From a virus: a DNA stretch of 55,701 bases. The first letter of the stretch is position 1. Each line of letters starts with the position of its first letter. This document shows, piece after piece, positions 1 to 55,701 of the stretch. The DNA is taken from positions 1 to 55,701 of IMG/VR virus record IMGVR_UViG_3300044675_003951. One strand, 5' to 3'. The notes beneath the pieces were generated by a model. It saw only the letters and a list, made by a program, of their open reading frames with translations. It made no database searches and was not told where the DNA came from. Position numbers and translations under genes: made by a program.

Positions 1-1321
1 AGATGGTGTGGTATTCAGGATCAAAAGGACCCTGCTTCATCACATTGTCAATGAACACAAGATAGATACGTCCTGTGTCAGTGCGTTCTTTAAGGATGCC
101 GCCCTTGAACACTTCTTCTGCGCTCATGGTTTTCTTGCGAAGGTCCTTGCGCTTTTCGTATTTGACGTAGAGTTCTTCAAACAGTTCAGTGTTGCTGTAG
201 AATGCTTGATACAGATCTGGAACTTGATTAGGGTCAAAGAATGTTATGTTTTCTTTGTTCTTGAATCGTCTCCAGAAGAATGCTGACAGTACGACTCCAT
301 AATCCATGTGTCGAACTCGGGTCTCTTCTGTGCCTTGATTGTTCTTGAGTACAATAAGATCATCAAATTGATGATGCCAAATAGGATAAAACACAGTAGC
401 ACTTGCATTACGAATACCTCCTTGTGAACATGAGCGTAGGTCTCCAAACCATTTTTTCAAGAATGGTATCATGCCTGTGTGCATGATTTCACCTCCACGG
501 ATGGGTGAACCCAATGGACGAAGACGTCCTATCTCCAAGCCAATGCCAGCACGTTTGCTAGCATACTTGGCCATCATTTCTCCCGAAGCAAATATACTAT
601 CCAAGTCATCATCGCTACGTATAAGAACACAACTCGAAAACTGCTTTGTAGGAGTACCCAGTCCAGCAAGTACAGGAGTAGCAAGAGTAAAGAGACCGTC
701 TGAAGCAGCGTTGTAGTATTCTTTGATGTAGCGCATTCTCGCTGTGTTCGGTTCTTCTGAGTGAAATACAGTAGCGGCCGCGACCATGTATCTAATTTGT
801 GGAGTTTCATAGGTTTGTCCTGTACTACGATTTTTTACCAGGTACTTTTCAATCAGCTGCTCAATGGCTGCATAGCTGTATTGTTCGTCCTTGGCATGGT
901 CCAGCATGTCATTCATTCTGTTCCAGTCATCCGGGGTGTACCATTCCAGTAGTTCGGGCGTGTACAAGCCTGTGGCCACATTGGTCTTCACAATCTCATA
1001 CAGGTGAGGAGGCGTGTAGGTTCCATAAACATCTTTTCTTAGCATACTGAGTCGCTGTTTGCCAGCTACAAACTGATAGTTGGTATGTCCAACTCCAGGA
1101 TTTGATTCTACATCAATCAAGTCCACAATAGCTCTGAGCGTGATACCATCAATTTCTCTTGTGGTAATACCATCATAAAAATGCAATTGTGCCTTGATTT
1201 CTACCATGCTTTGACTAACATCTGCAATGCCGGAACATACCTTTGCAATCTGTGTTTGCCATTTTTCCAACGCCAAGGGCTCGCGAAGGCCATTGCGTTT
1301 TTGTACTGTGATTGTTTTCAT
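1..1321 (-). CDS. nrdA: Ribonucleoside-diphosphate reductase alpha subunit, class Ia (3' end outside window)
   Basis: Reduces ribonucleotides to deoxyribonucleotides for phage DNA synthesis, together with a beta subunit not seen here. About 440 N-terminal residues are present. They begin with an ATP-cone (residues 1 to about 95, start MKTITVQKRNG), followed by the R1 barrel. The first redox cysteine lies in FSSCVLI near residue 231, and the family block LIVLKNNQGTEE with RHMDY follows. The window ends at about GPFDPEYHTI, just before the N-x-C-x-E segment carrying the radical cysteine, so that residue cannot be checked. The ATG was chosen because the ATP-cone starts there. It lies 2 nt after the stop of the preceding gene, so the two are co-transcribed. 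Homology to the E. coli and T4 NrdA type is clear. Confidence 0.96.
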   Translation of the reverse strand, partial: MKTITVQKRNGLREPLALEKWQTQIAKVCSGIADVSQSMVEIKAQLHFYDGITTREIDGITLRAIVDLIDVESNPGVGHTNYQFVAGKQRLSMLRKDVYGTYTPPHLYEIVKTNVATGLYTPELLEWYTPDDWNRMNDMLDHAKDEQYSYAAIEQLIEKYLVKNRSTGQTYETPQIRYMVAAATVFHSEEPNTARMRYIKEYYNAASDGLFTLATPVLAGLGTPTKQFSSCVLIRSDDDLDSIFASGEMMAKYASKRAGIGLEIGRLRPLGSPIRGGEIMHTGMIPFLKKWFGDLRSCSQGGIRNASATVFYPIWHHQFDDLIVLKNNQGTEETRVRHMDYGVVLSAFFWRRFKNKENITFFDPNQVPDLYQAFYSNTELFEELYVKYEKRKDLRKKTMSAEEVFKGGILKERTDTGRIYLVFIDNVMKQGPFDPEYHTI

Positions 1322-1323
1322 TA

Positions 1324-1752
1324 TTACCTAATTTGTTGTTTTAATTTGCTCTGACTGATGCTGTGCAGGAAATGTCTCGGCGCTGGATTGATATTTACGA
1401 TTTGTTCTTGATCCCAATTAAGTATATATTTCTTTTGAGGTACCAGGACTAAATTGTCACTGCCACATTCGGTTAGCACACAGTCTTGCAGATCAGCACG
1501 GTCTATTATAGTAATAGTATACAGTATTCCCAGGCCGCGAGCAAGAGGACAATACATATCGTCGCTCAAAAGCTGCCAAGGATCAGGCCAGTTTTCACAA
1601 TCATCCCAGTGCAAATGGTATGCTTTCCACGGGATTTTAAACCACCATGAGTTGATTATAGCAAGAGCAGAATCTACATCGGCTGCGCTGGCCTGGAGTC
1701 TGAGATTGTTCCAGGACTCCAGCCGATCGGCAAAATTTTTAGGCCACATCAA
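1324..1752 (-). CDS. Hypothetical phage protein, tryptophan-rich
   Basis: 142 residues with no domain I can name. It is rich in tryptophan, with the conserved-looking segments HWDDCENWPDPWQLL and YCPLARGLGILYT near residues 48-78, and no signal peptide or membrane segment. The start overlaps the end of the tail-fibre gene by 4 nt and the stop lies 2 nt before nrdA, so it belongs to one transcript with both. It could be a fibre-associated or metabolic accessory protein; nothing in the sequence decides this. Confidence 0.72.
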   Translation of the reverse strand: MMWPKNFADRLESWNNLRLQASAADVDSALAIINSWWFKIPWKAYHLHWDDCENWPDPWQLLSDDMYCPLARGLGILYTITIIDRADLQDCVLTECGSDNLVLVPQKKYILNWDQEQIVNINPAPRHFLHSISQSKLKQQIR

Positions 1753-3512
1753 CCAAGATTGGTAATGCTGTACTTGATGGTAGCATTGCTACCAGTTGAG
1801 GTTGAAGTGTATTGCACCAGAATATTACCGCCAGTGCCAATCACATCTAGAGTAATTCCAGTAGATCCATTTTCTGAAAAATCGTCGGTGAACACAAAAC
1901 CAGTTGTGGTGGTGCTGGTGCCTTTTACAGCAATAATGGTGCCTCGTCGACGAAAATCTGCTCTGGCAATTGAATAATCCATCTGTATTGAACTGATGGC
2001 TGCGCCAGTGACAAAAGCAATGTTGCCACCTGTGGTGTTGTCTAGTAGAGTGTCCTGAATGCCAGCGGTGCGCTGATATGTGCCCAGGTCCAGCGCCTGA
2101 CCTAAACTTTCGGCCTGAACACCGCTTTGATACATCACAATGTCATGCACGTTCATGCTCATGGCCATTGAGTTAGTGTTGTTTAGGTCAATACGACTGT
2201 GTGTTGCGCTCTGACTGTTGTTGCGTTCAAACATGTCGCCAACGCTGACATTGTTCACAGCATCAATATCAATGATGCTGCTGGCTGGCAATGTGGCTCC
2301 GTTGAAGTGGTTGCCTACATCGTAAAATGTATTGTAGCCGCTGACGTTGCGACTGACATTGGTAAACACAATTCCTTGTATGTATATGTTGTCAAACATA
2401 TTCTGAACTATACGAACACCCGATGCGCCACCGTTGACAACTACTGTGTCACCCAATACAATACCTTGATACAGTGTATCAAATTGACTGTTGCTAATGG
2501 TGATGCCTTCGATTTGTTGATCTGTTTGCGAGGCGTAGGTAAAACCTTTGTATTTGCAATTGTTCAAGATCACACCACGAGTAACCAAACTGGCGGTGCT
2601 GGACCAATCAATTGCTCGTGTGTTTTCAACGGAATCCACTAGTTGTGTTGTGGTCAGGGGCCCTTCGATTGTGACTGAATCCATGCTGCACTGTTCAGCA
2701 TCTTCCCACAAGAAACCACTGTTCAATTGATTGGTTGTGATTGCCATGGCAGAAATTTCAATATTGCGTGGTGCGGTTGCACTGTTGGTAGCAATGTTTA
2801 CACCAGTCTGCTGAAGACTGTCAGCAGTTCGTCCAACGTAGTCAGGTAAACTTTCGAGTTCCCAATAAAGAGTGTCGCTGATAAGAATTCCAATTGGTAC
2901 ATCAGACAAGCTGCGATAAAAACTACCACTATTAGAAACCAATATTCCTTCAGCATATGCAATCAGCGAAGTATGTGCTTGTACATTGAAGTTGATGATA
3001 CTGCTGTTGCTGCCTTCGCCGTACAACTTGGCATACGGAGGTACGTTTATGGTGTCAGTAACGATATATGTGCCGGCAGGAAAGAACAAGCTGCGACGAA
3101 TTTGTGGATTAATTTCTCGGCAATACAACTGATTCAATGCACGATTTATTGCGGCAGTGTCATCTGTGGTGCCATCACCTGTTGCTCCAAAGTCTGTGAC
3201 TATTGCATAACTGTCTAGTCTTGATTGTATGCTCTGGCTAACAGGGCTTCCAGCAGTGGCACCTGTTTGCACAGTGTATCCAGCTGCTGCGCCGTCATAA
3301 GTGTAGGCTGTTGCAAAACCAAGGATATCTGAAAATTCAGTTAGTACTTCAGTGTTGCCCACAACAGGTGCACCGTCTTCGATGGTTCCGTTGCCAATAA
3401 ACAATCTGCGGTCGTCTACCGCCCAGCCTAGTTCGGCGCCAGCTAGGGGTTGTGGTAAGTCGGTTGTTAGACCCTTACGTTGGGTTATTCTTGAAATTTG
3501 TACAATTGCCAC
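1749..3512 (-). CDS. Tail fibre or tailspike-like protein with beta-helix (pectate-lyase-type) fold
   Basis: 587 residues, probably a host-recognition fibre or glycan-binding spike. The first ~45 residues (ISRITQRKGLTTDLPQPLAG and LGWAVDDRRLFIGNG) match the small virion-attachment module known from the major tropism determinant N-terminus and from many T4-like fibre proteins. From about residue 105, VTDFGATGDGTTDDTAAINRAL is the classic opening of the pectate-lyase superfamily right-handed beta-helix, and the remaining ~400 residues look like irregular beta-helix rungs. The start codon is GTG, with an AAGGA ribosome site about 10 nt upstream and a late-type promoter about 27 nt upstream. Whether it has enzymatic activity cannot be told. 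Confidence 0.85.
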   Translation of the reverse strand: MAIVQISRITQRKGLTTDLPQPLAGAELGWAVDDRRLFIGNGTIEDGAPVVGNTEVLTEFSDILGFATAYTYDGAAAGYTVQTGATAGSPVSQSIQSRLDSYAIVTDFGATGDGTTDDTAAINRALNQLYCREINPQIRRSLFFPAGTYIVTDTINVPPYAKLYGEGSNSSIINFNVQAHTSLIAYAEGILVSNSGSFYRSLSDVPIGILISDTLYWELESLPDYVGRTADSLQQTGVNIATNSATAPRNIEISAMAITTNQLNSGFLWEDAEQCSMDSVTIEGPLTTTQLVDSVENTRAIDWSSTASLVTRGVILNNCKYKGFTYASQTDQQIEGITISNSQFDTLYQGIVLGDTVVVNGGASGVRIVQNMFDNIYIQGIVFTNVSRNVSGYNTFYDVGNHFNGATLPASSIIDIDAVNNVSVGDMFERNNSQSATHSRIDLNNTNSMAMSMNVHDIVMYQSGVQAESLGQALDLGTYQRTAGIQDTLLDNTTGGNIAFVTGAAISSIQMDYSIARADFRRRGTIIAVKGTSTTTTGFVFTDDFSENGSTGITLDVIGTGGNILVQYTSTSTGSNATIKYSITNLG

Positions 3513-3539
3513 GATTTGTGATCCTTACAGGGTATCACA

Positions 3540-3546
3540 TATTTAG
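3540..3546 (-). promoter_or_regulatory. T4-late-type promoter element (CTAAATA)
   Basis: On the minus strand GCTAAATA lies about 27 nt before the GTG of the tail-fibre gene, leaving room for a short leader with an AAGGA ribosome site. The element shares its TAA with the stop codon of the upstream nuclease gene. The T4 late consensus is TATAAATA. Confidence 0.6.
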
Positions 3547-4253
3547 CGCGACTGGTAGTACATGTCTACTCGTTTCATCCATTCATTTGTCCAGTGTGCA
3601 AATTCGTCGCCTTCAATCACATACTCTGTATAAACAGGCTTGTCAAGGCTGCCGTCAGCTAACAAAGCAGGCTGTTGAGCCATTAAAATAACGCCGCAGT
3701 CAATGGCAGTAGCATGTGTTTCATTGTGTGCTGCTGCATACGCTGCCAACTGTATAAAATAGTCATCGATCCACTCACGCTTTTTGGGCTTGTTGGTTTG
3801 TTTAAAATCCATGATTGCCGGCCGCCCCTTCCAGAGTCCTAGGCAGTCAGTTGTGCCAGCATATAACCCACTATAATACAACGGCACTTCAACCCCCCAG
3901 CATTCGTCAACGTGTTGTAGTCCTTGCATGATTACTTCTGCTGCCATAAACCATGAAGGATGTGCAAAAGGATTGCCGGGCAAGGGTTTCATGTCGTCAT
4001 GCAGCATGTAGTGTTCAAGATAGCTGTGCATGCGTGTGCCGCGACTGGCAGCTTCTGTAGTGATTTCTTGTGCTTTTTGTTCCCCGACTCTCTTGCGCCA
4101 ATTGATCAGAACTTGTTTTTTTTCTTCACTCTTGGTACGATCTAGGATTGTGGTAACACTAGGAACTTTGCTGCCGTCGGGCAAACAGTAGTGTCGTTTG
4201 CCGTCAATGGTTTCGCGGTTGCAAGGGGTATAATTGTATCTCTGAACTATCAT
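3543..4253 (-). CDS. PD-(D/E)XK (RecB/Cas4-like) nuclease
   Basis: 236 residues. The motif set is that of the RecB/Cas4/MGME1-type PD-(D/E)XK nucleases found in T4-like aquatic phages: GTRMHSYLE (H76), VEVPLY (E122), GTTDCLG (D136), MDFKQTNK (D149 and K151) and QLAAY (Q168, Y172). No cysteine cluster like that of true Cas4 is visible. It probably acts on DNA ends in recombination, repair or host DNA breakdown. The start overlaps the stop of the dCMP deaminase gene by 4 nt (ATGA type), placing it last in the iscU-iscA-deaminase-nuclease operon. Its stop codon is embedded in the late promoter of the tail fibre. Confidence 0.87.
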   Translation of the reverse strand: MIVQRYNYTPCNRETIDGKRHYCLPDGSKVPSVTTILDRTKSEEKKQVLINWRKRVGEQKAQEITTEAASRGTRMHSYLEHYMLHDDMKPLPGNPFAHPSWFMAAEVIMQGLQHVDECWGVEVPLYYSGLYAGTTDCLGLWKGRPAIMDFKQTNKPKKREWIDDYFIQLAAYAAAHNETHATAIDCGVILMAQQPALLADGSLDKPVYTEYVIEGDEFAHWTNEWMKRVDMYYQSR

Positions 4254-4723
4254 GTGTTTACTTGTGTTACTTGTATGTTGGATTTTTTAAGAAAATCTAT
4301 GCCGGTGGTGTCGCGATAAGCTGTGCCAAACCAAACTCGTTTGATGCCAGACTGATAGATAAGTTTAGCACAATCCAAGCAAGGAGCATGGGTAATAAAA
4401 ATATCTGCGTCTAGGCCGGACTCATTGCTTCTAGCCAATTTAGCAACTGCATTGGACTCAGCATGCAAGACTTCTGGTTTGGTTTTTAATCTGGTCTCAA
4501 CTATGCAGCCGTTGTCATCAAACACATGTCCAATTTCATCTTCACAATTATTGTCCCACCCTGCGGGCATACCGTTGTAGCCAATGCTGACAATTCTATC
4601 TTCCTTGACTACTATGGCACCTACGTGTAGTCGCCGGGCATGACTGAGTTCTGCAAACACCTGTGCAGTCTGCATATAAGCATCGATATATTTTTGTTTC
4701 AAACTCGAAAACTTTCTCCACAA
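4250..4723 (-). CDS. cd: Deoxycytidylate (dCMP) deaminase
   Basis: Converts dCMP to dUMP, supplying the dTMP pathway during phage replication. The zinc-dependent deaminase signature is complete: HAE at residues 87-89 (zinc ligand and proton-shuttling glutamate) and PCLDC at 114-118 (two zinc cysteines). The N-terminal block HVGAIVVKEDRIVSIGYNGM is typical of dCMP deaminases. At 157 residues the length is normal for the family. The chosen ATG overlaps the iscA end by 25 nt; a second in-frame ATG at residue 17 would remove the overlap and cannot be excluded. It is third in the operon starting at iscU. Confidence 0.93.
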   Translation of the reverse strand: MWRKFSSLKQKYIDAYMQTAQVFAELSHARRLHVGAIVVKEDRIVSIGYNGMPAGWDNNCEDEIGHVFDDNGCIVETRLKTKPEVLHAESNAVAKLARSNESGLDADIFITHAPCLDCAKLIYQSGIKRVWFGTAYRDTTGIDFLKKSNIQVTQVNT

Positions 4724-5022
4724 CCACAGCGGTCGCGTTCGTTGGGATTTGAAAATTCAAATCCTTCATTAAGACCTTGACGAACATAATCCACAGTCAT
4801 ACCGTCAAGATACACTTCGTGTTTTTTATCTACCAGCACAGCAAAATCAGGTTGAACATAATTTATGGTACTGTTGTCACTGGGTTGCGTATCAACATAT
4901 TCTAACACATAAGCCAGGCCCGAACAACCAGTGGTTTTTACTGCCAGACGGATGCCTATGCCGCCGCGTTTTTCTAACAATCGTTTGATTTTGGTTCGAG
5001 CAGTGTCAGTGAACAAGATCAT
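4699..5022 (-). CDS. iscA: A-type iron-sulfur cluster carrier, IscA/ErpA family
   Basis: 107 residues covering the whole family length. All three cluster-binding cysteines are present: C33 in TTGCSGLAY and the C-terminal pair C99 and C101 in DRCGCGESF. In bacteria A-type carriers take clusters from the IscU scaffold and deliver [4Fe-4S] clusters to client enzymes. The gene overlaps the end of iscU by 17 nt, so the two are translated together. No iscS, hscA, hscB or fdx is present in the window, so cysteine desulfurase and chaperones would have to come from the host or from elsewhere in the genome. Likely clients include the five radical SAM enzymes of this phage (inference). Confidence 0.94.
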   Translation of the reverse strand: MILFTDTARTKIKRLLEKRGGIGIRLAVKTTGCSGLAYVLEYVDTQPSDNSTINYVQPDFAVLVDKKHEVYLDGMTVDYVRQGLNEGFEFSNPNERDRCGCGESFRV

Positions 5023-5392
5023 GTTTGATCCTGTAGTCAGCTACCGCCGCTTTGATGGCATCTTCTGCAAGTATTGAACAATGAATTTTAACAGGGGGGA
5101 GGGCAAGCTCAGAAGCAATTTGGCTATTTTTGATCGCTTCCGCCTGCTCAAGGGTACGTCCTTTGACCCACTCAGTAACAAGCGAACTTGACGCAATCGC
5201 GCTGCCGCAACCGTATGTTTTAAATCTTGCATCTGTGATTACTCCGTCAGTGACTTTGATCTGTAGCTTCATCACGTCACCGCAAGCAGGCGCACCGACC
5301 ATACCAGTGCCCACATCTGTGTCTTCTTTAGAGAAACTACCCACGTTTCTGGGGTTCTCATAATGATCAATTACCTGATTTGAATAAGCCAT
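5006..5392 (-). CDS. iscU: Iron-sulfur cluster scaffold protein IscU
   Basis: 128 residues, full length and apparently functional. The three scaffold cysteines are conserved: C37 in PACGDVM with D39, C62 in YGCGSAIASSS, and C105 in KIHCSILAED. The HscA chaperone recognition motif LPPVK is intact at residues 98-102, which suggests use of the host chaperone. It starts with ATG behind AGGAAAA and heads the operon iscU-iscA-cd-nuclease, driven by a near-perfect sigma70 promoter 20-47 nt upstream. Keeping both the cluster residues and LPPVK argues against a decaying acquired gene. Confidence 0.95.
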   Translation of the reverse strand: MAYSNQVIDHYENPRNVGSFSKEDTDVGTGMVGAPACGDVMKLQIKVTDGVITDARFKTYGCGSAIASSSLVTEWVKGRTLEQAEAIKNSQIASELALPPVKIHCSILAEDAIKAAVADYRIKHDLVH

Positions 5393-5410
5393 AAAATTTT
5401 CCTTAGTTTA

Positions 5411-5439
5411 AGTATAAGGTATTTAACGACAAATGTCAA
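5411..5439 (-). promoter_or_regulatory. Sigma70-type promoter of the iscU operon
   Basis: On the minus strand, TTGACA (5434-5439) and TATACT (5411-5416) are separated by exactly 17 nt. Initiation about 7 nt downstream would give a leader of roughly 12 nt carrying AGGAAAA before the iscU ATG. This predicts early transcription by host RNA polymerase. A TTAAATA sequence in the spacer (5420-5426) could also serve late transcription. Confidence 0.75.
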
Positions 5440-5451
5440 TGCAGTTTGGTG

Positions 5452-5817
5452 TTAAACGCCGCGATCTTTTTTCATTGCCGATTTAGCAGCAGCAGCCACA
5501 ATGTTCTGAGCTTTGTTGACTGGCATTGTGGCTGGTGCAGGCGCCTCACCACCTTTGAACACAATTGGATCTGTGGAGTCTGGCGCCAGTGGTTCCAGTA
5601 AATTGCTCAGTGGGGGTTGTCCTACCAATTCAGCAATGTTTTGGTCAGTGACATTGATGTCTAGACTTTGAGCCAGGCTAATAAATGCCTGTTGACTGAT
5701 TTGTTTTTGACTGCCAGTGTCTTTGGCTCGCCCGTTAAGAAATGAGACCAAGCCCATCAATTGATCAGGCTTGGGAGTAAATTCTGAGAGGCCGCCGTCG
5801 ACTTCAAATATTTTCAT
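5452..5817 (-). CDS. Hypothetical phage protein, probably virion-associated
   Basis: 121 residues of unknown function. It is Ala/Pro-rich in its C-terminal half (APAPATMPVNKAQNIVAAAAK), with a short helical N-terminal half and no cysteines. The start MKIFEVDGG resembles the short N-termini of its neighbours MKLQEL and MQIHEL. It is translationally coupled to the preceding 293-residue gene through a TAATG overlap. Its position in a run of virion-type genes suggests a minor head or core component, but there is no direct evidence. Confidence 0.68.
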   Translation of the reverse strand: MKIFEVDGGLSEFTPKPDQLMGLVSFLNGRAKDTGSQKQISQQAFISLAQSLDINVTDQNIAELVGQPPLSNLLEPLAPDSTDPIVFKGGEAPAPATMPVNKAQNIVAAAAKSAMKKDRGV

Positions 5818-6698
5818 TATCTACGTGCTCGGCCCAGGCCAGCACTTGCAGGTGGTTCAGCTTCTGGGTCAGCAGCAAGATCATCAGCTGCACCCATGTC
5901 GGCACCCATTTCTGCGCCTAGGTCGGCACCCATGTCAGCACCCATTTCCGCGCCAGCCATGGCACCATCAGCAGCAGCGTCAACTGGTGCTTGTGCAGTA
6001 CCTGTGACCACGCCCAGAGCTTGATCCATTTGCAGCTTGGCGGCTTGTAGATTTTGCATCAATCCAGTTAGTGCAGCACTGGCGTCACCGTTGAATTGTG
6101 CAGCTTGGTCAATGCCAACTTGATTTTTGATACTGTCAACCAAGGCTGGCAGTTCTTTGAATTGCAGTTCAGATACGTCTTCTAGCATGGACTGCATCTT
6201 GTCAACCATGTCTTGGGCAGCCAACACAACTTGTGCCTGTTGCACTTCGCTTTCAGTTAGTCTACGTCCCAGTTGACGACGACGATAGCTTTCGGCTTGC
6301 ATCAATGCAGCACCAGCAACCATTTTTTGTTCATCAGGATTGAGTGTTTGTCCAGCAGTGCTTTTCTTGAGAGCAGCAGCCAGCTTGGGATCCTTGACCT
6401 TGGCCACAGCAGCAGCTGGATCAACTTGTCCATTGGCGCCCGGTGCATCCATCTCTTTGAGACGTCCACGCAAGGCTTGTTCCATCATTACCAATTTAAG
6501 ATAACTGGGGTTCTTTTCACTGTGATGGCGAGCTGTGGTACTTTGGTGTTCGCCCAGTAGGCCACGTACACGATCAAGCATGCCAGCAGTTTGACGACGA
6601 TTAAGTTGGTCAAAGCTGATACGTGAACCAAAGTAACTTTCGAATACTTTGGCGATTTGTTTACTTGGCTGAGGGGCCGCTAGTTCTTGCAGTTTCAT
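5817..6698 (-). CDS. Conserved T4-like phage protein, probable virion-associated
   Basis: 293 residues, mostly alpha-helical. The N-terminus MKLQELAAPQPSKQIAKVF is followed by a helical region (about 20-215) with many Gln, Ala and Leu. The tail is acidic, alanine/methionine-rich and low in complexity, with repeats of the form A-E/D-M-G-A near residues 245-280, ending in RARR. The short N-terminal leader resembles capsid-targeting leaders of other proteins here. A late-type promoter and a GAGGA ribosome site precede the ATG, so it is probably made late. No enzyme motif is visible. Confidence 0.75.
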   Translation of the reverse strand: MKLQELAAPQPSKQIAKVFESYFGSRISFDQLNRRQTAGMLDRVRGLLGEHQSTTARHHSEKNPSYLKLVMMEQALRGRLKEMDAPGANGQVDPAAAVAKVKDPKLAAALKKSTAGQTLNPDEQKMVAGAALMQAESYRRRQLGRRLTESEVQQAQVVLAAQDMVDKMQSMLEDVSELQFKELPALVDSIKNQVGIDQAAQFNGDASAALTGLMQNLQAAKLQMDQALGVVTGTAQAPVDAAADGAMAGAEMGADMGADLGAEMGADMGAADDLAADPEAEPPASAGLGRARR

Positions 6699-7146
6699 TT
6701 GAGAATCCTCTAATTTGCATATATTTAGCCGAGTTTACACATTTCTCCAATTCAGATGATACCGAATTTAACAGAATTTGCTTGGGCTGTACTTTCATGT
6801 TTATAATTTCATAAAAGTGATCTAACTGGCTGCGTCTACCTATGCCTTGACGGCAATGAATATCAGCTGCTAATGTTTGTTTTTTACGGTCTAAATTTAA
6901 AATTGTGTTGGCCAAAGTCAGCTGATTAAATTTGTCTGCTACACACCAGCTTACAGCATTGCGCTTGCTGTCAAAGCAGTGTATGTCTGATGACCAAGTG
7001 CTGACCATGTATCCGTGTGTTTGTTGTGTTATATGATACTTGCCAAACACAACATAACTGCCGTCATCTTCTTTCACAATCATGTTGTCGAGATTTCTCT
7101 TGAATTCTCGCTCAGCAAAGCGTTCTAGCTTTTGCTCTTTATTCAT
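6661..7146 (-). CDS. Hypothetical phage protein
   Basis: 161 residues starting MNKEQKLERFAEREF. This start was chosen because its ATG overlaps the stop of the upstream small membrane protein (ATGA), whereas an earlier in-frame start would run 36 nt further into that gene. A compact region with the segments YVVFGKYHITQQTHGYMVS and SDIHCFDSKRNAVSWC looks like a small beta-domain, followed by a helical second half. The 3' end overlaps the start of the 293-residue gene by 38 nt and contains that gene's late promoter. Function unknown; the protein looks conserved rather than random. Confidence 0.7.
   Translation of the reverse strand: MNKEQKLERFAEREFKRNLDNMIVKEDDGSYVVFGKYHITQQTHGYMVSTWSSDIHCFDSKRNAVSWCVADKFNQLTLANTILNLDRKKQTLAADIHCRQGIGRRSQLDHFYEIINMKVQPKQILLNSVSSELEKCVNSAKYMQIRGFSNETARTSGPSAK
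6722..6728 (-). promoter_or_regulatory. T4-late-type promoter element (CTAAATA)
   Basis: GCTAAATAT on the minus strand lies 23-30 nt before the ATG of the 293-residue virion-type protein, with GAGGA between. It lies inside the 3' end of the upstream coding sequence. Confidence 0.55.
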
Positions 7147-7409
7147 AGAGTTTTGACATACTGCGTTATCAACCAACCGCACACTGCCAGCAGCACTCCA
7201 ATCATGCCTATACCCCAGTTGATCACTTGACTGTTGCGATTTTCTGACATTTTATGAACTAATCTATGAGTGTTCTCTGCCATAATTTTGAGATCATTTA
7301 TGTCTGACCTAACGTCTGTAAATTGCCGTTCTAGTGCTTTGTATCGCTCTGCACACAATTCCACATGTGCTTCCAGACTTTTCTTTTCGATGTCGGTGGT
7401 ATCAGCCAT
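7143..7409 (-). CDS. Small coiled-coil protein with one C-terminal membrane helix
   Basis: 88 residues. Residues 5-60 form a charged coiled-coil (KKSLEAHVELCAERYKALER, then heptad-like ERQFTDVRSDINDLKIMAEN). Residues about 64-84 (INWGIGMIGVLLAVCGWLI) are a single hydrophobic helix, with four or five residues after it. This architecture is seen in XhlA-type haemolysin or holin-accessory proteins and in many unassigned T4-like phage proteins. It may take part in lysis or membrane association, but no endolysin or holin neighbour supports this. It overlaps the following gene by an ATGA junction and starts 1 nt after the stop of the preceding one. Confidence 0.75.
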   Translation of the reverse strand: MADTTDIEKKSLEAHVELCAERYKALERQFTDVRSDINDLKIMAENTHRLVHKMSENRNSQVINWGIGMIGVLLAVCGWLITQYVKTL

Positions 7410-7410
7410 T

Positions 7411-7845
7411 TTATTGTTCCAGTGTATTATTTAGTAACACAAACCAAATGTTTTGATCAGGGCCGTGAGTAGAAATACTACGTTCAACTCCTGCTGTTTC
7501 GGTGAGTCCTGTCAGCATTGGCACTCCATTGCAGTCTTGCAGTAGGCCTGCCAGTGGATCAGGATTGTTGCCATTTAGATACACACCTTCAGATTCTATG
7601 GCAAATTCAAATTCCCATGTTCCCAACCGGTGAACAGGCAACACCAGGTCTGTAGGTTGTGCTTTGAGTCCCAGTATTTGCAACAAAGTTTCCCAGTTGC
7701 GCTGTTGATTTCTACTGCGATTCCAGTCAGCAAGATCTAGTACCGGTTGTCCCGACTTGTCTTCAAACGGGATCATACTAGTGCGGAAGCTGCCTGTAAC
7801 GCCTGTATAACTGCAATCAAAAAGTGTTCGGCACTGTATTCTCAT
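7411..7845 (-). CDS. Conserved hypothetical phage protein, possibly tail or baseplate related
   Basis: 144 residues from ATG (MRIQCRTLFDCSYTGVTG). An in-frame TTG seven codons upstream is possible but has no better ribosome site. The segments DWNRSRNQQRNWETLLQIL, WEFEFAIE and NGVPMLTGLTE look like a conserved folded domain I cannot name. It sits between the terminator of the small virion protein and the coiled-coil membrane protein. A TTAAATA element ends 8 nt before the ATG. Confidence 0.7.
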   Translation of the reverse strand: MRIQCRTLFDCSYTGVTGSFRTSMIPFEDKSGQPVLDLADWNRSRNQQRNWETLLQILGLKAQPTDLVLPVHRLGTWEFEFAIESEGVYLNGNNPDPLAGLLQDCNGVPMLTGLTETAGVERSISTHGPDQNIWFVLLNNTLEQ

Positions 7846-7853
7846 TAGACAGA

Positions 7854-7860
7854 TATTTAA
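7854..7860 (-). promoter_or_regulatory. Possible late-type promoter (TTAAATA), 8 nt before a start codon
   Basis: Located between the terminator at 7865-7898 and the ATG at 7845. If transcription starts 5-7 nt downstream as at T4 late promoters, the message would be nearly leaderless. The element is off-consensus at its first base. Confidence 0.4.
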
Positions 7861-7864
7861 GGCC

Positions 7865-7898
7865 AAAAAGAAACCCTGGATTTTTTACGTCCAGGGTT
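7865..7898 (-). terminator. Rho-independent terminator after the 136-residue virion gene
   Basis: On the minus strand a 9-bp perfect stem (AACCCTGGA / TCCAGGGTT, loop of 9) is followed by TCTTTTT. It lies 25 nt after the stop of the small virion gene and makes that gene a single-gene transcription unit. Confidence 0.88.
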
Positions 7899-7922
7899 GA
7901 GGTGGTCAACTAAACCTAGCTA

Positions 7923-8333
7923 TTAAGCCAAGTTAGTGAAGCTAGCTGTGCTAGTAACGTTGGCAGTTGGAATGCCAATGTTCAAGCCACCAGTTGCGTT
8001 GGCTGTTTGAGCAGCAGCAACCAGAGTAGTTGTGGTGTAAGCGCCACTTGGGTAGATAGCCAAGCTGATTGTACCAGCTGTTGCGCCGGCTTGGTAAATT
8101 GCGATTGTACCAAGTTGTTGAACAGATGTCAACACGTTGTTCAAGTAACCGTTAACGTTACCAGCGTTGGTCAACGCGGCGTTAGCTGTCAAAGTGAAGA
8201 AGTCAAGTTTTGGACCTTGGATCTGAACTGGACCTTGAGCTGCTACGTTAGCTGTTCCTGCGATGGAACCATTTCCTACGTCCAGTGCAAATACTGGTTG
8301 TGTGGTTCCGTTTACTTTTGTAAATACTGCCAT
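7923..8333 (-). CDS. Small, probably abundant virion protein
   Basis: 136 residues without cysteine or tryptophan, rich in Ala, Thr, Gly and Asn and predicted to be beta-rich. It begins MAVFTKVNGTTQPVFALDVGNG, a start I associate with small conserved virion proteins of T4-like aquatic phages. It is the only gene here with its own late-type promoter and a strong terminator, the arrangement expected of a highly expressed structural protein. AAGGAAA precedes the ATG. A decoration, tail-tube-like or head-surface protein would all fit; mass spectrometry of virions would decide. Confidence 0.75.
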   Translation of the reverse strand: MAVFTKVNGTTQPVFALDVGNGSIAGTANVAAQGPVQIQGPKLDFFTLTANAALTNAGNVNGYLNNVLTSVQQLGTIAIYQAGATAGTISLAIYPSGAYTTTTLVAAAQTANATGGLNIGIPTANVTSTASFTNLA

Positions 8334-8376
8334 GATAAATTTCCTTTAAGTTAGTGGGACACATGATCCCTGCTTT

Positions 8377-8383
8377 TATTTAG
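8377..8383 (-). promoter_or_regulatory. T4-late-type promoter element (CTAAATA)
   Basis: CTAAATA on the minus strand lies about 43 nt before the ATG of the 136-residue virion protein. It gives a leader of about 35 nt with AAGGAAA. With the terminator at 7865-7898 it defines a monocistronic unit. Confidence 0.6.
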
Positions 8384-8397
8384 TTAGTTTGGAAAAA

Positions 8398-10329
8398 TCA
8401 CGCCTGTTGAGGGTTATTTCTAGCTCGGTTTTGAGCAGCAAATGCAGTGGGATCAAACCTAGAAACCAGCTTGCCGTAGCCTGCAGGCGTGGCCATGACC
8501 CAACCTTCCCCGCCAGGATTGGCAACGTCTGCTTGATCTTTAAGGTGCATCTTGAGTGCATGCAGCAGTTCAAATGCATAAAACGCTGCGCCCAGGGCTT
8601 CAATGTTGCTGCTGGGACTGTTCAAATATTCCACAATGTTGTTGAACTTGCGTGGAGTTACTTTGGTTTTTAACCAGTTGCCAAATTCTATTACCAACTG
8701 ATTAGCAGGTTGTAACGGAGCACCCACTTTGGTATTGATAAAATCCACTGCCAGCTTGAACAAATCTGTGATTTGTGCAGTACGAAGTTCAGCTGGGTTA
8801 AACAGAGTTTTCATGCTGTTTCCGTAGGTGCGAACAATCATTCGCAGTTGCTTTTCAATGGCTGGATCAGTTTCCAAGGTGTTAGGAGTGGCAGGACGCT
8901 CCAGTAACAATCCTGGTACTTCATTGAACGCTACGCCGCCAAGTGGCTGTCGTGGTTCACCAGCATCACTGTACATACTATGAACAGCAACACCTATGTT
9001 GCTGTTGCCAATGCGCTGTCCCATAGAGCTTTTGACAGGAATACGATATTCAATAGTGTTGGGCTCAAACACATAGTTGCCAGCTATCACAGGAGGACGT
9101 TGCATGTACAACAGATCTCCCTTGACATAACCACGGAAGTTAGGGGGCAAAGCAGCTTCTAGTACTGGAAACAGTGTTGCATAGAGGTTGATCAGTTCAG
9201 TTCTGTCTCCAGATCTGTTGCTTTGTATATCTGCCATCATTTGTGGACTGGTAGCAAGTCCGTCGTAGCCCTTGGCTTCAAACCCTGAACCATCTGTGAG
9301 CACAAACTCACCGGTGTCGGGTTTGCGGCCAAATATCACAGCTGGTTTTCCGTCCCACTTGGCAGTAACTGTTCCAGGGGACTCAGTGGCATGTTTGACA
9401 ATGTCTAGTGCTTGTTGTATACCAGCGGCGCCGTAACGAAACACTAAATCTTCCAGGTGTTCGATGCCCTTGGCTCTGCCGCCCACTCCGGGTTCAGCAG
9501 CTTCTACAATCATGTTGTTTTCTACCAGGGCCACGTAACCACGATTCACAATGCGATCACGTAGTCGTCCCAGGAATCCCACATCATCTTCAGCAACCGA
9601 CGCTGACGGCTCTTTGAGATTGTCCCTAGCAAGATATTGACGGAAGTCTTCAAGTTTGGCGTCCTTCTTGGGATCACGTGCTAGAGCAGCATAAATGGCT
9701 TCGACATTTTTGAGATTGTCTCGAGTGCGGCCTTTGCCCAGCAATACTTCAGCAGCGTGGTCAGGATCAAGTCCGCCTGGTATTAACTGATCTGTTATTC
9801 TGCTAGTGACTCCTTTAGCAGAAGCCTTGAGTCCTAAACTCTTGGCAATCGAGCTCAAGAGTATATTGCGGTACAAACCTTTGTACTCAGAATCAACACC
9901 ACCAGACAAAAAGAATGAGCCCCATTCAACATTAGGCATGAACATAAAATCTGTTTGTACAAAACCATTATCAGCATTGCCAAGTATGGGTGTTTTAAAA
10001 TGCACAGCTTCGCCACTCATACGCACAAACTCTCTTGGGTCCTGACTCTGACTTGTGGCAAATTGATCTAGTTTGACTTTTAATTCGCCCTTGGTGATTT
10101 CGTTGGTATCAACTGCCAGATCCAAGTCTCCCGATGACGGTTTTTTGCCTGTGCTGCCCAGCCATTTTACAGGATAACCTGTAGCAGGATCTTCTGTGCT
10201 GGTCAAGTCTAGCCCTGTTACAGTTTCCAACCACTGCACAGTGCCGGGTATGTCTGCTTGATCAATGCGCTGCGTGAGTGGCAGACCCATTTTGTCTTTG
10301 AATACGTTGCCGCCTTCGATCAGATTCAT
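8398..10329 (-). CDS. Predicted nucleotidyltransferase-ligase fusion protein
   Basis: 643 residues with two enzyme-like regions. Near residues 60-130, SSGDLDLAVD (D68, D70) and VQTDFMF (D127) resemble the G-S/G...DxD...D triad of the Pol-beta nucleotidyltransferase superfamily. Near residues 290-460, HLEDLVFRYG, then VTAKWDGKPAVIFGRK (candidate nucleotidyl-lysine K324 in K-x-D-G), YVKGDLLYM and EYRIPVKSS resemble motifs I, III and IV of ATP-dependent DNA/RNA ligases. The C-terminal ~180 residues are helical and unassigned. It starts through an ATGA overlap with the preceding 257-residue gene and lies among virion-type genes. A role in nucleic-acid end repair is inference from the motifs only. 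Confidence 0.7.
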   Translation of the reverse strand: MNLIEGGNVFKDKMGLPLTQRIDQADIPGTVQWLETVTGLDLTSTEDPATGYPVKWLGSTGKKPSSGDLDLAVDTNEITKGELKVKLDQFATSQSQDPREFVRMSGEAVHFKTPILGNADNGFVQTDFMFMPNVEWGSFFLSGGVDSEYKGLYRNILLSSIAKSLGLKASAKGVTSRITDQLIPGGLDPDHAAEVLLGKGRTRDNLKNVEAIYAALARDPKKDAKLEDFRQYLARDNLKEPSASVAEDDVGFLGRLRDRIVNRGYVALVENNMIVEAAEPGVGGRAKGIEHLEDLVFRYGAAGIQQALDIVKHATESPGTVTAKWDGKPAVIFGRKPDTGEFVLTDGSGFEAKGYDGLATSPQMMADIQSNRSGDRTELINLYATLFPVLEAALPPNFRGYVKGDLLYMQRPPVIAGNYVFEPNTIEYRIPVKSSMGQRIGNSNIGVAVHSMYSDAGEPRQPLGGVAFNEVPGLLLERPATPNTLETDPAIEKQLRMIVRTYGNSMKTLFNPAELRTAQITDLFKLAVDFINTKVGAPLQPANQLVIEFGNWLKTKVTPRKFNNIVEYLNSPSSNIEALGAAFYAFELLHALKMHLKDQADVANPGGEGWVMATPAGYGKLVSRFDPTAFAAQNRARNNPQQA

Positions 10330-11099
10330 TTGACCCCACCCAACAACGCTGCTAGTGCAGGAGTTATTTTGCTGCCGTTAAGTCTGATATAATTTTGCAA
10401 AGCAGCAATGGTTTGGTCCGACATTCCCAGCTCATCTGCCAATTGCTCTGATGCAGGCGGCAGTAGGCCAGGCCGAGCAACAGCGCCTTGACCTTTGCTG
10501 GAGCTAAACTCTATTTCGCTTTTGGCATCTGAAATTGCTGCTGCCAATGTGCTCCATAGTGCTGACTCTTTGTTGGGATCAGGTTTGCCAGCTGTTTGTT
10601 CTTGTGCCACAATAGCATCAATTTGATTTTTAATGGATGTGGTTAATTTGGCAGCGTATTGTTTGCCTGTTCCGTCGTGTGCCTCTGCACTTACCTTATT
10701 GACCAACGATTCATACGGTTCACCAATCAATCTTGACACCATGTCTTCCAGCACCTGTTGTAATTGGGCTGGTGGTAGTTCACTTGGACGAGTTGCCATT
10801 AATCCAGCTGGAGTTTTCATGGTTTGCATCAGTTCGCTGACAGTTTGTTTCCATTCTTTTGCAGCAGCAGTTGCTAGACCCTTAATCAGTGGATCAGTGG
10901 CAGAGAAGGCTGCGTCTTGCGCTCCAGCCACAGTGGCTTTTTGTTGGCCGCCAATCACTGGATTCAAGCCCTGGGCAGCAGCAGCTTTGTTGACCAACTG
11001 TGATGCTATACCACCTACTACGCTGGCTGCTCCGCCAAGCGCTCCACCAACTGATGCTTCTTTGATGGGTTGTTTACGTGTTAATTCATGAATCTGCAT
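10326..11099 (-). CDS. Candidate internal head (core) protein with targeting-like leader
   Basis: 257 residues. The N-terminus MQIHELTRKQPIKEASV resembles short capsid-targeting leaders of T4-like phages, ending in an E-A site where a prohead protease might cut. It is followed by a Gly/Ala-rich hydrophobic stretch (GGALGGAASVVGGIA) and a long helical, lysine- and alanine-rich body, and ends in ITPALAALLGGVK. No catalytic motif is seen. The start overlaps the upstream 82-residue gene by 14 nt, and the stop overlaps the nucleotidyltransferase-ligase gene by 4 nt. Confidence 0.7.
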   Translation of the reverse strand: MQIHELTRKQPIKEASVGGALGGAASVVGGIASQLVNKAAAAQGLNPVIGGQQKATVAGAQDAAFSATDPLIKGLATAAAKEWKQTVSELMQTMKTPAGLMATRPSELPPAQLQQVLEDMVSRLIGEPYESLVNKVSAEAHDGTGKQYAAKLTTSIKNQIDAIVAQEQTAGKPDPNKESALWSTLAAAISDAKSEIEFSSSKGQGAVARPGLLPPASEQLADELGMSDQTIAALQNYIRLNGSKITPALAALLGGVK

Positions 11100-11334
11100 G
11101 GGTTCTCCTTACTGAACGCGAGAACTTGCCTGCGTCTTTGGTGCGAATGGCATTGAGTAATTTTCTTGTGAGATTGTCTGCTGCTTCAGCATCATACTCA
11201 GCTTCAATTTGTTCTACTAGTCGTATGGCATTAGCAATCACGTTTGTAGCACGATTTTCGATCAGCAAGCGCTGATCACGTTCTACATACAGTGATTCTA
11301 ATTCTTCTAGAATACTTCGAGTTTTTTTCTGCAT
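11086..11334 (-). CDS. Conserved small T4-like phage protein
   Basis: 82 residues, charged and almost entirely helical: KKTRSILEELESLYVERDQR, then RATNVIANAIRLVEQIEAEY, then NLTRKLLNAIR. No catalytic motif. It is first in a minus-strand transcription unit with its own late-type promoter 19-25 nt upstream and AAAGG before the ATG, leading into the candidate head proteins. It could be a scaffold or head-assembly partner. Confidence 0.72.
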   Translation of the reverse strand: MQKKTRSILEELESLYVERDQRLLIENRATNVIANAIRLVEQIEAEYDAEAADNLTRKLLNAIRTKDAGKFSRSVRRTHADS

Positions 11335-11352
11335 TGCTCAAGACCTTTGGAT

Positions 11353-11359
11353 TATTTAG
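11353..11359 (-). promoter_or_regulatory. T4-late-type promoter element (CTAAATA), minus-strand half of a divergent pair
   Basis: GCTAAATA on the minus strand, 19-25 nt before the ATG at 11334. It lies 15 nt from an opposing element at 11375-11382. Confidence 0.6.
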
Positions 11360-11374
11360 CTATTTCAGGGTCTG

Positions 11375-11382
11375 AATAAATA
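11375..11382 (+). promoter_or_regulatory. T4-late-type promoter element (AATAAATA), plus-strand half of a divergent pair
   Basis: AATAAATA ends 20 nt before the ATG of the plus-strand fibre-like gene, with AAGGA between. It differs from the T4 late consensus TATAAATA at one base. Confidence 0.65.
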
Positions 11383-11402
11383 TCTATAACAAGGACTACG
11401 AA

Positions 11403-12608
11403 ATGACCAGCCAAATCAACCCAAACAATATCGACGGTACCTATCCAGTTGCCGGCGTGCCCAATAACACCCAGGGCTTCAGAGACAACTTTACCAACAT
11501 CAAAACAAACTTTCAATATGCCGAAAACGAAATAGACGACCTACAAAGCAAGGTTGTGCTAAAGGCTGCACTGTCGGGCACTACGTTGAACAACAACATG
11601 GCAGACAATCTCATTTATGCTGTGAAACTAAATGACGTTTCGTATACCTATTTGCCTATTACCACAACCAGTGGCAGTATTGCCATTGATTATTCAGCAG
11701 CAGCATTCCAACAAATCAGTACCACAGGATCAGTTAGCCTGAGTTTCACAAACTTTCCTGCCAGTGGATCTGCTGGCACTGTACGAGTGGGTTTCAACAT
11801 CACCAACGTTGCACACACTGTGACCTTGCCAGCGTCAGTGAGTCAGGGCATTGCCACGATTGGCGGTGTATCGCCGGGCACACCTGGTGTATCAAACACC
11901 ATTACATTTGGCGCTGTGGGCAACTATGCATTTGAGTTTGTGAGCGTTGACGGCGGCACAACCATTTGGATCTTTGACAACAGTCGTGATCCTGGTATTG
12001 TTAGTACACCTATAGCTTTTACCAACACCACTGTGAGCACCAGTACCACCACAGGTGCTGTGGTTGTAACAGGCGGTGTGGGCATTGGCGGCAACCTGAA
12101 CGTGGGCGGCATCAGTGCATTCTCGGGCAACATAACTGGCAACCTAAGCGTCACAGGTAATATTGCTGGAGGCAATGTTATTACTACTGGAATCGCTAGT
12201 ATAGGAACTGCAAGTGTCACTGGTAACGTAACTGTGGCCGGTGCTGCTGGTATCGGTTTGACCAGCGCCGGAACTGTGGGCTATGCAGCAGGAGCAGGCG
12301 GCACTATTTCACAGTCTGGCAACAAATCTGGTACAGTGGTGTTGAACAAACCATCTGGTGAAATCACCATGCAGAATACCAACTTGGCTGCGGCTACTGC
12401 TGTGAGTTTTACGCTAACCAACTCTACTATTGGCACACGTGATTTGCTGTTGATCAACATTGTTGGAGGAGCTACACTTGGCGCCTACAACGTCAACGGC
12501 AATTGCACCACAGGGTCAGCAGTAATTACGTTGACTAATCGTACAGCGGGCACATTAGGAGAAGCAGTTGTGTTACGCTTTGCAGTGATCAAAGGTTCAA
12601 TTACTTAA
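11403..12608 (+). CDS. Fibre-like virion structural protein
   Basis: 401 residues. The N-terminus NPNNIDGTYPVAGVPNNTQG, then FRDNFTNIKTNFQYAENEID, is the attachment-type opening common in T4-like phage fibre proteins, followed by a short coiled-coil. The middle is Gly/Thr/Val-rich with stacked repeats (TTGAVVVTGGVGIGGNLNVGG, then GNITGNLSVTGNIAGGN) typical of fibrous beta structure. The C-terminal ~90 residues (from about SQSGNKSGTVVLNKPSGEI) look like a folded tip domain. Low Cys content and late promoter agree with a virion role. It converges with the SGNH-like gene, overlapping it by 8 nt. Confidence 0.82.
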   Translation: MTSQINPNNIDGTYPVAGVPNNTQGFRDNFTNIKTNFQYAENEIDDLQSKVVLKAALSGTTLNNNMADNLIYAVKLNDVSYTYLPITTTSGSIAIDYSAAAFQQISTTGSVSLSFTNFPASGSAGTVRVGFNITNVAHTVTLPASVSQGIATIGGVSPGTPGVSNTITFGAVGNYAFEFVSVDGGTTIWIFDNSRDPGIVSTPIAFTNTTVSTSTTTGAVVVTGGVGIGGNLNVGGISAFSGNITGNLSVTGNIAGGNVITTGIASIGTASVTGNVTVAGAAGIGLTSAGTVGYAAGAGGTISQSGNKSGTVVLNKPSGEITMQNTNLAAATAVSFTLTNSTIGTRDLLLINIVGGATLGAYNVNGNCTTGSAVITLTNRTAGTLGEAVVLRFAVIKGSIT

Positions 12609-13311
12609 ACTCGAGTTTGGCATTTATGTCTGACCATATTGATTCTCGATCAGGGTCATATGGAATCCAGGGTGTTTGATTAATCAACAATTCCAATTCT
12701 TTTTGTAAATTTTGATCAACAGTGATATCAATTTGCGGAATAATTTGTTCAACTAACCAATAGAAATGCACAATTGGAGACGGTTGTACTTGTGTCTGCC
12801 GGGTTAATCCGAATCGGCTGTGCTGGCTGAATGTGTCTGCTGACTGTGTGCTAGTATGAACTAGTTGACAATTTAAATTAGCGGCTGTGTGCGATACCAG
12901 GGTCTGATACATCTGTTGTCTACGATTGTGTTGGCCTAGCTGCACATACAGTTTGTGATAGTCTTGAACTTCTTGGACTGTGCTGGCACTACTCAACCAC
13001 CATTTACGATCTTGTGAATCAACATTGACGTTAAAATAATACGTTGGATCGTTGGCAATGATATTTTGCCAGGAATCATCTTGAATCATTTTGTCGAATC
13101 TATTTGCGTTAGGCCATTGAAAAATTACTATGCTGTCGTGCATACCATCTACTAGATCCACAAATCCTGAAACTAAAAATTCAGTGCCTGCCCCAACTCC
13201 TGCTGTGTTGATCACTTGGTATTGGGGCAGCAGCGTTTGTAAAATCTGAGGCCATTCTGGCCATATATGTCCAGTTGCAAATCCGTCACCAAAACAAAAA
13301 ATTTTCTTCAT
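12601..13311 (-). CDS. SGNH/GDSL-hydrolase-like protein, degenerate
   Basis: 236 residues starting MKKIFCFGDGFATGH; this ATG was preferred because it lies just after the upstream stop. FGDGF corresponds to block I of SGNH hydrolases, but glycine stands where the serine nucleophile is expected. VGAGTEFL occupies the position of block III, where G-x-N would be expected. IVIFQWPNANRF is similar to a block found in the other SGNH-like proteins here. No D-x-x-H is visible at the C-terminus. It is probably a non-catalytic or altered member of the fold. It follows the 269-residue gene with a 1-nt gap. Confidence 0.6.
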   Translation of the reverse strand: MKKIFCFGDGFATGHIWPEWPQILQTLLPQYQVINTAGVGAGTEFLVSGFVDLVDGMHDSIVIFQWPNANRFDKMIQDDSWQNIIANDPTYYFNVNVDSQDRKWWLSSASTVQEVQDYHKLYVQLGQHNRRQQMYQTLVSHTAANLNCQLVHTSTQSADTFSQHSRFGLTRQTQVQPSPIVHFYWLVEQIIPQIDITVDQNLQKELELLINQTPWIPYDPDRESIWSDINAKLEFK

Positions 13312-13312
13312 A

Positions 13313-14119
13313 TCAAAATTTCTGATCAAAAGTTTTTAAGTGTTGATCCACCATGTTCCATAACTGGCAAGTGTTGCTAGGATAACTATCATTATCAAAC
13401 AATTCTCCATCAAATATTCCAACAGATTTTGACAACAAACTATTGATCAATGCTTGCGACATTTCGGTGCTGAAAAATTCAATGTTATTTCCTACTATTG
13501 CAGCATGCACTAGGTGTTTGCATTCTTTGTAATGTTGCCATCCTTGATTCCTAGTTAAAAATTCTTCAGACAAATCACTTAGTTCTTGGTCAGGCACAAA
13601 TGTTATTTCTAAAAACTCAGCCAAGCGATATAGTTCATTATAAAATTCCACTAGATCAAACAAACTTTCCATGCAAAACTCAAAAGCTGGTAAATCAATC
13701 CAACTCCAATTGTCGGGAAGAGGATATCCATCAACTGTTGAATTAAATTTAGCATACCATTCATTTCTAAGTTTGGCGGGACTACGTCTCACTGATTCTG
13801 AAATTAGTTTTATTTTTTTTTCTAAAGGTATATCACCGGCTCGACTCATGACATTGATTTGATATATCCAGTTGGCCCAATCCTGACTAATGTTGATTCT
13901 AATTACCTTGGTTGGAGTATTTTGTGATATATTAAACTCAGTATAATGTGCAGCTTCTACTATTCTGTGTGCCATGTATGCTGTGTCTTTACGAATCTGA
14001 TGACAAGCACCGTGCTCAGTAAAAATGTCAGGTACTCGTGGACCCTTGAATATCCACGTATTAATTACATACTCTAGAAAGTGCCCATGACTGCCTGAAA
14101 AAAAATCCAGGTATATCAT
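13313..14119 (-). CDS. Conserved phage protein with GSHGHFLE signature, function unknown
   Basis: 269 residues from ATG (MIYLDFFSGSHGHFLEYVIN). This start is coupled to the helicase stop by a TAATG overlap; a longer reading would lie inside the helicase gene. The N-terminal strand-loop-helix with FSGSHGHFLE resembles a phosphate-binding loop, such as the 5' PAPS loop of sulfotransferases, and KVIRINISQDWANW could be a second conserved block, but the match is not decisive. The rest is helical with many aromatic residues. It might modify surface glycans like its neighbours; that is inference. Confidence 0.68.
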   Translation of the reverse strand: MIYLDFFSGSHGHFLEYVINTWIFKGPRVPDIFTEHGACHQIRKDTAYMAHRIVEAAHYTEFNISQNTPTKVIRINISQDWANWIYQINVMSRAGDIPLEKKIKLISESVRRSPAKLRNEWYAKFNSTVDGYPLPDNWSWIDLPAFEFCMESLFDLVEFYNELYRLAEFLEITFVPDQELSDLSEEFLTRNQGWQHYKECKHLVHAAIVGNNIEFFSTEMSQALINSLLSKSVGIFDGELFDNDSYPSNTCQLWNMVDQHLKTFDQKF

Positions 14120-15585
14120 TATGACGCTTTGATCTTGCCCAGCATTTGTTTCAGCTTGGCACTTTGAACGTCTGCTGAAATCTTGGCAACATCTCCTTGC
14201 TTGACCACAGGCTTGTCCCAAACGTGTGTGCCTCCTGCAGGCGCGGCCCAGGCAGCATCGGAGCTTGCAGCAACCTGGCTCTTGGCCTTGATTGATTCCA
14301 TGATTGAACTTTGTGGTTTGTTGTAACCGTTTTCGTCCCCGCCTTCGTCAGTAATACGCATGGTTTCAATGTTATACTCCAAATCAATTTTTTGACCAAC
14401 GCCGGTCGAGCTTCGAGATTTCATACACTGGATCTGATACTTGCCACGCTCTTTCATAGCACGACTTGTAAAGATACCAAACACATTGTCTGCTGTGTTG
14501 ATTTTACTAATACCACCTGAAATGTGGCTGTGGTCAAATTCAATTTCTTCCACTGCTGATCTGTTCAACTGACTGGCTGTCACTAACAAAATGCCCAGTT
14601 CTTTGGCTAGATTACGCAGTTCCTCACTCACATACTTGTCTTTCACAAACAAATCGTTGGGACTAACTTTAGCACTCACTGGCATGACCAAGTCAAGATA
14701 ATCTACCATCACAAAGTCCACTCTAATGCCTGTTTGTATCTGTACTTCTTTCAAATAAGCACGAATATCATTCACATTGCTTTGTGCCGGCAACCCCTTC
14801 ACACGATACTGTCCAGACTTCTTTTGAATCATCTTGACCTTGAGCGCAGTGGTTTCGATGTCTTTGCGAATCTCTTTGGTGCTCATGCTGGTCAACATTG
14901 CATCACTTCGCAAACTGGTTAGTTCTTCACTCAGTTCCAGTGTAATATACACACCACTCAAGCCCTGTTGCAACCAGTTGAGTGCAATGTTCATCATGAC
15001 CAGGCTTTTGCCCGAGCCTGATCCGCCTGCAAATATGTTCAACTCACCACGGCTGAATCCACCATACAACAATCGATCCATTTGTGGCCATCCTGTGCTG
15101 ACCTGTCCTCCAGCATTAAAGTACTTGTTGATACGAGCACTTGGATCATCAAAATAGTCTGTGCCCATGTCCTTGGTCAAGCTGATCTGTACAGCGTCCT
15201 TGATCAGTTTCTCCACAGGATCGTAGTCGCCCTTTTCCAGCAAGTCAGCTGCTTTCAAAATAGCACGTTCCAATTCTTGCCGCTTGGTAAAGTTTTCAAA
15301 CTCTTCCATAAACCAAGCATGATGTCCTTCATTGAATTCATCCAGGTGTTGTAACTTGATCCCTGTGGTTGCAGCGATCTGTGCAGCAGTGGGCAAAGTG
15401 CCGTGGTCCACACTGTGTGTCTTGATAAACTCGGCCGCAGGTCTTACACTACGATCAAAGTTTTCTGGATTGTAGATGTTCTGCACACGAACATAACTTT
15501 CTGCATCCTGAAGTATCATCTCCAGGAACAGTCGTTGTACATCAGTTCCGTAGTCTTTTAACAAGTTGTTTCTTTCGTAATTCAA
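14119..15585 (-). CDS. 41: Replicative DNA helicase, DnaB-like, T4 gp41 type
   Basis: Hexameric 5'-3' helicase of the phage replisome, partner of the primase encoded just upstream. 488 residues: helical N-terminal domain (1 to about 135), then the RecA-like core with Walker A GGSGSGKS at 187-194, Walker B near FVMVDYLDLV, the H4/sensor region LLVTASQLNRSA, and an arginine-finger-type SRAMKERGKYQIQCMKSRS segment. The C-terminal tail includes GGTHVWDKP. The first codon appears to be TTG, with no in-frame ATG until residue 23 and no clear ribosome site. It overlaps the primase by 44 nt, so translational coupling is likely. Confidence 0.94.
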   Translation of the reverse strand: MNYERNNLLKDYGTDVQRLFLEMILQDAESYVRVQNIYNPENFDRSVRPAAEFIKTHSVDHGTLPTAAQIAATTGIKLQHLDEFNEGHHAWFMEEFENFTKRQELERAILKAADLLEKGDYDPVEKLIKDAVQISLTKDMGTDYFDDPSARINKYFNAGGQVSTGWPQMDRLLYGGFSRGELNIFAGGSGSGKSLVMMNIALNWLQQGLSGVYITLELSEELTSLRSDAMLTSMSTKEIRKDIETTALKVKMIQKKSGQYRVKGLPAQSNVNDIRAYLKEVQIQTGIRVDFVMVDYLDLVMPVSAKVSPNDLFVKDKYVSEELRNLAKELGILLVTASQLNRSAVEEIEFDHSHISGGISKINTADNVFGIFTSRAMKERGKYQIQCMKSRSSTGVGQKIDLEYNIETMRITDEGGDENGYNKPQSSIMESIKAKSQVAASSDAAWAAPAGGTHVWDKPVVKQGDVAKISADVQSAKLKQMLGKIKAS

Positions 15586-16513
15586 TTTTAATTTTAGATG
15601 TTTCTCTAGCCTGCATGATAGTTATCAATGCGCCTAGTCTACCATATTTCTTCACAGCATCGTTGATATCTTTAACGTCTGCACCCCAGTTAGGTATGCT
15701 TACTGCCCAGTTTAGTTCTACGGCACGATCAATCAGTTCAATACCTGCAGAATCCTGGTCAGGTACCACAGTGACTTCTTTGCCCAGTCGTCGTATCAAT
15801 TTTGCTTGAGCATCACTTACTGTGTTGTGCATTAGTGCAAGGCCGCCAATTGACAGCGCATCAAAGATGCCTTCTGTTACTATAACATGAGTCCAGTTGT
15901 TGTGCAGCAAGTCTGTTCCAAACACATAGCCCGGTTGCATGTCATTAAGATAACGCGGATTCCTATCGTCTAAAAATCGAATTGTGCTGCCTACAATTTT
16001 GTTGTTGTGTGTAAACGGCACAATCACCCCGGCTCTTTTTGACGAGGCTTGCACCATAAAAGGAAAGTCAGCAGGTACACATCTGCTTTGTAAGTAATCC
16101 CATTGTGTTGGAAAATCTGTTGTTAAAAACTCTGCACCGGGTGGTAGCTCTCGTTCTTCAAACTGAATTCCTTGCAGTATGTTGGTAACTTGTTGTCGAT
16201 CTTCCAAAATGCCATTGATGCTTTTGTGTCGTAGACTTTCTAGATTGATCAAGTCAATCTCACGTTCTTGCATGCCCAACCAACCCAACAACTTACGGGC
16301 TTTGTAACTTATTGTGCGTCCAATAATAAAGCTGGCAGTATAGCCACAGTTGAAGCAATGATAGCTCCAGCCCTGCTCGTTTGTTTTGATGCCGCCACGA
16401 CTGCGTCGATCTGGACTGTCCCCGTTGTGATAACAGCACACCGCATTAAAGCTGATCCAGCCGCTGGGGCTGACTTTTCGCTTGGCGGGTAAGTAATCTA
16501 AGATATCCAGCAT
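15542..16513 (-). CDS. 61: DNA primase, T4 gp61 type
   Basis: Synthesises RNA primers with the gp41 helicase. 323 residues: an N-terminal zinc-binding domain with C26/C27, H29, C53 and C56 (CCYHNGDSP and YHCFNCGY), a linker, then a TOPRIM-type catalytic domain with VTEGIFDAL (E214) and VVPDQDSAG (D252, D254). The order and length match T4-like primases. It is first in the primase-helicase unit, with a sigma70-type promoter whose -10 hexamer ends 6 nt before the ATG, which predicts a leaderless message. Confidence 0.94.
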   Translation of the reverse strand: MLDILDYLPAKRKVSPSGWISFNAVCCYHNGDSPDRRSRGGIKTNEQGWSYHCFNCGYTASFIIGRTISYKARKLLGWLGMQEREIDLINLESLRHKSINGILEDRQQVTNILQGIQFEERELPPGAEFLTTDFPTQWDYLQSRCVPADFPFMVQASSKRAGVIVPFTHNNKIVGSTIRFLDDRNPRYLNDMQPGYVFGTDLLHNNWTHVIVTEGIFDALSIGGLALMHNTVSDAQAKLIRRLGKEVTVVPDQDSAGIELIDRAVELNWAVSIPNWGADVKDINDAVKKYGRLGALITIMQARETSKIKIELRKKQLVKRLRN

Positions 16514-16519
16514 CTGCTT

Positions 16520-16548
16520 AGTATAGCAGAGTTGTCACACAATATCAA
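16520..16548 (-). promoter_or_regulatory. Sigma70-type promoter of the primase-helicase unit
   Basis: TTGATA (16543-16548), 17-nt spacer, TATACT (16520-16525) on the minus strand. The spacer ends in CTCTGC, like the repeated promoters at 25-26 kb (ATTCTGC). Only 6 nt separate the -10 from the ATG, so transcription should start at or next to the A of the start codon. Confidence 0.7.
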
Positions 16549-17615
16549 CGATATTGAACGTTTTCAATCTTGCCGTTGCTGAAAACCGCAGTAGCAGATG
16601 GACTGCCTAAGAATTGAATTGGCAAATATCCGGAACCTCCAGCAATCACATTGACTTGGCTGACCGTTCCGTTGCCGCCATATACCGCTTCTACTATGGC
16701 ACCGGCACCGTTGCCCAGAATCTGAACATAAGGTGCAGCAACATAGCTATAGCCTGGATTGGTCAGAGACACTCCTGTAACCACACCGTTGACCACAGTG
16801 ACTGTGCCGCTGGCTCCGTAACCGATTGAGTTGTTTAGAGCCAGTCGCAACAAGGGATGATAGCCCACAATGTTAAAATAGTCGCTAACTGTGTCGTCAA
16901 AATATTCACGAGATTCGCTGACATCATACCAGACACTTTCGTAGTTTTCAGCAGCTTGAACCTTAATGGCTCCGGTAAAGTGAACCAGGTCAAATTTTAC
17001 TGTGGTAAATGCAGCACCTGTGGTTTCAATTTGACTGCTGTAAAACTCAGTTGGTTGTATGCTGTTGATTGGTTGCGGGTTCAGTGCCCAGTCTGGATAA
17101 GATGTGGGTGCTGCGCTCACAAATTGATTCTTGCCGTAAATGTCAGGCACTGTGACTGGCTGGCTGGGCTGGAATTGTGGCAGTATGGAGTCTACAATAT
17201 TGCAGTCGGCACGAGCTTGGCTGTTGGCATCCACATACACAGCTTGTGCATAGTTGCCGGCCTTGCGTTCAATGCTGTAGCTGGCAGGCTGTGCTTGTAT
17301 GTTGATGGTGTCAGTGGTGTCTAGAACCACTTTAACACGCCCTGTGGTAGCACTCAACACTTCGCAGTCCTTTTGTACCAGCAGCTCGTCGCCGGCCTGG
17401 TTGATCACACGGAAAACAAACGTGCTACCTGTGATATTTACAGGTTTTTGGTCTTGGTTAATGAACTCAAACAAGAGAACATTGTCCACGCCTTTGTTGA
17501 TGGTTAGAGATTTTGCGTACACTGGATCATACCTTGCTGTGAAGTAGCCACCATCAGTGTTGACCAATAACACTCGGGTAATTTGTTGGTAAAGATAAAC
17601 GGTGGTGGAATACAT
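16545..17615 (-). CDS. Virion structural protein, probable baseplate or fibre component
   Basis: 356 residues. The N-terminal ~120 residues (LYQQITRVLLVNTDGGYF, GVDNVLLFEFINQDQKPVNI) look like an immunoglobulin-like beta domain similar to the BppU-type N-terminal domains of baseplate and fibre proteins in T4-like aquatic phages. The C-terminal ~75 residues carry paired repeats (VSLTNPGYSYVAAPYVQI and VNVIAGGSGYLPIQF) typical of phage tail and baseplate repeat modules. Its CTAAATA element ends only 5 nt before the ATG. No cleavage or enzyme motif is seen. Confidence 0.8.
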   Translation of the reverse strand: MYSTTVYLYQQITRVLLVNTDGGYFTARYDPVYAKSLTINKGVDNVLLFEFINQDQKPVNITGSTFVFRVINQAGDELLVQKDCEVLSATTGRVKVVLDTTDTINIQAQPASYSIERKAGNYAQAVYVDANSQARADCNIVDSILPQFQPSQPVTVPDIYGKNQFVSAAPTSYPDWALNPQPINSIQPTEFYSSQIETTGAAFTTVKFDLVHFTGAIKVQAAENYESVWYDVSESREYFDDTVSDYFNIVGYHPLLRLALNNSIGYGASGTVTVVNGVVTGVSLTNPGYSYVAAPYVQILGNGAGAIVEAVYGGNGTVSQVNVIAGGSGYLPIQFLGSPSATAVFSNGKIENVQYR

Positions 17616-17620
17616 TACTC

Positions 17621-17627
17621 TATTTAG
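17621..17627 (-). promoter_or_regulatory. T4-late-type promoter (CTAAATA), 5 nt before the ATG
   Basis: Minus-strand GCTAAATA, GAGTA, then the ATG at 17615. With T4 late initiation spacing the transcript would start at the start codon. It is paired with an opposing element at 17633-17640. Confidence 0.6.
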
Positions 17628-17632
17628 CTGCT

Positions 17633-17640
17633 AATAAATA
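17633..17640 (+). promoter_or_regulatory. T4-late-type promoter (AATAAATA), 6 nt before the ATG
   Basis: Plus-strand AATAAATA, then ACCCTG, then ATG at 17647. It is back-to-back with the minus-strand element 5 nt away; both predict leaderless or nearly leaderless messages. Confidence 0.6.
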
Positions 17641-17646
17641 ACCCTG

Positions 17647-18024
17647 ATGGGCAATAACATATTTGAAAAACTGACGGAAAAGTACCCCTTTATTACCTTG
17701 TGCGTTTACGCAAATCAAGAGTATGTGGGAGTGGTACAAAATCGTGATGACATTGTGACAACTATTTACGACTTTGGATCTGTTACAGATCAGTCTGACA
17801 AGATGTTATTTTTGGAACTGGCAAGTACTTGGTGGTGGGAAAGCAACAGAAGCATTCCTATAAACATTTTCTTGCGTAAAGAGTGGGATCAATTTCGTGT
17901 GACTTTGAGAACATTTGCCAACAAGGACCTGGAAATTTTACACGGTCCCATTTGTAGCCTTATGGATATTGCTCGTAAAAAATCCAAACGAAAATCAATT
18001 ACCTTGGTCAGGCGTATTGAGTAA
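17647..18024 (+). CDS. Conserved hypothetical T4-like phage protein
   Basis: 125 residues. A compact alpha/beta protein with the recognisable blocks YPFITLCVYANQEYVGVVQN, LFLELASTWWWESNRSIPIN, and FANKDLEILHGPICSLMDIA, and a basic C-terminus (RKKSKRKSITLVRRIE). No enzyme motif is evident. It is an isolated plus-strand gene between two minus-strand genes; its 3' end overlaps the DnaE-like gene tail-to-tail by 30 nt. Confidence 0.78.
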   Translation: MGNNIFEKLTEKYPFITLCVYANQEYVGVVQNRDDIVTTIYDFGSVTDQSDKMLFLELASTWWWESNRSIPINIFLRKEWDQFRVTLRTFANKDLEILHGPICSLMDIARKKSKRKSITLVRRIE

Positions 18025-18564
18025 ATTCATGTGCAGGGCCACCAAGGCAGCGTAGCTGATAGCATGTGCCTTTTTAAAAGTGTAACCCCGTGAATCATCA
18101 CCATTCCATACTTCAGCAAACACCTGATCCCAGGGCCGACGCTGTAGATGTGCTTTGCCTGGTCTAATGATACTGATAAAAGCAGCCATTCTAGGTATTG
18201 AATCAGGTTTCATTATCTTTAACAAATCCACATAATTGCCCACGTGTACCAGTTGGCTGGCCCAGGCTGTGTCAGTACATAATCGTTGCCAATTGGGCTC
18301 TTGTGCCAGTAGTGCTTCGTAGTGTTCGGGGCTTTGAACCAAGTTGTAAACACTCATGTTCAGCAGGTCTATCTTGAAGTAACCTCGCTGTTCTGCTGAC
18401 TCGTAGTCTAATGCTGCATGCCCGTTGACTGCATCTCGTGGAATGTCTGTGACATATATGCCTGAGTTGTGTCTACGTCCAGTGCTTTGTTGTGCAGGCA
18501 CATGCTGTATCAGTTGCAACACAGCATCTCTGTTGGGCACGTCAATGTCAATGTCCGCGCTCAT
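17995..18564 (-). CDS. Miniature DNA polymerase III alpha (DnaE)-like protein
   Basis: 189 residues that line up in order with widely spaced blocks of DnaE. ADIDIDVPNRDAVLQLI matches the E. coli block PDFDVDFCMEKRDQV that carries catalytic D401 and D403 (here D4 and D6). RHNSGIYVTDIP matches KHAGGVVIAP. GYFKIDLLNM matches the GLVKFDFLGL block with the third catalytic Asp (here D66). YVDLLKIMKPDSIPRMAAFI, then IIRPGKAHL, matches the MKDLIKRLQPD...ALFRPG region, and YTFKKAHAISYAAL matches the YGFNKSHSAAYAL region. PHP, thumb, beta-binding and OB regions are absent and the inter-motif spacers are cut down. Polymerase activity is unproven. It sits among replication genes. Confidence 0.75.
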   Translation of the reverse strand: MSADIDIDVPNRDAVLQLIQHVPAQQSTGRRHNSGIYVTDIPRDAVNGHAALDYESAEQRGYFKIDLLNMSVYNLVQSPEHYEALLAQEPNWQRLCTDTAWASQLVHVGNYVDLLKIMKPDSIPRMAAFISIIRPGKAHLQRRPWDQVFAEVWNGDDSRGYTFKKAHAISYAALVALHMNLLNTPDQGN

Positions 18565-18908
18565 TTAGTGTCACACAATGCTACAGTAATTTTTAGTGCA
18601 TCTTCTGCACGGTCTCTAGTCAACAAGGCATCAGCCACTGTGGGATGAGTCTTCGCTAATTCTTCAAGACGCTTTTCTTCAGTCATTTTGCGGCGAACCC
18701 ATTGTAAGGATTCCAAGGTCACCCCATCAAGACTGACCTGGACCATGCCGCTGGACATTATTATCCAAGAGTTGCCGTCATAAACTTCAACATTGTTATT
18801 GTTGTATCGGACCATGCCAGCACTGGTTCGAGTCATGTCAATATAGGGCGTCGAGGAACCGCTGGCAATAACATTTATTCCTGCCCCATTCATAATAGTG
18901 TTAATCAT
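18561..18908 (-). CDS. Hypothetical phage protein
   Basis: 115 residues in two parts. The first half is beta-type (GAGINVIASGSSTPYIDM, AGMVRYNNNNVEVYDGNSW) with the look of a virion surface or fibre module. The second half is helical (LESLQWVRRKMTEEKRLEEL, VADALLTRDRAEDALKITVAL). No function can be named. The stop overlaps the DnaE-like start by an ATGA junction and the start lies 1 nt after the zinc-finger protein gene. Confidence 0.72.
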   Translation of the reverse strand: MINTIMNGAGINVIASGSSTPYIDMTRTSAGMVRYNNNNVEVYDGNSWIIMSSGMVQVSLDGVTLESLQWVRRKMTEEKRLEELAKTHPTVADALLTRDRAEDALKITVALCDTK

Positions 18909-18909
18909 G

Positions 18910-19584
18910 TTACCATCCTGCCTTGGTTAAAATTTCTTGTGCATATGCTTGATCTTCGGAACGATCTCTAAAACGTTTTTGCCATACATCTGAATCAATG
19001 TAGCTCCAGATCATGGCCACCTGAGTGGGATCCAGGCCGCTCAAAAACTTTTGTCCTGATTCCGAGTTGTAAATCACCCATGGACTTATCCGTCCTGACG
19101 TTATTGCATGGCATGCTGCATTGGTATTACCATAACGCAAACAGTCATGTGCAGGATGGCCTGTGTTTTCTTGCCAGGTCATGCTGTATTCAATTGCTCG
19201 AGCCAGTGCATCATCCACTGCTTCTATTTGTAGATAGTACAGCAAGTATTCTGTATAGACTTTGTCACTGCACCAGTAGTCAATCTTTTTCTGTGCCTTT
19301 AATAGCCACAGCATGAACTGAGCTGGATTGATTGTGCGAGTGTCCACGCAGTAACGCCCAAATTTCACAAAGGCTCGATAGTAGGCTGATCCAGCAAAGT
19401 CTTCGTAGGTTTTGTTACGGGACGATCCTTGCATGGTTTCGTAGAATCGCAGATATGCTTGAAACCCAAGCCTGACTCCGGGATCGTCCTTTTGTAATGC
19501 ACGGCGTTTGGGCTCGCACACATGCACTTCAATAGAAGTTTCCTTTACAAAAGTTTTCTTGCAGTAAGCACATGCAAATGTCAT
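18910..19584 (-). CDS. Conserved T4-like phage protein with N-terminal zinc finger
   Basis: 224 residues. An N-terminal C2HC-type finger (CAYCKKTFVKETSIEVHVC, residues 5-23) is followed by EPKRRALQKDDPGVRLGFQA and a long helical body with conserved-looking blocks KFGRYCVDTRTINPAQF, LRYGNTNAACHAITSGRISP, and WSYIDSDVWQKRF. I recognise it as a conserved protein of T4-like aquatic phages without assigned function. The finger suggests nucleic-acid or protein binding. It overlaps the SGNH-like gene stop by 4 nt. Confidence 0.82.
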   Translation of the reverse strand: MTFACAYCKKTFVKETSIEVHVCEPKRRALQKDDPGVRLGFQAYLRFYETMQGSSRNKTYEDFAGSAYYRAFVKFGRYCVDTRTINPAQFMLWLLKAQKKIDYWCSDKVYTEYLLYYLQIEAVDDALARAIEYSMTWQENTGHPAHDCLRYGNTNAACHAITSGRISPWVIYNSESGQKFLSGLDPTQVAMIWSYIDSDVWQKRFRDRSEDQAYAQEILTKAGW

Positions 19585-20300
19585 GCTAGTAGTTTACTAT
19601 CTTTAATGTACTGTGTCAAATGAGTATTGATCATCAAATGATGTCCAGCAAGTGGATGAGTCATGTCTGATGGCACATATTGACTTCCTTCGGAATAGAT
19701 TGTGGCAGCAACTTTATGCATGTGTTGCCACGCAATTGATCGCCAGGCAAACCCGTCTTTGATGCCCGTATTGTTTTTTAAAAGTTCAAAACGAGAATCT
19801 TCAAGGAATTCCTGATAAATGTTGTCTGCTTGTTGATACATCAGCACACGGTGGCCGCGAGCAATCAAACTGTCCTGCAAACTCAACATGCGGTACATTA
19901 GATCTTCCAATCGATCTGTAATGCTATGAAGTTCACTTTTGAGCTTGAGTTTTATCCATTGTTTGGTGTCCTGATCAGTCCAGTGTGGCACCCATTGATT
20001 TTGAAATTGTTGATTTTGAGGGTTGGTCCATACCCCTTCAAACTCACGAGTGGTATCTTGATACAAAATAGGCCATTCAAGCCTGCTAAGGAATGTCATA
20101 CCCAGTAAATAAAACGTGGGCACTGTGGTTTGATAACTGTGTTTGAGAGTGGTACGTATAATACGAGAGTTTGCACTACCGCCAATGGCTAGGCTGAAAC
20201 AATTGGCAATACCAAGTTGTTGTGCTAGATCAACATGGCCGCCACCTTGAGCGTACATGTCCATGTAACTGCAACCATTGACCACTAACTGTTGAATCAT
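19581..20300 (-). CDS. SGNH-hydrolase-like protein
   Basis: 239 residues. VVNGCSYMDM carries the block I serine (G-C-S-Y in place of G-D-S), IGGSANSRI is the block III G-x-N type motif, and SDMTHPLAGHHL supplies a C-terminal D-x-x-H. The catalytic Ser, Asn, Asp and His of the superfamily therefore all have candidates. Members act as esterases, lipases or glycan de-acylases. The phage substrate is unknown; host surface glycan is a reasonable guess given the glycan genes elsewhere. It overlaps its neighbours on both sides by ATGA junctions. Confidence 0.72.
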   Translation of the reverse strand: MIQQLVVNGCSYMDMYAQGGGHVDLAQQLGIANCFSLAIGGSANSRIIRTTLKHSYQTTVPTFYLLGMTFLSRLEWPILYQDTTREFEGVWTNPQNQQFQNQWVPHWTDQDTKQWIKLKLKSELHSITDRLEDLMYRMLSLQDSLIARGHRVLMYQQADNIYQEFLEDSRFELLKNNTGIKDGFAWRSIAWQHMHKVAATIYSEGSQYVPSDMTHPLAGHHLMINTHLTQYIKDSKLLA

Positions 20301-20743
20301 TTCTTATCAAGGCCAGTACTCTTGTGATAAGCGTCAATTTCTTTTTGTGAGACTATCTGCATCATGACGTCGATCTCATCGTCTTTGTAGTGCGGAAACA
20401 TTGCGGCCAGTGCTTTGCGTTTGGTGCCGGCACCTGCTTCTTTCTTTTTGGGCGCAATCCAGTTATGACGTAGCGCACCCATGCCCGGGCTTGCAGCAGT
20501 TGCACACAACCATTGCAGTTTGGGGTGCTTGCTGAGTGTAAAGAAATGCTTGTTCACATAGTGATTGGCACTTTGTACATAATACTCTTGTAGTTCGCGG
20601 GAGCCTTCTACTGCACTGCTCCAGCGTATCATGAGAAATGTGCTAAACTTCTTGCGTTCTTCCGTATCTAAGCTGTCGTAGAAGTCTCTGTTCTTGAGAT
20701 CCAGTTGGCGCATTTCGTTGCCAATATGTAGTTTATCACTCAT
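20297..20743 (-). CDS. Conserved T4-like phage protein, possible gp62-type clamp-loader subunit
   Basis: 148 residues, helical, with the conserved-looking blocks KKFSTFLMIRWSSAVEGS, NKHFFTLSKHPKLQWLCAT, and SPGMGALRHNWI. The pattern of a helical N-half, then K/R-x-x-W-type residues and a basic linker recalls the small clamp-loader subunit gp62 of T4-like phages, and the genes around it are replication genes. The similarity is weak, and neither the gp44 partner nor the gp45 clamp is in the window, so the assignment is tentative. It overlaps both neighbours. Confidence 0.7.
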   Translation of the reverse strand: MSDKLHIGNEMRQLDLKNRDFYDSLDTEERKKFSTFLMIRWSSAVEGSRELQEYYVQSANHYVNKHFFTLSKHPKLQWLCATAASPGMGALRHNWIAPKKKEAGAGTKRKALAAMFPHYKDDEIDVMMQIVSQKEIDAYHKSTGLDKK

Positions 20744-20993
20744 TGGTTTTACTAAGTTGGTAAATCATTATAGCACGTTCTAATGCATCTTGTAAAGCAG
20801 GATTGGTCCGGGCAGCTTGTCTAATCTGACCCCACAGTTTTTCTTCCTGTATATGATCAACCAACGGTCTGCCATCAATGGTGCGGGCGTCGTAGCCGAC
20901 TACTTCACGGTCCAGGGCACCAGACTCTCTTCTGAACACAGTGTCGCCGACCCGTTCGTAAATGTAGGTTGCGCCTGGTTTAAGCTGGCCCAT
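20736..20993 (-). CDS. Small hypothetical phage protein
   Basis: 85 residues starting MGQLKPGATYIYERVGDTVF; seven more residues are possible from an upstream in-frame ATG. An N-terminal beta-hairpin (ATYIYERVGDTVFRRESG) with DPVYD-like loops is followed by a helical part (LWGQIRQAARTNPALQDALE). The ATG chosen overlaps the end of a 47-residue gene by 14 nt, and its stop overlaps the 148-residue gene. Unknown function; the compact overlapping layout supports it being real. Confidence 0.68.
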   Translation of the reverse strand: MGQLKPGATYIYERVGDTVFRRESGALDREVVGYDARTIDGRPLVDHIQEEKLWGQIRQAARTNPALQDALERAIMIYQLSKTNE

Positions 20994-21123
20994 ATGTGTA
21001 ACCGTATTGTGCATGTGCCCAGTGCAAGAATCGTTCTAGTCCTTCTCGATCGTCAGGATAGCTTTCCGCATATATCCTGACCAGGCGAGCAAGTGTTTCA
21101 AATAACTGAGGTTCTGTGTACAT
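20980..21123 (-). CDS. Very small conserved-looking phage protein (47 aa)
   Basis: 47 residues beginning MYTEPQLFETLARLVRIYAE and ending AQYGYTYGPA, with an acidic middle DDREGLERF and HWAHAQYGY. The ATG forms a TAATG junction with the stop of the preceding 166-residue gene, so it is translationally coupled. The frame is open across the whole otherwise unassigned gap and the composition is protein-like. It is too short for a fold assignment. Confidence 0.65.
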   Translation of the reverse strand: MYTEPQLFETLARLVRIYAESYPDDREGLERFLHWAHAQYGYTYGPA

Positions 21124-21623
21124 TACCAAGCCTTGTTGTAGTCCACGATTTCACAATTGCGGCTGACGTCTTTGACAAAGTACACACAGTCAGGTTCTGC
21201 ATCATCATTCAGAGGCACTGCCAGCATCTGCCCATTTTTTAATTTGGGTGCATACCAGTTTACTTCATGGTAAACATCCAGAATTTCAATGTCTGGAAAA
21301 CTGGGTCTGTAGCTAGTAAGCGGATTGAATTGAAACACCTTGAATCCGCGATCGTTGATACTGGTCAACGGCAATACCTCTAGATCACCAACATCGGGCT
21401 CGCCTATTAGAATTTGCCAGTCCATGGGCATTTTGATAGTGGCATTACCAATTCTCAACACTAGTGCAGGAGCGTTAAAACTCTCTAAAAAGATCAAAGG
21501 AATGAAATGATAATCAGGATCTTGGGGGTTTGAATTATCCAAGATAGCAAATCTCATATCATCTACTTCTTCAGGCAGATGATCAAGATCATAATAAGTG
21601 TTGTCTAGTGTTAGAATTCGCAT
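21123..21623 (-). CDS. Conserved hypothetical T4-like phage protein
   Basis: 166 residues, mixed alpha/beta, acidic, with MRILTLDNTYYDLDHLPEEV at the start and blocks IKMPMDWQILIGEPDVGDLE, GFKVFQFNPL and WYAPKLKNGQMLAVPL. The last blocks look like a ligand- or protein-binding beta domain. No catalytic motif. A sigma70-type promoter lies immediately upstream, its -10 ending 6 nt before the ATG, so the message is predicted to be leaderless. It heads a run of small overlapping genes. Confidence 0.75.
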   Translation of the reverse strand: MRILTLDNTYYDLDHLPEEVDDMRFAILDNSNPQDPDYHFIPLIFLESFNAPALVLRIGNATIKMPMDWQILIGEPDVGDLEVLPLTSINDRGFKVFQFNPLTSYRPSFPDIEILDVYHEVNWYAPKLKNGQMLAVPLNDDAEPDCVYFVKDVSRNCEIVDYNKAW

Positions 21624-21629
21624 GTGTTA

Positions 21630-21658
21630 ATAATATAGTGTTTGTGCCACAAAGTCAA
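21630..21658 (-). promoter_or_regulatory. Sigma70-type promoter, 6 nt before the ATG
   Basis: TTGACT (21653-21658), 17-nt spacer, TATTAT (21630-21635) on the minus strand, then TAACAC and the ATG at 21623. Normal initiation spacing puts +1 at the start codon. Confidence 0.6.
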
Positions 21659-21661
21659 CCA

Positions 21662-23131
21662 TTAGTTGATCTTCATCCAGTCTAGTTTCTCTGCTGAGAA
21701 CGGATAATTGGCTTCTTTGTAGAATTGTTTGCGTTTGGTAAGATGGCGTTTGGCAAACTTGCATGTGCTGGTTATGTCCCAGATCTGCACATGATCTTTG
21801 TCTTCGGCTTTGCGAATACCACGTCCAATTGACTGGATAACTCTAACAAATGATTTGCCTGGTTCAATCAGCACAAGATTAAAGATTCGCGGTATGTTAA
21901 TACCCACAGCAGCCACACCATAAGTGGCCACAATGATCTTGTCTGTGGCATCTGCTACTTCGTCATATTCTTCTTGCCTCTTTGTGCCCTTTGTTGCTCC
22001 GGACACAAACACAGCTTTTTCTCCCAGTCGTGCTACCAGTTGTCTACCACACTCTGTGCGGTCAACCAGCACTAAGGTATTGCCAGTTTCGTTTACTCGA
22101 CGCACCAGATCTGCTATGGTGTCTAATCTACCTGACTCTTCTAGCAGGTATTTTAGCTCGCTTTGATAGTTGCTGTATTCCACATGGTCTATCAGTTGCA
22201 CGATGTTCACATGGCACTGGGCCAGCACGCCACGATCCTGTAGTTCACTGGCACTGAGCTTGCTGATAACAGGGCCCAGGCTTACCAGCAGACTTTGGCT
22301 TTCAAACTTTTCTTTGGGCACAGTTCCTGTCAACCCCCATCGAATTGGCACTCTAGCCATGACACCTGTAAGCAAGGTTTTTAAGGCATCTGCTTTGGCC
22401 ATGTGTACTTCGTCCACAATCACACAAACCACGCCTTCGATAAAGTCCTGAATGTCCACTTCGGCTTCGCCTGACTTGGTTTTCTTCATCATGTTGTTTA
22501 GACTTTGCCATGTGCATATGGTGTGGGTTCGGTCGTAGTCTTTTTGATCACCGAAGTACACGCCCACATCCAGGCCTAGATTGACATAGTCTTTTTCTGT
22601 TTGTGTTACCAAGCTCTTGTTGGGTACAATAATGATACTGCGACCATATGCTTCCACGCTCTTGCTCAAGGCAGCAGTCATGAGTGTTTTGCCTGCGCCT
22701 GTGGCCACTTCTTGTATGCACTGCGGATTCTGCAGATAGTTGTTCACAATCTCTACTTGATAGTCACGCAACAAGATGGGTTGACCCACAGTAGGATGCC
22801 CCTGAGGCCAAGTTTTGTGTGCAAATGAATCTTCTGTTACCTGCACAAAATCAAACACAGTGGAATAATCACGTTGATCATCCAGTTCAATGTCATAATC
22901 ATATTGTTCTAGAATAGGAATTATTTCGGGCAAGAGATTGATGTAGCTGGACCCACCCAATTGAAAGTAAGCTACCTTGCCATCCCACCGACCCAGTCTC
23001 ACTGCGGGTTGATATCTTGCCCCAGGAATTTCATACTTGAATGTGTTAACCAGTTTCTTTCTACAGTCAAGATCCAGGCCTTCGATCTTGATATTGACTT
23101 CATCTCGTATGATTATTGTTGCTTGTTTCAT
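21662..23131 (-). CDS. uvsW: DNA helicase UvsW (SF2, recombination and fork-remodelling)
   Basis: Superfamily 2 helicase that unwinds branched DNA and R-loops in T4-type recombination-dependent replication. 489 residues: an N-terminal UvsW-type domain (1 to about 100), Q-type region LLRDYQVEIV, Walker A VATGAGKT near 142-149, DEVH box near 241 (VIVDEVHMAKA), motif III LTGTVP, and motif VI QSIGRGIRKA near 428. It starts through an ATGA overlap with the preceding gene. Length and motif order match the T4 family. Confidence 0.94.
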   Translation of the reverse strand: MKQATIIIRDEVNIKIEGLDLDCRKKLVNTFKYEIPGARYQPAVRLGRWDGKVAYFQLGGSSYINLLPEIIPILEQYDYDIELDDQRDYSTVFDFVQVTEDSFAHKTWPQGHPTVGQPILLRDYQVEIVNNYLQNPQCIQEVATGAGKTLMTAALSKSVEAYGRSIIIVPNKSLVTQTEKDYVNLGLDVGVYFGDQKDYDRTHTICTWQSLNNMMKKTKSGEAEVDIQDFIEGVVCVIVDEVHMAKADALKTLLTGVMARVPIRWGLTGTVPKEKFESQSLLVSLGPVISKLSASELQDRGVLAQCHVNIVQLIDHVEYSNYQSELKYLLEESGRLDTIADLVRRVNETGNTLVLVDRTECGRQLVARLGEKAVFVSGATKGTKRQEEYDEVADATDKIIVATYGVAAVGINIPRIFNLVLIEPGKSFVRVIQSIGRGIRKAEDKDHVQIWDITSTCKFAKRHLTKRKQFYKEANYPFSAEKLDWMKIN

Positions 23132-23988
23132 TGTATAGTAACTTGTTGCACATGTTGTCTTTGTGCAATCTTTTGTAGTAAATCTTTTTTGTCGGCACTG
23201 TACTCTAGATCAGCTACAGGAAAACGCAAAGGCTGCGCTTTTATATTATACACATTTTTTATGCCGTGTGCAAGAAAAAAGTCTTGATGCTGACGAATAT
23301 AATTGTCAACGTTGGCGTATTTCTTAAGCAAGCTACGATTGCCAAATTGAACATTAAAATCAGCACTGTAATGATCAAATGGTTTGAATGCTTCGTCGGC
23401 AATGTACTTATCATTGTCATGTGCTAGATCTTCTGCAGTTTTGCCAATTTCGCAGTAGTTCAAATACACTGTACCAAATGTGATTTCTGAGGTGCCGTAT
23501 TCTTGTTGCAATTCGGTGTTTAATCTTTCAGTTTTGGGCATGCCAAACCAAGTACATACCAATCGAGGATCGCTCTGGGCCAATGCTGTTTCACATCTGT
23601 GAACTGCTATGTTTAATTCTGCCAGTGCCTGCTGTACTGACAAAGGTGCGGTGTTCCAGTATTGGGTATTTTGTTGGTCCAGTAGTCCGTGATATTTTTC
23701 AAATATATTGTGAAGATAGTTCAAACAATCCTGTGTGTATTCAAATGGCCTTGTGATGATTGGCGAATGTGCATTGATTGTTGAGATGCATTGTTGGATT
23801 ATATCAACTGCTCGAGATTTTTCTTGCTCCGGGGTGTTGAATCCGTAAAATCTTTTGGGATGATCTAATGGATAATTTCCACGGGCCTGCATTCTGTTAA
23901 CCCACAACTTGGCCACGGGAGTGTTGCGAATTTGAAATTGAAGAGTCAGCGGGTCAGACTGCCCTAGCACAATAACAAGATGTTTCAT
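23128..23988 (-). CDS. Hypothetical phage protein
   Basis: 286 residues from MKHLVIVLGQSDPLTLQF; nine extra upstream codons are possible but would run towards the terminator. The N-terminal hydrophobic strand followed by a polar loop (VIVLGQSD) could be a nucleotide- or sugar-binding edge. The body is helical with many His, Gln and Tyr, including KPFDHYSADFNVQFGNRSLL. I cannot assign a family. It lies directly upstream of uvsW with a 4-nt overlap, behind the terminator at 24022-24052. Confidence 0.68.
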   Translation of the reverse strand: MKHLVIVLGQSDPLTLQFQIRNTPVAKLWVNRMQARGNYPLDHPKRFYGFNTPEQEKSRAVDIIQQCISTINAHSPIITRPFEYTQDCLNYLHNIFEKYHGLLDQQNTQYWNTAPLSVQQALAELNIAVHRCETALAQSDPRLVCTWFGMPKTERLNTELQQEYGTSEITFGTVYLNYCEIGKTAEDLAHDNDKYIADEAFKPFDHYSADFNVQFGNRSLLKKYANVDNYIRQHQDFFLAHGIKNVYNIKAQPLRFPVADLEYSADKKDLLQKIAQRQHVQQVTIQ

Positions 23989-24021
23989 TGTGCTAGTGTA
24001 CACTTGTTGTTGCAAGAAGTC

Positions 24022-24052
24022 AAAAAAACAGGTACCGTTTTAAGGGTACCTG
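24022..24052 (-). terminator. Rho-independent terminator downstream of the ATPase and 35-aa genes
   Basis: On the minus strand an 8-bp perfect stem CAGGTACC / GGTACCTG with an 8-nt loop is followed by seven T residues. It lies about 37 nt after the stop of the 35-residue gene and separates the AAA+ unit from the uvsW unit. Confidence 0.9.
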
Positions 24053-24088
24053 CCAAAAGCCCGGGCCGGAGCCAACCAGCGCCCAGGA

Positions 24089-24196
24089 TTATTTGTTGAT
24101 TTCTTTTACAATAAAGCCTGCTTCGGCCTGTTCGTCTGCTTCGTACTGGGTGTCCACAGCATACAAGAACAAGTCACCATCCCAAATTTCAAACAT
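24089..24196 (-). CDS. Very small acidic phage protein (35 aa)
   Basis: 35 residues, MFEIWDGDLFLYAVDTQYEA at the start and GFIVKEINK at the end. The ATG lies just after the ATPase stop (TAATATG), so it is co-translated with the ATPase, and a strong terminator follows. The sequence has an amphipathic beta-then-helix character and composition unlike random reading. Similar tiny proteins starting MFE-W-DGD occur in T4-like phages, as far as I recall; function unknown. Confidence 0.65.
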   Translation of the reverse strand: MFEIWDGDLFLYAVDTQYEADEQAEAGFIVKEINK

Positions 24197-24197
24197 A

Positions 24198-25220
24198 TTA
24201 TGCTACTTTCATGCAAGTTGTTTCTGCCAGACGCTTCCAGTTCAGCATGCTCATCTTGCGCAGGTCTGCAATTTTGATAGCCATACGCAGACTCATTTCA
24301 CGCAGACGATTCTGGTTAGCATCCATGAACGCAATGATCTCGTCTTGCACTTCGGATTCAAAGTCGTAGTCTGCAAACAACACGCCGTCCTTGGCAATTT
24401 GCTTGATACGCAGAATCTTGTCATGCATGGTGTCCAGAGTCAGGTCCAAGTAGTGGCATCGGCTTTGCAATGCATCCAAGTGGTCCCGCAGTTTCTGGCT
24501 CTTCATCTTGTCAAACTTCAAATTGGTAATGAAGATGGCACTGCCTTTGAATTCAAAACTGTCCGGGATGCCTTCGCGGCGCAGGCTCGAGCTTTCTGAC
24601 AACCAGCTAATTTTACGCTTCTTGCCTGAGTCCAAGGCACCCTTCAGCAAGTTAAGGCTCACATCGTCCAGCAAGATGCTGTCGCAGTCATCAAACACAA
24701 CTACACAATTTTCGTCCGAATACTTGTACAAGGTCTGATACAGGCCAATAGGGGTAGCAGCACCTTTCACAACTTCTGCACGAAGTCGCTTGCCTGCTAG
24801 CTTGTCAAACATGGTGGCTTTTTCGATCTCTTGCTCCACGCCAAAGCTCTTGCCCACACCTGGAGGACCTGATACAATCATGGCACGAATGTCGCCTGTG
24901 ACTGCTGCCTTGGTCATTTCGTGCAGGATGTCAAAACGCTCACGAATGCGCTCAATGGCTTGTTCTTCTGTTTCTGCTGGCGCAGCCACTGCCTTGGCAG
25001 CGTTGGTGGTTGTGTCTGTCATGCCGTTAGTATACTCAATATCAGAAATGTTGTCAACACGGATACGGATCGTATCAGGGCAGTTAGGGAAATTGCCGTC
25101 GTTTTTCACAGTCACAAAGTTGCCTTTGGCACCTGTTTGAAACCCTGACACAAGACTAAACACTTGGTCAGCTACGGGACGTTTACGATACTCTCCGCGA
25201 ACGATACGAATTGCACTCAT
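24198..25220 (-). CDS. AAA+ family ATPase
   Basis: 340 residues. An N-terminal beta region (1-65; FQTGAKGNFVTVKNDG) and a linker precede an AAA+ core with Walker A GPPGVGKS at 118-125, Walker B CVVVFDDCDS near 163, and sensor 1 SAIFITNLKF. The C-terminal part is helical. It is not gp44 by motif content. MoxR- or NorQ-like and generic phage AAA ATPases are the nearest recognisable groups. It may remodel a protein complex during early infection, since it is behind a sigma70-type promoter and an AAAGGAG ribosome site. The 35-residue gene that follows could encode its partner. Confidence 0.85.
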   Translation of the reverse strand: MSAIRIVRGEYRKRPVADQVFSLVSGFQTGAKGNFVTVKNDGNFPNCPDTIRIRVDNISDIEYTNGMTDTTTNAAKAVAAPAETEEQAIERIRERFDILHEMTKAAVTGDIRAMIVSGPPGVGKSFGVEQEIEKATMFDKLAGKRLRAEVVKGAATPIGLYQTLYKYSDENCVVVFDDCDSILLDDVSLNLLKGALDSGKKRKISWLSESSSLRREGIPDSFEFKGSAIFITNLKFDKMKSQKLRDHLDALQSRCHYLDLTLDTMHDKILRIKQIAKDGVLFADYDFESEVQDEIIAFMDANQNRLREMSLRMAIKIADLRKMSMLNWKRLAETTCMKVA

Positions 25221-25255
25221 GGTTGGCTCCTTTGGTGTGCGTTGTTTAAGTATTA

Positions 25256-25284
25256 ATTATAACAGAATAGGAATTAATGGTCAA
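25256..25284 (-). promoter_or_regulatory. Sigma70-type promoter of the AAA+ ATPase gene (promoter repeat copy 1)
   Basis: TTGACC (25279-25284), 17 nt, TATAAT (25256-25261). The spacer ATTAATTCCTATTCTGT is almost the same as in copies 2-4. The TGA inside TTGACC is the stop codon of the upstream 74-residue gene. Confidence 0.88.
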
Positions 25285-25505
25285 GCAAACAATTCGCCGT
25301 ACATTTCTTCGTACACTGCATCAAAGTCCTCACGAATCCACTCAACGGCGTATCCGCGCTGGGCATAATCATCTGCCATGACCTGCAGGTAGCGCTGGGC
25401 CTGTAAGGCACTCATATTCTGATTGGCCATCAGGCTTAGGTTGCTACAATGTGCAAAATTGTTGCTGTCTCTGTGGGCACTAACTTGCACAAATTGCTTG
25501 ATCAT
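25281..25505 (-). CDS. Small hypothetical early protein
   Basis: 74 residues. The N-terminal 25 residues (FVQVSAHRDSNNFAHCSNLS) are polar. The rest is helical and acidic (LQAQRYLQVMADDYAQRGYA, then EWIREDFDAVYEEMYGELFA). It has its own sigma70-type promoter and an AGGAGCC ribosome site, so it is expected to be expressed early from host RNA polymerase. Small acidic early proteins in T4-like phages often target host proteins; here that is only a possibility. Confidence 0.72.
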   Translation of the reverse strand: MIKQFVQVSAHRDSNNFAHCSNLSLMANQNMSALQAQRYLQVMADDYAQRGYAVEWIREDFDAVYEEMYGELFA

Positions 25506-25536
25506 TTGCTGGCTCCTGTTTGCTGTTTAAGTATTA

Positions 25537-25565
25537 ATTATAGCAGAATGGACATTTGGGGTCAA
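25537..25565 (-). promoter_or_regulatory. Sigma70-type promoter (promoter repeat copy 2)
   Basis: TTGACC (25560-25565), 17 nt, TATAAT (25537-25542) upstream of the 74-residue gene. The spacer ends CATTCTGC and the leader continues TAATACTTAAACAGCA, shared with the other copies. Confidence 0.9.
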
Positions 25566-25600
25566 CCGTTTGGGTGTTGTTTTTTTGCAACACTAAAGTA

Positions 25601-25822
25601 CTAGATTTTGGTCAGAACAGTCATTAATTGTGCATGGATTTGATCCATTTCGTCCTGTTCTACATAGAAGTCTGTAGTAGGATCGTAGTACTGGCCTTGT
25701 TTGTTGTCATAATACAACACTCGACCTGAGAAGTTGAACGGACCTTCTAGGCCCTTTCGTGGACCGTATTTGGTACGCATCTGATCCATTTCGAACTTGT
25801 CTGCCAGTACCTTGTAGCCCAT
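25601..25822 (-). CDS. Small hypothetical early protein
   Basis: 73 residues: MGYKVLADKFEMDQMRTKYG, a Gly/Pro-containing loop GLEGPFNFSGRVLYYDNKQG, and a helical acidic end (EQDEMDQIHAQLMTVLTKI). The central beta-hairpin with YYDNKQGQYYDPTTDFYV is compact and aromatic. Unknown function. It has its own sigma70-type promoter; AAGGGGCG precedes the ATG. Confidence 0.72.
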   Translation of the reverse strand: MGYKVLADKFEMDQMRTKYGPRKGLEGPFNFSGRVLYYDNKQGQYYDPTTDFYVEQDEMDQIHAQLMTVLTKI

Positions 25823-25852
25823 GTCGCGCCCCTTGTTGCTGTTTAAGTGTTA

Positions 25853-25881
25853 ATTATAGCAGAATGGGAATTAATGGTCAA
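25853..25881 (-). promoter_or_regulatory. Sigma70-type promoter (promoter repeat copy 3)
   Basis: TTGACC (25876-25881), 17 nt, TATAAT (25853-25858) upstream of the 73-residue gene. The spacer is ATTAATTCCCATTCTGC. The TGA within TTGACC is again the stop codon of the upstream gene. Confidence 0.9.
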
Positions 25882-26123
25882 TCCCAGCTTTTTTTCTCGC
25901 CGGTGTGTTCGTTGTAGTTGTAGCCTGCACCGTAGTCTGCAATCTCTTGGCGGGTTAGGTCTGTGTTGCGGAGGCCACTTGTGCCACCAACTCCACCCTT
26001 GTGTGGACCACGGATACGACCGTAGTAGCTGTCTGACATGCCGCGATCAAATGGATCACCGTGCTTGAATGTGTATGAACGTCCGTTGTGCTCTACGGTG
26101 TATTCTTGTGTCACATCAATCAT
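25878..26123 (-). CDS. Small hypothetical early protein
   Basis: 81 residues with an N-terminal beta-hairpin (YTVEHNGRSYTFKHGDPFDRG), a Gly-rich, Arg-containing middle (GRIRGPHKGGVGGTSGLRNT) and a polar end (YGAGYNYNEHTGEKKSWD). No family recognised. The basic Gly-rich centre could bind nucleic acid. It has its own sigma70-type promoter and an AAGGAGC ribosome site. Confidence 0.72.
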   Translation of the reverse strand: MIDVTQEYTVEHNGRSYTFKHGDPFDRGMSDSYYGRIRGPHKGGVGGTSGLRNTDLTRQEIADYGAGYNYNEHTGEKKSWD

Positions 26124-26152
26124 TTCTGCTCCTTTTTGCTGTCTATGCGTGT

Positions 26153-26181
26153 ATTATAGCAGAATGGGAAATAATGGTCAA
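26153..26181 (-). promoter_or_regulatory. Sigma70-type promoter (promoter repeat copy 4)
   Basis: TTGACC (26176-26181), 17 nt, TATAAT (26153-26158). The spacer is ATTATTTCCCATTCTGC. It starts 2 nt after the stop of the glycosyltransferase gene. The leader diverges more than in the other copies (ACACGCATAGACAGCA). Confidence 0.9.
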
Positions 26182-26182
26182 C

Positions 26183-26920
26183 CTAACGCCAAAGTTCAGC
26201 AATTGCAGGGTTTGCTACTTGATGCGGATTGGGACTGCCATGAAACACAATCACAGCAGTGTCAGGAGCAATTGTGACCCCTGTGCCTGGTTTGTGATAT
26301 CGTCGATATTTAAAATCGTAGCCGCCATCTAGACATTGCCAACGATAGCTCTGAAAGTACTTGGTGTCAAAAAAGCGCCGCTGACTTAGATCTATGTTTT
26401 TGGTTATGTAGTCTTGGTCTCCCTGGCATCCTTGCCGTGCAACATCTATACCTTGGTCAGAGAACCGTTGCCACAGCCAAGCAAACTCCTGGGTATTGAA
26501 CCACATCACGCTGGAATTGATTATGCTCACGTGCTGTTGAAGATATTTGAAATCTTTTATTCCCCAGAACATTGTGGAATCCAATTGTGTGATCCAGGTC
26601 AGATCATTGACGATAACACAATCCAGATCAAAATACAGCATGTTGCCCTGAAATAGTGCAGGGTTAAACAACTGCATTTTGTACCACCAACTTCGTCTGG
26701 GACCAGCAATGCCTGGCCATTCTGTTAGCACATGCTTGATCATGTGGTCAGGAACTGGCCTATCAGCTTCGGTATACACATGCATACGTATACCACCAGG
26801 CAAGAATCTGGTCAACATACTGTGTAGTTTTTCCACATATTGCCAATCATAACCGGTGCTGTGTATCACACAAGCACAGTCAGTTATGCCGTCAGTGCTG
26901 GTTCTATTCTTTTTAGCCAT
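26183..26920 (-). CDS. Glycosyltransferase-like protein (GT-A, DxD)
   Basis: 245 residues. The N-terminal part (DCACVIHSTGYDWQYVEKLH, MHVYTEADRPV) and MLYFDLDCVIV with a D-x-D near residue 99 are typical of GT-A nucleotide-sugar transferases of the kind found in phage and capsule clusters. GCQGDQDYI and VIVFHGSPNP near the end correspond to acceptor-side and C-terminal histidine blocks. It resembles the plus-strand protein at 31297-31938 in order of motifs. It overlaps the next gene by 37 nt. The sugar and acceptor are unknown. Confidence 0.8.
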   Translation of the reverse strand: MAKKNRTSTDGITDCACVIHSTGYDWQYVEKLHSMLTRFLPGGIRMHVYTEADRPVPDHMIKHVLTEWPGIAGPRRSWWYKMQLFNPALFQGNMLYFDLDCVIVNDLTWITQLDSTMFWGIKDFKYLQQHVSIINSSVMWFNTQEFAWLWQRFSDQGIDVARQGCQGDQDYITKNIDLSQRRFFDTKYFQSYRWQCLDGGYDFKYRRYHKPGTGVTIAPDTAVIVFHGSPNPHQVANPAIAELWR

Positions 26921-27729
26921 AGGCCTTGTTGTATTTCTTGGGGGGTGTATTCAGTGTGGCATATTTGTGTGAGCCACAGGTCTCTGTCAATGGTGTAGGG
27001 TTTTTCTATGTCAGCATAATCAACTGCCACAGCATGTGCTAGACTTGAAGCGTCTACTACGGGACGCACTCCTGCAATTGCAGCTTGTATACCAGGTCCT
27101 GAATTGTAGTTGACCACAGCATGACAATCATAGTGCATGTCATAGCTGTCATATGACCCGGTCACTTTGTTGGGGCGTTCAATGCTGACTCCTGGAGGCA
27201 AATGATCCAGCACTAGAACTGATCTAGGGTGTGGACGAATTACTATGGGACGATCTGACACCTTTTTAATTTGATCAATTTGATTCTGAATCCAGTTGAA
27301 CGCCATGGATTCTACTTGTAAACTGTGTCGATGCTGCACAGCAATAACAATTTCTGGGCGTGACAGCAATTGAGTAGCAAGACTTATCTTTAATTTACGT
27401 GGACGATCCCAGTCTAGATTCTCCAGGTGACCATAGTAACCTTGTGAGTTAACATGATTCACTGCAATCTTCCAGGTGTTGCCACGATACAGAGCACCCA
27501 CTTCTATTATGATAACCGGTTTGTTTTGAGATCTATAGTGCTCGTATACTGCTTGATTTGCAAACAAGCGACCGTGCCATAGCACACTCCATATCACAGC
27601 AGCATCTGCTGTCATTGAATTTTCTTGTGTTTGTATTTTGGCAGCTTGACAATAATCCAAAAAAGAATTCATTATTGACTTGCCATTCAGTGCCACTTGT
27701 AAGGGAAAATAAGCTAGTGTCTTGATCAC
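26884..27729 (-). CDS. Capsule-polysaccharide-type glycosyltransferase (GT-B-like)
   Basis: 281 residues. The C-terminal half carries RPIVIRPHPRSV and VVNYNSGPGIQAAIAGVRPV, which match the signature of capsule polysaccharide biosynthesis and CDP-glycerol-type GT-B proteins (R-x-H-P and N-S-x-x-G-x-x-A-x-x-x-G-x-P-V). The N-terminal half has VIIIEVGALYRG. It is probably a sugar or glycerol-phosphate transferase acting on surface glycan. The start codon appears to be GTG, 7 nt from a palindromic TTAAATA promoter. Confidence 0.78.
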   Translation of the reverse strand: MIKTLAYFPLQVALNGKSIMNSFLDYCQAAKIQTQENSMTADAAVIWSVLWHGRLFANQAVYEHYRSQNKPVIIIEVGALYRGNTWKIAVNHVNSQGYYGHLENLDWDRPRKLKISLATQLLSRPEIVIAVQHRHSLQVESMAFNWIQNQIDQIKKVSDRPIVIRPHPRSVLVLDHLPPGVSIERPNKVTGSYDSYDMHYDCHAVVNYNSGPGIQAAIAGVRPVVDASSLAHAVAVDYADIEKPYTIDRDLWLTQICHTEYTPQEIQQGLWLKRIEPALTA

Positions 27730-27730
27730 A

Positions 27731-27744
27731 GTTAAATATTTAAC
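27731..27744. promoter_or_regulatory. Palindromic bidirectional late-type promoter
   Basis: The 14-bp perfect palindrome GTTAAATATTTAAC contains TTAAATA on both strands. Each copy is followed by TTTAACT and then a start codon (GTG at 27729 minus; ATG at 27746 plus), so both divergent genes are predicted to have near-leaderless messages. Confidence 0.55.
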
Positions 27745-27745
27745 T

Positions 27746-28543
27746 ATGTTAATGCCACCACTCCACGGAAAGTTAGATCAGTCCAATTTCTTTATCTATG
27801 CCGCATGCGATCACGATTACTTCAACGATTTTGGTCCTGCGTTGATCAACAGTGTATTACAAAACACTCAGTTTGGTGTGCATTTGCATCTTTACAATCC
27901 CACACCAGAACAAATTGCTTATTGTAACAATCGAGACCGTGTTAGCGTTACCCACGAACATGCACCTATAGAATTATTTGATGTGTGTGCAAAACAGTGG
28001 GCAACTGCGTCAGCAGATCCTGAACTTGCTGATCGTCGTCGGCGAATTCTCACTGCCATGACCAAAGGCAAGGACACCAGCATTCAACAACGAATACAAC
28101 GTACATACTTTGCTTCAGCAAGATTTATACGACTGCAACAATTGATTCAGCCCACTGCTCAGGCCCTAGCCATAGATGTTGATGCTGTTGTTCGAAAAAA
28201 CTTGCCAGCATTGGATGTTGCTAGGGATTTTTACATACACTATATCTCAGGTCGCAAAGCCAGATATCTAGCCGGCGGATTGTATCTAACTGGAAATGTG
28301 CGCGGCCATGATTTTTTAAAAGAATACGCAACAATTTTAAAAACCAATATTGAAACTGATAATTTATACTGGGGCATTGATCAAGATGTGCTGCTTGATT
28401 TAGTTCCAAAATATCAGTGGGGAAATCTTCCGTCTGAATACATTGACTGGCAAATGCAAGAAAGTGGTTATATCTGGACTGCCAAGGGCACTAGAAAAGA
28501 TCTAGAAATTTTTGTCAATGAGAAGCAGAAATATATTGCTTGA
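27746..28543 (+). CDS. Glycosyltransferase-like protein (GT-A, DxD)
   Basis: 265 residues. ATG (MLMPPLHG) was chosen, the third codon also being ATG; an earlier TTG would lie inside the promoter palindrome. YAACDHDYFNDFGPALINSV at the N-terminus, ARFIRLQQLI, then ALAIDVDAVVRKNL (D-x-D near 155) are the usual order of GT8-like nucleotide-sugar transferases. GGLYLTGNVRG and WGIDQDVLLDLV follow, as in that family. It converges tail-to-tail with the next glycosyltransferase (29-nt overlap). Confidence 0.78.
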   Translation: MLMPPLHGKLDQSNFFIYAACDHDYFNDFGPALINSVLQNTQFGVHLHLYNPTPEQIAYCNNRDRVSVTHEHAPIELFDVCAKQWATASADPELADRRRRILTAMTKGKDTSIQQRIQRTYFASARFIRLQQLIQPTAQALAIDVDAVVRKNLPALDVARDFYIHYISGRKARYLAGGLYLTGNVRGHDFLKEYATILKTNIETDNLYWGIDQDVLLDLVPKYQWGNLPSEYIDWQMQESGYIWTAKGTRKDLEIFVNEKQKYIA

Positions 28544-29423
28544 TTGACATCCAGAGTTTTCCAGACTTGACTTCGTCATTGGACCAATGTATGTTGGCAA
28601 TTTTATGAATCCATTCTGACCTGTCGGGCAGCGGCGGTGTTTCTATCCAGCTGATGTCATTGAACGCAACGTCAGCAGCCCAGCTATGCACAGGGTCTGA
28701 TATGTATCCAGGAATGCCTTCAATTGCGGCCACCACGTTGGGCGTTGAGTTTAGTCCAACTGTACACCAGCAGTTGACCAATGCATCACGAATGTTTGCG
28801 TGTTCTGAAATAGAAACCGTATTACCGTATTTCTTTTTTATTTTTTCTATGTGTTTGAGTCTAGCACCGTCGCCCGGATGCATGCGAATCATGATGGGAC
28901 GTGGACTACACTTGCGAATGCGGGTGAGGGTTTTGTCTAACCAAACTTCTTGATCGGTAAACATGTTAAAGCCCTTGGGACGCTGGCAAAAAACAAGAAT
29001 ATGATTGCCCGATGTGCGCCAGGGTTTCAAACTGACCCCGTGCCAGGCACTGAACGTGGCCCATTTGTTTTTGTCTAACTTGTCAAAGAAATAAGTTCCA
29101 GAATCTGGATACACTGACCCCAGACTGTATCTGTGCCACTCATGCTCTTGACGGCCGTAGTGCAAGATATTACTGTCCACAAACACCGATGGCGTTTTTT
29201 GCAGTCGCAATTGATCAATTATCTTTCGACGAAAGTTGTCTTCGAGTGTATATCCCAACACAAACCCTGCATCTAATTTGTGAGTGGGCAAACTGTTGTT
29301 GCGAAATTCCTCAATGGTGTCTCCTTGAGATTTGACCCCTTGTGCAAAGTTGTCCATCAACATGACTTTGTTGCTGAACTTGGCAGGATTGCTGATGCTA
29401 TTGTAGAAAATTCCTACTTGCAT
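28515..29423 (-). CDS. Capsule-polysaccharide-type glycosyltransferase (GT-B-like)
   Basis: 302 residues. PIMIRMHPGDGARLKHI and CTVGLNSTPNVVAAIEGIPG form the same R-x-H-P plus N-S-T-x-x-x-x-A-x-x-x-G-x-P pattern as the gene at 26884-27729, so this is a second member of the capsule-type GT-B group. HILVFCQRPKGFNMF precedes as another conserved block. Probably cytosolic and acting on nucleotide-activated sugar or polyol phosphate. It overlaps the GT25-like gene by 10 nt. Confidence 0.78.
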   Translation of the reverse strand: MQVGIFYNSISNPAKFSNKVMLMDNFAQGVKSQGDTIEEFRNNSLPTHKLDAGFVLGYTLEDNFRRKIIDQLRLQKTPSVFVDSNILHYGRQEHEWHRYSLGSVYPDSGTYFFDKLDKNKWATFSAWHGVSLKPWRTSGNHILVFCQRPKGFNMFTDQEVWLDKTLTRIRKCSPRPIMIRMHPGDGARLKHIEKIKKKYGNTVSISEHANIRDALVNCWCTVGLNSTPNVVAAIEGIPGYISDPVHSWAADVAFNDISWIETPPLPDRSEWIHKIANIHWSNDEVKSGKLWMSIKQYISASH

Positions 29424-30175
29424 TGCCAGTCCTTGGATTTGGTCATTGATATATTGCCTTCGTCAGCAAGAGTGTTTCGGCCCATTAGATATGTGCTGAT
29501 TTGTATGGGAGTTATAAATTGGTTGATTGCATTGTCAGCTGGATACCAGTAGGGTTTGTAGAACTTGACCAGGCCCAGAGCAGCATCAGGAGTGATTGCG
29601 TATCCACTGGCCCCGGGCATGCTGAAGTTTTGCCACTTGCGAGCAATTGCAGGTCCTGTGGGATTTTCCAAATAGGTCTTTTGTGGTTCAGTCATGTAAG
29701 AACTTTTGCCCAGACTGAGAATCAGCACACCCTCAAACTCCACGGGCGTGTATCCTCGATAGAACTTGACATCATCTTCAAAAATCATAATGGGTTCTTT
29801 AAGGTCTATGCATTTTCTCCAAAGACCATAGTGGCTGTAAAAACAACCAATCACGCCCGGGCGACTCAATTTACCTGCGCCGTCATCACCAATCAGCTGT
29901 CGTTCAATGATCTGAAATCGATGTTTCTTTAAAAACTCTTCATAAAGTTCTGGACGAATCAACTCTCTGATATCTTCCATGTTTAACACACGATTCTTGA
30001 TGCTGTAAGGATACAGTGTTTTTTTGGATTTTGTTGCCAACTCAACTGCTCGGTTGCCAGGTGTGCCCTCAAACAGTTCAGCGTCAATGTTGTACTCACG
30101 GAGTTGATCCAACATAATTTGAGAATGGCGAACACTGTGCTCGCGTTCTGGGAGGTAAATTATAAATGCTTTCAT
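29414..30175 (-). CDS. Glycosyltransferase family 25-like protein
   Basis: 253 residues. AFIIYLPEREHSVRHSQIM at the start, GVIGCFYSHYGLWRKCI in the middle and PIMIFEDDVKF with the E-D-D motif near residue 122 are the hallmark order of GT25 (LPS beta-galactosyltransferase-type) enzymes, as is GASGYAITPDAALGLV downstream. These usually add galactose to lipooligosaccharide. A late-type element lies 19-26 nt upstream. Confidence 0.85.
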   Translation of the reverse strand: MKAFIIYLPEREHSVRHSQIMLDQLREYNIDAELFEGTPGNRAVELATKSKKTLYPYSIKNRVLNMEDIRELIRPELYEEFLKKHRFQIIERQLIGDDGAGKLSRPGVIGCFYSHYGLWRKCIDLKEPIMIFEDDVKFYRGYTPVEFEGVLILSLGKSSYMTEPQKTYLENPTGPAIARKWQNFSMPGASGYAITPDAALGLVKFYKPYWYPADNAINQFITPIQISTYLMGRNTLADEGNISMTKSKDWQCK

Positions 30176-30188
30176 GATTATCTATGTA

Positions 30189-30196
30189 TATAAATA
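30189..30196 (+). promoter_or_regulatory. T4 late promoter, exact consensus TATAAATA
   Basis: Exact TATAAATA on the plus strand, 29 nt before the ATG of the methyltransferase gene at 30226, with AAGGAAAAA between. It drives the plus-strand cassette of two methyltransferases and a glycosyltransferase. Confidence 0.75.
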
Positions 30197-30201
30197 TTTA
30201 G
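30195..30201 (-). promoter_or_regulatory. T4-late-type promoter element (CTAAATA)
   Basis: Minus-strand CTAAATA, 19 nt before the ATG of the GT25-like gene. It overlaps the plus-strand TATAAATA by 2 nt, so the two divergent units share one promoter region. Confidence 0.55.
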
Positions 30202-30225
30202 TAACAAAACTTGCAAGGAAAAACA

Positions 30226-30768
30226 ATGTCATACAGTTTAAAATCAGGAAAAGCAGAAACACTAGCATGGTTTCAGGCCAACGAATCAACTATCAAAACT
30301 GTTGTAGACATTGGACCTGGTTCAGGAACCTATGTTAAACTCATACGCGAGGACGCCAAGTGCTGTGTTGATGCCACCTGGATTGGGGTTGAAATATGGA
30401 AACCCTACATCGAAGAATTCAATCTTGAACAACGATACACCCAGGTCTTGAATCAAGACATTCGCACCGTGGACTGGGCTGTGTTAAATCCTGATGTAGT
30501 AATTGCCGGTGATGTGCTAGAACACATGACCAAACAAGATGCAATAGTATTGGTTGATCGTATTCTTGCTGTGGCAAAAACATTGATTGTGAGTATTCCC
30601 ATTAGATATATGCCGCAAGACGAGCATGCTTATCCCAATCCTCACGAAGCACACGTCAAGGATGACTGGAGTCATGAGGAAGTTACAGAAACGTGGAAAC
30701 ACTATATCAAAGATTCTTATCGTAAAAGTCAAAAAAGCAAACTTGGTGTGTATTGGATGAGCCAATGA
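30226..30768 (+). CDS. Class I SAM-dependent methyltransferase
   Basis: 180 residues from ATG (MSYSLKSGKAETLAWF), chosen for the AAGGAAAAA ribosome site; an upstream TTG is possible. Motif I VVDIGPGSGTY near residues 26-36, the motif II-type acidic residue in WIGVEIWKPYI, and VVIAGDVLEHM as motif IV are all present. The C-terminus is basic. The substrate may be a sugar or surface molecule given the neighbours. Its stop overlaps the next methyltransferase start (ATGA). Confidence 0.87.
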   Translation: MSYSLKSGKAETLAWFQANESTIKTVVDIGPGSGTYVKLIREDAKCCVDATWIGVEIWKPYIEEFNLEQRYTQVLNQDIRTVDWAVLNPDVVIAGDVLEHMTKQDAIVLVDRILAVAKTLIVSIPIRYMPQDEHAYPNPHEAHVKDDWSHEEVTETWKHYIKDSYRKSQKSKLGVYWMSQ

Positions 30769-31304
30769 GAAGCTTAGACCAGCTCAAACAAGATTTTGTT
30801 AATCTTGTGATTGAACCCACAGCCTGGCTTGGCGACAGTCCTGATCGATTTGATACCTACACTAGATATGCCAGTAAAGTAGATAGCATTACCGAGTTTG
30901 GTGTGTATACTGGACTTAGCACTTGTGCGTGGCTTTCAGGTAAACCAAAAAAATTACGCAGTTACGATATTACTGACAAGCATCTAACTGTGCTTGAAGA
31001 ATTAAAATACAATGCTAAACAAAATGGAACTGACTTTAAATTTTCTGTAGGCAGCAGCCTAGAGGTAGCAGCCGAAGAATGCGATTTGTTGTTTATTGAT
31101 ACTGTACACAAAAGAGCTCATTGTATTGCTGAGTTAACCAGGCATGCTAGTTTGGCTAAAAAATACATTGTGTTACACGATCCCAGTGATTGGCCAGGAG
31201 TATTTGAAGCCGTAATAGATTACCTACATCACAATCGAGAATGGCACATTGTAGAACACTGCAACAAGTCATCAGGATTGATTGTACTAGAACGCTATGC
31301 TTAA
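30765..31304 (+). CDS. Class I SAM-dependent methyltransferase-like protein
   Basis: 179 residues from ATG (MRSLDQLKQDFVNLV), coupled to the upstream methyltransferase. ITEFGVYTGLSTCAWL is the motif I glycine loop, LRSYDITDKH the acidic strand, CDLLFIDTVHKRAHCIAEL the motif IV region and KKYIVLHDPSDWPG the following strand. The FIDTVH and HDP segments resemble O-methyltransferases acting on sugars and cephalosporin-hydroxylase-type proteins. It overlaps the next glycosyltransferase by 8 nt. Confidence 0.82.
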   Translation: MRSLDQLKQDFVNLVIEPTAWLGDSPDRFDTYTRYASKVDSITEFGVYTGLSTCAWLSGKPKKLRSYDITDKHLTVLEELKYNAKQNGTDFKFSVGSSLEVAAEECDLLFIDTVHKRAHCIAELTRHASLAKKYIVLHDPSDWPGVFEAVIDYLHHNREWHIVEHCNKSSGLIVLERYA

Positions 31305-31938
31305 TGTTGTATGTTTGCTGCGGCAAGGCGGCAAAGTTGGATATGATGCTACCTGGGTAGAAAAACTTCAACGTGGTGTGCAACGTAATCTAACATTGCC
31401 ACATCGATTTGTTTGTTTCAGCGATTGTGAAGTACCGTGTGAGCGAATAAAACTGTTGCCCGGAGATCATGGTTTCTGGAGCAAGATGCAATTGTTTCGG
31501 CCTAGCATATTGTCTGGACCAACCTTGTTTCTAGATCTTGACACAGTGATATGCAGCAACCTAGACCATGTGGTTGCTCAGTTACAAGATCAGAAGTTTG
31601 TTATGTGGCATGAAGCAGACAAGAACATACATTCAAGTGCTTTTATGTATTGGCAAGAAGATCACAGTTATTTGTGGAGCCTGTACCAAAGTCAGTCTTT
31701 AGCACACTGGCAATCCTTGTACAGCTCGCCGCCGCTGTATGGTGATCAAGCCATCATTAGCGAACACACCAATCACACTTTGTTGACTGACCACTGTCCA
31801 GCTGAATGGTTTCACATAGCATCACGCAAAGATGCTGACCTGGATCTTGGTGCAGTAAAAATATTGATGTTCAGAAAAGTATCTCAGAAACCCAGTACCA
31901 TGAGTCATCATCCATTGGTACAACAGCACTGGGTTTAA
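31297..31938 (+). CDS. Glycosyltransferase-like protein (GT-A, DxD)
   Basis: 213 residues. VVCLLRQGGKVGYDATWVEK, HRFVCFSDCEV, FWSKMQLFRP and LFLDLDTVICSNL (D-x-D near 88) follow the same order as in the gene at 26183-26920, and YGDQAIISEH is the matching acceptor block, so the two are paralogues. Third gene of the plus-strand cassette. Converges with the next minus-strand glycosyltransferase with a 4-nt overlap. Confidence 0.8.
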   Translation: MLNVVCLLRQGGKVGYDATWVEKLQRGVQRNLTLPHRFVCFSDCEVPCERIKLLPGDHGFWSKMQLFRPSILSGPTLFLDLDTVICSNLDHVVAQLQDQKFVMWHEADKNIHSSAFMYWQEDHSYLWSLYQSQSLAHWQSLYSSPPLYGDQAIISEHTNHTLLTDHCPAEWFHIASRKDADLDLGAVKILMFRKVSQKPSTMSHHPLVQQHWV

Positions 31939-32618
31939 ATTTGTTTTTGTAAACAGTATTCAGTTAAGATACGTTCTCTGTGCCATTCATTGCCTTGTGG
32001 AGTATCGGCAAACTCCTGAAAACATGGCGTGCCAAGTGTGTAGTGCAGTAACTTGGCGTCGGTATTTGGCCCGTATTCATCAGGCAACCAGTTCCATTCA
32101 GGCGGTAGTGAGCCAATTCGATTGTCGTCTATCCACGTGAAGCGGTGGAGCTCACTACCAGTGGAGCGTTGGACGAACTCGGGAGTAAGTCTCCGGTTAG
32201 GAAAGCTATTACAATTCCACAATATAACACTACTCCAATTTTTGCGAGGATAGTCTTCATTCTTTGCTCCTAGATATTTTACTGGCATACGAGTTTTGTA
32301 ATCATGCTTGACTACTTGTACATCTTTGTACTCATCCCGCAAGTTCCAGAGTTCTGTAATGTCTCCACGCACAATCATGTCACCATCTATAAAGATAGCA
32401 TGTCCAGAATACTCCATTAGATGTGGCACAAGAAAGCGTGTGTAGATAAAATGGTTTGATCCGTCTGTGTGTGTTTCTGCGTAGTCTCGGAACAGATTCA
32501 AGGCCACAGGCACAATAGCCACAGGTTGCGAACTGTTGCGTATGATACTGTTTACACAAGTATGATACGCAATGGCTTCTCTAGGGTCGTAACCCACGAA
32601 TACAGGAATTGGCTTCAT
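31935..32618 (-). CDS. Glycosyltransferase-like protein (GT8-type)
   Basis: 227 residues. IPVFVGYDPREAIAYHTCVN, TRFLVPHLMEYSGHAIFIDG, then the D-x-D of FIDGDMIVRGDI near residue 78, and SVILWNCNS with LLHYTLGTPCF at the end form a compact GT8-like enzyme. This type recurs in T4-like aquatic phages. It overlaps the cytidylyltransferase-cupin gene by 4 nt, so the two may work on one nucleotide-activated intermediate. Confidence 0.83.
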   Translation of the reverse strand: MKPIPVFVGYDPREAIAYHTCVNSIIRNSSQPVAIVPVALNLFRDYAETHTDGSNHFIYTRFLVPHLMEYSGHAIFIDGDMIVRGDITELWNLRDEYKDVQVVKHDYKTRMPVKYLGAKNEDYPRKNWSSVILWNCNSFPNRRLTPEFVQRSTGSELHRFTWIDDNRIGSLPPEWNWLPDEYGPNTDAKLLHYTLGTPCFQEFADTPQGNEWHRERILTEYCLQKQI

Positions 32619-33373
32619 TGGCGTTCAATGTCTTCTTCGACGCAGTTGTCGCCATACTGGATTTCAATCAGCTTTAGTGGCTGATCCGTTTCGTTGCACA
32701 GTTGATGCCATTCACGACATTCAATAAAGGTGTGTTCATGCACATCAAGATAACACTTGACATCACGGTCTGTACTTCTTTCATCCAGAGTATACACTGT
32801 GGCTGTGCCTTCGGCTACAAACCAAAACTCTTGTCTCTTATCATGGCGTTGCATGCTCAAACAGGTCTTGGGCATGACCGTGAGCTCTTTGAGCTTGGTG
32901 TTGGCACCTACTTCGTGCAGAACACGATAGTATCCCCAAGCACGACTAGTTTTAGGAGCTTTCCACTCTTGTAAGATCCAGCTGCTAGAATTCTTTTTAT
33001 CGTCTCCGCCTACGCCAAATTTAAAGATCACATCTTGCACAACCATTTCAGGAATGTTGACTGCCGTACGATCGCCGCCATTGGCAAAGATGATTTCGTG
33101 ATCGGGATGCAGTAGTTTTACTGCTTCTATTGCAGCACAACCGGATCCGTCTGAATCATCAAATTCAATCACTCTATCAACCACATGTAATGCTGCCACA
33201 ATTGCAGCACGTTCGGACCAGGGCATGAACGCTGATCCTTTTTTGCGCTGCAACCAAGCATCGCTGTTGAGGCCAACATACAACTTGTCGCCTAGTTCTC
33301 TAGCAGCGTTAAAATAGGCAATGTGTCCCGAGTGCAGCGGATCAAAACCCCCAGTTACTAATACAATTTTCAT
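32615..33373 (-). CDS. Cytidylyltransferase-cupin fusion (nucleotide-sugar or polyol synthesis)
   Basis: 252 residues from ATG (MKIVLVTGGFDPLHSGH); seven upstream codons are possible but contain the promoter. The N-terminal ~150 residues are a HxGH-type cytidylyltransferase like TagD/RfaE2: GGFDPLHSGHIAYFNAARE, GLNSDAWLQRKKG, then a modified C-terminal SSSWILQ. The C-terminal ~90 residues are a ManC/phosphomannose-isomerase-type cupin: LSMQRHDKRQEFWFVAEGTA and PLKLIEIQYGDNCVEEDI. The two parts do not usually occur in one protein, so it may both make and trim or epimerise an activated sugar. GTAAATA ends 5 nt before the ATG. Confidence 0.85.
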   Translation of the reverse strand: MKIVLVTGGFDPLHSGHIAYFNAARELGDKLYVGLNSDAWLQRKKGSAFMPWSERAAIVAALHVVDRVIEFDDSDGSGCAAIEAVKLLHPDHEIIFANGGDRTAVNIPEMVVQDVIFKFGVGGDDKKNSSSWILQEWKAPKTSRAWGYYRVLHEVGANTKLKELTVMPKTCLSMQRHDKRQEFWFVAEGTATVYTLDERSTDRDVKCYLDVHEHTFIECREWHQLCNETDQPLKLIEIQYGDNCVEEDIERQ

Positions 33374-33378
33374 ACTGG

Positions 33379-33385
33379 TATTTAC
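33379..33385 (-). promoter_or_regulatory. Late-type promoter element (GTAAATA), 5 nt before the ATG
   Basis: Minus-strand TGTAAATA, CCAGT, then the ATG at 33373. It lies between the cytidylyltransferase-cupin gene and the UvsY-like gene stop. Confidence 0.45.
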
Positions 33386-33397
33386 AGTGACCAAACA

Positions 33398-33850
33398 CTA
33401 GACTGAAATATCTTCCATGCCAGCAGTTCTGAGTTTTACAATGTGTCCCATTTGCCACTGTTTGGTTTCGAGACCCTTCATAATGCCCAGCCAACGATTA
33501 CGCAGAAATGCCACTTCGTTGATAATGGTTTCGTAGTCAATGACTTCGTCCTCACCATCCACATACTTTTCAGCATCTCTGCTGGTCAGTGCTCTGGGGT
33601 AATTTTCCAGGTATTTTTGAAAATGTTTTCTGCGTATCTTGCGCAGTTGAATATTGAGATAGTTTAACACTGCCTCAATTTCCTGCAACTGATAAAATCG
33701 CTGTTCAGTTGTGCCTGGCAGTTCTTTGAGATTGCGCTCTACTATTCCAGCAATAACACAATCTCGTTTGGCTGAAATTATTTCTGACTCGTAATGAGTT
33801 ATAAAGTCAGGTATCAGTGACAAGTCTGCAACTACACGATTATACCACAT
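33398..33850 (-). CDS. uvsY: Probable recombination mediator UvsY
   Basis: 150 residues, helical and basic. The C-terminal order SRDAEKYVDGEDEVIDYETI, LRNRWLGIMKGL, then GHIVKLRTAGMEDI parallels T4 UvsY, where an acidic linker, a conserved Trp and F-x-I-K-H-I...R-x-F-E-A-G come in the same order. UvsY loads UvsX onto gp32-coated ssDNA, and both partners are encoded within 7 kb. N-terminal similarity is weak. The start overlaps the radical SAM gene by 11 nt. Confidence 0.7.
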   Translation of the reverse strand: MWYNRVVADLSLIPDFITHYESEIISAKRDCVIAGIVERNLKELPGTTEQRFYQLQEIEAVLNYLNIQLRKIRRKHFQKYLENYPRALTSRDAEKYVDGEDEVIDYETIINEVAFLRNRWLGIMKGLETKQWQMGHIVKLRTAGMEDISV

Positions 33851-35090
33851 ATTCTAATTCTTTCACCAGCCAAGGAAACGTTGTACGCCAATTGAGATTC
33901 CTACGTCGGTCAAGTTCGTCAAGCACGACCCTGAGTTTGACCAATTGATCTTCTTGACGAATATTTTGATTACACTGCAATTGCAATGTCTTCATCATGT
34001 TGCGACTGCTTTGATGTTGCCATCCATCATCGGGCATTGCCTGTAGTATTTTTTCAAAATCTTCATCAAAAAATCCAGGGCCAAATATAATGGGATTAAA
34101 ATATTCAAAGCCAAGCACAGCCATATGATAGTGCCCTATCTTTCGTGCAGCCCTGTGTTGATTAATATATTCTAACAATGGTAACATTGACTTTATGCCC
34201 AACCCTGTAATGGTCTGATTGACATTGAGAGTAATCCAACGCTGTTCTGCCAGATATTCAAAATTTTGTTTCCATTGTTCAAGATTGAATCCGTAGCGTA
34301 TATACTCTTGTTCTGCACCCCAACAATCAATGCTGCATGTGATATCAAGACGTTTAATTTTACGTTGAACCAGCAAACTGCGCATCCGCTGCACAAAGTC
34401 AACTAATTTTGTCATTGACACTTTGAGATTGGTCACAATATTAAATTCTAATTCAGAATTTTGGTGTGCTTCTAGAAATTCCAAACATGTTTCAAATTGT
34501 GATTGAAAGAAAGGTTCTCCACCAAGTATGTGCAGTCTGCGGAGTTCTTGATAATTCAACTCGAGCCAGTCCCAAAACTCTGTCTGCAATTGATTCTTTT
34601 GAGGATGCTTTACTGCTGTGTTATCAATGATCACGCCATGTGATTCAAACTTGCCAAATTTTTCATTTTCTGTTTGAATTCGACTACTAAATCCGTCCCA
34701 ACAGTAGATGCAGCTCATGTTACATACATTATCAAGATACACTTCAACAATGCGCGGAGTAACACTGGTTGCTGCTAGATCAGTTTCAAGTTCGGGTGGT
34801 GTTAGATTAGGAATTTGCAACTGAAACTGTCTGTCACTTTGTCCGCCTGCACTTTCCATATTTTTACAATATTCACAACCTCCCGACGGCCACTTTCCGG
34901 CTAGCATTAGTTCACGGTCTGCGATCTTTTTGTTAGTGTTATGAAAATTTTTAAAATTATCTGGATCTACATTGCTACTATTAACTCTATGGCAAGAACT
35001 TGTTTCCCCGGTGTACAAAAACAAGGTGCTCCAGGTCCATTTAAGCTGACAAGCTGTATCTGTAACAATTGGAAAATACTTGTGGGACAT
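33840..35090 (-). CDS. Radical SAM enzyme, N-terminal four-cysteine (twitch/SPASM-like) type, copy 1
   Basis: 416 residues. The SAM-cluster motif C-x3-C-x2-C is CNMSCIYC (C123, C127, C130), with ILGGEPFF as the glycine loop that binds SAM. Before the barrel there are C14 and C33 (C-x18-C) and the pair C72/C75 (GGCEYC), suited to a further Fe-S cluster. It has the family signature EYIRYG followed by a Trp. It is the longest and most divergent of the five copies. Substrate unknown. It is coupled to the small acidic gene by a TAATG junction, in the uvsX unit. Confidence 0.9.
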   Translation of the reverse strand: MSHKYFPIVTDTACQLKWTWSTLFLYTGETSSCHRVNSSNVDPDNFKNFHNTNKKIADRELMLAGKWPSGGCEYCKNMESAGGQSDRQFQLQIPNLTPPELETDLAATSVTPRIVEVYLDNVCNMSCIYCWDGFSSRIQTENEKFGKFESHGVIIDNTAVKHPQKNQLQTEFWDWLELNYQELRRLHILGGEPFFQSQFETCLEFLEAHQNSELEFNIVTNLKVSMTKLVDFVQRMRSLLVQRKIKRLDITCSIDCWGAEQEYIRYGFNLEQWKQNFEYLAEQRWITLNVNQTITGLGIKSMLPLLEYINQHRAARKIGHYHMAVLGFEYFNPIIFGPGFFDEDFEKILQAMPDDGWQHQSSRNMMKTLQLQCNQNIRQEDQLVKLRVVLDELDRRRNLNWRTTFPWLVKELEYVV

Positions 35091-35356
35091 TAATTTTCCC
35101 AGGTCTCGTCCTCGGATTCGTCAGTGTCATCGTCTTCAATTTCATCCTCATCTTCATAACTTTTGTCGTTGTCAAGATAAGCCGTGAGCGCACGTTTGAT
35201 ATCGCTGTCACCTTTGAAGGCCGCTTTGATATCCTCCACGGTACAGTCGTTGTCAATGAGAATGCTTAATACAGTTTCTGCCGCTTCAGAGCGGTCCACA
35301 GTGTTAACATAGCGTTTGAGTTCTCCCCAAATTTCGCCAGCGACTGATTCAATCAT
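35090..35356 (-). CDS. Small acidic protein downstream of uvsX
   Basis: 88 residues. A helical first half (VAGEIWGELKRYVNTVDRSE, AAETVLSILIDNDCTVEDIK) is followed by a strongly acidic tail (residues 67-88, nearly all D/E). It is coupled to uvsX by a 1-nt overlap and to the radical SAM gene behind it. An equivalent small acidic protein next to uvsX is usual in T4-like aquatic phages. It may mimic DNA or bind UvsX, but its function is unknown. Confidence 0.78.
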   Translation of the reverse strand: MIESVAGEIWGELKRYVNTVDRSEAAETVLSILIDNDCTVEDIKAAFKGDSDIKRALTAYLDNDKSYEDEDEIEDDDTDESEDETWEN

Positions 35357-36417
35357 TAGTTTTCCTCCTGGTCAGTGTCAGGTGTACTTACCTCGGATTT
35401 TTGATTTGCAAAGTCTTTCATGACAACATCCAAACAACCATCGGTGTTTGCTTCCCAGGCTTTGCGGAACTTCTTGATAATTTCGCCGTCGCTGGTGGTA
35501 AACACCAAGCTGTTGCCTTCTCGTTTGAGTAGGCCTTTTTTCTCAATCAGATCAGTAAGACCCGAATACGGACTCATGCCTGTTGTATAAGGAATCTTTA
35601 CTTGCACTCCTTCAAAAGGCTTGGCATAGCGTGTTTTCATGATCTTGCAGGCGGCGCGAATACCGTTGACTTCACTTACTTTGTTGCCATCTTCATCTTC
35701 TTTGAGTTTGAGTTTCTTCATAGCAACCACAATTGAGCTGGCGTAGATGAAACCTTGTCCTCCGGAGATCTTGTCATCGGGATCAAACATGTCTTGGCTT
35801 GCGTAGGTGTGATTGGTACAAACCATGCCAACATTGTAGCTGCCAAACATGTTGACACAATTGCGTACCAAACTTGTGAGTGCTTTGGGTTTGCGACCCA
35901 TATCGCCCTTCATATCGCCTGCTTCAAACTGATTCACATCAGTAGGAGTAAGCAACATACCCAGGCTGTCAATAACAAACATTACTTTGGGACGTTCGCC
36001 TTCGGGCAAGGCTTTGTAATCAATCATGAATGTGCTAATGGTTTTGGCAACGTCGTCGATCATGGCCATGCTTAGTTTGAGCAACTTGCTTTCGCTGGTG
36101 TCCACACCTAGAGCTTGTAACCAGGCTTCGTCAAGTGCATTCTCGCTGTCAACCAACACCACAAAGATACCTTGTTCTTGTGCGTTCTTCACAATGTTGC
36201 CGCTACAAATATAACTCTTGCCTGCGCCCGAGTCTCCGGCAAACACAGTGACCTTGCCCAGTGGAATACCACGGTTGAAGTCTCCTGAGATTAAGTAGTT
36301 CAAGGCATAGTTGCCTGTGCCAACCCAGTCAGTTGGATCGTTGAATCCAATGCTAAGGCCGTCGATACTTTTGGTGATTTCCTTGCGGAATTTGCTTATG
36401 TCAAATGGTTTACCCAT
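35356..36417 (-). CDS. uvsX: RecA-like recombinase UvsX
   Basis: Strand-exchange recombinase of T4-type recombination-dependent replication. 353 residues: N-terminal oligomerisation region (1-35), Walker A AGDSGAGKS near 60-68, catalytic region LVDSENALDEAWLQALG, Walker B KVMFVIDSLGML, sensor segment VGMVCTNHTYA and DNA-binding loop region DKISGGQGFIYASS. The tail is acidic (SEVSTPDTDQEEN). It overlaps the acidic small gene by 1 nt and starts 3 nt after the radical SAM copy 2 stop. Confidence 0.95.
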   Translation of the reverse strand: MGKPFDISKFRKEITKSIDGLSIGFNDPTDWVGTGNYALNYLISGDFNRGIPLGKVTVFAGDSGAGKSYICSGNIVKNAQEQGIFVVLVDSENALDEAWLQALGVDTSESKLLKLSMAMIDDVAKTISTFMIDYKALPEGERPKVMFVIDSLGMLLTPTDVNQFEAGDMKGDMGRKPKALTSLVRNCVNMFGSYNVGMVCTNHTYASQDMFDPDDKISGGQGFIYASSIVVAMKKLKLKEDEDGNKVSEVNGIRAACKIMKTRYAKPFEGVQVKIPYTTGMSPYSGLTDLIEKKGLLKREGNSLVFTTSDGEIIKKFRKAWEANTDGCLDVVMKDFANQKSEVSTPDTDQEEN

Positions 36418-36419
36418 GG

Positions 36420-37574
36420 TTAGTTTCCTTCTCTTAATTTGTATAATTCAGTGAAAATTTTACTGCTGTCAATGTTTCTTCGTTGATCCATTGTTTTTAT
36501 CTTTTTAAAAGATCCTGCTAAATCTTTTTCAAACGGTTGTTGTATATAACTCAACATGTTTTTATAACTATCTTCAAGTAGATACCCAGGATGGTCAGCT
36601 ACTCTCTGTTGTATCTTGCTCTTTAAGAATTGTAACACATGTTCTGGCAAATGTCTAATATTTAGGTATTCTGGACTCAACAGTGCTCCAATTATAAAAC
36701 TGTTGTTGTGGAACCCCAGATGTTTCAAGTAGTCCACACAATCAAATACAGAACGGTAGTTTAACAAAAACCAAAGCATGTTGAAACTAATTTTATGATC
36801 AAGCTGTTTTATTTTTTCTAAATTTTCTAAAAAATCTTCCCAGCGGCCACCGTATCTTATGTATTCGAACTCATCAGCCATGGTTTCCACACTCACAGTC
36901 CAGTGTACATTGGGAAATTCACAAATTTTATCAAACACTCGAGTATGAGTTTTGCTTAGGTTGGTATTGATTCGAAGATTTACATTGGGATTGGTTTTTT
37001 GCAATAGTTCTAATAGTTCTAAATTTTCTTTCATCAACAGCGGTTCGCCGCCGGCCATGTACACATGTTTGAGTGTGGGCGCATGATCAAAGATATATTG
37101 TTTAAACCGTGCCAGCTGTTCTAAATTTGGACGAACTACCGGTTGATTTAATTCATTGGCCCAGCGACTGCTAAATTCAGAGCTACAATACACACAGGCA
37201 AAATTGCACAAATTGGTCCATCGTACATCAATGGTGTGTAAGTCGTGTTGATCAAGTTGATAAGTGCTTAGTGGTATTCGTTTGAGTTCTCTTATGTAAA
37301 AAATTCTATCACTGATGATATCAAACCCTGTTTTATCATCTTCAAGATCATAACAAGTGTGGCAAGTTTTTACTGGCTGGTTGTTCAACATGCGTTGTTG
37401 TGTGTCAAGATTAATATCACTGTGTAGAATTTCTTCAATGGTATTGTGTTTGAGGTTGCCTAGTTCTCCGGCACTGCGAATACAATTTTTTACTTTGCCG
37501 TCAACATTGTACATCAACCCAGTCCACGGCATGGGACAAAAATTCCGATTGGTTAACACATCTTTGGGCGTCAC
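36420..37574 (-). CDS. Radical SAM enzyme, N-terminal four-cysteine type, copy 2
   Basis: 384 residues. N-terminal module: C13 and C31 (FCPMPWTGLMYNVDGKVKNC, C-x17-C) plus C71/C74 (CHTC). SAM cluster motif CNFACVYC (C123, C127, C130), MAGGEPLL glycine loop, RINTNLSKT strand and the family signature FEYIRYGGRWEDF. The C-terminus is helical. The GTG start overlaps the SDR stop (GTGA). Lying between an SDR and uvsX, it may add a step to a modification pathway shared with the SDR and sulfotransferase; that is inference. Confidence 0.92.
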   Translation of the reverse strand: MTPKDVLTNRNFCPMPWTGLMYNVDGKVKNCIRSAGELGNLKHNTIEEILHSDINLDTQQRMLNNQPVKTCHTCYDLEDDKTGFDIISDRIFYIRELKRIPLSTYQLDQHDLHTIDVRWTNLCNFACVYCSSEFSSRWANELNQPVVRPNLEQLARFKQYIFDHAPTLKHVYMAGGEPLLMKENLELLELLQKTNPNVNLRINTNLSKTHTRVFDKICEFPNVHWTVSVETMADEFEYIRYGGRWEDFLENLEKIKQLDHKISFNMLWFLLNYRSVFDCVDYLKHLGFHNNSFIIGALLSPEYLNIRHLPEHVLQFLKSKIQQRVADHPGYLLEDSYKNMLSYIQQPFEKDLAGSFKKIKTMDQRRNIDSSKIFTELYKLREGN

Positions 37575-38110
37575 AGTGGTCCTAAAGAAATATCTGAAAT
37601 TCTAAGATTGTTATCAGTGGCCATGTTCAATAACGCCAACAAGGTCCTGGCCCAGTTGTCAACGTCAGCAGCCGGAGGCACTGTTTTGTCCGGGCTAGTG
37701 GCAATATTGCCAGGGCGAACTATGGTAATCTTTACACCAAGATCTCGATGTCGTATTTGCCCCACGGCTTCTTCTAATGTGACTTTTTGCAAACGATAAT
37801 GGTCCATATCTAGTCCAGGCAATGGTGATACAGGGTGCTGTGTCATCATGGTGCTGATTACAATGATTTGTTTCCTGGTGCCTTGCCATCGCTGTGCCAT
37901 TTCAAACAACAACTCAGTCTGTGCATATCCAGCCTGTGCGTTGTTAATAAAAACATCGCAAGGTTCAATCTGATCACAAATCTTAGGAGTATTACGAATG
38001 TTGTTGCCGTTGCGCTGACTTAGACCTATAATTTTGTGGCCACCAAGTTCATATTGTTCAGCAAGAGCCTGACCTATGCCTGCTGTGTGTCCAGTGATTG
38101 CTATTTTCAT
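37571..38110 (-). CDS. Short-chain dehydrogenase/reductase
   Basis: 179 residues, short for the family. Cofactor loop GHTAGIG (7-13), FINNAQAGY in place of NNAG, ISTMMTQ, catalytic YRLQK (Y-x3-K near 107-111) and RPGNIAT are all in order. Substrate unknown. SDRs in glycan clusters often reduce or epimerise nucleotide-sugars. It is coupled to radical SAM genes at both ends (ATGA and GTGA), so the three products probably act together. Confidence 0.88.
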   Translation of the reverse strand: MKIAITGHTAGIGQALAEQYELGGHKIIGLSQRNGNNIRNTPKICDQIEPCDVFINNAQAGYAQTELLFEMAQRWQGTRKQIIVISTMMTQHPVSPLPGLDMDHYRLQKVTLEEAVGQIRHRDLGVKITIVRPGNIATSPDKTVPPAADVDNWARTLLALLNMATDNNLRISDISLGPL

Positions 38111-39015
38111 ACTATGCCTCTTAGGTCTTTTTGCTGTTGTATGTAGTTGTGTCTTGCTACTAGGTCTTCATTATCCACTGACAGTTCATACGGTTGTTTG
38201 AGATATGCATAACTGTGATCTATGCCATGTTCCTGTGCAAAAGACTGTATGTTAGGCAGATCATCTACATTTAATACACTAACTGTGGTCCATAAATTTA
38301 ACTTAACAGGCATTTTCTTGTATGTCATTAAATTGTTGTAGAATGTATCCCACTTGATGGGCCAACGCACAAATTCGTGAACTGGTCCGATACCGTCACA
38401 ACTTACTGTGACTGTTACCTCTATTCCAAGATTGGCAATATCAGTCAGCTCAGATAGTACCACGTTGCAATTTGTATTAAGTCTGAGTGTTTTTAAGTTT
38501 GGCGGAAGATTTGCAAGTAGTCGTTTGTAATTTTTACTGTAGCTGGGCTCGCCGCCGTTGATGTCCAAATGCACAATACGATGTTGCGGAAGATTCCAAA
38601 ATTGATTGCTGTTATTTACTATGGGAAAAATTTTCCCAGCAAGTGCTCCAATACGAGTACTACATTCTGGACCACATGTTTGACAAGCAGCATTGCATAT
38701 ATTGTCCAGGACACCACCTATCTGCAAGTAATCTCTTTGTGTTTCGTTTTGATCAACTGCTAGTGCGTAGGTTCTTATACTGCTGAGATTTTGTTGCTCG
38801 ATTTCCTGGCATCGACTACATTCCTTGGGCCAAATGTTGTTGTTGAATTGTTCTTTTATATTGTGCAGCCAGGGACTAGAATCCATTGCTTCTATCGAAC
38901 TAAATTGTGCTGGAGAAATCATGTGCCCGCAACGACTTATTGTTCCGTTGGAATTGAATCTTACAAAATGATCAAGTCTTGGGCAATGCATCAAATATTC
39001 TATATGTTCTTTCAA
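38107..39015 (-). CDS. Radical SAM enzyme, N-terminal four-cysteine type, copy 3
   Basis: 302 residues, the shortest of the five. N-terminal C11 and C29 (C-x17-C) and C66/C69 (CSRC). SAM cluster motif CNAACQTC (C107, C111, C114) with further cysteine C118 (GPEC) nearby. DINGGEPSYSKN is the glycine loop. The family signature is HEFVRWPIKWDTF, with Pro in place of Gly. It overlaps the sulfotransferase gene by 44 nt and the SDR by 4 nt. Confidence 0.9.
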   Translation of the reverse strand: MKEHIEYLMHCPRLDHFVRFNSNGTISRCGHMISPAQFSSIEAMDSSPWLHNIKEQFNNNIWPKECSRCQEIEQQNLSSIRTYALAVDQNETQRDYLQIGGVLDNICNAACQTCGPECSTRIGALAGKIFPIVNNSNQFWNLPQHRIVHLDINGGEPSYSKNYKRLLANLPPNLKTLRLNTNCNVVLSELTDIANLGIEVTVTVSCDGIGPVHEFVRWPIKWDTFYNNLMTYKKMPVKLNLWTTVSVLNVDDLPNIQSFAQEHGIDHSYAYLKQPYELSVDNEDLVARHNYIQQQKDLRGIV

Positions 39016-39628
39016 AAATTAACTCGTACAAATCGTGATGAGTATTTTTAATATCGACCACTAGATCAACAAATGTTGTTTGTGTTCCAATACGTTCAAT
39101 CAACAGTTGATCCAATAAAAAATATAACTCAAGTTGGCCCCATGGAAACTTTTGTATGCTTGTTAAAAATTCTTCAGTAGGAGCAGCTATGTCGGCACGA
39201 TTTTTGCGATGAGTTAATTGATCAATATCATTGATGTGTTGAAATTTTAACGGGGCCCTGCTATAACGAGACAAGTTAATTAACCAAAAAAATTGTGGTG
39301 CATAATGTCTATTTAAAAACAAGTACTTTTCTACAAAAAACAAGATTGTTCTAGTGTCAAGATCTTTATAATCTCTATGACAATGCTGTAAAAAAGTGTT
39401 TACACCGCTGATAAATCTTTCTTTTGGATCTCGAAGAAAAACTGTTATAGGAGTTTGAATCTTAGATATCTCTGATTCGTTTATTATTTTCCAACCTAGA
39501 TCAACTGCTGATTCAGTCAGTGATGAACTACCATTTTTAAAAATTGGATAGACAAATACCTGCGAGGGTATTATTTCTAACACCTCGCAGGTATTTGGAA
39601 AAATAGTTTTATCTATCTCACCAAACAT
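38972..39628 (-). CDS. Sulfotransferase-like protein
   Basis: 218 residues from ATG (MFGEIDKTIFPN); an apparent earlier TTG is not needed. VYPIFKNGSSSL near residues 27-38 is the 5' phosphosulfate loop of PAPS-dependent carbohydrate sulfotransferases, and VFLRDPKERFISGVN near 62-76 is the 3' phosphate loop. Members transfer sulfate from PAPS to sugars. It starts 3 nt after the gp32 stop and overlaps radical SAM copy 3, so it should be transcribed with the ssDNA-binding protein. Confidence 0.85.
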   Translation of the reverse strand: MFGEIDKTIFPNTCEVLEIIPSQVFVYPIFKNGSSSLTESAVDLGWKIINESEISKIQTPITVFLRDPKERFISGVNTFLQHCHRDYKDLDTRTILFFVEKYLFLNRHYAPQFFWLINLSRYSRAPLKFQHINDIDQLTHRKNRADIAAPTEEFLTSIQKFPWGQLELYFLLDQLLIERIGTQTTFVDLVVDIKNTHHDLYELIFERTYRIFDALPKT

Positions 39629-39631
39629 CAA

Positions 39632-40624
39632 TTACTTGGCTTGCCGAGCCCGAATCATTGCAAGGATGTCTTCGGCCTTTTGATTGCTGGCTGCTGGCTT
39701 GGTAACCAAGGATTCAGCTGCCGCTGCTGCATCATCTTCCCAGGCAGGGCTAGATGCAGCAGGTTTTGCCACAGGCGCAGTGCGAGCAGCAGGTGCTGCT
39801 TCTGCATCGTCGTTGCTGGCAGCAGCGCCGCCGGGTGCATTGACACCAGCAGGACGGAAATACTGACCCCAACGCTCTGTGTCGTACGGCTGACCATCTA
39901 CGCTGGCTTCAAACATTTCTTTGATCACTTTGAGCTCAACATCGCCTGGTTTCTTGGGCAAGAACGTGCTCAAATCAAACAAGCCGTGTGCATCAATTGC
40001 TGCTTGCTCAGTTTCAGTCAGTGCCGATTCCTTGCGAGCCCACTTACTGGTGTTGTAGTCTGCGTAACCACCCTTTTGAGTCTTGGCAATACGGAAGTCC
40101 AGGCCACGCAGTGTGTCTGTTGGCAATTCTTCCAGTTCTGGATCCATCAAGGCACCCTTGATCAAGGTAAACAACTGTGGGCCAATGATGAACTTGCGGA
40201 TTGGATTGTCCGGAGTTTTGTCGTCACCAATGGGGTTTTCACGCACAAAACCCTGCATGATGTAGCTGCGCTTTTTCCAGTACTTACGACCCATGTCTTC
40301 CAGACTCTTGTCCTTGAACCAGGTGCGTACTTCTGCCAAGATTGGGCAAGCATCGCCCCACATCTCAACGCATGGTACCTGTACCATGACTTGTTTTGAA
40401 TCCATCTCACCTTTGACGCCATTGAATGGCAGTCGAATCATTGCTCGTTCTGCCCAAAAGAATGTGTTTTTTGTGTTACCGTCGGGGAGGAAGCGTAGTG
40501 AGGCTGCTTGGCCTTCTTCCATGTTCCAGTGCGGGTAAATTGACTTGTCGCCACCGCCTGTGTTGTTAGAACCTTTGTTCTCTGCGGCCTGTAGCCGTGC
40601 GCGGATTTCTGCTAGTGATGCCAT
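39632..40624 (-). CDS. 32: Single-stranded DNA-binding protein, T4 gp32 type
   Basis: Coats ssDNA during replication, recombination and repair and coordinates UvsX, UvsY and gp41. 330 residues: a basic N-terminal cooperativity region (LAEIRARLQAAENKG), an OB-fold core with YPHWNMEEGQAASLRFLPDG, the VPCVEMWGDACPILAEVRTW zinc-type segment, KYWKKRSYIMQGFV and PIRKFIIGPQLF, then an Ala/Pro/Asp-rich acidic tail ending in EDILAMIRARQAK. The ATG follows a 180-nt leader rich in hairpins (40661-40790), which may serve translational autoregulation as in T4. Confidence 0.94.
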   Translation of the reverse strand: MASLAEIRARLQAAENKGSNNTGGGDKSIYPHWNMEEGQAASLRFLPDGNTKNTFFWAERAMIRLPFNGVKGEMDSKQVMVQVPCVEMWGDACPILAEVRTWFKDKSLEDMGRKYWKKRSYIMQGFVRENPIGDDKTPDNPIRKFIIGPQLFTLIKGALMDPELEELPTDTLRGLDFRIAKTQKGGYADYNTSKWARKESALTETEQAAIDAHGLFDLSTFLPKKPGDVELKVIKEMFEASVDGQPYDTERWGQYFRPAGVNAPGGAAASNDDAEAAPAARTAPVAKPAASSPAWEDDAAAAAESLVTKPAASNQKAEDILAMIRARQAK

Positions 40625-40660
40625 ATTGTGTTGCCTTTCTGTGCGTTAATATGATTTAAA

Positions 40661-40737
40661 ATTTAAGTAAAAACTTAAATGCTGCCTACAAGGTTATTTT
40701 AACACAGCTTGTCTGTGTTTCCTACCACTAAAGGTAG
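40661..40737 (-). promoter_or_regulatory. Structured leader upstream of gene 32 (possible autoregulatory site)
   Basis: Reading the minus strand towards gene 32, three inverted repeats follow one another: GGTAG/CTACC (40722-40737, with an alternative CACTA/TAGTG pairing), AACACAG/CTGTGTT (40701-40719) and ATTTAAGT/ACTTAAAT with a 4-nt loop (40661-40680). An A/T-rich unstructured stretch then leads to the ATG. T4 gene 32 mRNA is repressed by gp32 at an A/U-rich leader near a pseudoknot; the likeness here is only in general character. Confidence 0.45.
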
Positions 40738-40764
40738 TGAACTTTGCCTATCTAGTTGTTTACG

Positions 40765-40797
40765 GAAGGGCATGCCACTACACGCCCTTCTTTGTTT
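40765..40797 (+). terminator. Hairpin with plus-strand T-tract
   Basis: GAAGGGC (40765-40771), 12-nt loop, GCCCTTC (40784-40790), then TTTGTTTTATTT on the plus strand. This has terminator form for plus-strand transcription, but no plus-strand gene ends here. On the minus strand no T-run follows. It could stop antisense readthrough or be part of the gene 32 leader. Confidence 0.5.
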
Positions 40798-40805
40798 TAT
40801 TTATG

Positions 40806-43145
40806 TTATTTGATTAAAGCCAAAGATTTTATTCTTGCCAAAGTTGATTCATAAAAGCTGTCGGTTACTGCACCACGATGATCCATTGGGTCCTGGCCAG
40901 CTTCTGCCGTTATCGCCTTGCCGACTGCTTTAACAGGTGCAGTAACTGCACCTACAGCGCTACCGGCTACTTGACCAACAGCTTTCCCTGCTGTCTGAGC
41001 TACTGCACCAGCGGCCTTAAATGGTGCGGCTATTGCTTTAACAGCCATAGTAGGTAAGAATTTAGCTGCTTCTGCTCCAATTTTAATTGCTTCGGCTGAC
41101 CCTGCTTGATCCAATTTATGATGGAATGATCCAGGACTCTGTACAAATTCTTTCCACTGTTGGGCATCTGGTGCAATGATGGTGCCGGAACTGTACATAT
41201 CATACCCAACTGGTTGGTTTTGCTTGTCTACTATTACAGCGCCAGTGCGTGATGCATTTGGTTTCGATGTATAACCAAGCAAGTCAAGGGCTGGTACTTG
41301 ATTTATGTCGCCGCCTCTGAAATGCTGAAACTCTCCCGAATCTTCACTAAGTTGATTACCTTTGCCCATAACAGGAGCTATGCCGCCTGCTACTGTGCCC
41401 ATTTCGTACACACCACATTCCATCAAACCATGCTCTGGGCAATATTCACCTTCTGTGGTCATGTTGCAACTGCTTTCGGCTACCGGAGCGGCAAATCCAC
41501 TCATGACTTCAAATGTGGAGATTGGATCAGCTTCGGGCATGATCATGCCTGAGTTGCTTTCATTGATACCAAGTTCTTGATCCAGGCGATTAGTTATCCA
41601 TTCGTATGGATCACCTGTGCGAGCTTTGGCAATGCCATATGGAATCTCTCCCTTGTCCGAATAGTAGTCATACAATGCATCGTAGAGATTGTCATCGAGA
41701 TCAGCACCTTGTTCAAACTGTGCAACTTCGTGTTTGAAACGGTCTAGGATGTGTGTGAGTGTTTCTCCTGATTCATCCAGCACTCGGCTTTCAACCACAG
41801 GCAGTCCTGCATCTTTGCGCATTTTGTTGAGTTGTTCTGCCACTGGGGGTGCCACTGGTGCTGGTTGTGCTGCAGGTGCTGCTGTGTCAGGTGCTGGTTC
41901 TTGTGCTGCTGGCTCAGCGGGCTCAGACATCTGGATACCCAGTTCCTCCAAGCGATCCATGACTTCAGTATCGTCCCAGACATTGGCTCTGGGATCTCTC
42001 TCGGCCAGGTCACCCAGTCGATCAAACAGGATATCATCGCCTATCAAGTCATACAGTTGTTCAGTAGCATTGGTAGCATCAGGCCCCACAATAAGTTCTG
42101 TGGCCATGAGTTCTTTGAGCCGGTTCAATTGCTCAGGTGTTTCAGGCAAACTCCAGGTACCTTCTGTTATGCTGTTGATCCAGTTTTCAAAAATTTGTGC
42201 TTCTTTCATAGCGTTTCCTTGTTGTTGTATTCTGGCCAACAGTGGCAATGCTGCCTCAATTCGTGTGTCCAGGGTCTGTTCAATGAACAGTGTTTTGATA
42301 TCTTCTACCAGCTCTTGTTGTTCGTCAATAGTAGCAGGATGCCAAGTTTCAAAATACGCATTATAACCACGAGGGCTGGCCATGCGTTTCATGTTTTCAC
42401 GCAGACTTTTGTAGTAGGTCTGTGCTTCGGTAACCAATTCTTTTGTAGTGCCTTCCAGCATGCGACTAGCACTAGCACGGTTAAAACGACTCAGTGTGGC
42501 AATTTCCATGACCATTTCAGAAATATGTACTCCGCGCACATCATAAGGATTACCACCTTGACGCACATGTTCCAGCATGGCCCGGCCGCCAGCCAAGTTC
42601 TTGAATGCCAGTTTGAATCGTTGGCTGTCTGCTGTTTCAATAAACAAACTTTCCACGTATCGAAAGCGTGCATCGGCTTCGCCTAGCGTGCGATTGTGTT
42701 TGATCATGAGTCTGGCCTCAGTGGGTTCGCCAGCATAACTGATTTTGCGTGTGCCATAGTAGCCTTCGAACAGGCCTTCTTGTATGGCTGCAAGCCCTTG
42801 CATGGTATGCTTGAGTTGATTTAGGTCTTTGGCAGTGTAGGTCCAACGGTGCATGCGGGCAAATTTGCTGAGATGTTGTTGAAAGTCAAAGAACTCGTCT
42901 TTGTCGTCGCCTTCCATGGCTCTGCCCAGATTGTCACCGTAAAACACTTTCATGTCGTTTTCAGAGTCTAGAATAACAACCATGGTGCCATAGTTCTTGC
43001 CGCTGCCGCTCACATAGTCAAATGTAAATGTTTTGGCGTCTTCTGATTCAGACGGTTTGCCCTGTCGATCCAGCATTTCTGGGGCGAAATTACGAGTGAC
43101 CAGTAGGTTATCGAGCTGTGTTGAAATGTTCTGTTCTTGTGCCAT
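40806..43145 (-). CDS. Large virion-type protein of unknown function
   Basis: 779 residues. N-terminal ~130 residues have a small alpha/beta domain (FDYVSGSGKNYGTMVVILDS and FYGDNLGRAMEGDDKDEFFD). A helical central part runs to about 400, followed by an Ala/Pro-rich linker (residues 425-450). A metal-site-like cluster CNMTTEGEYCPEHGLMEC lies near residue 560. The C-terminus has a Gly/Ala-rich hydrophobic repeat (KAAGAVAQTAGKAVGQVAG). It follows terL and has a late-type promoter embedded in the terL stop, with the ATG only 7 nt downstream. It may be an injected or internal head protein. Confidence 0.75.
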   Translation of the reverse strand: MAQEQNISTQLDNLLVTRNFAPEMLDRQGKPSESEDAKTFTFDYVSGSGKNYGTMVVILDSENDMKVFYGDNLGRAMEGDDKDEFFDFQQHLSKFARMHRWTYTAKDLNQLKHTMQGLAAIQEGLFEGYYGTRKISYAGEPTEARLMIKHNRTLGEADARFRYVESLFIETADSQRFKLAFKNLAGGRAMLEHVRQGGNPYDVRGVHISEMVMEIATLSRFNRASASRMLEGTTKELVTEAQTYYKSLRENMKRMASPRGYNAYFETWHPATIDEQQELVEDIKTLFIEQTLDTRIEAALPLLARIQQQGNAMKEAQIFENWINSITEGTWSLPETPEQLNRLKELMATELIVGPDATNATEQLYDLIGDDILFDRLGDLAERDPRANVWDDTEVMDRLEELGIQMSEPAEPAAQEPAPDTAAPAAQPAPVAPPVAEQLNKMRKDAGLPVVESRVLDESGETLTHILDRFKHEVAQFEQGADLDDNLYDALYDYYSDKGEIPYGIAKARTGDPYEWITNRLDQELGINESNSGMIMPEADPISTFEVMSGFAAPVAESSCNMTTEGEYCPEHGLMECGVYEMGTVAGGIAPVMGKGNQLSEDSGEFQHFRGGDINQVPALDLLGYTSKPNASRTGAVIVDKQNQPVGYDMYSSGTIIAPDAQQWKEFVQSPGSFHHKLDQAGSAEAIKIGAEAAKFLPTMAVKAIAAPFKAAGAVAQTAGKAVGQVAGSAVGAVTAPVKAVGKAITAEAGQDPMDHRGAVTDSFYESTLARIKSLALIK

Positions 43146-43152
43146 GATAGTG

Positions 43153-43159
43153 TATTTAG
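43153..43159 (-). promoter_or_regulatory. T4-late-type promoter (CTAAATA) overlapping the terL stop codon
   Basis: Minus-strand CGCTAAATA: TAA is the terminase stop. CACTATC and the ATG at 43145 follow, a 7-nt gap that predicts a near-leaderless message. Confidence 0.6.
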
Positions 43160-44745
43160 CGCATGATGCTGATGAACGGCAGCGGTTCTATAATGTTGTC
43201 CGAATGATCTTTAAGGTGCGAGTCCAGGTCAGAATGGTAGGTTTGCAGCAGCATTAACATGCGTGTGACCAGCAAACTGGCCATCACAAGATCATCTGTT
43301 TCGCCTGGTTTAGCAGCATAGCTGGTGCCATTGGCCACAAAACTTTTGAGTTCTGTCAGCAAGGGTTTGCTGTAGATCTTCATGCGACCGGATTCTATTA
43401 GGATTTTCATTTTGCTGCAAGCGCTGATCTTGCTTTTGTTAGTGGTAGTAAATCCCTTGCGGATTCGGCGCCCGCTGCTGCCCTGCACACTGTTGTCGCT
43501 TAGAAAATAACCTGGAATATTCTCTTCTCCATACTCGTTGATGCTGATCAGTGCTGCTTCGCCAAGTGTGTTGTTTTCCACAGAATAATAAATGCTTTTG
43601 TTGTCTTTGGTAACTGCATGTATTTCTTTCACAATGTCTGCTAGAATTTTAACTTGTGTGGGCACATCAGTTTTGTTGTGACACCACTCTGCCACTTGCT
43701 CAGTAGTGTCTGCTTCAAACACCTGTATAGCTGCGGGGTCGCTGCCTGTGCCCAAACTGGGATCCAGTGCAACAATATACATTTTGTCTTTGCGTATGGG
43801 TTTGTACCAGCGTACTTGCCCAGATTTGTGCGTGGGTTCTATACCTTCGAGCTCTAGCAATTTAAGTGGAGAGATTAATGTTTCGTCGTTGATAACAAAA
43901 TCACAATCCATTTCTCGACGAAAACGTTCTTCGCCCAGTTGAGATCTTTGTTCTGCTGCCCAGACTTCGTCTCGGTCAGGGTGCTCACGCCAGAACGCAC
44001 GAAATGCTTTGAAACCGTTGATACCAAGACCATTGGCTCGTTGATTTCCAAATTCATCTTGAGTCTTTAAAGCACCTTTCCAGATGTAGGCAAATTGATC
44101 CTCATCTGAATTTGGGGTCGAAGTAATAATAGCTTTACCACCAGTGCTGAGTGTGGGTGTGATTGACGTCCAAAACTCTTTGGCAATGGTGGGTCGCACG
44201 AATGCAAACTCGTCTAGGTACAGCAGCGTAATACTCATACCGCGACCTGTGTTCTCCGTAGTGGTTTGACTCACAATGCGTGATCCATTATCAAACTCCA
44301 AGGAACCTTTGTTGTAACTGGTGGCACCTGCTCTGATATGATTGGGACACAATTCATATGCATAACGAATACGCTGCATGATTTCTTGTGCCCCCAGGTA
44401 TTTGTGTGCTGCTATCAGGATGGTTGCATCTGGCACAAACATAGCATACCATAACAAGTAACCCGCAGCACTGGTTGACTTGCCTGTTTGTCGTGGCATC
44501 AAGCTGATACTAAAACGATTTTGGTGATAGTTGTTGATCAAGCGCTTTTGATACTCAAAAGGATGGTACAACATCTTGCCCCGAACAGGATGTTGGATGT
44601 AAAAGAAGTTGTCCATAAAGTGCATGGGTCCAGTAACTGGATCTGCACATTTGGCAAAGTCTTCGAGTTCGGACTCAGAGTAAGTTTCTCTACGGTGAGG
44701 TGCTTTTACAAGCACTGTATCAAGTGTATTTTTCGCGCCAATCAT
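43156..44745 (-). CDS. 17: Terminase large subunit, T4 gp17 type
   Basis: ATP-driven DNA packaging motor and headful nuclease. 529 residues: Walker A SLMPRQTGKST near 81-91, Walker B LLYLDEFAF near 183-191, coupling motif AIITSTPNS, and RNase H-type nuclease domain with VALDPSLGTGSDPAA, SVENNTLGEAAL and GETDDLVMA (the last acidic site). Order and length match T4-like gp17. The probable small terminase gp16 is about 10.5 kb away rather than adjacent. The end is AT-rich and merges with a late promoter. Confidence 0.95.
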   Translation of the reverse strand: MIGAKNTLDTVLVKAPHRRETYSESELEDFAKCADPVTGPMHFMDNFFYIQHPVRGKMLYHPFEYQKRLINNYHQNRFSISLMPRQTGKSTSAAGYLLWYAMFVPDATILIAAHKYLGAQEIMQRIRYAYELCPNHIRAGATSYNKGSLEFDNGSRIVSQTTTENTGRGMSITLLYLDEFAFVRPTIAKEFWTSITPTLSTGGKAIITSTPNSDEDQFAYIWKGALKTQDEFGNQRANGLGINGFKAFRAFWREHPDRDEVWAAEQRSQLGEERFRREMDCDFVINDETLISPLKLLELEGIEPTHKSGQVRWYKPIRKDKMYIVALDPSLGTGSDPAAIQVFEADTTEQVAEWCHNKTDVPTQVKILADIVKEIHAVTKDNKSIYYSVENNTLGEAALISINEYGEENIPGYFLSDNSVQGSSGRRIRKGFTTTNKSKISACSKMKILIESGRMKIYSKPLLTELKSFVANGTSYAAKPGETDDLVMASLLVTRMLMLLQTYHSDLDSHLKDHSDNIIEPLPFISIMR

Positions 44746-45475
44746 TCAGCATTTTCTCCGCAATTCGTTTATGTATGATAGGGCCGCCGTGCATGAAGTC
44801 ACGTGCATATCCTATTTCATCTCGACTCCAAGACATGTGATACTGTGCTCGCTCAATCAAGCATGGCACATTATTTTCAGCACACAGTTGTTTGATAGCT
44901 AGACAATTTTTTAATTGATTGAGTCTTGTGTTTTCATTGTTCAAGAGCCAGTGTTTTATAAACGTATCATTACTAGAAAAAATTGCCGAATTAGTTTCAG
45001 GCATTATCACATCTGCTGGCAAGTGGTAGACATTTTTGTCTAGTAATATCTCAAATCGATTGTCAGGCGGTGCCAGCATCGCAACAATTTTTGGCTGCTG
45101 CTGAGGTAGCCAGTACTCAAGCAATCTGAAACAGGTGTCTGAGCTATTGCCTCCCCAGGCCAGGTTAACAACTCTTACTCCAAGCTCATTTCCCAACAAG
45201 GTAGGCCAAATAGATTCAATAGGTAACCCTATTCCCAGTGTAAAGCTGCAACCCAACGCAATCATACATGGTGTATCATCAAACTCGTCACACCGAAATC
45301 CTTTGCTGTTGATTTTGTAGGTAATGGCTCCGGGCTTGTCCCAACCCATTTGTGCAAAATATTTCTGATGCTCAGGATCTTGCATGAGTTGTTGAAAATT
45401 TTCTTTGGTATCAGTTGGCAACCATTCTTGCACCGTGTTTGCATGATATGTTCCAAAATGCCAAGGTGCCGTCAT
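44720..45475 (-). CDS. SGNH-hydrolase-like protein
   Basis: 251 residues from ATG (MTAPWHFGTYHANTVQEW), chosen because the ATGA junction with radical SAM copy 4 fits better than an earlier start. Block I IALGCSFTLGIGLP carries the serine, NLAWGGNSSDTC is block III, and the C-terminal YARDFMHGGPIIH supplies D-x-x-H. All four expected residues are present. It may de-acylate or transfer acyl groups on a surface glycan. Third SGNH-like protein of the window, and the best conserved. Confidence 0.8.
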   Translation of the reverse strand: MTAPWHFGTYHANTVQEWLPTDTKENFQQLMQDPEHQKYFAQMGWDKPGAITYKINSKGFRCDEFDDTPCMIALGCSFTLGIGLPIESIWPTLLGNELGVRVVNLAWGGNSSDTCFRLLEYWLPQQQPKIVAMLAPPDNRFEILLDKNVYHLPADVIMPETNSAIFSSNDTFIKHWLLNNENTRLNQLKNCLAIKQLCAENNVPCLIERAQYHMSWSRDEIGYARDFMHGGPIIHKRIAEKMLNDWREKYT

Positions 45476-46632
45476 TTCAGTCTCCGTGCAAGATCTGGCC
45501 ACAGGTCTTCAAACTTTTTGGATTTGTTTAACTCTAGTTCAATATTGCGGTGCCAGGCTAGTGTGTCAGGTGTGTACTCGTTAACATTAAATATGTAACT
45601 GTTGTCTAGTAATTGCGCACGGTATCGTTGTAGTGTGCTGACGGCCAGGTTATGTTCGTTTTTTTGCCCCCATCGCTGTGTGACTCTGTCTATTTCGTCA
45701 ACAGCCAGTTGCCTTATTTCGGGACTGAGCCGGCGAACGTCGAGATCCCAGGGGTTTGTGAGTTCGCACCAGAACAAGTTTAGATCGTTGGCTTCGCAGA
45801 ACTCATAGTATTCCACAAGATCAAATGCACAATAGATACTGTACGCAGGATGTGCTTGCACATGCTGGCCATCTGCTTTTAACAAGTCAAGGTTGGTCTT
45901 GAACTGAATCCAGTTAGCGCCATCACGTACATATTCAAAACGATCAGCAGTGCAGTTATCAAAGCTCACTTGCCAGTCCACACTGGGCCAGGTCTTGAGT
46001 TCGTTGTAAATGTCATTGTTGGCCAAGTCCATGCTGAGATTGGTTGTGACCATTACTCGAACTTTTTGCGAGTCCAAGCAACGTAACATATCCAACAGGC
46101 CTTTTTGTAATAGCGGTTCGCCACCACCAAGTACTAGTCCTTGTAGACTTTTACCTTTGGCTTGCATCAGTTCTAGAATACTTTGTTGATCGTTACGCAC
46201 ATACTTGATGGGTATTTTTTTAACACTTTGCCATGCGGTTGATGTTTCAGGATTGCAATACACACAACTTAGATTACACAAATTGCTCCAATTGACTACA
46301 AAATGCTGCGGCTCAAACCACGTGATGTCTTGATCAATTGCGTCTATGGTTGCTGCATCACAATGACGTTGTGTTCTTGCACTCACCCCTGTGGTGTCTT
46401 CGCTTTGTTTGCATAATTTACAAGTGTCGTGCCATTGACCTTGTTGCATAGCTTGTTTGATAGAAGTCAGTTCAGCACCGTTAATAATCTCGTGAATAGT
46501 ATTTTGTTTGATATTACCAATGGCATCCACGGCATGCATGCAAGGACTAACACGGCCTGTTTGATCAATGTTGAAACTGGTCCAGGGTGCTGAACAAAAT
46601 GTAGGACTTTGAGTTATTGCGGAGTTAGCCAT
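45472..46632 (-). CDS. Radical SAM enzyme, N-terminal four-cysteine type, copy 4
   Basis: 386 residues. N-terminal C13 and C31 (FCSAPWTSFNIDQTGRVSPC, C-x17-C), C71/C74 (CKLC). SAM cluster motif CNLSCVYC (C119, C123, C126), GGGEPLL glycine loop, TTNLSMDLAN strand, family signature FEYVRDGANWIQF. The module spacing is the same as in copies 2 and 3. It overlaps the 2OG oxygenase by 19 nt and the SGNH-like gene by 4 nt, so it forms a coupled block with them. Confidence 0.92.
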   Translation of the reverse strand: MANSAITQSPTFCSAPWTSFNIDQTGRVSPCMHAVDAIGNIKQNTIHEIINGAELTSIKQAMQQGQWHDTCKLCKQSEDTTGVSARTQRHCDAATIDAIDQDITWFEPQHFVVNWSNLCNLSCVYCNPETSTAWQSVKKIPIKYVRNDQQSILELMQAKGKSLQGLVLGGGEPLLQKGLLDMLRCLDSQKVRVMVTTNLSMDLANNDIYNELKTWPSVDWQVSFDNCTADRFEYVRDGANWIQFKTNLDLLKADGQHVQAHPAYSIYCAFDLVEYYEFCEANDLNLFWCELTNPWDLDVRRLSPEIRQLAVDEIDRVTQRWGQKNEHNLAVSTLQRYRAQLLDNSYIFNVNEYTPDTLAWHRNIELELNKSKKFEDLWPDLARRLK

Positions 46633-47171
46633 GTGTATGATGTCAATCTAAAAGTGTTTTCGGGCACAGGTGTCAGCATGGCGTGCCATAATAATTTTCT
46701 AAATCCTGTGCTGTCGGCTTGATTGATCATTATGTAACCTGTGTTGGGTTCAAAGGGTGTTTGGTATCTTAGAGATGCTGGATCTTTGTGCCAGTAAAAA
46801 CCTGTGCCAAGATCTTTGTTACCGATCCAGTTTATCTGCATACTGCCGGGCATCTCGCCATCAGTGTGCATGCTGCAAGTAAATCCTGGTTCATCAATCC
46901 AGAATGCAGTGCCTTGATAATGTGCTATTTTTGTTCCTGTTGCTGCTTCAATTGCTGGCCATATCGATGTTGAACACACTTGGTTCCATTCGTCCAGCCA
47001 AGGTATTGCAGCATCATTGATACGGCGGCGGGGCCATAGTGCTTGCCCTTCCTGACGTTGCCACGGCAAGTCTAACCAAGGTGTACTTAGCACTTTTTGT
47101 ACCAGAAGGTCGGGCATTGCTTGCGCTACACGAAACAAGTTGTTGTCAGAATCTACTGCTGTTATTTGCAT
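46614..47171 (-). CDS. 2-oxoglutarate/Fe(II)-dependent oxygenase-like protein
   Basis: 185 residues. The metal-binding triad is present: CSMHTDGEMPG gives H102 and D104, and RKLLWHAMLTPV gives the distal H163. TFRLTSYTWL gives the 2OG-binding arginine R175. The fold order agrees with the double-stranded beta-helix prolyl-hydroxylase type, such as those common in T4-like aquatic phages. The substrate may be a protein residue or a sugar. It lies between radical SAM copies 4 and 5 with overlapping ends, so the enzymes are probably used in one pathway. Confidence 0.82.
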   Translation of the reverse strand: MQITAVDSDNNLFRVAQAMPDLLVQKVLSTPWLDLPWQRQEGQALWPRRRINDAAIPWLDEWNQVCSTSIWPAIEAATGTKIAHYQGTAFWIDEPGFTCSMHTDGEMPGSMQINWIGNKDLGTGFYWHKDPASLRYQTPFEPNTGYIMINQADSTGFRKLLWHAMLTPVPENTFRLTSYTWLTPQ

Positions 47172-48304
47172 AGATGTTCCAGCTCAGGCCATAACTGAAC
47201 AAAGTTTCCTACTTGATCAGTGTGATATTGATTTTCAATTTTTTGAATGTGTTGTTTGAATTTGTGTTCTATTCCAGGTGATGCCTCAGTTACTGCTTGA
47301 TACATTGTTAGTGAATTATCAAAGAATGCTTTTTCAGCAGTAGTTGCTTGCCCAGACAGATAGAACCTGTGAATTTCTTCCGCGGCTGCTGCTGCAACTT
47401 CAGGTCCGTGCAACAATGGATCTAGGTAGTCAGGCTGAAACAAATTCTGCCACAGCACAGTAACACCCAAGTCTTGAGCAAATTGTCTAAATTCACAAAC
47501 ACGAGTGGCATTGTAGATATTGTACACTGCATGTATGCCGCCCCAGTGTCCTTGTGTCTGCATTAGATTTTTGATTGTGGCTAAATTCTTTTGTATCAGG
47601 TTCCAGCTTGCACCATGGCGCACATATTCAAGGCGCAGGCCCACATTGTCAAAGCTCATACTCCAACCCACACGTTTTCGCTGTACTAGTTTTTGAAATA
47701 TCTTGTTGGTTTCTAGGTCCACACTCATGTTGGTGATCAGAGTCACAATAGCATCTTCGGGGATCACATCCAGCAGTCGATTATTCTCAGGCAACAGCAG
47801 CGGCTCACCACCTACTAGTGCAACTTCATGTATGTGTTCGCGGTGCTGTTCAATAAAGTCACATACCTGATCATAATAGGAACGGGTTCCTGACACAAAA
47901 GGTACTTTTTTCAAGCTGGCCCATTTTGAACTGCAAGCAGGACCACAGTAGTTACAACTCAAGTTGCAAGTGGTATTCCAACGCACATCTACAATCACAG
48001 GATAGTGATATTTGGTGCCGGCAGCGGCGTAATCAAAATTGGGGTTTACGCGGTTGTGCCAGGCACGTTCTGAATCTGCTCCAAAGCGTTCGGCTTGCAC
48101 ACAGTTGCTACAATAGGCGTGTGGCTTGCCTTGTGCCAGATCAGCTCGTATCTTTTGCATGAGATCGCTGTTGAGAATTTGCTCAATGCTTTGGCTGTTC
48201 AAGTTGCCCAGCATGTTGGGATTGCCAGCACAACAGGTTTTGACATTGCCTTGTGGATTGATATGCAGGCCTCGCCAGGGGGCTGCACAGTAAAAATTGC
48301 TCAT
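47162..48304 (-). CDS. Radical SAM enzyme, N-terminal four-cysteine type, copy 5
   Basis: 380 residues. N-terminal C6 and C24 (YCAAPWRGLHINPQGNVKTC, C-x17-C) with an extra C25, C65/C68 (CSNC). SAM cluster motif CNLSCNYC (C113, C117, C120), followed by GPAC as in copy 3, LVGGEPLLLPENN glycine loop, TLITNMSVDLE, family signature LEYVRHGASWNLI. First gene of the coupled block 47.2-44.7 kb. GTAAATA ends only 4 nt before the ATG, so its message may be leaderless. Confidence 0.92.
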   Translation of the reverse strand: MSNFYCAAPWRGLHINPQGNVKTCCAGNPNMLGNLNSQSIEQILNSDLMQKIRADLAQGKPHAYCSNCVQAERFGADSERAWHNRVNPNFDYAAAGTKYHYPVIVDVRWNTTCNLSCNYCGPACSSKWASLKKVPFVSGTRSYYDQVCDFIEQHREHIHEVALVGGEPLLLPENNRLLDVIPEDAIVTLITNMSVDLETNKIFQKLVQRKRVGWSMSFDNVGLRLEYVRHGASWNLIQKNLATIKNLMQTQGHWGGIHAVYNIYNATRVCEFRQFAQDLGVTVLWQNLFQPDYLDPLLHGPEVAAAAAEEIHRFYLSGQATTAEKAFFDNSLTMYQAVTEASPGIEHKFKQHIQKIENQYHTDQVGNFVQLWPELEHLCK

Positions 48305-48308
48305 GTAG

Positions 48309-48315
48309 TATTTAC
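48309..48315 (-). promoter_or_regulatory. Late-type promoter element (GTAAATA), 4 nt before the ATG
   Basis: Minus-strand TGTAAATA, CTAC, then ATG at 48304. It lies between the nuclease gene and radical SAM copy 5. Confidence 0.45.
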
Positions 48316-48336
48316 ATGCCCAATTTGATTGGGAGA

Positions 48337-48774
48337 TTAATTACACCAACTAGTTTTGGCTTCGCCGTAGTATTCACGTGCAAATCCATTTTGTATCAGC
48401 ATGGCTCTGAGACTCTGCCCATTTAACAGCACATCACCCAGCACACGACCACCATACTTGTCCCAGTCCATGAGAACAATTTGACGTTTGGTTGCAGCGT
48501 TGATCTGAGCTTTGGTAAATGCTGTAGCAGCTTCGCCGCGAGCAGCTTCTGACGGACAGGCTGCACGATGTCCCTTTTCAGGTGTGTCTACGCCAAACAC
48601 TCGAATGCTGAGTTCTTGTTTGAGTGGTGCAGGTAACCAAGTGGCCGCAATACCTACAGTATCACCGTCTATGACTCTGGTGATCACAGCGTCATAGGTC
48701 ACACCTGGTTTTTGTCGGGGTTGTGCGAAGGCCAGCACAGGCACAATCAGCAAGAGTAGAAAGAGTTTTTTCAT
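48337..48774 (-). CDS. Exported staphylococcal-nuclease-like (thermonuclease) protein
   Basis: 145 residues. A signal peptide is evident: MKKLFLLLLIVPVLAFAQ, cleavage near residue 17-18. The SNase domain follows with VITRVIDGDTVGI, IRVFGVDTPEKGHR and MDWDKYGGRVLGDVLLNGQ, containing the catalytic Arg, Asp, Glu and second Arg positions. This family cleaves DNA and RNA with calcium. An exported version would act in the periplasm or medium. It lies between the radical SAM block and a fibre gene. SxxC near the end (SWCN) could form a disulfide with the upstream Cys. Confidence 0.9.
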   Translation of the reverse strand: MKKLFLLLLIVPVLAFAQPRQKPGVTYDAVITRVIDGDTVGIAATWLPAPLKQELSIRVFGVDTPEKGHRAACPSEAARGEAATAFTKAQINAATKRQIVLMDWDKYGGRVLGDVLLNGQSLRAMLIQNGFAREYYGEAKTSWCN

Positions 48775-48783
48775 GTCGAAATT

Positions 48784-50658
48784 TCAAGTTGTGATCACAA
48801 TAATCTCACCTGTAGTGGGATTGTAGTACATGGGAAAGAATCCTGCAGGCACCGAGCCTGATGTAGGTGCGGCAAAAGTCACACTGGCCACTGCTCGCAC
48901 AGGTTTCACTGTGAATGTGTTGGCAGTAGTTTGATCTAGTGCCGAGCCAGTGGCGTTCAGGATGATTGAGTTGTTGGCTTGTGAGGTTTGACCAGCCTGA
49001 CGGCCAACAGCTACTGAAAACTCACCTTGTGAGGTTTGACCAGCCTGACGGCCAACGGCCACTGCTGAGTTGCCTTGTGTGTTTGCACCAGTACTGGCAC
49101 CAATGGCCACTGCGCTGAGGCTTTGTGAGCTATACCCGGCCTGAATACCAATGGCTACCGACTGTGTGTCTTGTGAACTAAAACCAGCCTGAAAGCCAAT
49201 GGCCACTGACGACCCCACTTGATTGGTCGAACCTGCCTGTTGGCCAATAGCAATATTATTTGGACCTTGTGCAGTTTGGCCAGCTTGCAGTCCAATTGCT
49301 ATTGATTGAATGCCTTGTGCGTTACCGGCACTAGTACCAATGGCCACTGTGTTTGCGCCCTGCCCCTGATCACCAGCATTAGATCCAATTGCTATAGCAT
49401 AGGTTCCTTGGCTTGAGTTACCAGCAAAGTTTCCAATGGCTATTGCACTGTTACCTTGTGAGGTCATACCAGCACTGATTCCAACTGCTACTGTTCGCTC
49501 ACCCTGTGAGGAATTACCAGCATACGCTCCTATGGCCACTGCTGAAGGACCTTGATTGGAGAATCCAGCTCGTTGTCCCACTGCCACTGATTGGATACCT
49601 TGTGTGGTTTGTCCGGCGGTGTCTCCAACTGCTACAGAATACGCACCTTGTGTGGTTTCCCCAGCTTGCCTACCAACAGCAACTGATTGAGTGCCTTGTG
49701 TGATTGCGCCAGCACCAACGCCAATGGCCACTGTAACATTGCCTTGTGCAGACAATCCAGCATACGCTCCAATGGCTACTGATTGGATGCCTTGTGTGGT
49801 TTGGCCAGCGTATAATCCAATGGCAACTGATTGAGTACCTTGAGTATTTTCGCCTGCACCGTGGCCAATGGCCACTGCGTCATCACCTTGCAAAGCAACG
49901 CCGCCACCAGCATTTTGTCCGATTGCCACTGCTGTTGATCCTTGAGTGGCACCGGCATTATCACCAATTGCAACACTTTGATTACCTTGACTGGTCAGTC
50001 CAGCACGATTACCAATGGCCACAGAACTTATTCCTTGACCGGTATAACCAGCATTATTACCAATGGCCACTGCACTGACGCTTTGTGTTTCGTTGCCGGC
50101 ATATTGACCTATGGCCACAGAATTGGCACCTTGACTGGATTGGCCACTACTGAGCCCAATGGCCACTGATCGAATACCTTGTGCAGTTAGTGCAGTAAAC
50201 GGGCCAATGCCCACTCCGTACTCGCCTTGAGCATCAAACCCAGCTGAAACACCAATGGCCACAGCACTAGAGCCTTGAGTGGTGTTGCCGCCAGCATTTT
50301 GACCAATTGAGATTGCTGTCGCAAGTTGACCACCTTGGCCAGCATTTTTACCAATTGCTACTGCGTCTGCGTCCTGGCCGTCAAATCCAGCATTTTGACC
50401 CAGGGCTATTTCTGTAGGCCCTGATGCACCATCTTTGTTGCTCAACAGTGCCCAGGTTGTTGCACCGCCTGGTGTGGCCACTGCTGTGAGATCGCCTAGT
50501 GCGTTGCCCACATACACAATGCTTGTGGCCTGATCCACCACAAGTTCTCCGGGTCTGGCATTTCCGTCGTATTCGGCCAAGGTAACCTGGGCGTTGTCTT
50601 TCATTGCGGCACGTGAAATGCCGGTGATGTTGTCGTATGGTGGTGGGGGATTGGCCAT
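48784..50658 (-). CDS. Tail fibre protein with YadA-like head repeats
   Basis: 624 residues. Residues 1-75 are an N-terminal attachment region (DNITGISRAAMKDNAQVTLA, GELVVDQATSIVYVGNALGD) similar to fibre modules elsewhere here. From about residue 85 to 545 there are about 30 repeats of roughly 15 residues of the form S-V-A-I-G-x-x-A-G-x-x-x-Q-G, as in the left-handed beta-roll of YadA-type trimeric adhesins. The C-terminal ~65 residues are a tip domain. Late promoter CTAAATA 24-30 nt upstream. It likely forms a trimer. Confidence 0.88.
   Translation of the reverse strand: MANPPPPYDNITGISRAAMKDNAQVTLAEYDGNARPGELVVDQATSIVYVGNALGDLTAVATPGGATTWALLSNKDGASGPTEIALGQNAGFDGQDADAVAIGKNAGQGGQLATAISIGQNAGGNTTQGSSAVAIGVSAGFDAQGEYGVGIGPFTALTAQGIRSVAIGLSSGQSSQGANSVAIGQYAGNETQSVSAVAIGNNAGYTGQGISSVAIGNRAGLTSQGNQSVAIGDNAGATQGSTAVAIGQNAGGGVALQGDDAVAIGHGAGENTQGTQSVAIGLYAGQTTQGIQSVAIGAYAGLSAQGNVTVAIGVGAGAITQGTQSVAVGRQAGETTQGAYSVAVGDTAGQTTQGIQSVAVGQRAGFSNQGPSAVAIGAYAGNSSQGERTVAVGISAGMTSQGNSAIAIGNFAGNSSQGTYAIAIGSNAGDQGQGANTVAIGTSAGNAQGIQSIAIGLQAGQTAQGPNNIAIGQQAGSTNQVGSSVAIGFQAGFSSQDTQSVAIGIQAGYSSQSLSAVAIGASTGANTQGNSAVAVGRQAGQTSQGEFSVAVGRQAGQTSQANNSIILNATGSALDQTTANTFTVKPVRAVASVTFAAPTSGSVPAGFFPMYYNPTTGEIIVITT
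48990..50410 (-). repeat. About 30 tandem 45-bp repeats coding the YadA-like beta-roll
   Basis: Period close to 45 bp, with most differences at third positions and at three variable residues per unit. The last two units (near 48983-49070) are almost identical in DNA sequence, which points to recent duplication. Homologous recombination between units could shorten or lengthen the fibre. Confidence 0.8.
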
Positions 50659-50661
50659 GAT

Positions 50662-50688
50662 CTAAATATTCTTTATTGGAATATTTAG
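50662..50688. promoter_or_regulatory. 10-bp inverted repeat with late-promoter element on each strand
   Basis: CTAAATATTC and GAATATTTAG are separated by 7 nt. The minus-strand CTAAATA (50682-50688) lies 23 nt before the ATG of the fibre gene at 50658. The plus-strand CTAAATA (50662-50668) has no plus-strand gene behind it. The arrangement may be a hairpin as well as a promoter. Confidence 0.55.
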
Positions 50689-50695
50689 CTAAAAA

Positions 50696-51076
50696 TCAAT
50701 AACCTTTGAAGGGCTTGACAGGGCTCTGTCGATTTACTAATGCGGGCTCTAGGCTGTTGGGAGTGCTTATCTGTACTTTTTTAACAGGCAATCCAGCCAT
50801 TTTCAATGCGTGATCAATAGCTGGAGCAACATTGGCATTGAATCCAGCAATCACAGCATCTTCGCCAAATGCTGCTTGGGCGCTCCATTCAGGCAACTTG
50901 TTGGTAAGGCCATCTGTTCCAGCGTCACTTCTTGCACGGGCTATTGCCACGCCCAGTCTATATATTTGATAAGGATCACTGGACTTTACCCCGGGCAAGG
51001 TAAAAACATGATTCATAGGATCTCCTTGTTCAGGAGGCAATTTTGTTTCTTCTGTGATAAACTCACGGGCTCTCAT
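50696..51076 (-). CDS. Candidate internal head protein with capsid-targeting leader, A
   Basis: 126 residues. N-terminus MRAREFITEE is close to the T4 capsid-targeting sequence form M-K-x-x-Q-E-F-I-x-E-A, which directs internal proteins into the prohead before cleavage by gp21. The C-terminus SPVKPFKGY is shared in form with the next gene. The body is helical with VAIARARSDAGTDGLTNKLP. The start overlaps protein B by 4 nt. No enzymatic motif is visible. Confidence 0.72.
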   Translation of the reverse strand: MRAREFITEETKLPPEQGDPMNHVFTLPGVKSSDPYQIYRLGVAIARARSDAGTDGLTNKLPEWSAQAAFGEDAVIAGFNANVAPAIDHALKMAGLPVKKVQISTPNSLEPALVNRQSPVKPFKGY

Positions 51077-51444
51077 CTGGGATAGCCTTTGAATGCCTGC
51101 ATGGGGCTGGTGGTGTTCACCGCAGGATGTTCCTCAGACTTTAGATCACCGTGATTCAAGTCTTCGTGATGACTGCCCACAGCTTGAAATGCTTTTGTCA
51201 GCATGTCTTGTTCTTGTTGAGTATACGGCACAGCAATATTGTTGCGGCCTGCCCATGATTCGCCATCAACATCAGGAACAAAGGTGCCGTCGGTTGAGGC
51301 CACAGCCATCATGATACGATTGAGTTCATACACGCGGTCAGCAAACTGCTGATCACGAAACTTGTTTAAGCCCACTGTGGCGTTTTGATTGCGTTTGCTA
51401 ATCTGGCCAATGTGAGCTTCTGCAATAAACTCCTGGGCTCGCAT
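51073..51444 (-). CDS. Candidate internal head protein with capsid-targeting leader, B
   Basis: 123 residues. N-terminus MRAQEFIAEAHIGQI is still nearer to T4 internal protein leaders (E-F-I-A-E-A). The C-terminus SPMQAFKGYPR is like protein A. The body between is unrelated at first sight, with a helical part (FADRVYELNRIMMAVASTDG). The shared ends with different middles suggest the ends are sorting signals. It overlaps the next gene by 1 nt. Confidence 0.72.
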   Translation of the reverse strand: MRAQEFIAEAHIGQISKRNQNATVGLNKFRDQQFADRVYELNRIMMAVASTDGTFVPDVDGESWAGRNNIAVPYTQQEQDMLTKAFQAVGSHHEDLNHGDLKSEEHPAVNTTSPMQAFKGYPR

Positions 51445-51773
51445 TAGCCGTTGCCTATACCATTCTCGCCAGCGGCTGCAGAACTGGCTGTGCCAAGTTC
51501 TTGAATAGTGACATTGCCGCCTACCACTGTGAGCTTGTTGCCCACGCCAACATAGATGTCTTGACGACTGTTTGACGGAATTGCAACAGCATTGCTGTAG
51601 ATGTTGCCCACCACTGCGCCTGCATTGGCCCAGTTACCTGTGGCTGGATTCTGGTAAGTCAACTGCACTGCTTCAACTTGAAACGTCACAGTATTGCTTC
51701 CGGTGCTGATGCGAGCCTTGTCTGTGAACCAAGCCTGTGCTGATGCACTTGTGTATACATTTGCCTGAGGCAT
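51444..51773 (-). CDS. Small beta-rich virion-type protein
   Basis: 109 residues: MPQANVYTSASAQAWFTD, then beta strands (TVTFQVEAVQLTYQNPATGN, NAGAVVGNIYSNAVAIPSNS, DIYVGVGNKLTVVGGNVTIQ) and a Gly/Ala-rich tail. Likely a structural or decoration protein. Function unknown. The start overlaps the stop of the small gene upstream by 1 nt. Confidence 0.7.
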   Translation of the reverse strand: MPQANVYTSASAQAWFTDKARISTGSNTVTFQVEAVQLTYQNPATGNWANAGAVVGNIYSNAVAIPSNSRQDIYVGVGNKLTVVGGNVTIQELGTASSAAAGENGIGNG

Positions 51774-51955
51774 TATTTGCTACCTTCTGGCGGTTGACTA
51801 ACAACCGGTTGATACAAGCTGGCAGACTGATACATAACACCAGGAATTTCCACTGGTGTTTGTTTCACAGTTGCTGGAGTAAATGCTGGTGGTACATATC
51901 CACTGGCTTCATTACGTGCGTGTTGCGCTTGAATTTCTGTGTATGGTTTCATCAT
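51773..51955 (-). CDS. Small hypothetical phage protein
   Basis: 60 residues from ATG at 51955 (MMKPYTEIQAQHARNEASGY), 5 nt after the stop of the 871-residue gene; an ATG further upstream would overlap that gene. Pro- and Gln-rich with SLYQPVVSQPP at the end, probably unstructured. It could be a scaffold or linker peptide. Unassigned. Confidence 0.6.
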   Translation of the reverse strand: MMKPYTEIQAQHARNEASGYVPPAFTPATVKQTPVEIPGVMYQSASLYQPVVSQPPEGSK

Positions 51956-51960
51956 AGTGA

Positions 51961-54576
51961 TTATCCTTTGTAGGTTTTCCACAAGTTTGCAGTCATTGCA
52001 AAAATGCTTTCGTCAATATCTTTTTTCTTGACGGCATTGGTTCCAGGAATCTTGTCACCAACTTTGACATTGTCATCAGCTAGACCTTTGGTGAACAAGT
52101 TGCCTTCTTCGGTTTTTTCTTCGTCAACTGCTTTTTTCTTCACGCCGGCCATTTCCATCATTCTAGCAAGGGAATCTTCGTTGGTGTCGTCACGATAGCC
52201 GTCCCAGATACTGTCAGTGTCTGGTGTGTAAGCTGCTGCTTCTCTAGCTTCATCAGGTTTTAGATAATTTGGCGCACCCATCAACCATTGTATTTTGTCT
52301 GTTAGCTCGTCGTAATCAGAACCTTCTTGTGTGTACTGACGTTCTTCTTGACTGGCAATCACTGGCACTGTGGTTTGTCCAGTTGACTTGGGCTTGTTCA
52401 AACCACCACTGTATTGTAGTGCATCATTACTGGTTTCAGTATTGGTAGGGTAATCAGGCTGATTCATGGACACTTCGTCCATTTGTTGTTCACCGCATGA
52501 ACAGTCAGGTGTTCCGCAGCCGCAGGCTGGTTTGTATCCACCGCCGCCGTAGCCTTCATCGCCTCCGCCAAGTCCTGCACTCTTTAACAGTTGGCTCAGT
52601 TTCATTGCATCATCATCTGTGGCTGTGACTGTGAGACTGCGAGTTGGGCCGCCGTGCTCGTCGTTGTTCATGCTCATGTTGATGCTCATGCTTTCAGCAA
52701 TCATGTTTTCAAGATCACGATTGATGGAATCATAAATGCCGCCACCAAACTTGAAGCCACCTGAGCTCTTGCCGGGTGTGTTGTCAGAAGTTTCTTCAAC
52801 TTCTTTTTTCTTGTCTTTGGCTTCAGGCTTTTTCTTTTCAGGTAGGCCTTTGTGCTTGGTGCTAGCAAAATCTTTGGCATCTTTCTTGCCCATATCTTTG
52901 GCTACTTTGGCAACTGCTCCACTAGCAGGCTTTTCGCCTTTTTGTGCAGCATGAACCATGCCCATGAATTTTTGTTGCTTCTTGCTTACTGCTTTTTCGT
53001 CAAGTTCTTCTTCACTAACTTGTGCGCCGCCAGCTTGTTGATTTTTAATCAAGGTCATTGCTGCATACAGCACAGATTCCAGGCGGCTAGCAAACCCTTG
53101 TGGGAATTCGCCACCACGCTGTGCTTGTTTTGCCACTGCACGAACATCAGCAAGGTCATCATAGATTTGTTGTGCTTGACCATAGTCAGAGCCTTCGTTG
53201 GTCTTGCGACCACCTTTGTGCTTGGTGGCTCCGCCGGTCACACGCTCAGGTGCTTTCTCAGGACCTTTTGGTCGTCCACGACTGCGCTTTTCGCCATCTG
53301 CTGGCTTGTCATCATCAGCACCAACACTGATACCTTGTGCATCAGTGCGACGAGTGACTCTGCGACCACCAGGAATTTCTTCTACATCATGTTTGGAACC
53401 ATGAGTGATTGTTCCTACTTTGGGAGTTTCTGCACGGGGACGCTTGTGTGCAGTAAATGCATTGTCAGCGCTGGCTTCATGAACTTTATCAACATCGGGT
53501 CTAGAACCCAGGTAAGTGAAACGACCTGTCTCGTCCCAGTCTTGAAAGGCTGCTTTTGCTTCTGCTGCGCTGGTAGCTTTGACTTGAGTGCTGTATGATT
53601 TGCCTGGCTTTTTAGGATCTTTGTAAGCAACAGTATAGGTAGTGACGCTTTGAGCTTCGCCCATGGATTTTTTACCGCCGCCGGTGCGCAACAACTCAAA
53701 GTCGTTGGCATCCAATTTACCATTGTCGTTCTTGTCCAGTTTCTTTTGGCCGCCACGGAGTGCTGACTTCATTGCTTCAGCAGCAACATCACCTAGCATC
53801 TCATCAACTTCTTTTTTGGCGCCGGCAATCTTGTCGGCAAAAGTGATTTTGTCTTTTGGAGGGGCTAGCTTGGCGAAACTTTTTTGTTTTGGTGTCATAG
53901 GAGCAGCAGCTTCTTTGGCAGGGCGGCGGCCACCACTCTTGCGTTCTAGGTCACGCATGAGATCTTCATCCCCGGGTGCCACAAAGTCAGCTACTTTTTT
54001 TACGCCACGGGCGATCTTGCCCATCACACCAGGCTTCCGGCCTACTCGGGCAAAGTCTGGATTCAACTTCATAGCGTCTTGACTGTGCTGGCCTTCTTCC
54101 ATGCTGTCAGAGTCATTCTTTAGTAATTTCAATGCCTTGCGTGCAGCATCAGCTTGTGTTCTAACGTCTGTATCGATCGTATCAACCATCATCTCATATG
54201 CCATCATTGCTGCTCTGTCACCGCTGTCCTCAATATCACTGAATATATCACCCAGATCATCAGTGATAGAATCTGTTTGGTCGTTGCCGCCCAGAGCTCC
54301 ATCAAGAATCATCTCAATCTCATAAGCTAGATCATCACGAATGCTATGGTTGCTTTCTGTTATGCTCTCGTCGTACTTGTTGAACTTGTTGCGCACAGGG
54401 TCCAGCGCCTTGCCTTCACGTCCGGCCCGGGCCAGGGCTTGCATGCCATCCTTACCATATTTTTCAATGCCCTTGGCAGCACGACTCATGTCGCGCTCGT
54501 TCAGTTGCTTGTGAGTGGTTTCAGGGGTGGCACGGATGCCATCTAGTTTTTTGTTTAGGTCGTAAAAGAAACTCAT
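51961..54576 (-). CDS. Large mosaic head-associated protein (DUF3008-like, EF-hand-like and AT-hook-like segments)
   Basis: 871 residues, hydrophilic, mostly helical and low in complexity. Segments: FFYDLNKKLDGIRATPETTH at the start; EF-hand-like DKNDNGKLDANDFE near residue 290; AT-hook-like RSRGRPKGPEKAP near 440; KAVSKKQQKFMGMVHAAQKG followed by KKDAKDFASTKHKGLPEK near 530-590, which I recognise as a DUF3008-type module; a cysteine cluster CGCGTPDCSCGEQ near 700; C-terminus LWKTYKG. Many L/I-x-x-E-type sites could be prohead-protease sites. Probably a core or packaged DNA-binding protein. Confidence 0.75.
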   Translation of the reverse strand: MSFFYDLNKKLDGIRATPETTHKQLNERDMSRAAKGIEKYGKDGMQALARAGREGKALDPVRNKFNKYDESITESNHSIRDDLAYEIEMILDGALGGNDQTDSITDDLGDIFSDIEDSGDRAAMMAYEMMVDTIDTDVRTQADAARKALKLLKNDSDSMEEGQHSQDAMKLNPDFARVGRKPGVMGKIARGVKKVADFVAPGDEDLMRDLERKSGGRRPAKEAAAPMTPKQKSFAKLAPPKDKITFADKIAGAKKEVDEMLGDVAAEAMKSALRGGQKKLDKNDNGKLDANDFELLRTGGGKKSMGEAQSVTTYTVAYKDPKKPGKSYSTQVKATSAAEAKAAFQDWDETGRFTYLGSRPDVDKVHEASADNAFTAHKRPRAETPKVGTITHGSKHDVEEIPGGRRVTRRTDAQGISVGADDDKPADGEKRSRGRPKGPEKAPERVTGGATKHKGGRKTNEGSDYGQAQQIYDDLADVRAVAKQAQRGGEFPQGFASRLESVLYAAMTLIKNQQAGGAQVSEEELDEKAVSKKQQKFMGMVHAAQKGEKPASGAVAKVAKDMGKKDAKDFASTKHKGLPEKKKPEAKDKKKEVEETSDNTPGKSSGGFKFGGGIYDSINRDLENMIAESMSINMSMNNDEHGGPTRSLTVTATDDDAMKLSQLLKSAGLGGGDEGYGGGGYKPACGCGTPDCSCGEQQMDEVSMNQPDYPTNTETSNDALQYSGGLNKPKSTGQTTVPVIASQEERQYTQEGSDYDELTDKIQWLMGAPNYLKPDEAREAAAYTPDTDSIWDGYRDDTNEDSLARMMEMAGVKKKAVDEEKTEEGNLFTKGLADDNVKVGDKIPGTNAVKKKDIDESIFAMTANLWKTYKG

Positions 54577-54580
54577 TGTA

Positions 54581-55189
54581 TTATCCTCTTGGGTTGGCGC
54601 CAGTGGCTGGCTTGGGCTGACGCTTGATATTGGTCATTGGGCTTTTGACACCCTGTGGCAATTCATTTGTGGTTTTTGCTGGCGGTGTCTTTCCTCCAGC
54701 CACAGTAAAGTTGCTCTTGTAGGCATTTTTTAACACCACATGATCATACGGGTCTGCGCCGTAGTCTTTCTTGAGAGCACGTTGCTGTGCATCATCGGCT
54801 GGATATGTAGGATCGTCTAGGAGGTCTTTGTTTTGACTTCCAATCTTTTCAGCTTCGATATTCATGCTTTCTTCGTAGGGTGTGGTCATCATCACAATGC
54901 GATTGGGATCCATGCCCAGTATCTGTGCCAACTGCTTGATTTGTGGTTCAATAGCAGGATACTTGAACTCTGCATCCACAATGGTCATGCTTTGATTGGG
55001 AAAAGCTGGAAAGTCTGGAATCTCTTTGCGCACTGGACTTGTCTTGGGTTTTGACATTGTGACAACGTCAAACTGTGCCAGTTTGTCTTGAAGTTCTCTG
55101 AAGAAGTCCGACGGCACGTCTCCGACTATCTTGATGCGATAGTTGTAGGTACGTTCACTTTCGGCTAGGTATTTTGCAAATGGTTTCAT
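54581..55189 (-). CDS. Conserved T4-like virion protein with leader
   Basis: 202 residues. N-terminus MKPFAKYLAESERTYNYRIK looks like a capsid-targeting leader with a possible protease site at LAE-S. An alpha/beta domain follows (IKIVGDVPSDFFRELQDKLA, MTIVDAEFKYPAIEPQIKQL, LGMDPNRIVMMTTPYEES) resembling a ferredoxin-like fold. The C-terminal ~45 residues are Pro/Lys-rich and disordered. It starts 17 nt after a late-type AATAAATA element. A conserved protein in this position is common in T4-like aquatic phages. Confidence 0.78.
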   Translation of the reverse strand: MKPFAKYLAESERTYNYRIKIVGDVPSDFFRELQDKLAQFDVVTMSKPKTSPVRKEIPDFPAFPNQSMTIVDAEFKYPAIEPQIKQLAQILGMDPNRIVMMTTPYEESMNIEAEKIGSQNKDLLDDPTYPADDAQQRALKKDYGADPYDHVVLKNAYKSNFTVAGGKTPPAKTTNELPQGVKSPMTNIKRQPKPATGANPRG

Positions 55190-55206
55190 ATCGGTATCCT
55201 ATGCTC

Positions 55207-55214
55207 TATTTATT
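55207..55214 (-). promoter_or_regulatory. Late-type promoter AATAAATA overlapping the gp16 stop codon
   Basis: On the minus strand, GAATAAATA contains the TAA that ends the terminase small-subunit gene. AGGATACC and the ATG at 55189 follow, with 17 nt between element and ATG. Confidence 0.6.
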
Positions 55215-55701
55215 CTTTTTGAACGTTTTGATCTTTACGACCCACGATACGTTCCAGTAAATCATTACGGCTCAACACCACGCCTTGTGCTGTTTGTACA
55301 AGGCCTGTGCCGTCATCACCGTCGGGTTTGGCTGTTTGATCCAGTCGCATTTTCTTCAACTGTAGGTCAATCATCTTGAGTTTTTTGTCCAGTTTGGCTG
55401 TTTTTGCTGTGATTGCATGGCCCAACATGTTTGATGCCACCGAGAAGATTTCTGCTGCAAATCTTGAATCCACTTGCATACCTAATGTAGTCAAATCGTT
55501 ATATCCGTCAACTGCTAACTTAGACAACTTGTCAAATTCTTCGTCTGCTAACTCTAATCCCCTAACTTGCGGAAGGGCTGCTTCTACTTTGTCTATTGTT
55601 GCATCTAACTCTGCTAGTGCAACACGATTTTCTGCTAGTTTAGGAATTGCTGTGTCAATTTCATCTGTAGTAGGCGGTAAGTCAAACAGTTCTTCTAATT
55701 T
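55210..55701 (-). CDS. 16: Probable terminase small subunit, T4 gp16 type (5' end outside window)
   Basis: The reading frame is open to the right edge, so about 58 residues beyond the internal ATG at 55527 are visible (KLEELFDLPPTTDEIDTAIP at the edge) and the true start lies outside. 163 residues are present: acidic N-terminal part, helical DNA-binding-type middle (VDGYNDLTTLGMQVDSRFAA, EIFSVASNMLGHAITAK), coiled-coil (LDKKLKMIDLQLKKMRLDQ) and a short C-terminal part. The FDLPPT opening and the helical order agree with gp16 of T4-like phages. gp16 recognises DNA and stimulates gp17. Confidence 0.75.
   Translation of the reverse strand, partial: KLEELFDLPPTTDEIDTAIPKLAENRVALAELDATIDKVEAALPQVRGLELADEEFDKLSKLAVDGYNDLTTLGMQVDSRFAAEIFSVASNMLGHAITAKTAKLDKKLKMIDLQLKKMRLDQTAKPDGDDGTGLVQTAQGVVLSRNDLLERIVGRKDQNVQKE

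Follow-up and report, generated by a model that had tools for sequence, protein, structure and literature searches.

The window, that is, the whole stretch of DNA analysed here, is a 55,701-base virus record of IMG/VR. The terminase it encodes shares 54% identity with its counterpart in Pseudomonas phage PA5oct and related large T4-like phages, and the source is an uncultured T4-like large phage in which an island of four genes lies between the nuclease and terminase genes. The four are transcribed from 48304 to 44720 on the minus strand, in the order rSAM_A, OG, rSAM_B, SGNH (Table 1). A sequence-only reading had placed two radical SAM proteins, a 2OG-Fe(II) oxygenase between them and an SGNH protein at 44720–48304, and all four assignments are confirmed there by the family, residue and fold comparisons described below.

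Table 1. Genes of the island, its two borders and the further radical SAM genes of the window.
Feature	Coordinates	Strand	Description
rSAM_A	47162..48304	-	N-terminal-twitch radical SAM, 380 aa, conserved anchor of the island; NF033640 2e-66, SPASM 3e-12
OG	46614..47171	-	Predicted 2OG-Fe(II) oxygenase, 185 aa; conserved residues and AlphaFold model
rSAM_B	45472..46632	-	Second N-terminal-twitch radical SAM, 386 aa, accessory; NF033640 1.5e-57
SGNH/GDSL-hydrolase-like	44720..45475	-	251 aa from ATG 45475; 260 aa from GTG 45502; accessory
Terminase large subunit	43156..44745	-	Terminase_6N 1e-13, phrog_36964 1.4e-118
Thermonuclease-like SNase	48337..48774	-	SNase 4e-11, phrog_452 8.5e-19; borders the island upstream; has an apparent signal peptide
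rSAM_C	36420..37574	-	N_Twi radical SAM, NF033640 6e-78; separate cassette with 37571-38110 and rSAM_E
rSAM_E	38107..39015	-	Divergent radical SAM relative, same cassette as rSAM_C; phrog_14086 5e-13
rSAM_D	33840..35090	-	N_Twi radical SAM, NF033640 3e-65; beside HldE-like nucleotidyltransferase/cupin and GT8 genes

Both radical SAM proteins of the island exceed the curated whole-protein cut-off of the NCBIfam model NF033640 (N_Twi_rSAM, 170 bits), rSAM_A with 224.7 bits and rSAM_B with 195.5 bits. The CxxxCxxC motif of rSAM_A (C113/C117/C120) is invariant in 37 relatives, as are the N-terminal cysteines C6, C24, C25, C65 and C68; in rSAM_B, the motif (C119/C123/C126) and the pair C71/C74 are invariant in relatives, and C13/C31 nearly so. 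Mean column identity is 78% for rSAM_A, 68% for rSAM_B, 67% for OG and 48% for SGNH. Neither rSAM_A nor OG has a cellular relative among 84,980 GTDB genomes, and in 50,697 phage records rSAM_A matches only the two K566/K567 records, at 22% identity, while OG, SGNH and rSAM_C match none.

OG matches no family in Pfam, NCBIfam or PHROG, and its profile gives zero matches to PDB sequences. Its assignment as a predicted 2OG-Fe(II) oxygenase comes from its residues and from its model. H102-T-D104, H163 and R175, which correspond to the HxD...H iron triad and the 2OG-binding Arg, are invariant in 26 relatives. The AlphaFold model (pLDDT 94.1) has the double-stranded beta-helix fold of the 2OG-Fe(II) superfamily and gives 230 PDB matches at E<=1e-3, with TM up to 0.66; the best 50 of these 230 are 2OG-Fe(II)/AlkB-type oxygenases, and OkaE, PolD and prolyl-4-hydroxylase are among the matches. 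Only one viral model is close, that of an uncharacterised protein from an uncultured phage; cyanophage 2OG oxygenases come next.

The occurrence of AlkB among these fold neighbours bears on a reading in which the island's enzymes build or decorate modified bases that are packaged by the adjacent terminase. Base modification is known to employ enzymes of both the 2OG and the radical SAM type, and ssDNA-binding genes, like the terminase gene, adjoin the island. The usual entry to 5-hydroxymethyl pyrimidines is a thymidylate-synthase-family gene; none was found in five large relative records, which may be incomplete, and the cassette proteins match no nucleic-acid-binding family in Pfam or NCBIfam. 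DNA modification is the reading with the least support, and we consider it very improbable.

The SGNH protein of the window, taken alone, gives a weak match to Lipase_GDSL_2 (E 0.004, 18 bits, the gathering cut-off being 32.9). A lysophospholipase L1-like esterase is a PDB match (0.0024). Its identity is confirmed, at the level of sequence, through its relatives: 21 of 38 match Lipase_GDSL_2 at E<=0.1 (best 5e-7), and S77 of the GCS nucleophile motif, G109 of block II and D226 and H229 of the DxxH motif are invariant across the 38. The stretch expected to hold the GxND Asn of block III contains no invariant Asn in the 38 sequences, and an invariant Arg140 is found there instead. Activity may therefore be altered, and we call the protein SGNH-like for this reason.

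The overlaps between the genes measure 10 nt (rSAM_A/OG), 19 nt (OG/rSAM_B) and 4 nt (rSAM_B/SGNH, from the SGNH ATG start), in agreement with the 4–19 nt first read from the sequence, and the SGNH gene overlaps that of the terminase large subunit by a further 26 nt. It had been argued from these overlaps that the four products are made in fixed proportion. This does not hold, since the chain extends into the terminase gene, genes overlap as a rule in this genome and most relatives are without one to three of the four. Of the 56 pairs of same-strand neighbours in the window, 28 overlap, and on this count the argument that overlap proves a pathway was rejected. Among the relatives, overlapping junctions from rSAM_A number 24/25 to OG, 9/11 to SGNH and 8/14 to the terminase; those from OG number 11/11 to rSAM_B, 4/8 to SGNH and 5/7 to the terminase; rSAM_B overlaps SGNH in 8/12 and SGNH the terminase in 29/31. 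The overlap is retained nonetheless: when a gene is absent from the series, it mostly re-forms with whichever gene is next, and the upstream border between SNase and rSAM_A shows no overlap in any of 38 junctions. The unit is therefore one that runs from rSAM_A to the terminase, rather than a closed block of four genes, and fixed stoichiometry does not follow from it. Because the chain runs into the terminase and half of the neighbours in the window overlap, coupling defines no four-gene pathway.

If coupling does not define the island, what does its content in other phages say? Searches of IMG/VR with OG and terminase queries yielded 119 loci in which the terminase start was usable; the slot was complete in 86 of them, and 64 were non-redundant. 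Since 41 loci were retrieved with OG as the query, loci that carry OG are over-represented and content frequencies are biased towards OG. Writing A, O, B and S for the four genes in their order, the slot holds A in 14 of the 64 loci, none in 12, AOBS in 11, AS in nine, AOS in eight and AO in six, with ABS, ASO, ASS and S in one locus each. Content is nested: rSAM_A is present in 51 loci, OG and rSAM_B never occur without it, and each of the 12 loci with rSAM_B also has SGNH (12/12; Fisher p=1.4e-4). The order A-O-B-S-terminase is broken in a single locus (ASO), and there is one SGNH duplication.

The inheritance of the genes was followed on trees. The minimum number of changes on the terminase tree is 4 for rSAM_A, 13 for OG, 12 for rSAM_B and 18 for SGNH. 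The presence of OG takes 3 changes on the SGNH tree, in which two rows have long branches (shuffled mean 9.8; 0/300 shuffles as low), against 8 when those SGNH-bearing loci are placed on the terminase tree (39/300 shuffles). The presence of rSAM_B takes 6 changes on the OG tree (7/300 shuffles) and is not tracked by the terminase tree (241/300). The sequence of rSAM_A does not track the accessories present, and the terminase tree offered too few events for independent-pair tests. The SGNH subtype is thus co-inherited with OG and does not follow phage lineage; given also that rSAM_B is never without SGNH, the accessories behave as one cassette. As the sequence of rSAM_A is indifferent to the accessory that follows, this protein may act independently of them. 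The joint travel of OG and SGNH could reflect physical linkage in one slot. In sum, rSAM_A is a near-constant anchor, and OG, rSAM_B and SGNH are co-travelling accessories that are gained and lost. In the neighbourhood comparison that was proposed with the sequence-only reading, order and the pairing of rSAM_B with SGNH are kept, but the set is not fixed, all four standing together in only 11 of 64 loci.

The same data bear on whether the island is a pathway at all. The pre-terminase slot might tolerate insertions, so that unrelated single genes pile up there with no common pathway. Such an accumulation is what one might read from the N_Twi genes scattered elsewhere as single copies (5–13 matches per genome), from overlaps that are generic in the window, and from the presence of SGNH and rSAM_B, which looks random when set against the trees of the terminase and of rSAM_A. 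A fixed order, a constant partner for rSAM_B and an SGNH subtype that follows OG would be unexpected in it, however. The SGNH tree test makes coincidental cargo less likely, and we regard it as doubtful. The small modification pathway first suggested from the sequence finds backing here, insofar as the genes behave as a module and not as scattered cargo.

Further copies of the radical SAM family lie outside the island. N_Twi radical SAM matches number five in the window fragment and 5–13 in each large relative, although the weakest matches in each of these records are probably other radical SAM proteins, and four of the records (G001, G003, G006 and G007) seem to represent a single phage. In the window, rSAM_C and rSAM_E flank an epimerase-like gene at 37571–38110, whose match is to the start of an epimerase domain (2.3e-5); rSAM_E has no Pfam match and is found by the rSAM_A query at 2e-13. 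Beside rSAM_D, the HldE-like nucleotidyltransferase-cupin gene at 32615–33394 matches CTP_transf_like (2e-12) and MannoseP_isomer (5e-20), and the gene at 31935–32618 matches Glyco_transf_8 (GT8). One relative locus, L020, adds an NAD-dependent sugar epimerase/GDP_Man_Dehyd-type protein in the same pre-terminase slot. A second GDSL-type ORF was recognised by eye in the L020 slot. In another relative, G002, a large tandem radical SAM cluster includes a carbamoyltransferase and a GDSL protein.

No glycosyltransferase, nucleotide-sugar or lipid A gene lies inside the four-gene block of the window. Many other N_Twi genes are single and lack an adjoining glycan gene; they stand among what appear by eye to be genes of replication, ClpP or RNR type. 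In the five large relatives, sugar-gene matches fall within 3 kb of N_Twi genes in 5 of 16 cases, against 2.3 expected (p ~0.06), a proximity that is only suggestive and not significant. Several large accessory proteins in the relatives' radical SAM clusters went unnamed by Pfam, and those that look like glycosyltransferases by eye only were left uncounted. Outside this group, the cultured Vibrio phage K566 carries the series N_Twi rSAM, GT8, N_Twi, N_Twi, GT4-like in overlapping genes. N_Twi and GT8 genes follow on the opposite strand, and the N_Twi/GT8 cluster comprises genes 0303-0309; PagP (the depositor's name) and LpxC (Pfam, 1.3e-40) lie a few kilobases from it. The K566 cluster is the strongest outside support for tailoring of glycan or lipopolysaccharide (LPS).

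We propose that the island is a modular tailoring cassette, and that its substrate is most likely a glycan or a lipopolysaccharide/nucleotide-sugar precursor; we hold this reading with middling confidence, the substrate being what we infer from context. A sugar, lipid or protein had already been preferred to a ribosomal peptide in the sequence-only reading, and of these a sugar or lipid is favoured by the L020 epimerase and by the glycosyltransferases and LpxC of K566. As none of the four proteins has an obvious signal peptide, we take them to be cytoplasmic. The cassette would be read together with a late packaging gene and would act in the cytoplasm, late in infection. In a joint pathway, rSAM_A might alter a small or saccharide-type substrate by radical chemistry, OG might hydroxylate or otherwise oxidise the product, rSAM_B might carry out a further radical step, and the SGNH-like protein might remove or transfer an acyl group. 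The decoration of host envelopes or virion glycans would then differ between phage variants with different accessories, which may be the benefit of the arrangement.

Could the substrate be a protein instead? No RiPP-type precursor gene lies beside rSAM_A, which is separated from SNase by 32 nt, and the genes after it in the window overlap at every junction. The point made earlier, that a precursor peptide has no space between overlapping genes, therefore stands locally, but a substrate peptide or protein could be encoded elsewhere. The main rival to a glycan substrate is post-translational modification (hydroxylation, crosslink or epimerisation) of a virion, packaging or host protein that is encoded elsewhere and made late. 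We judge it somewhat unlikely. The best structural matches of rSAM_A, SkfB and anSME (TM ~0.39), both modify peptides or proteins; however, the rSAM_A model is modest (pLDDT 79) and, with TM values near 0.4, these matches are non-specific. It is known that SPASM/twitch radical SAM enzymes of known function commonly have peptide or protein substrates (PMC11002830). Prolyl and lysyl hydroxylases are among the fold neighbours of OG, the island is coupled to the terminase with virion genes around it, and rSAM_A is nearly invariant, as would be expected with a constant substrate. On the other hand, the small conserved neighbours at 50696–51076 and 51073–51444 persist in locus L107, which is without rSAM_A, and protein modification is a poor fit to a slot that holds an esterase-like SGNH protein and, in a relative, a sugar epimerase. 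It also seems unlikely to us that the terminase-coupled island serves post-translational maturation, with RiPP-like chemistry on virion or packaging proteins and a decoration that is varied by swapping OG, rSAM_B and SGNH.

Whichever substrate applies, the slot offers a natural series (none, A, A plus SGNH, A plus oxygenase, all four) in a fixed position, which makes the question of the cassette's product testable by comparison. With 5–13 matches per genome to a single radical SAM family, these phages invest heavily in that chemistry. Should a surface glycan be the product, radical chemistry would be a means by which phages disguise or remodel the envelopes of their hosts; if it is a protein, the island would represent a new kind of virion maturation.

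The enzymes BtrN, DesII and AprD4 carry out radical SAM chemistry on sugars or aminocyclitols, and BtrN has a twitch domain. DesII and AprD4 rank low among the fold matches of rSAM_A, but the twitch is N-terminal in the proteins described here, the three enzymes are not recovered by sequence and rSAM_A is not a member of their group. Vibrio phage K566 (OZ196521) is similar in having several NF033640 proteins in overlapping genes; its own adjoin lipid A and glycosyltransferase genes, and they are only ~22% identical to rSAM_A. Among T4-like phages, the environmental genome TARA_ERS488813_N000010, described in 2017, has 12 radical SAM genes, reported as part of Fe-S metabolism (PMC5332604). Common to both cases is a radical SAM repertoire enlarged to roughly a dozen genes in a single T4-like phage; the passage on these genes mentions neither a tailoring island nor nested content, nor an oxygenase/SGNH partner (PMC5332604). 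We found no description in the literature of a terminase-side radical SAM/oxygenase island. A close precedent comes from the pelagimyophages (2020), where radical SAM cassettes are gained and lost in a glycosyltransferase-rich host recognition cluster, and whose authors propose that the glycosyltransferases modify the O-chain against co-infection (PMC7029224). There, as here, T4-like phages gain or lose radical SAM units, but theirs lie in a variable region rich in glycosyltransferase and LPS genes (PMC7029224), whereas ours have a constant position, bounded by SNase and terminase, include a 2OG oxygenase and an SGNH protein, and are built on a near-constant anchor gene. Radical SAM cassettes in T4-like phages have thus already been reported, and the terminase-side island is a new variant of them.

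A second radical SAM cassette of four genes lies at 36420-39631 of the window. In a subset of the relatives, this cassette is passed on as one block, flanked there by the genes for an ssDNA-binding protein and RecA/UvsX.

Members of the second radical SAM cassette (window 36420-39631)
Gene	Window coordinates
rSAM_C (radical SAM)	36420-37574 (-)
Epimerase-like gene, truncated	37571-38110
rSAM_E (radical SAM)	38107-39015 (-)
Unnamed-product gene	38972-39631

In the related phage G004, a 508 aa ORF (L139:3668-5191) carries a radical SAM domain of the N_Twi (NF033640) family, apparently joined to an additional N-terminal region. A further fusion is encoded at window 32615-33394: one domain is a nucleotidyltransferase of the HldE-like kind, the other a cupin of the mannose-6-phosphate-isomerase type. 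It shows ~70% conservation among relatives, and its gene adjoins a glycosyltransferase family 8 gene.

The neighbouring genes at 50696-51076 and 51073-51444 encode small proteins with common ends (N-terminus MRAxEFIxE..., C-terminus ...FKGY), and are kept in relatives, one of which lacks the radical SAM anchor gene rSAM_A. Their products are possibly head-targeted internal proteins. The gene at 48784-50658, which adjoins the thermonuclease-like SNase gene in many relatives, encodes a protein built of many AVAIG.xAG repeats, whose PHROG matches are tail-spike and virion proteins.

At the SNase position of L107, a related locus without rSAM_A, lies a gene for another predicted secreted protein (L107:7403-8236). 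It looks as if one nuclease has been exchanged for another between the window and L107, as the L107 product resembles a DNA/RNA non-specific endonuclease.
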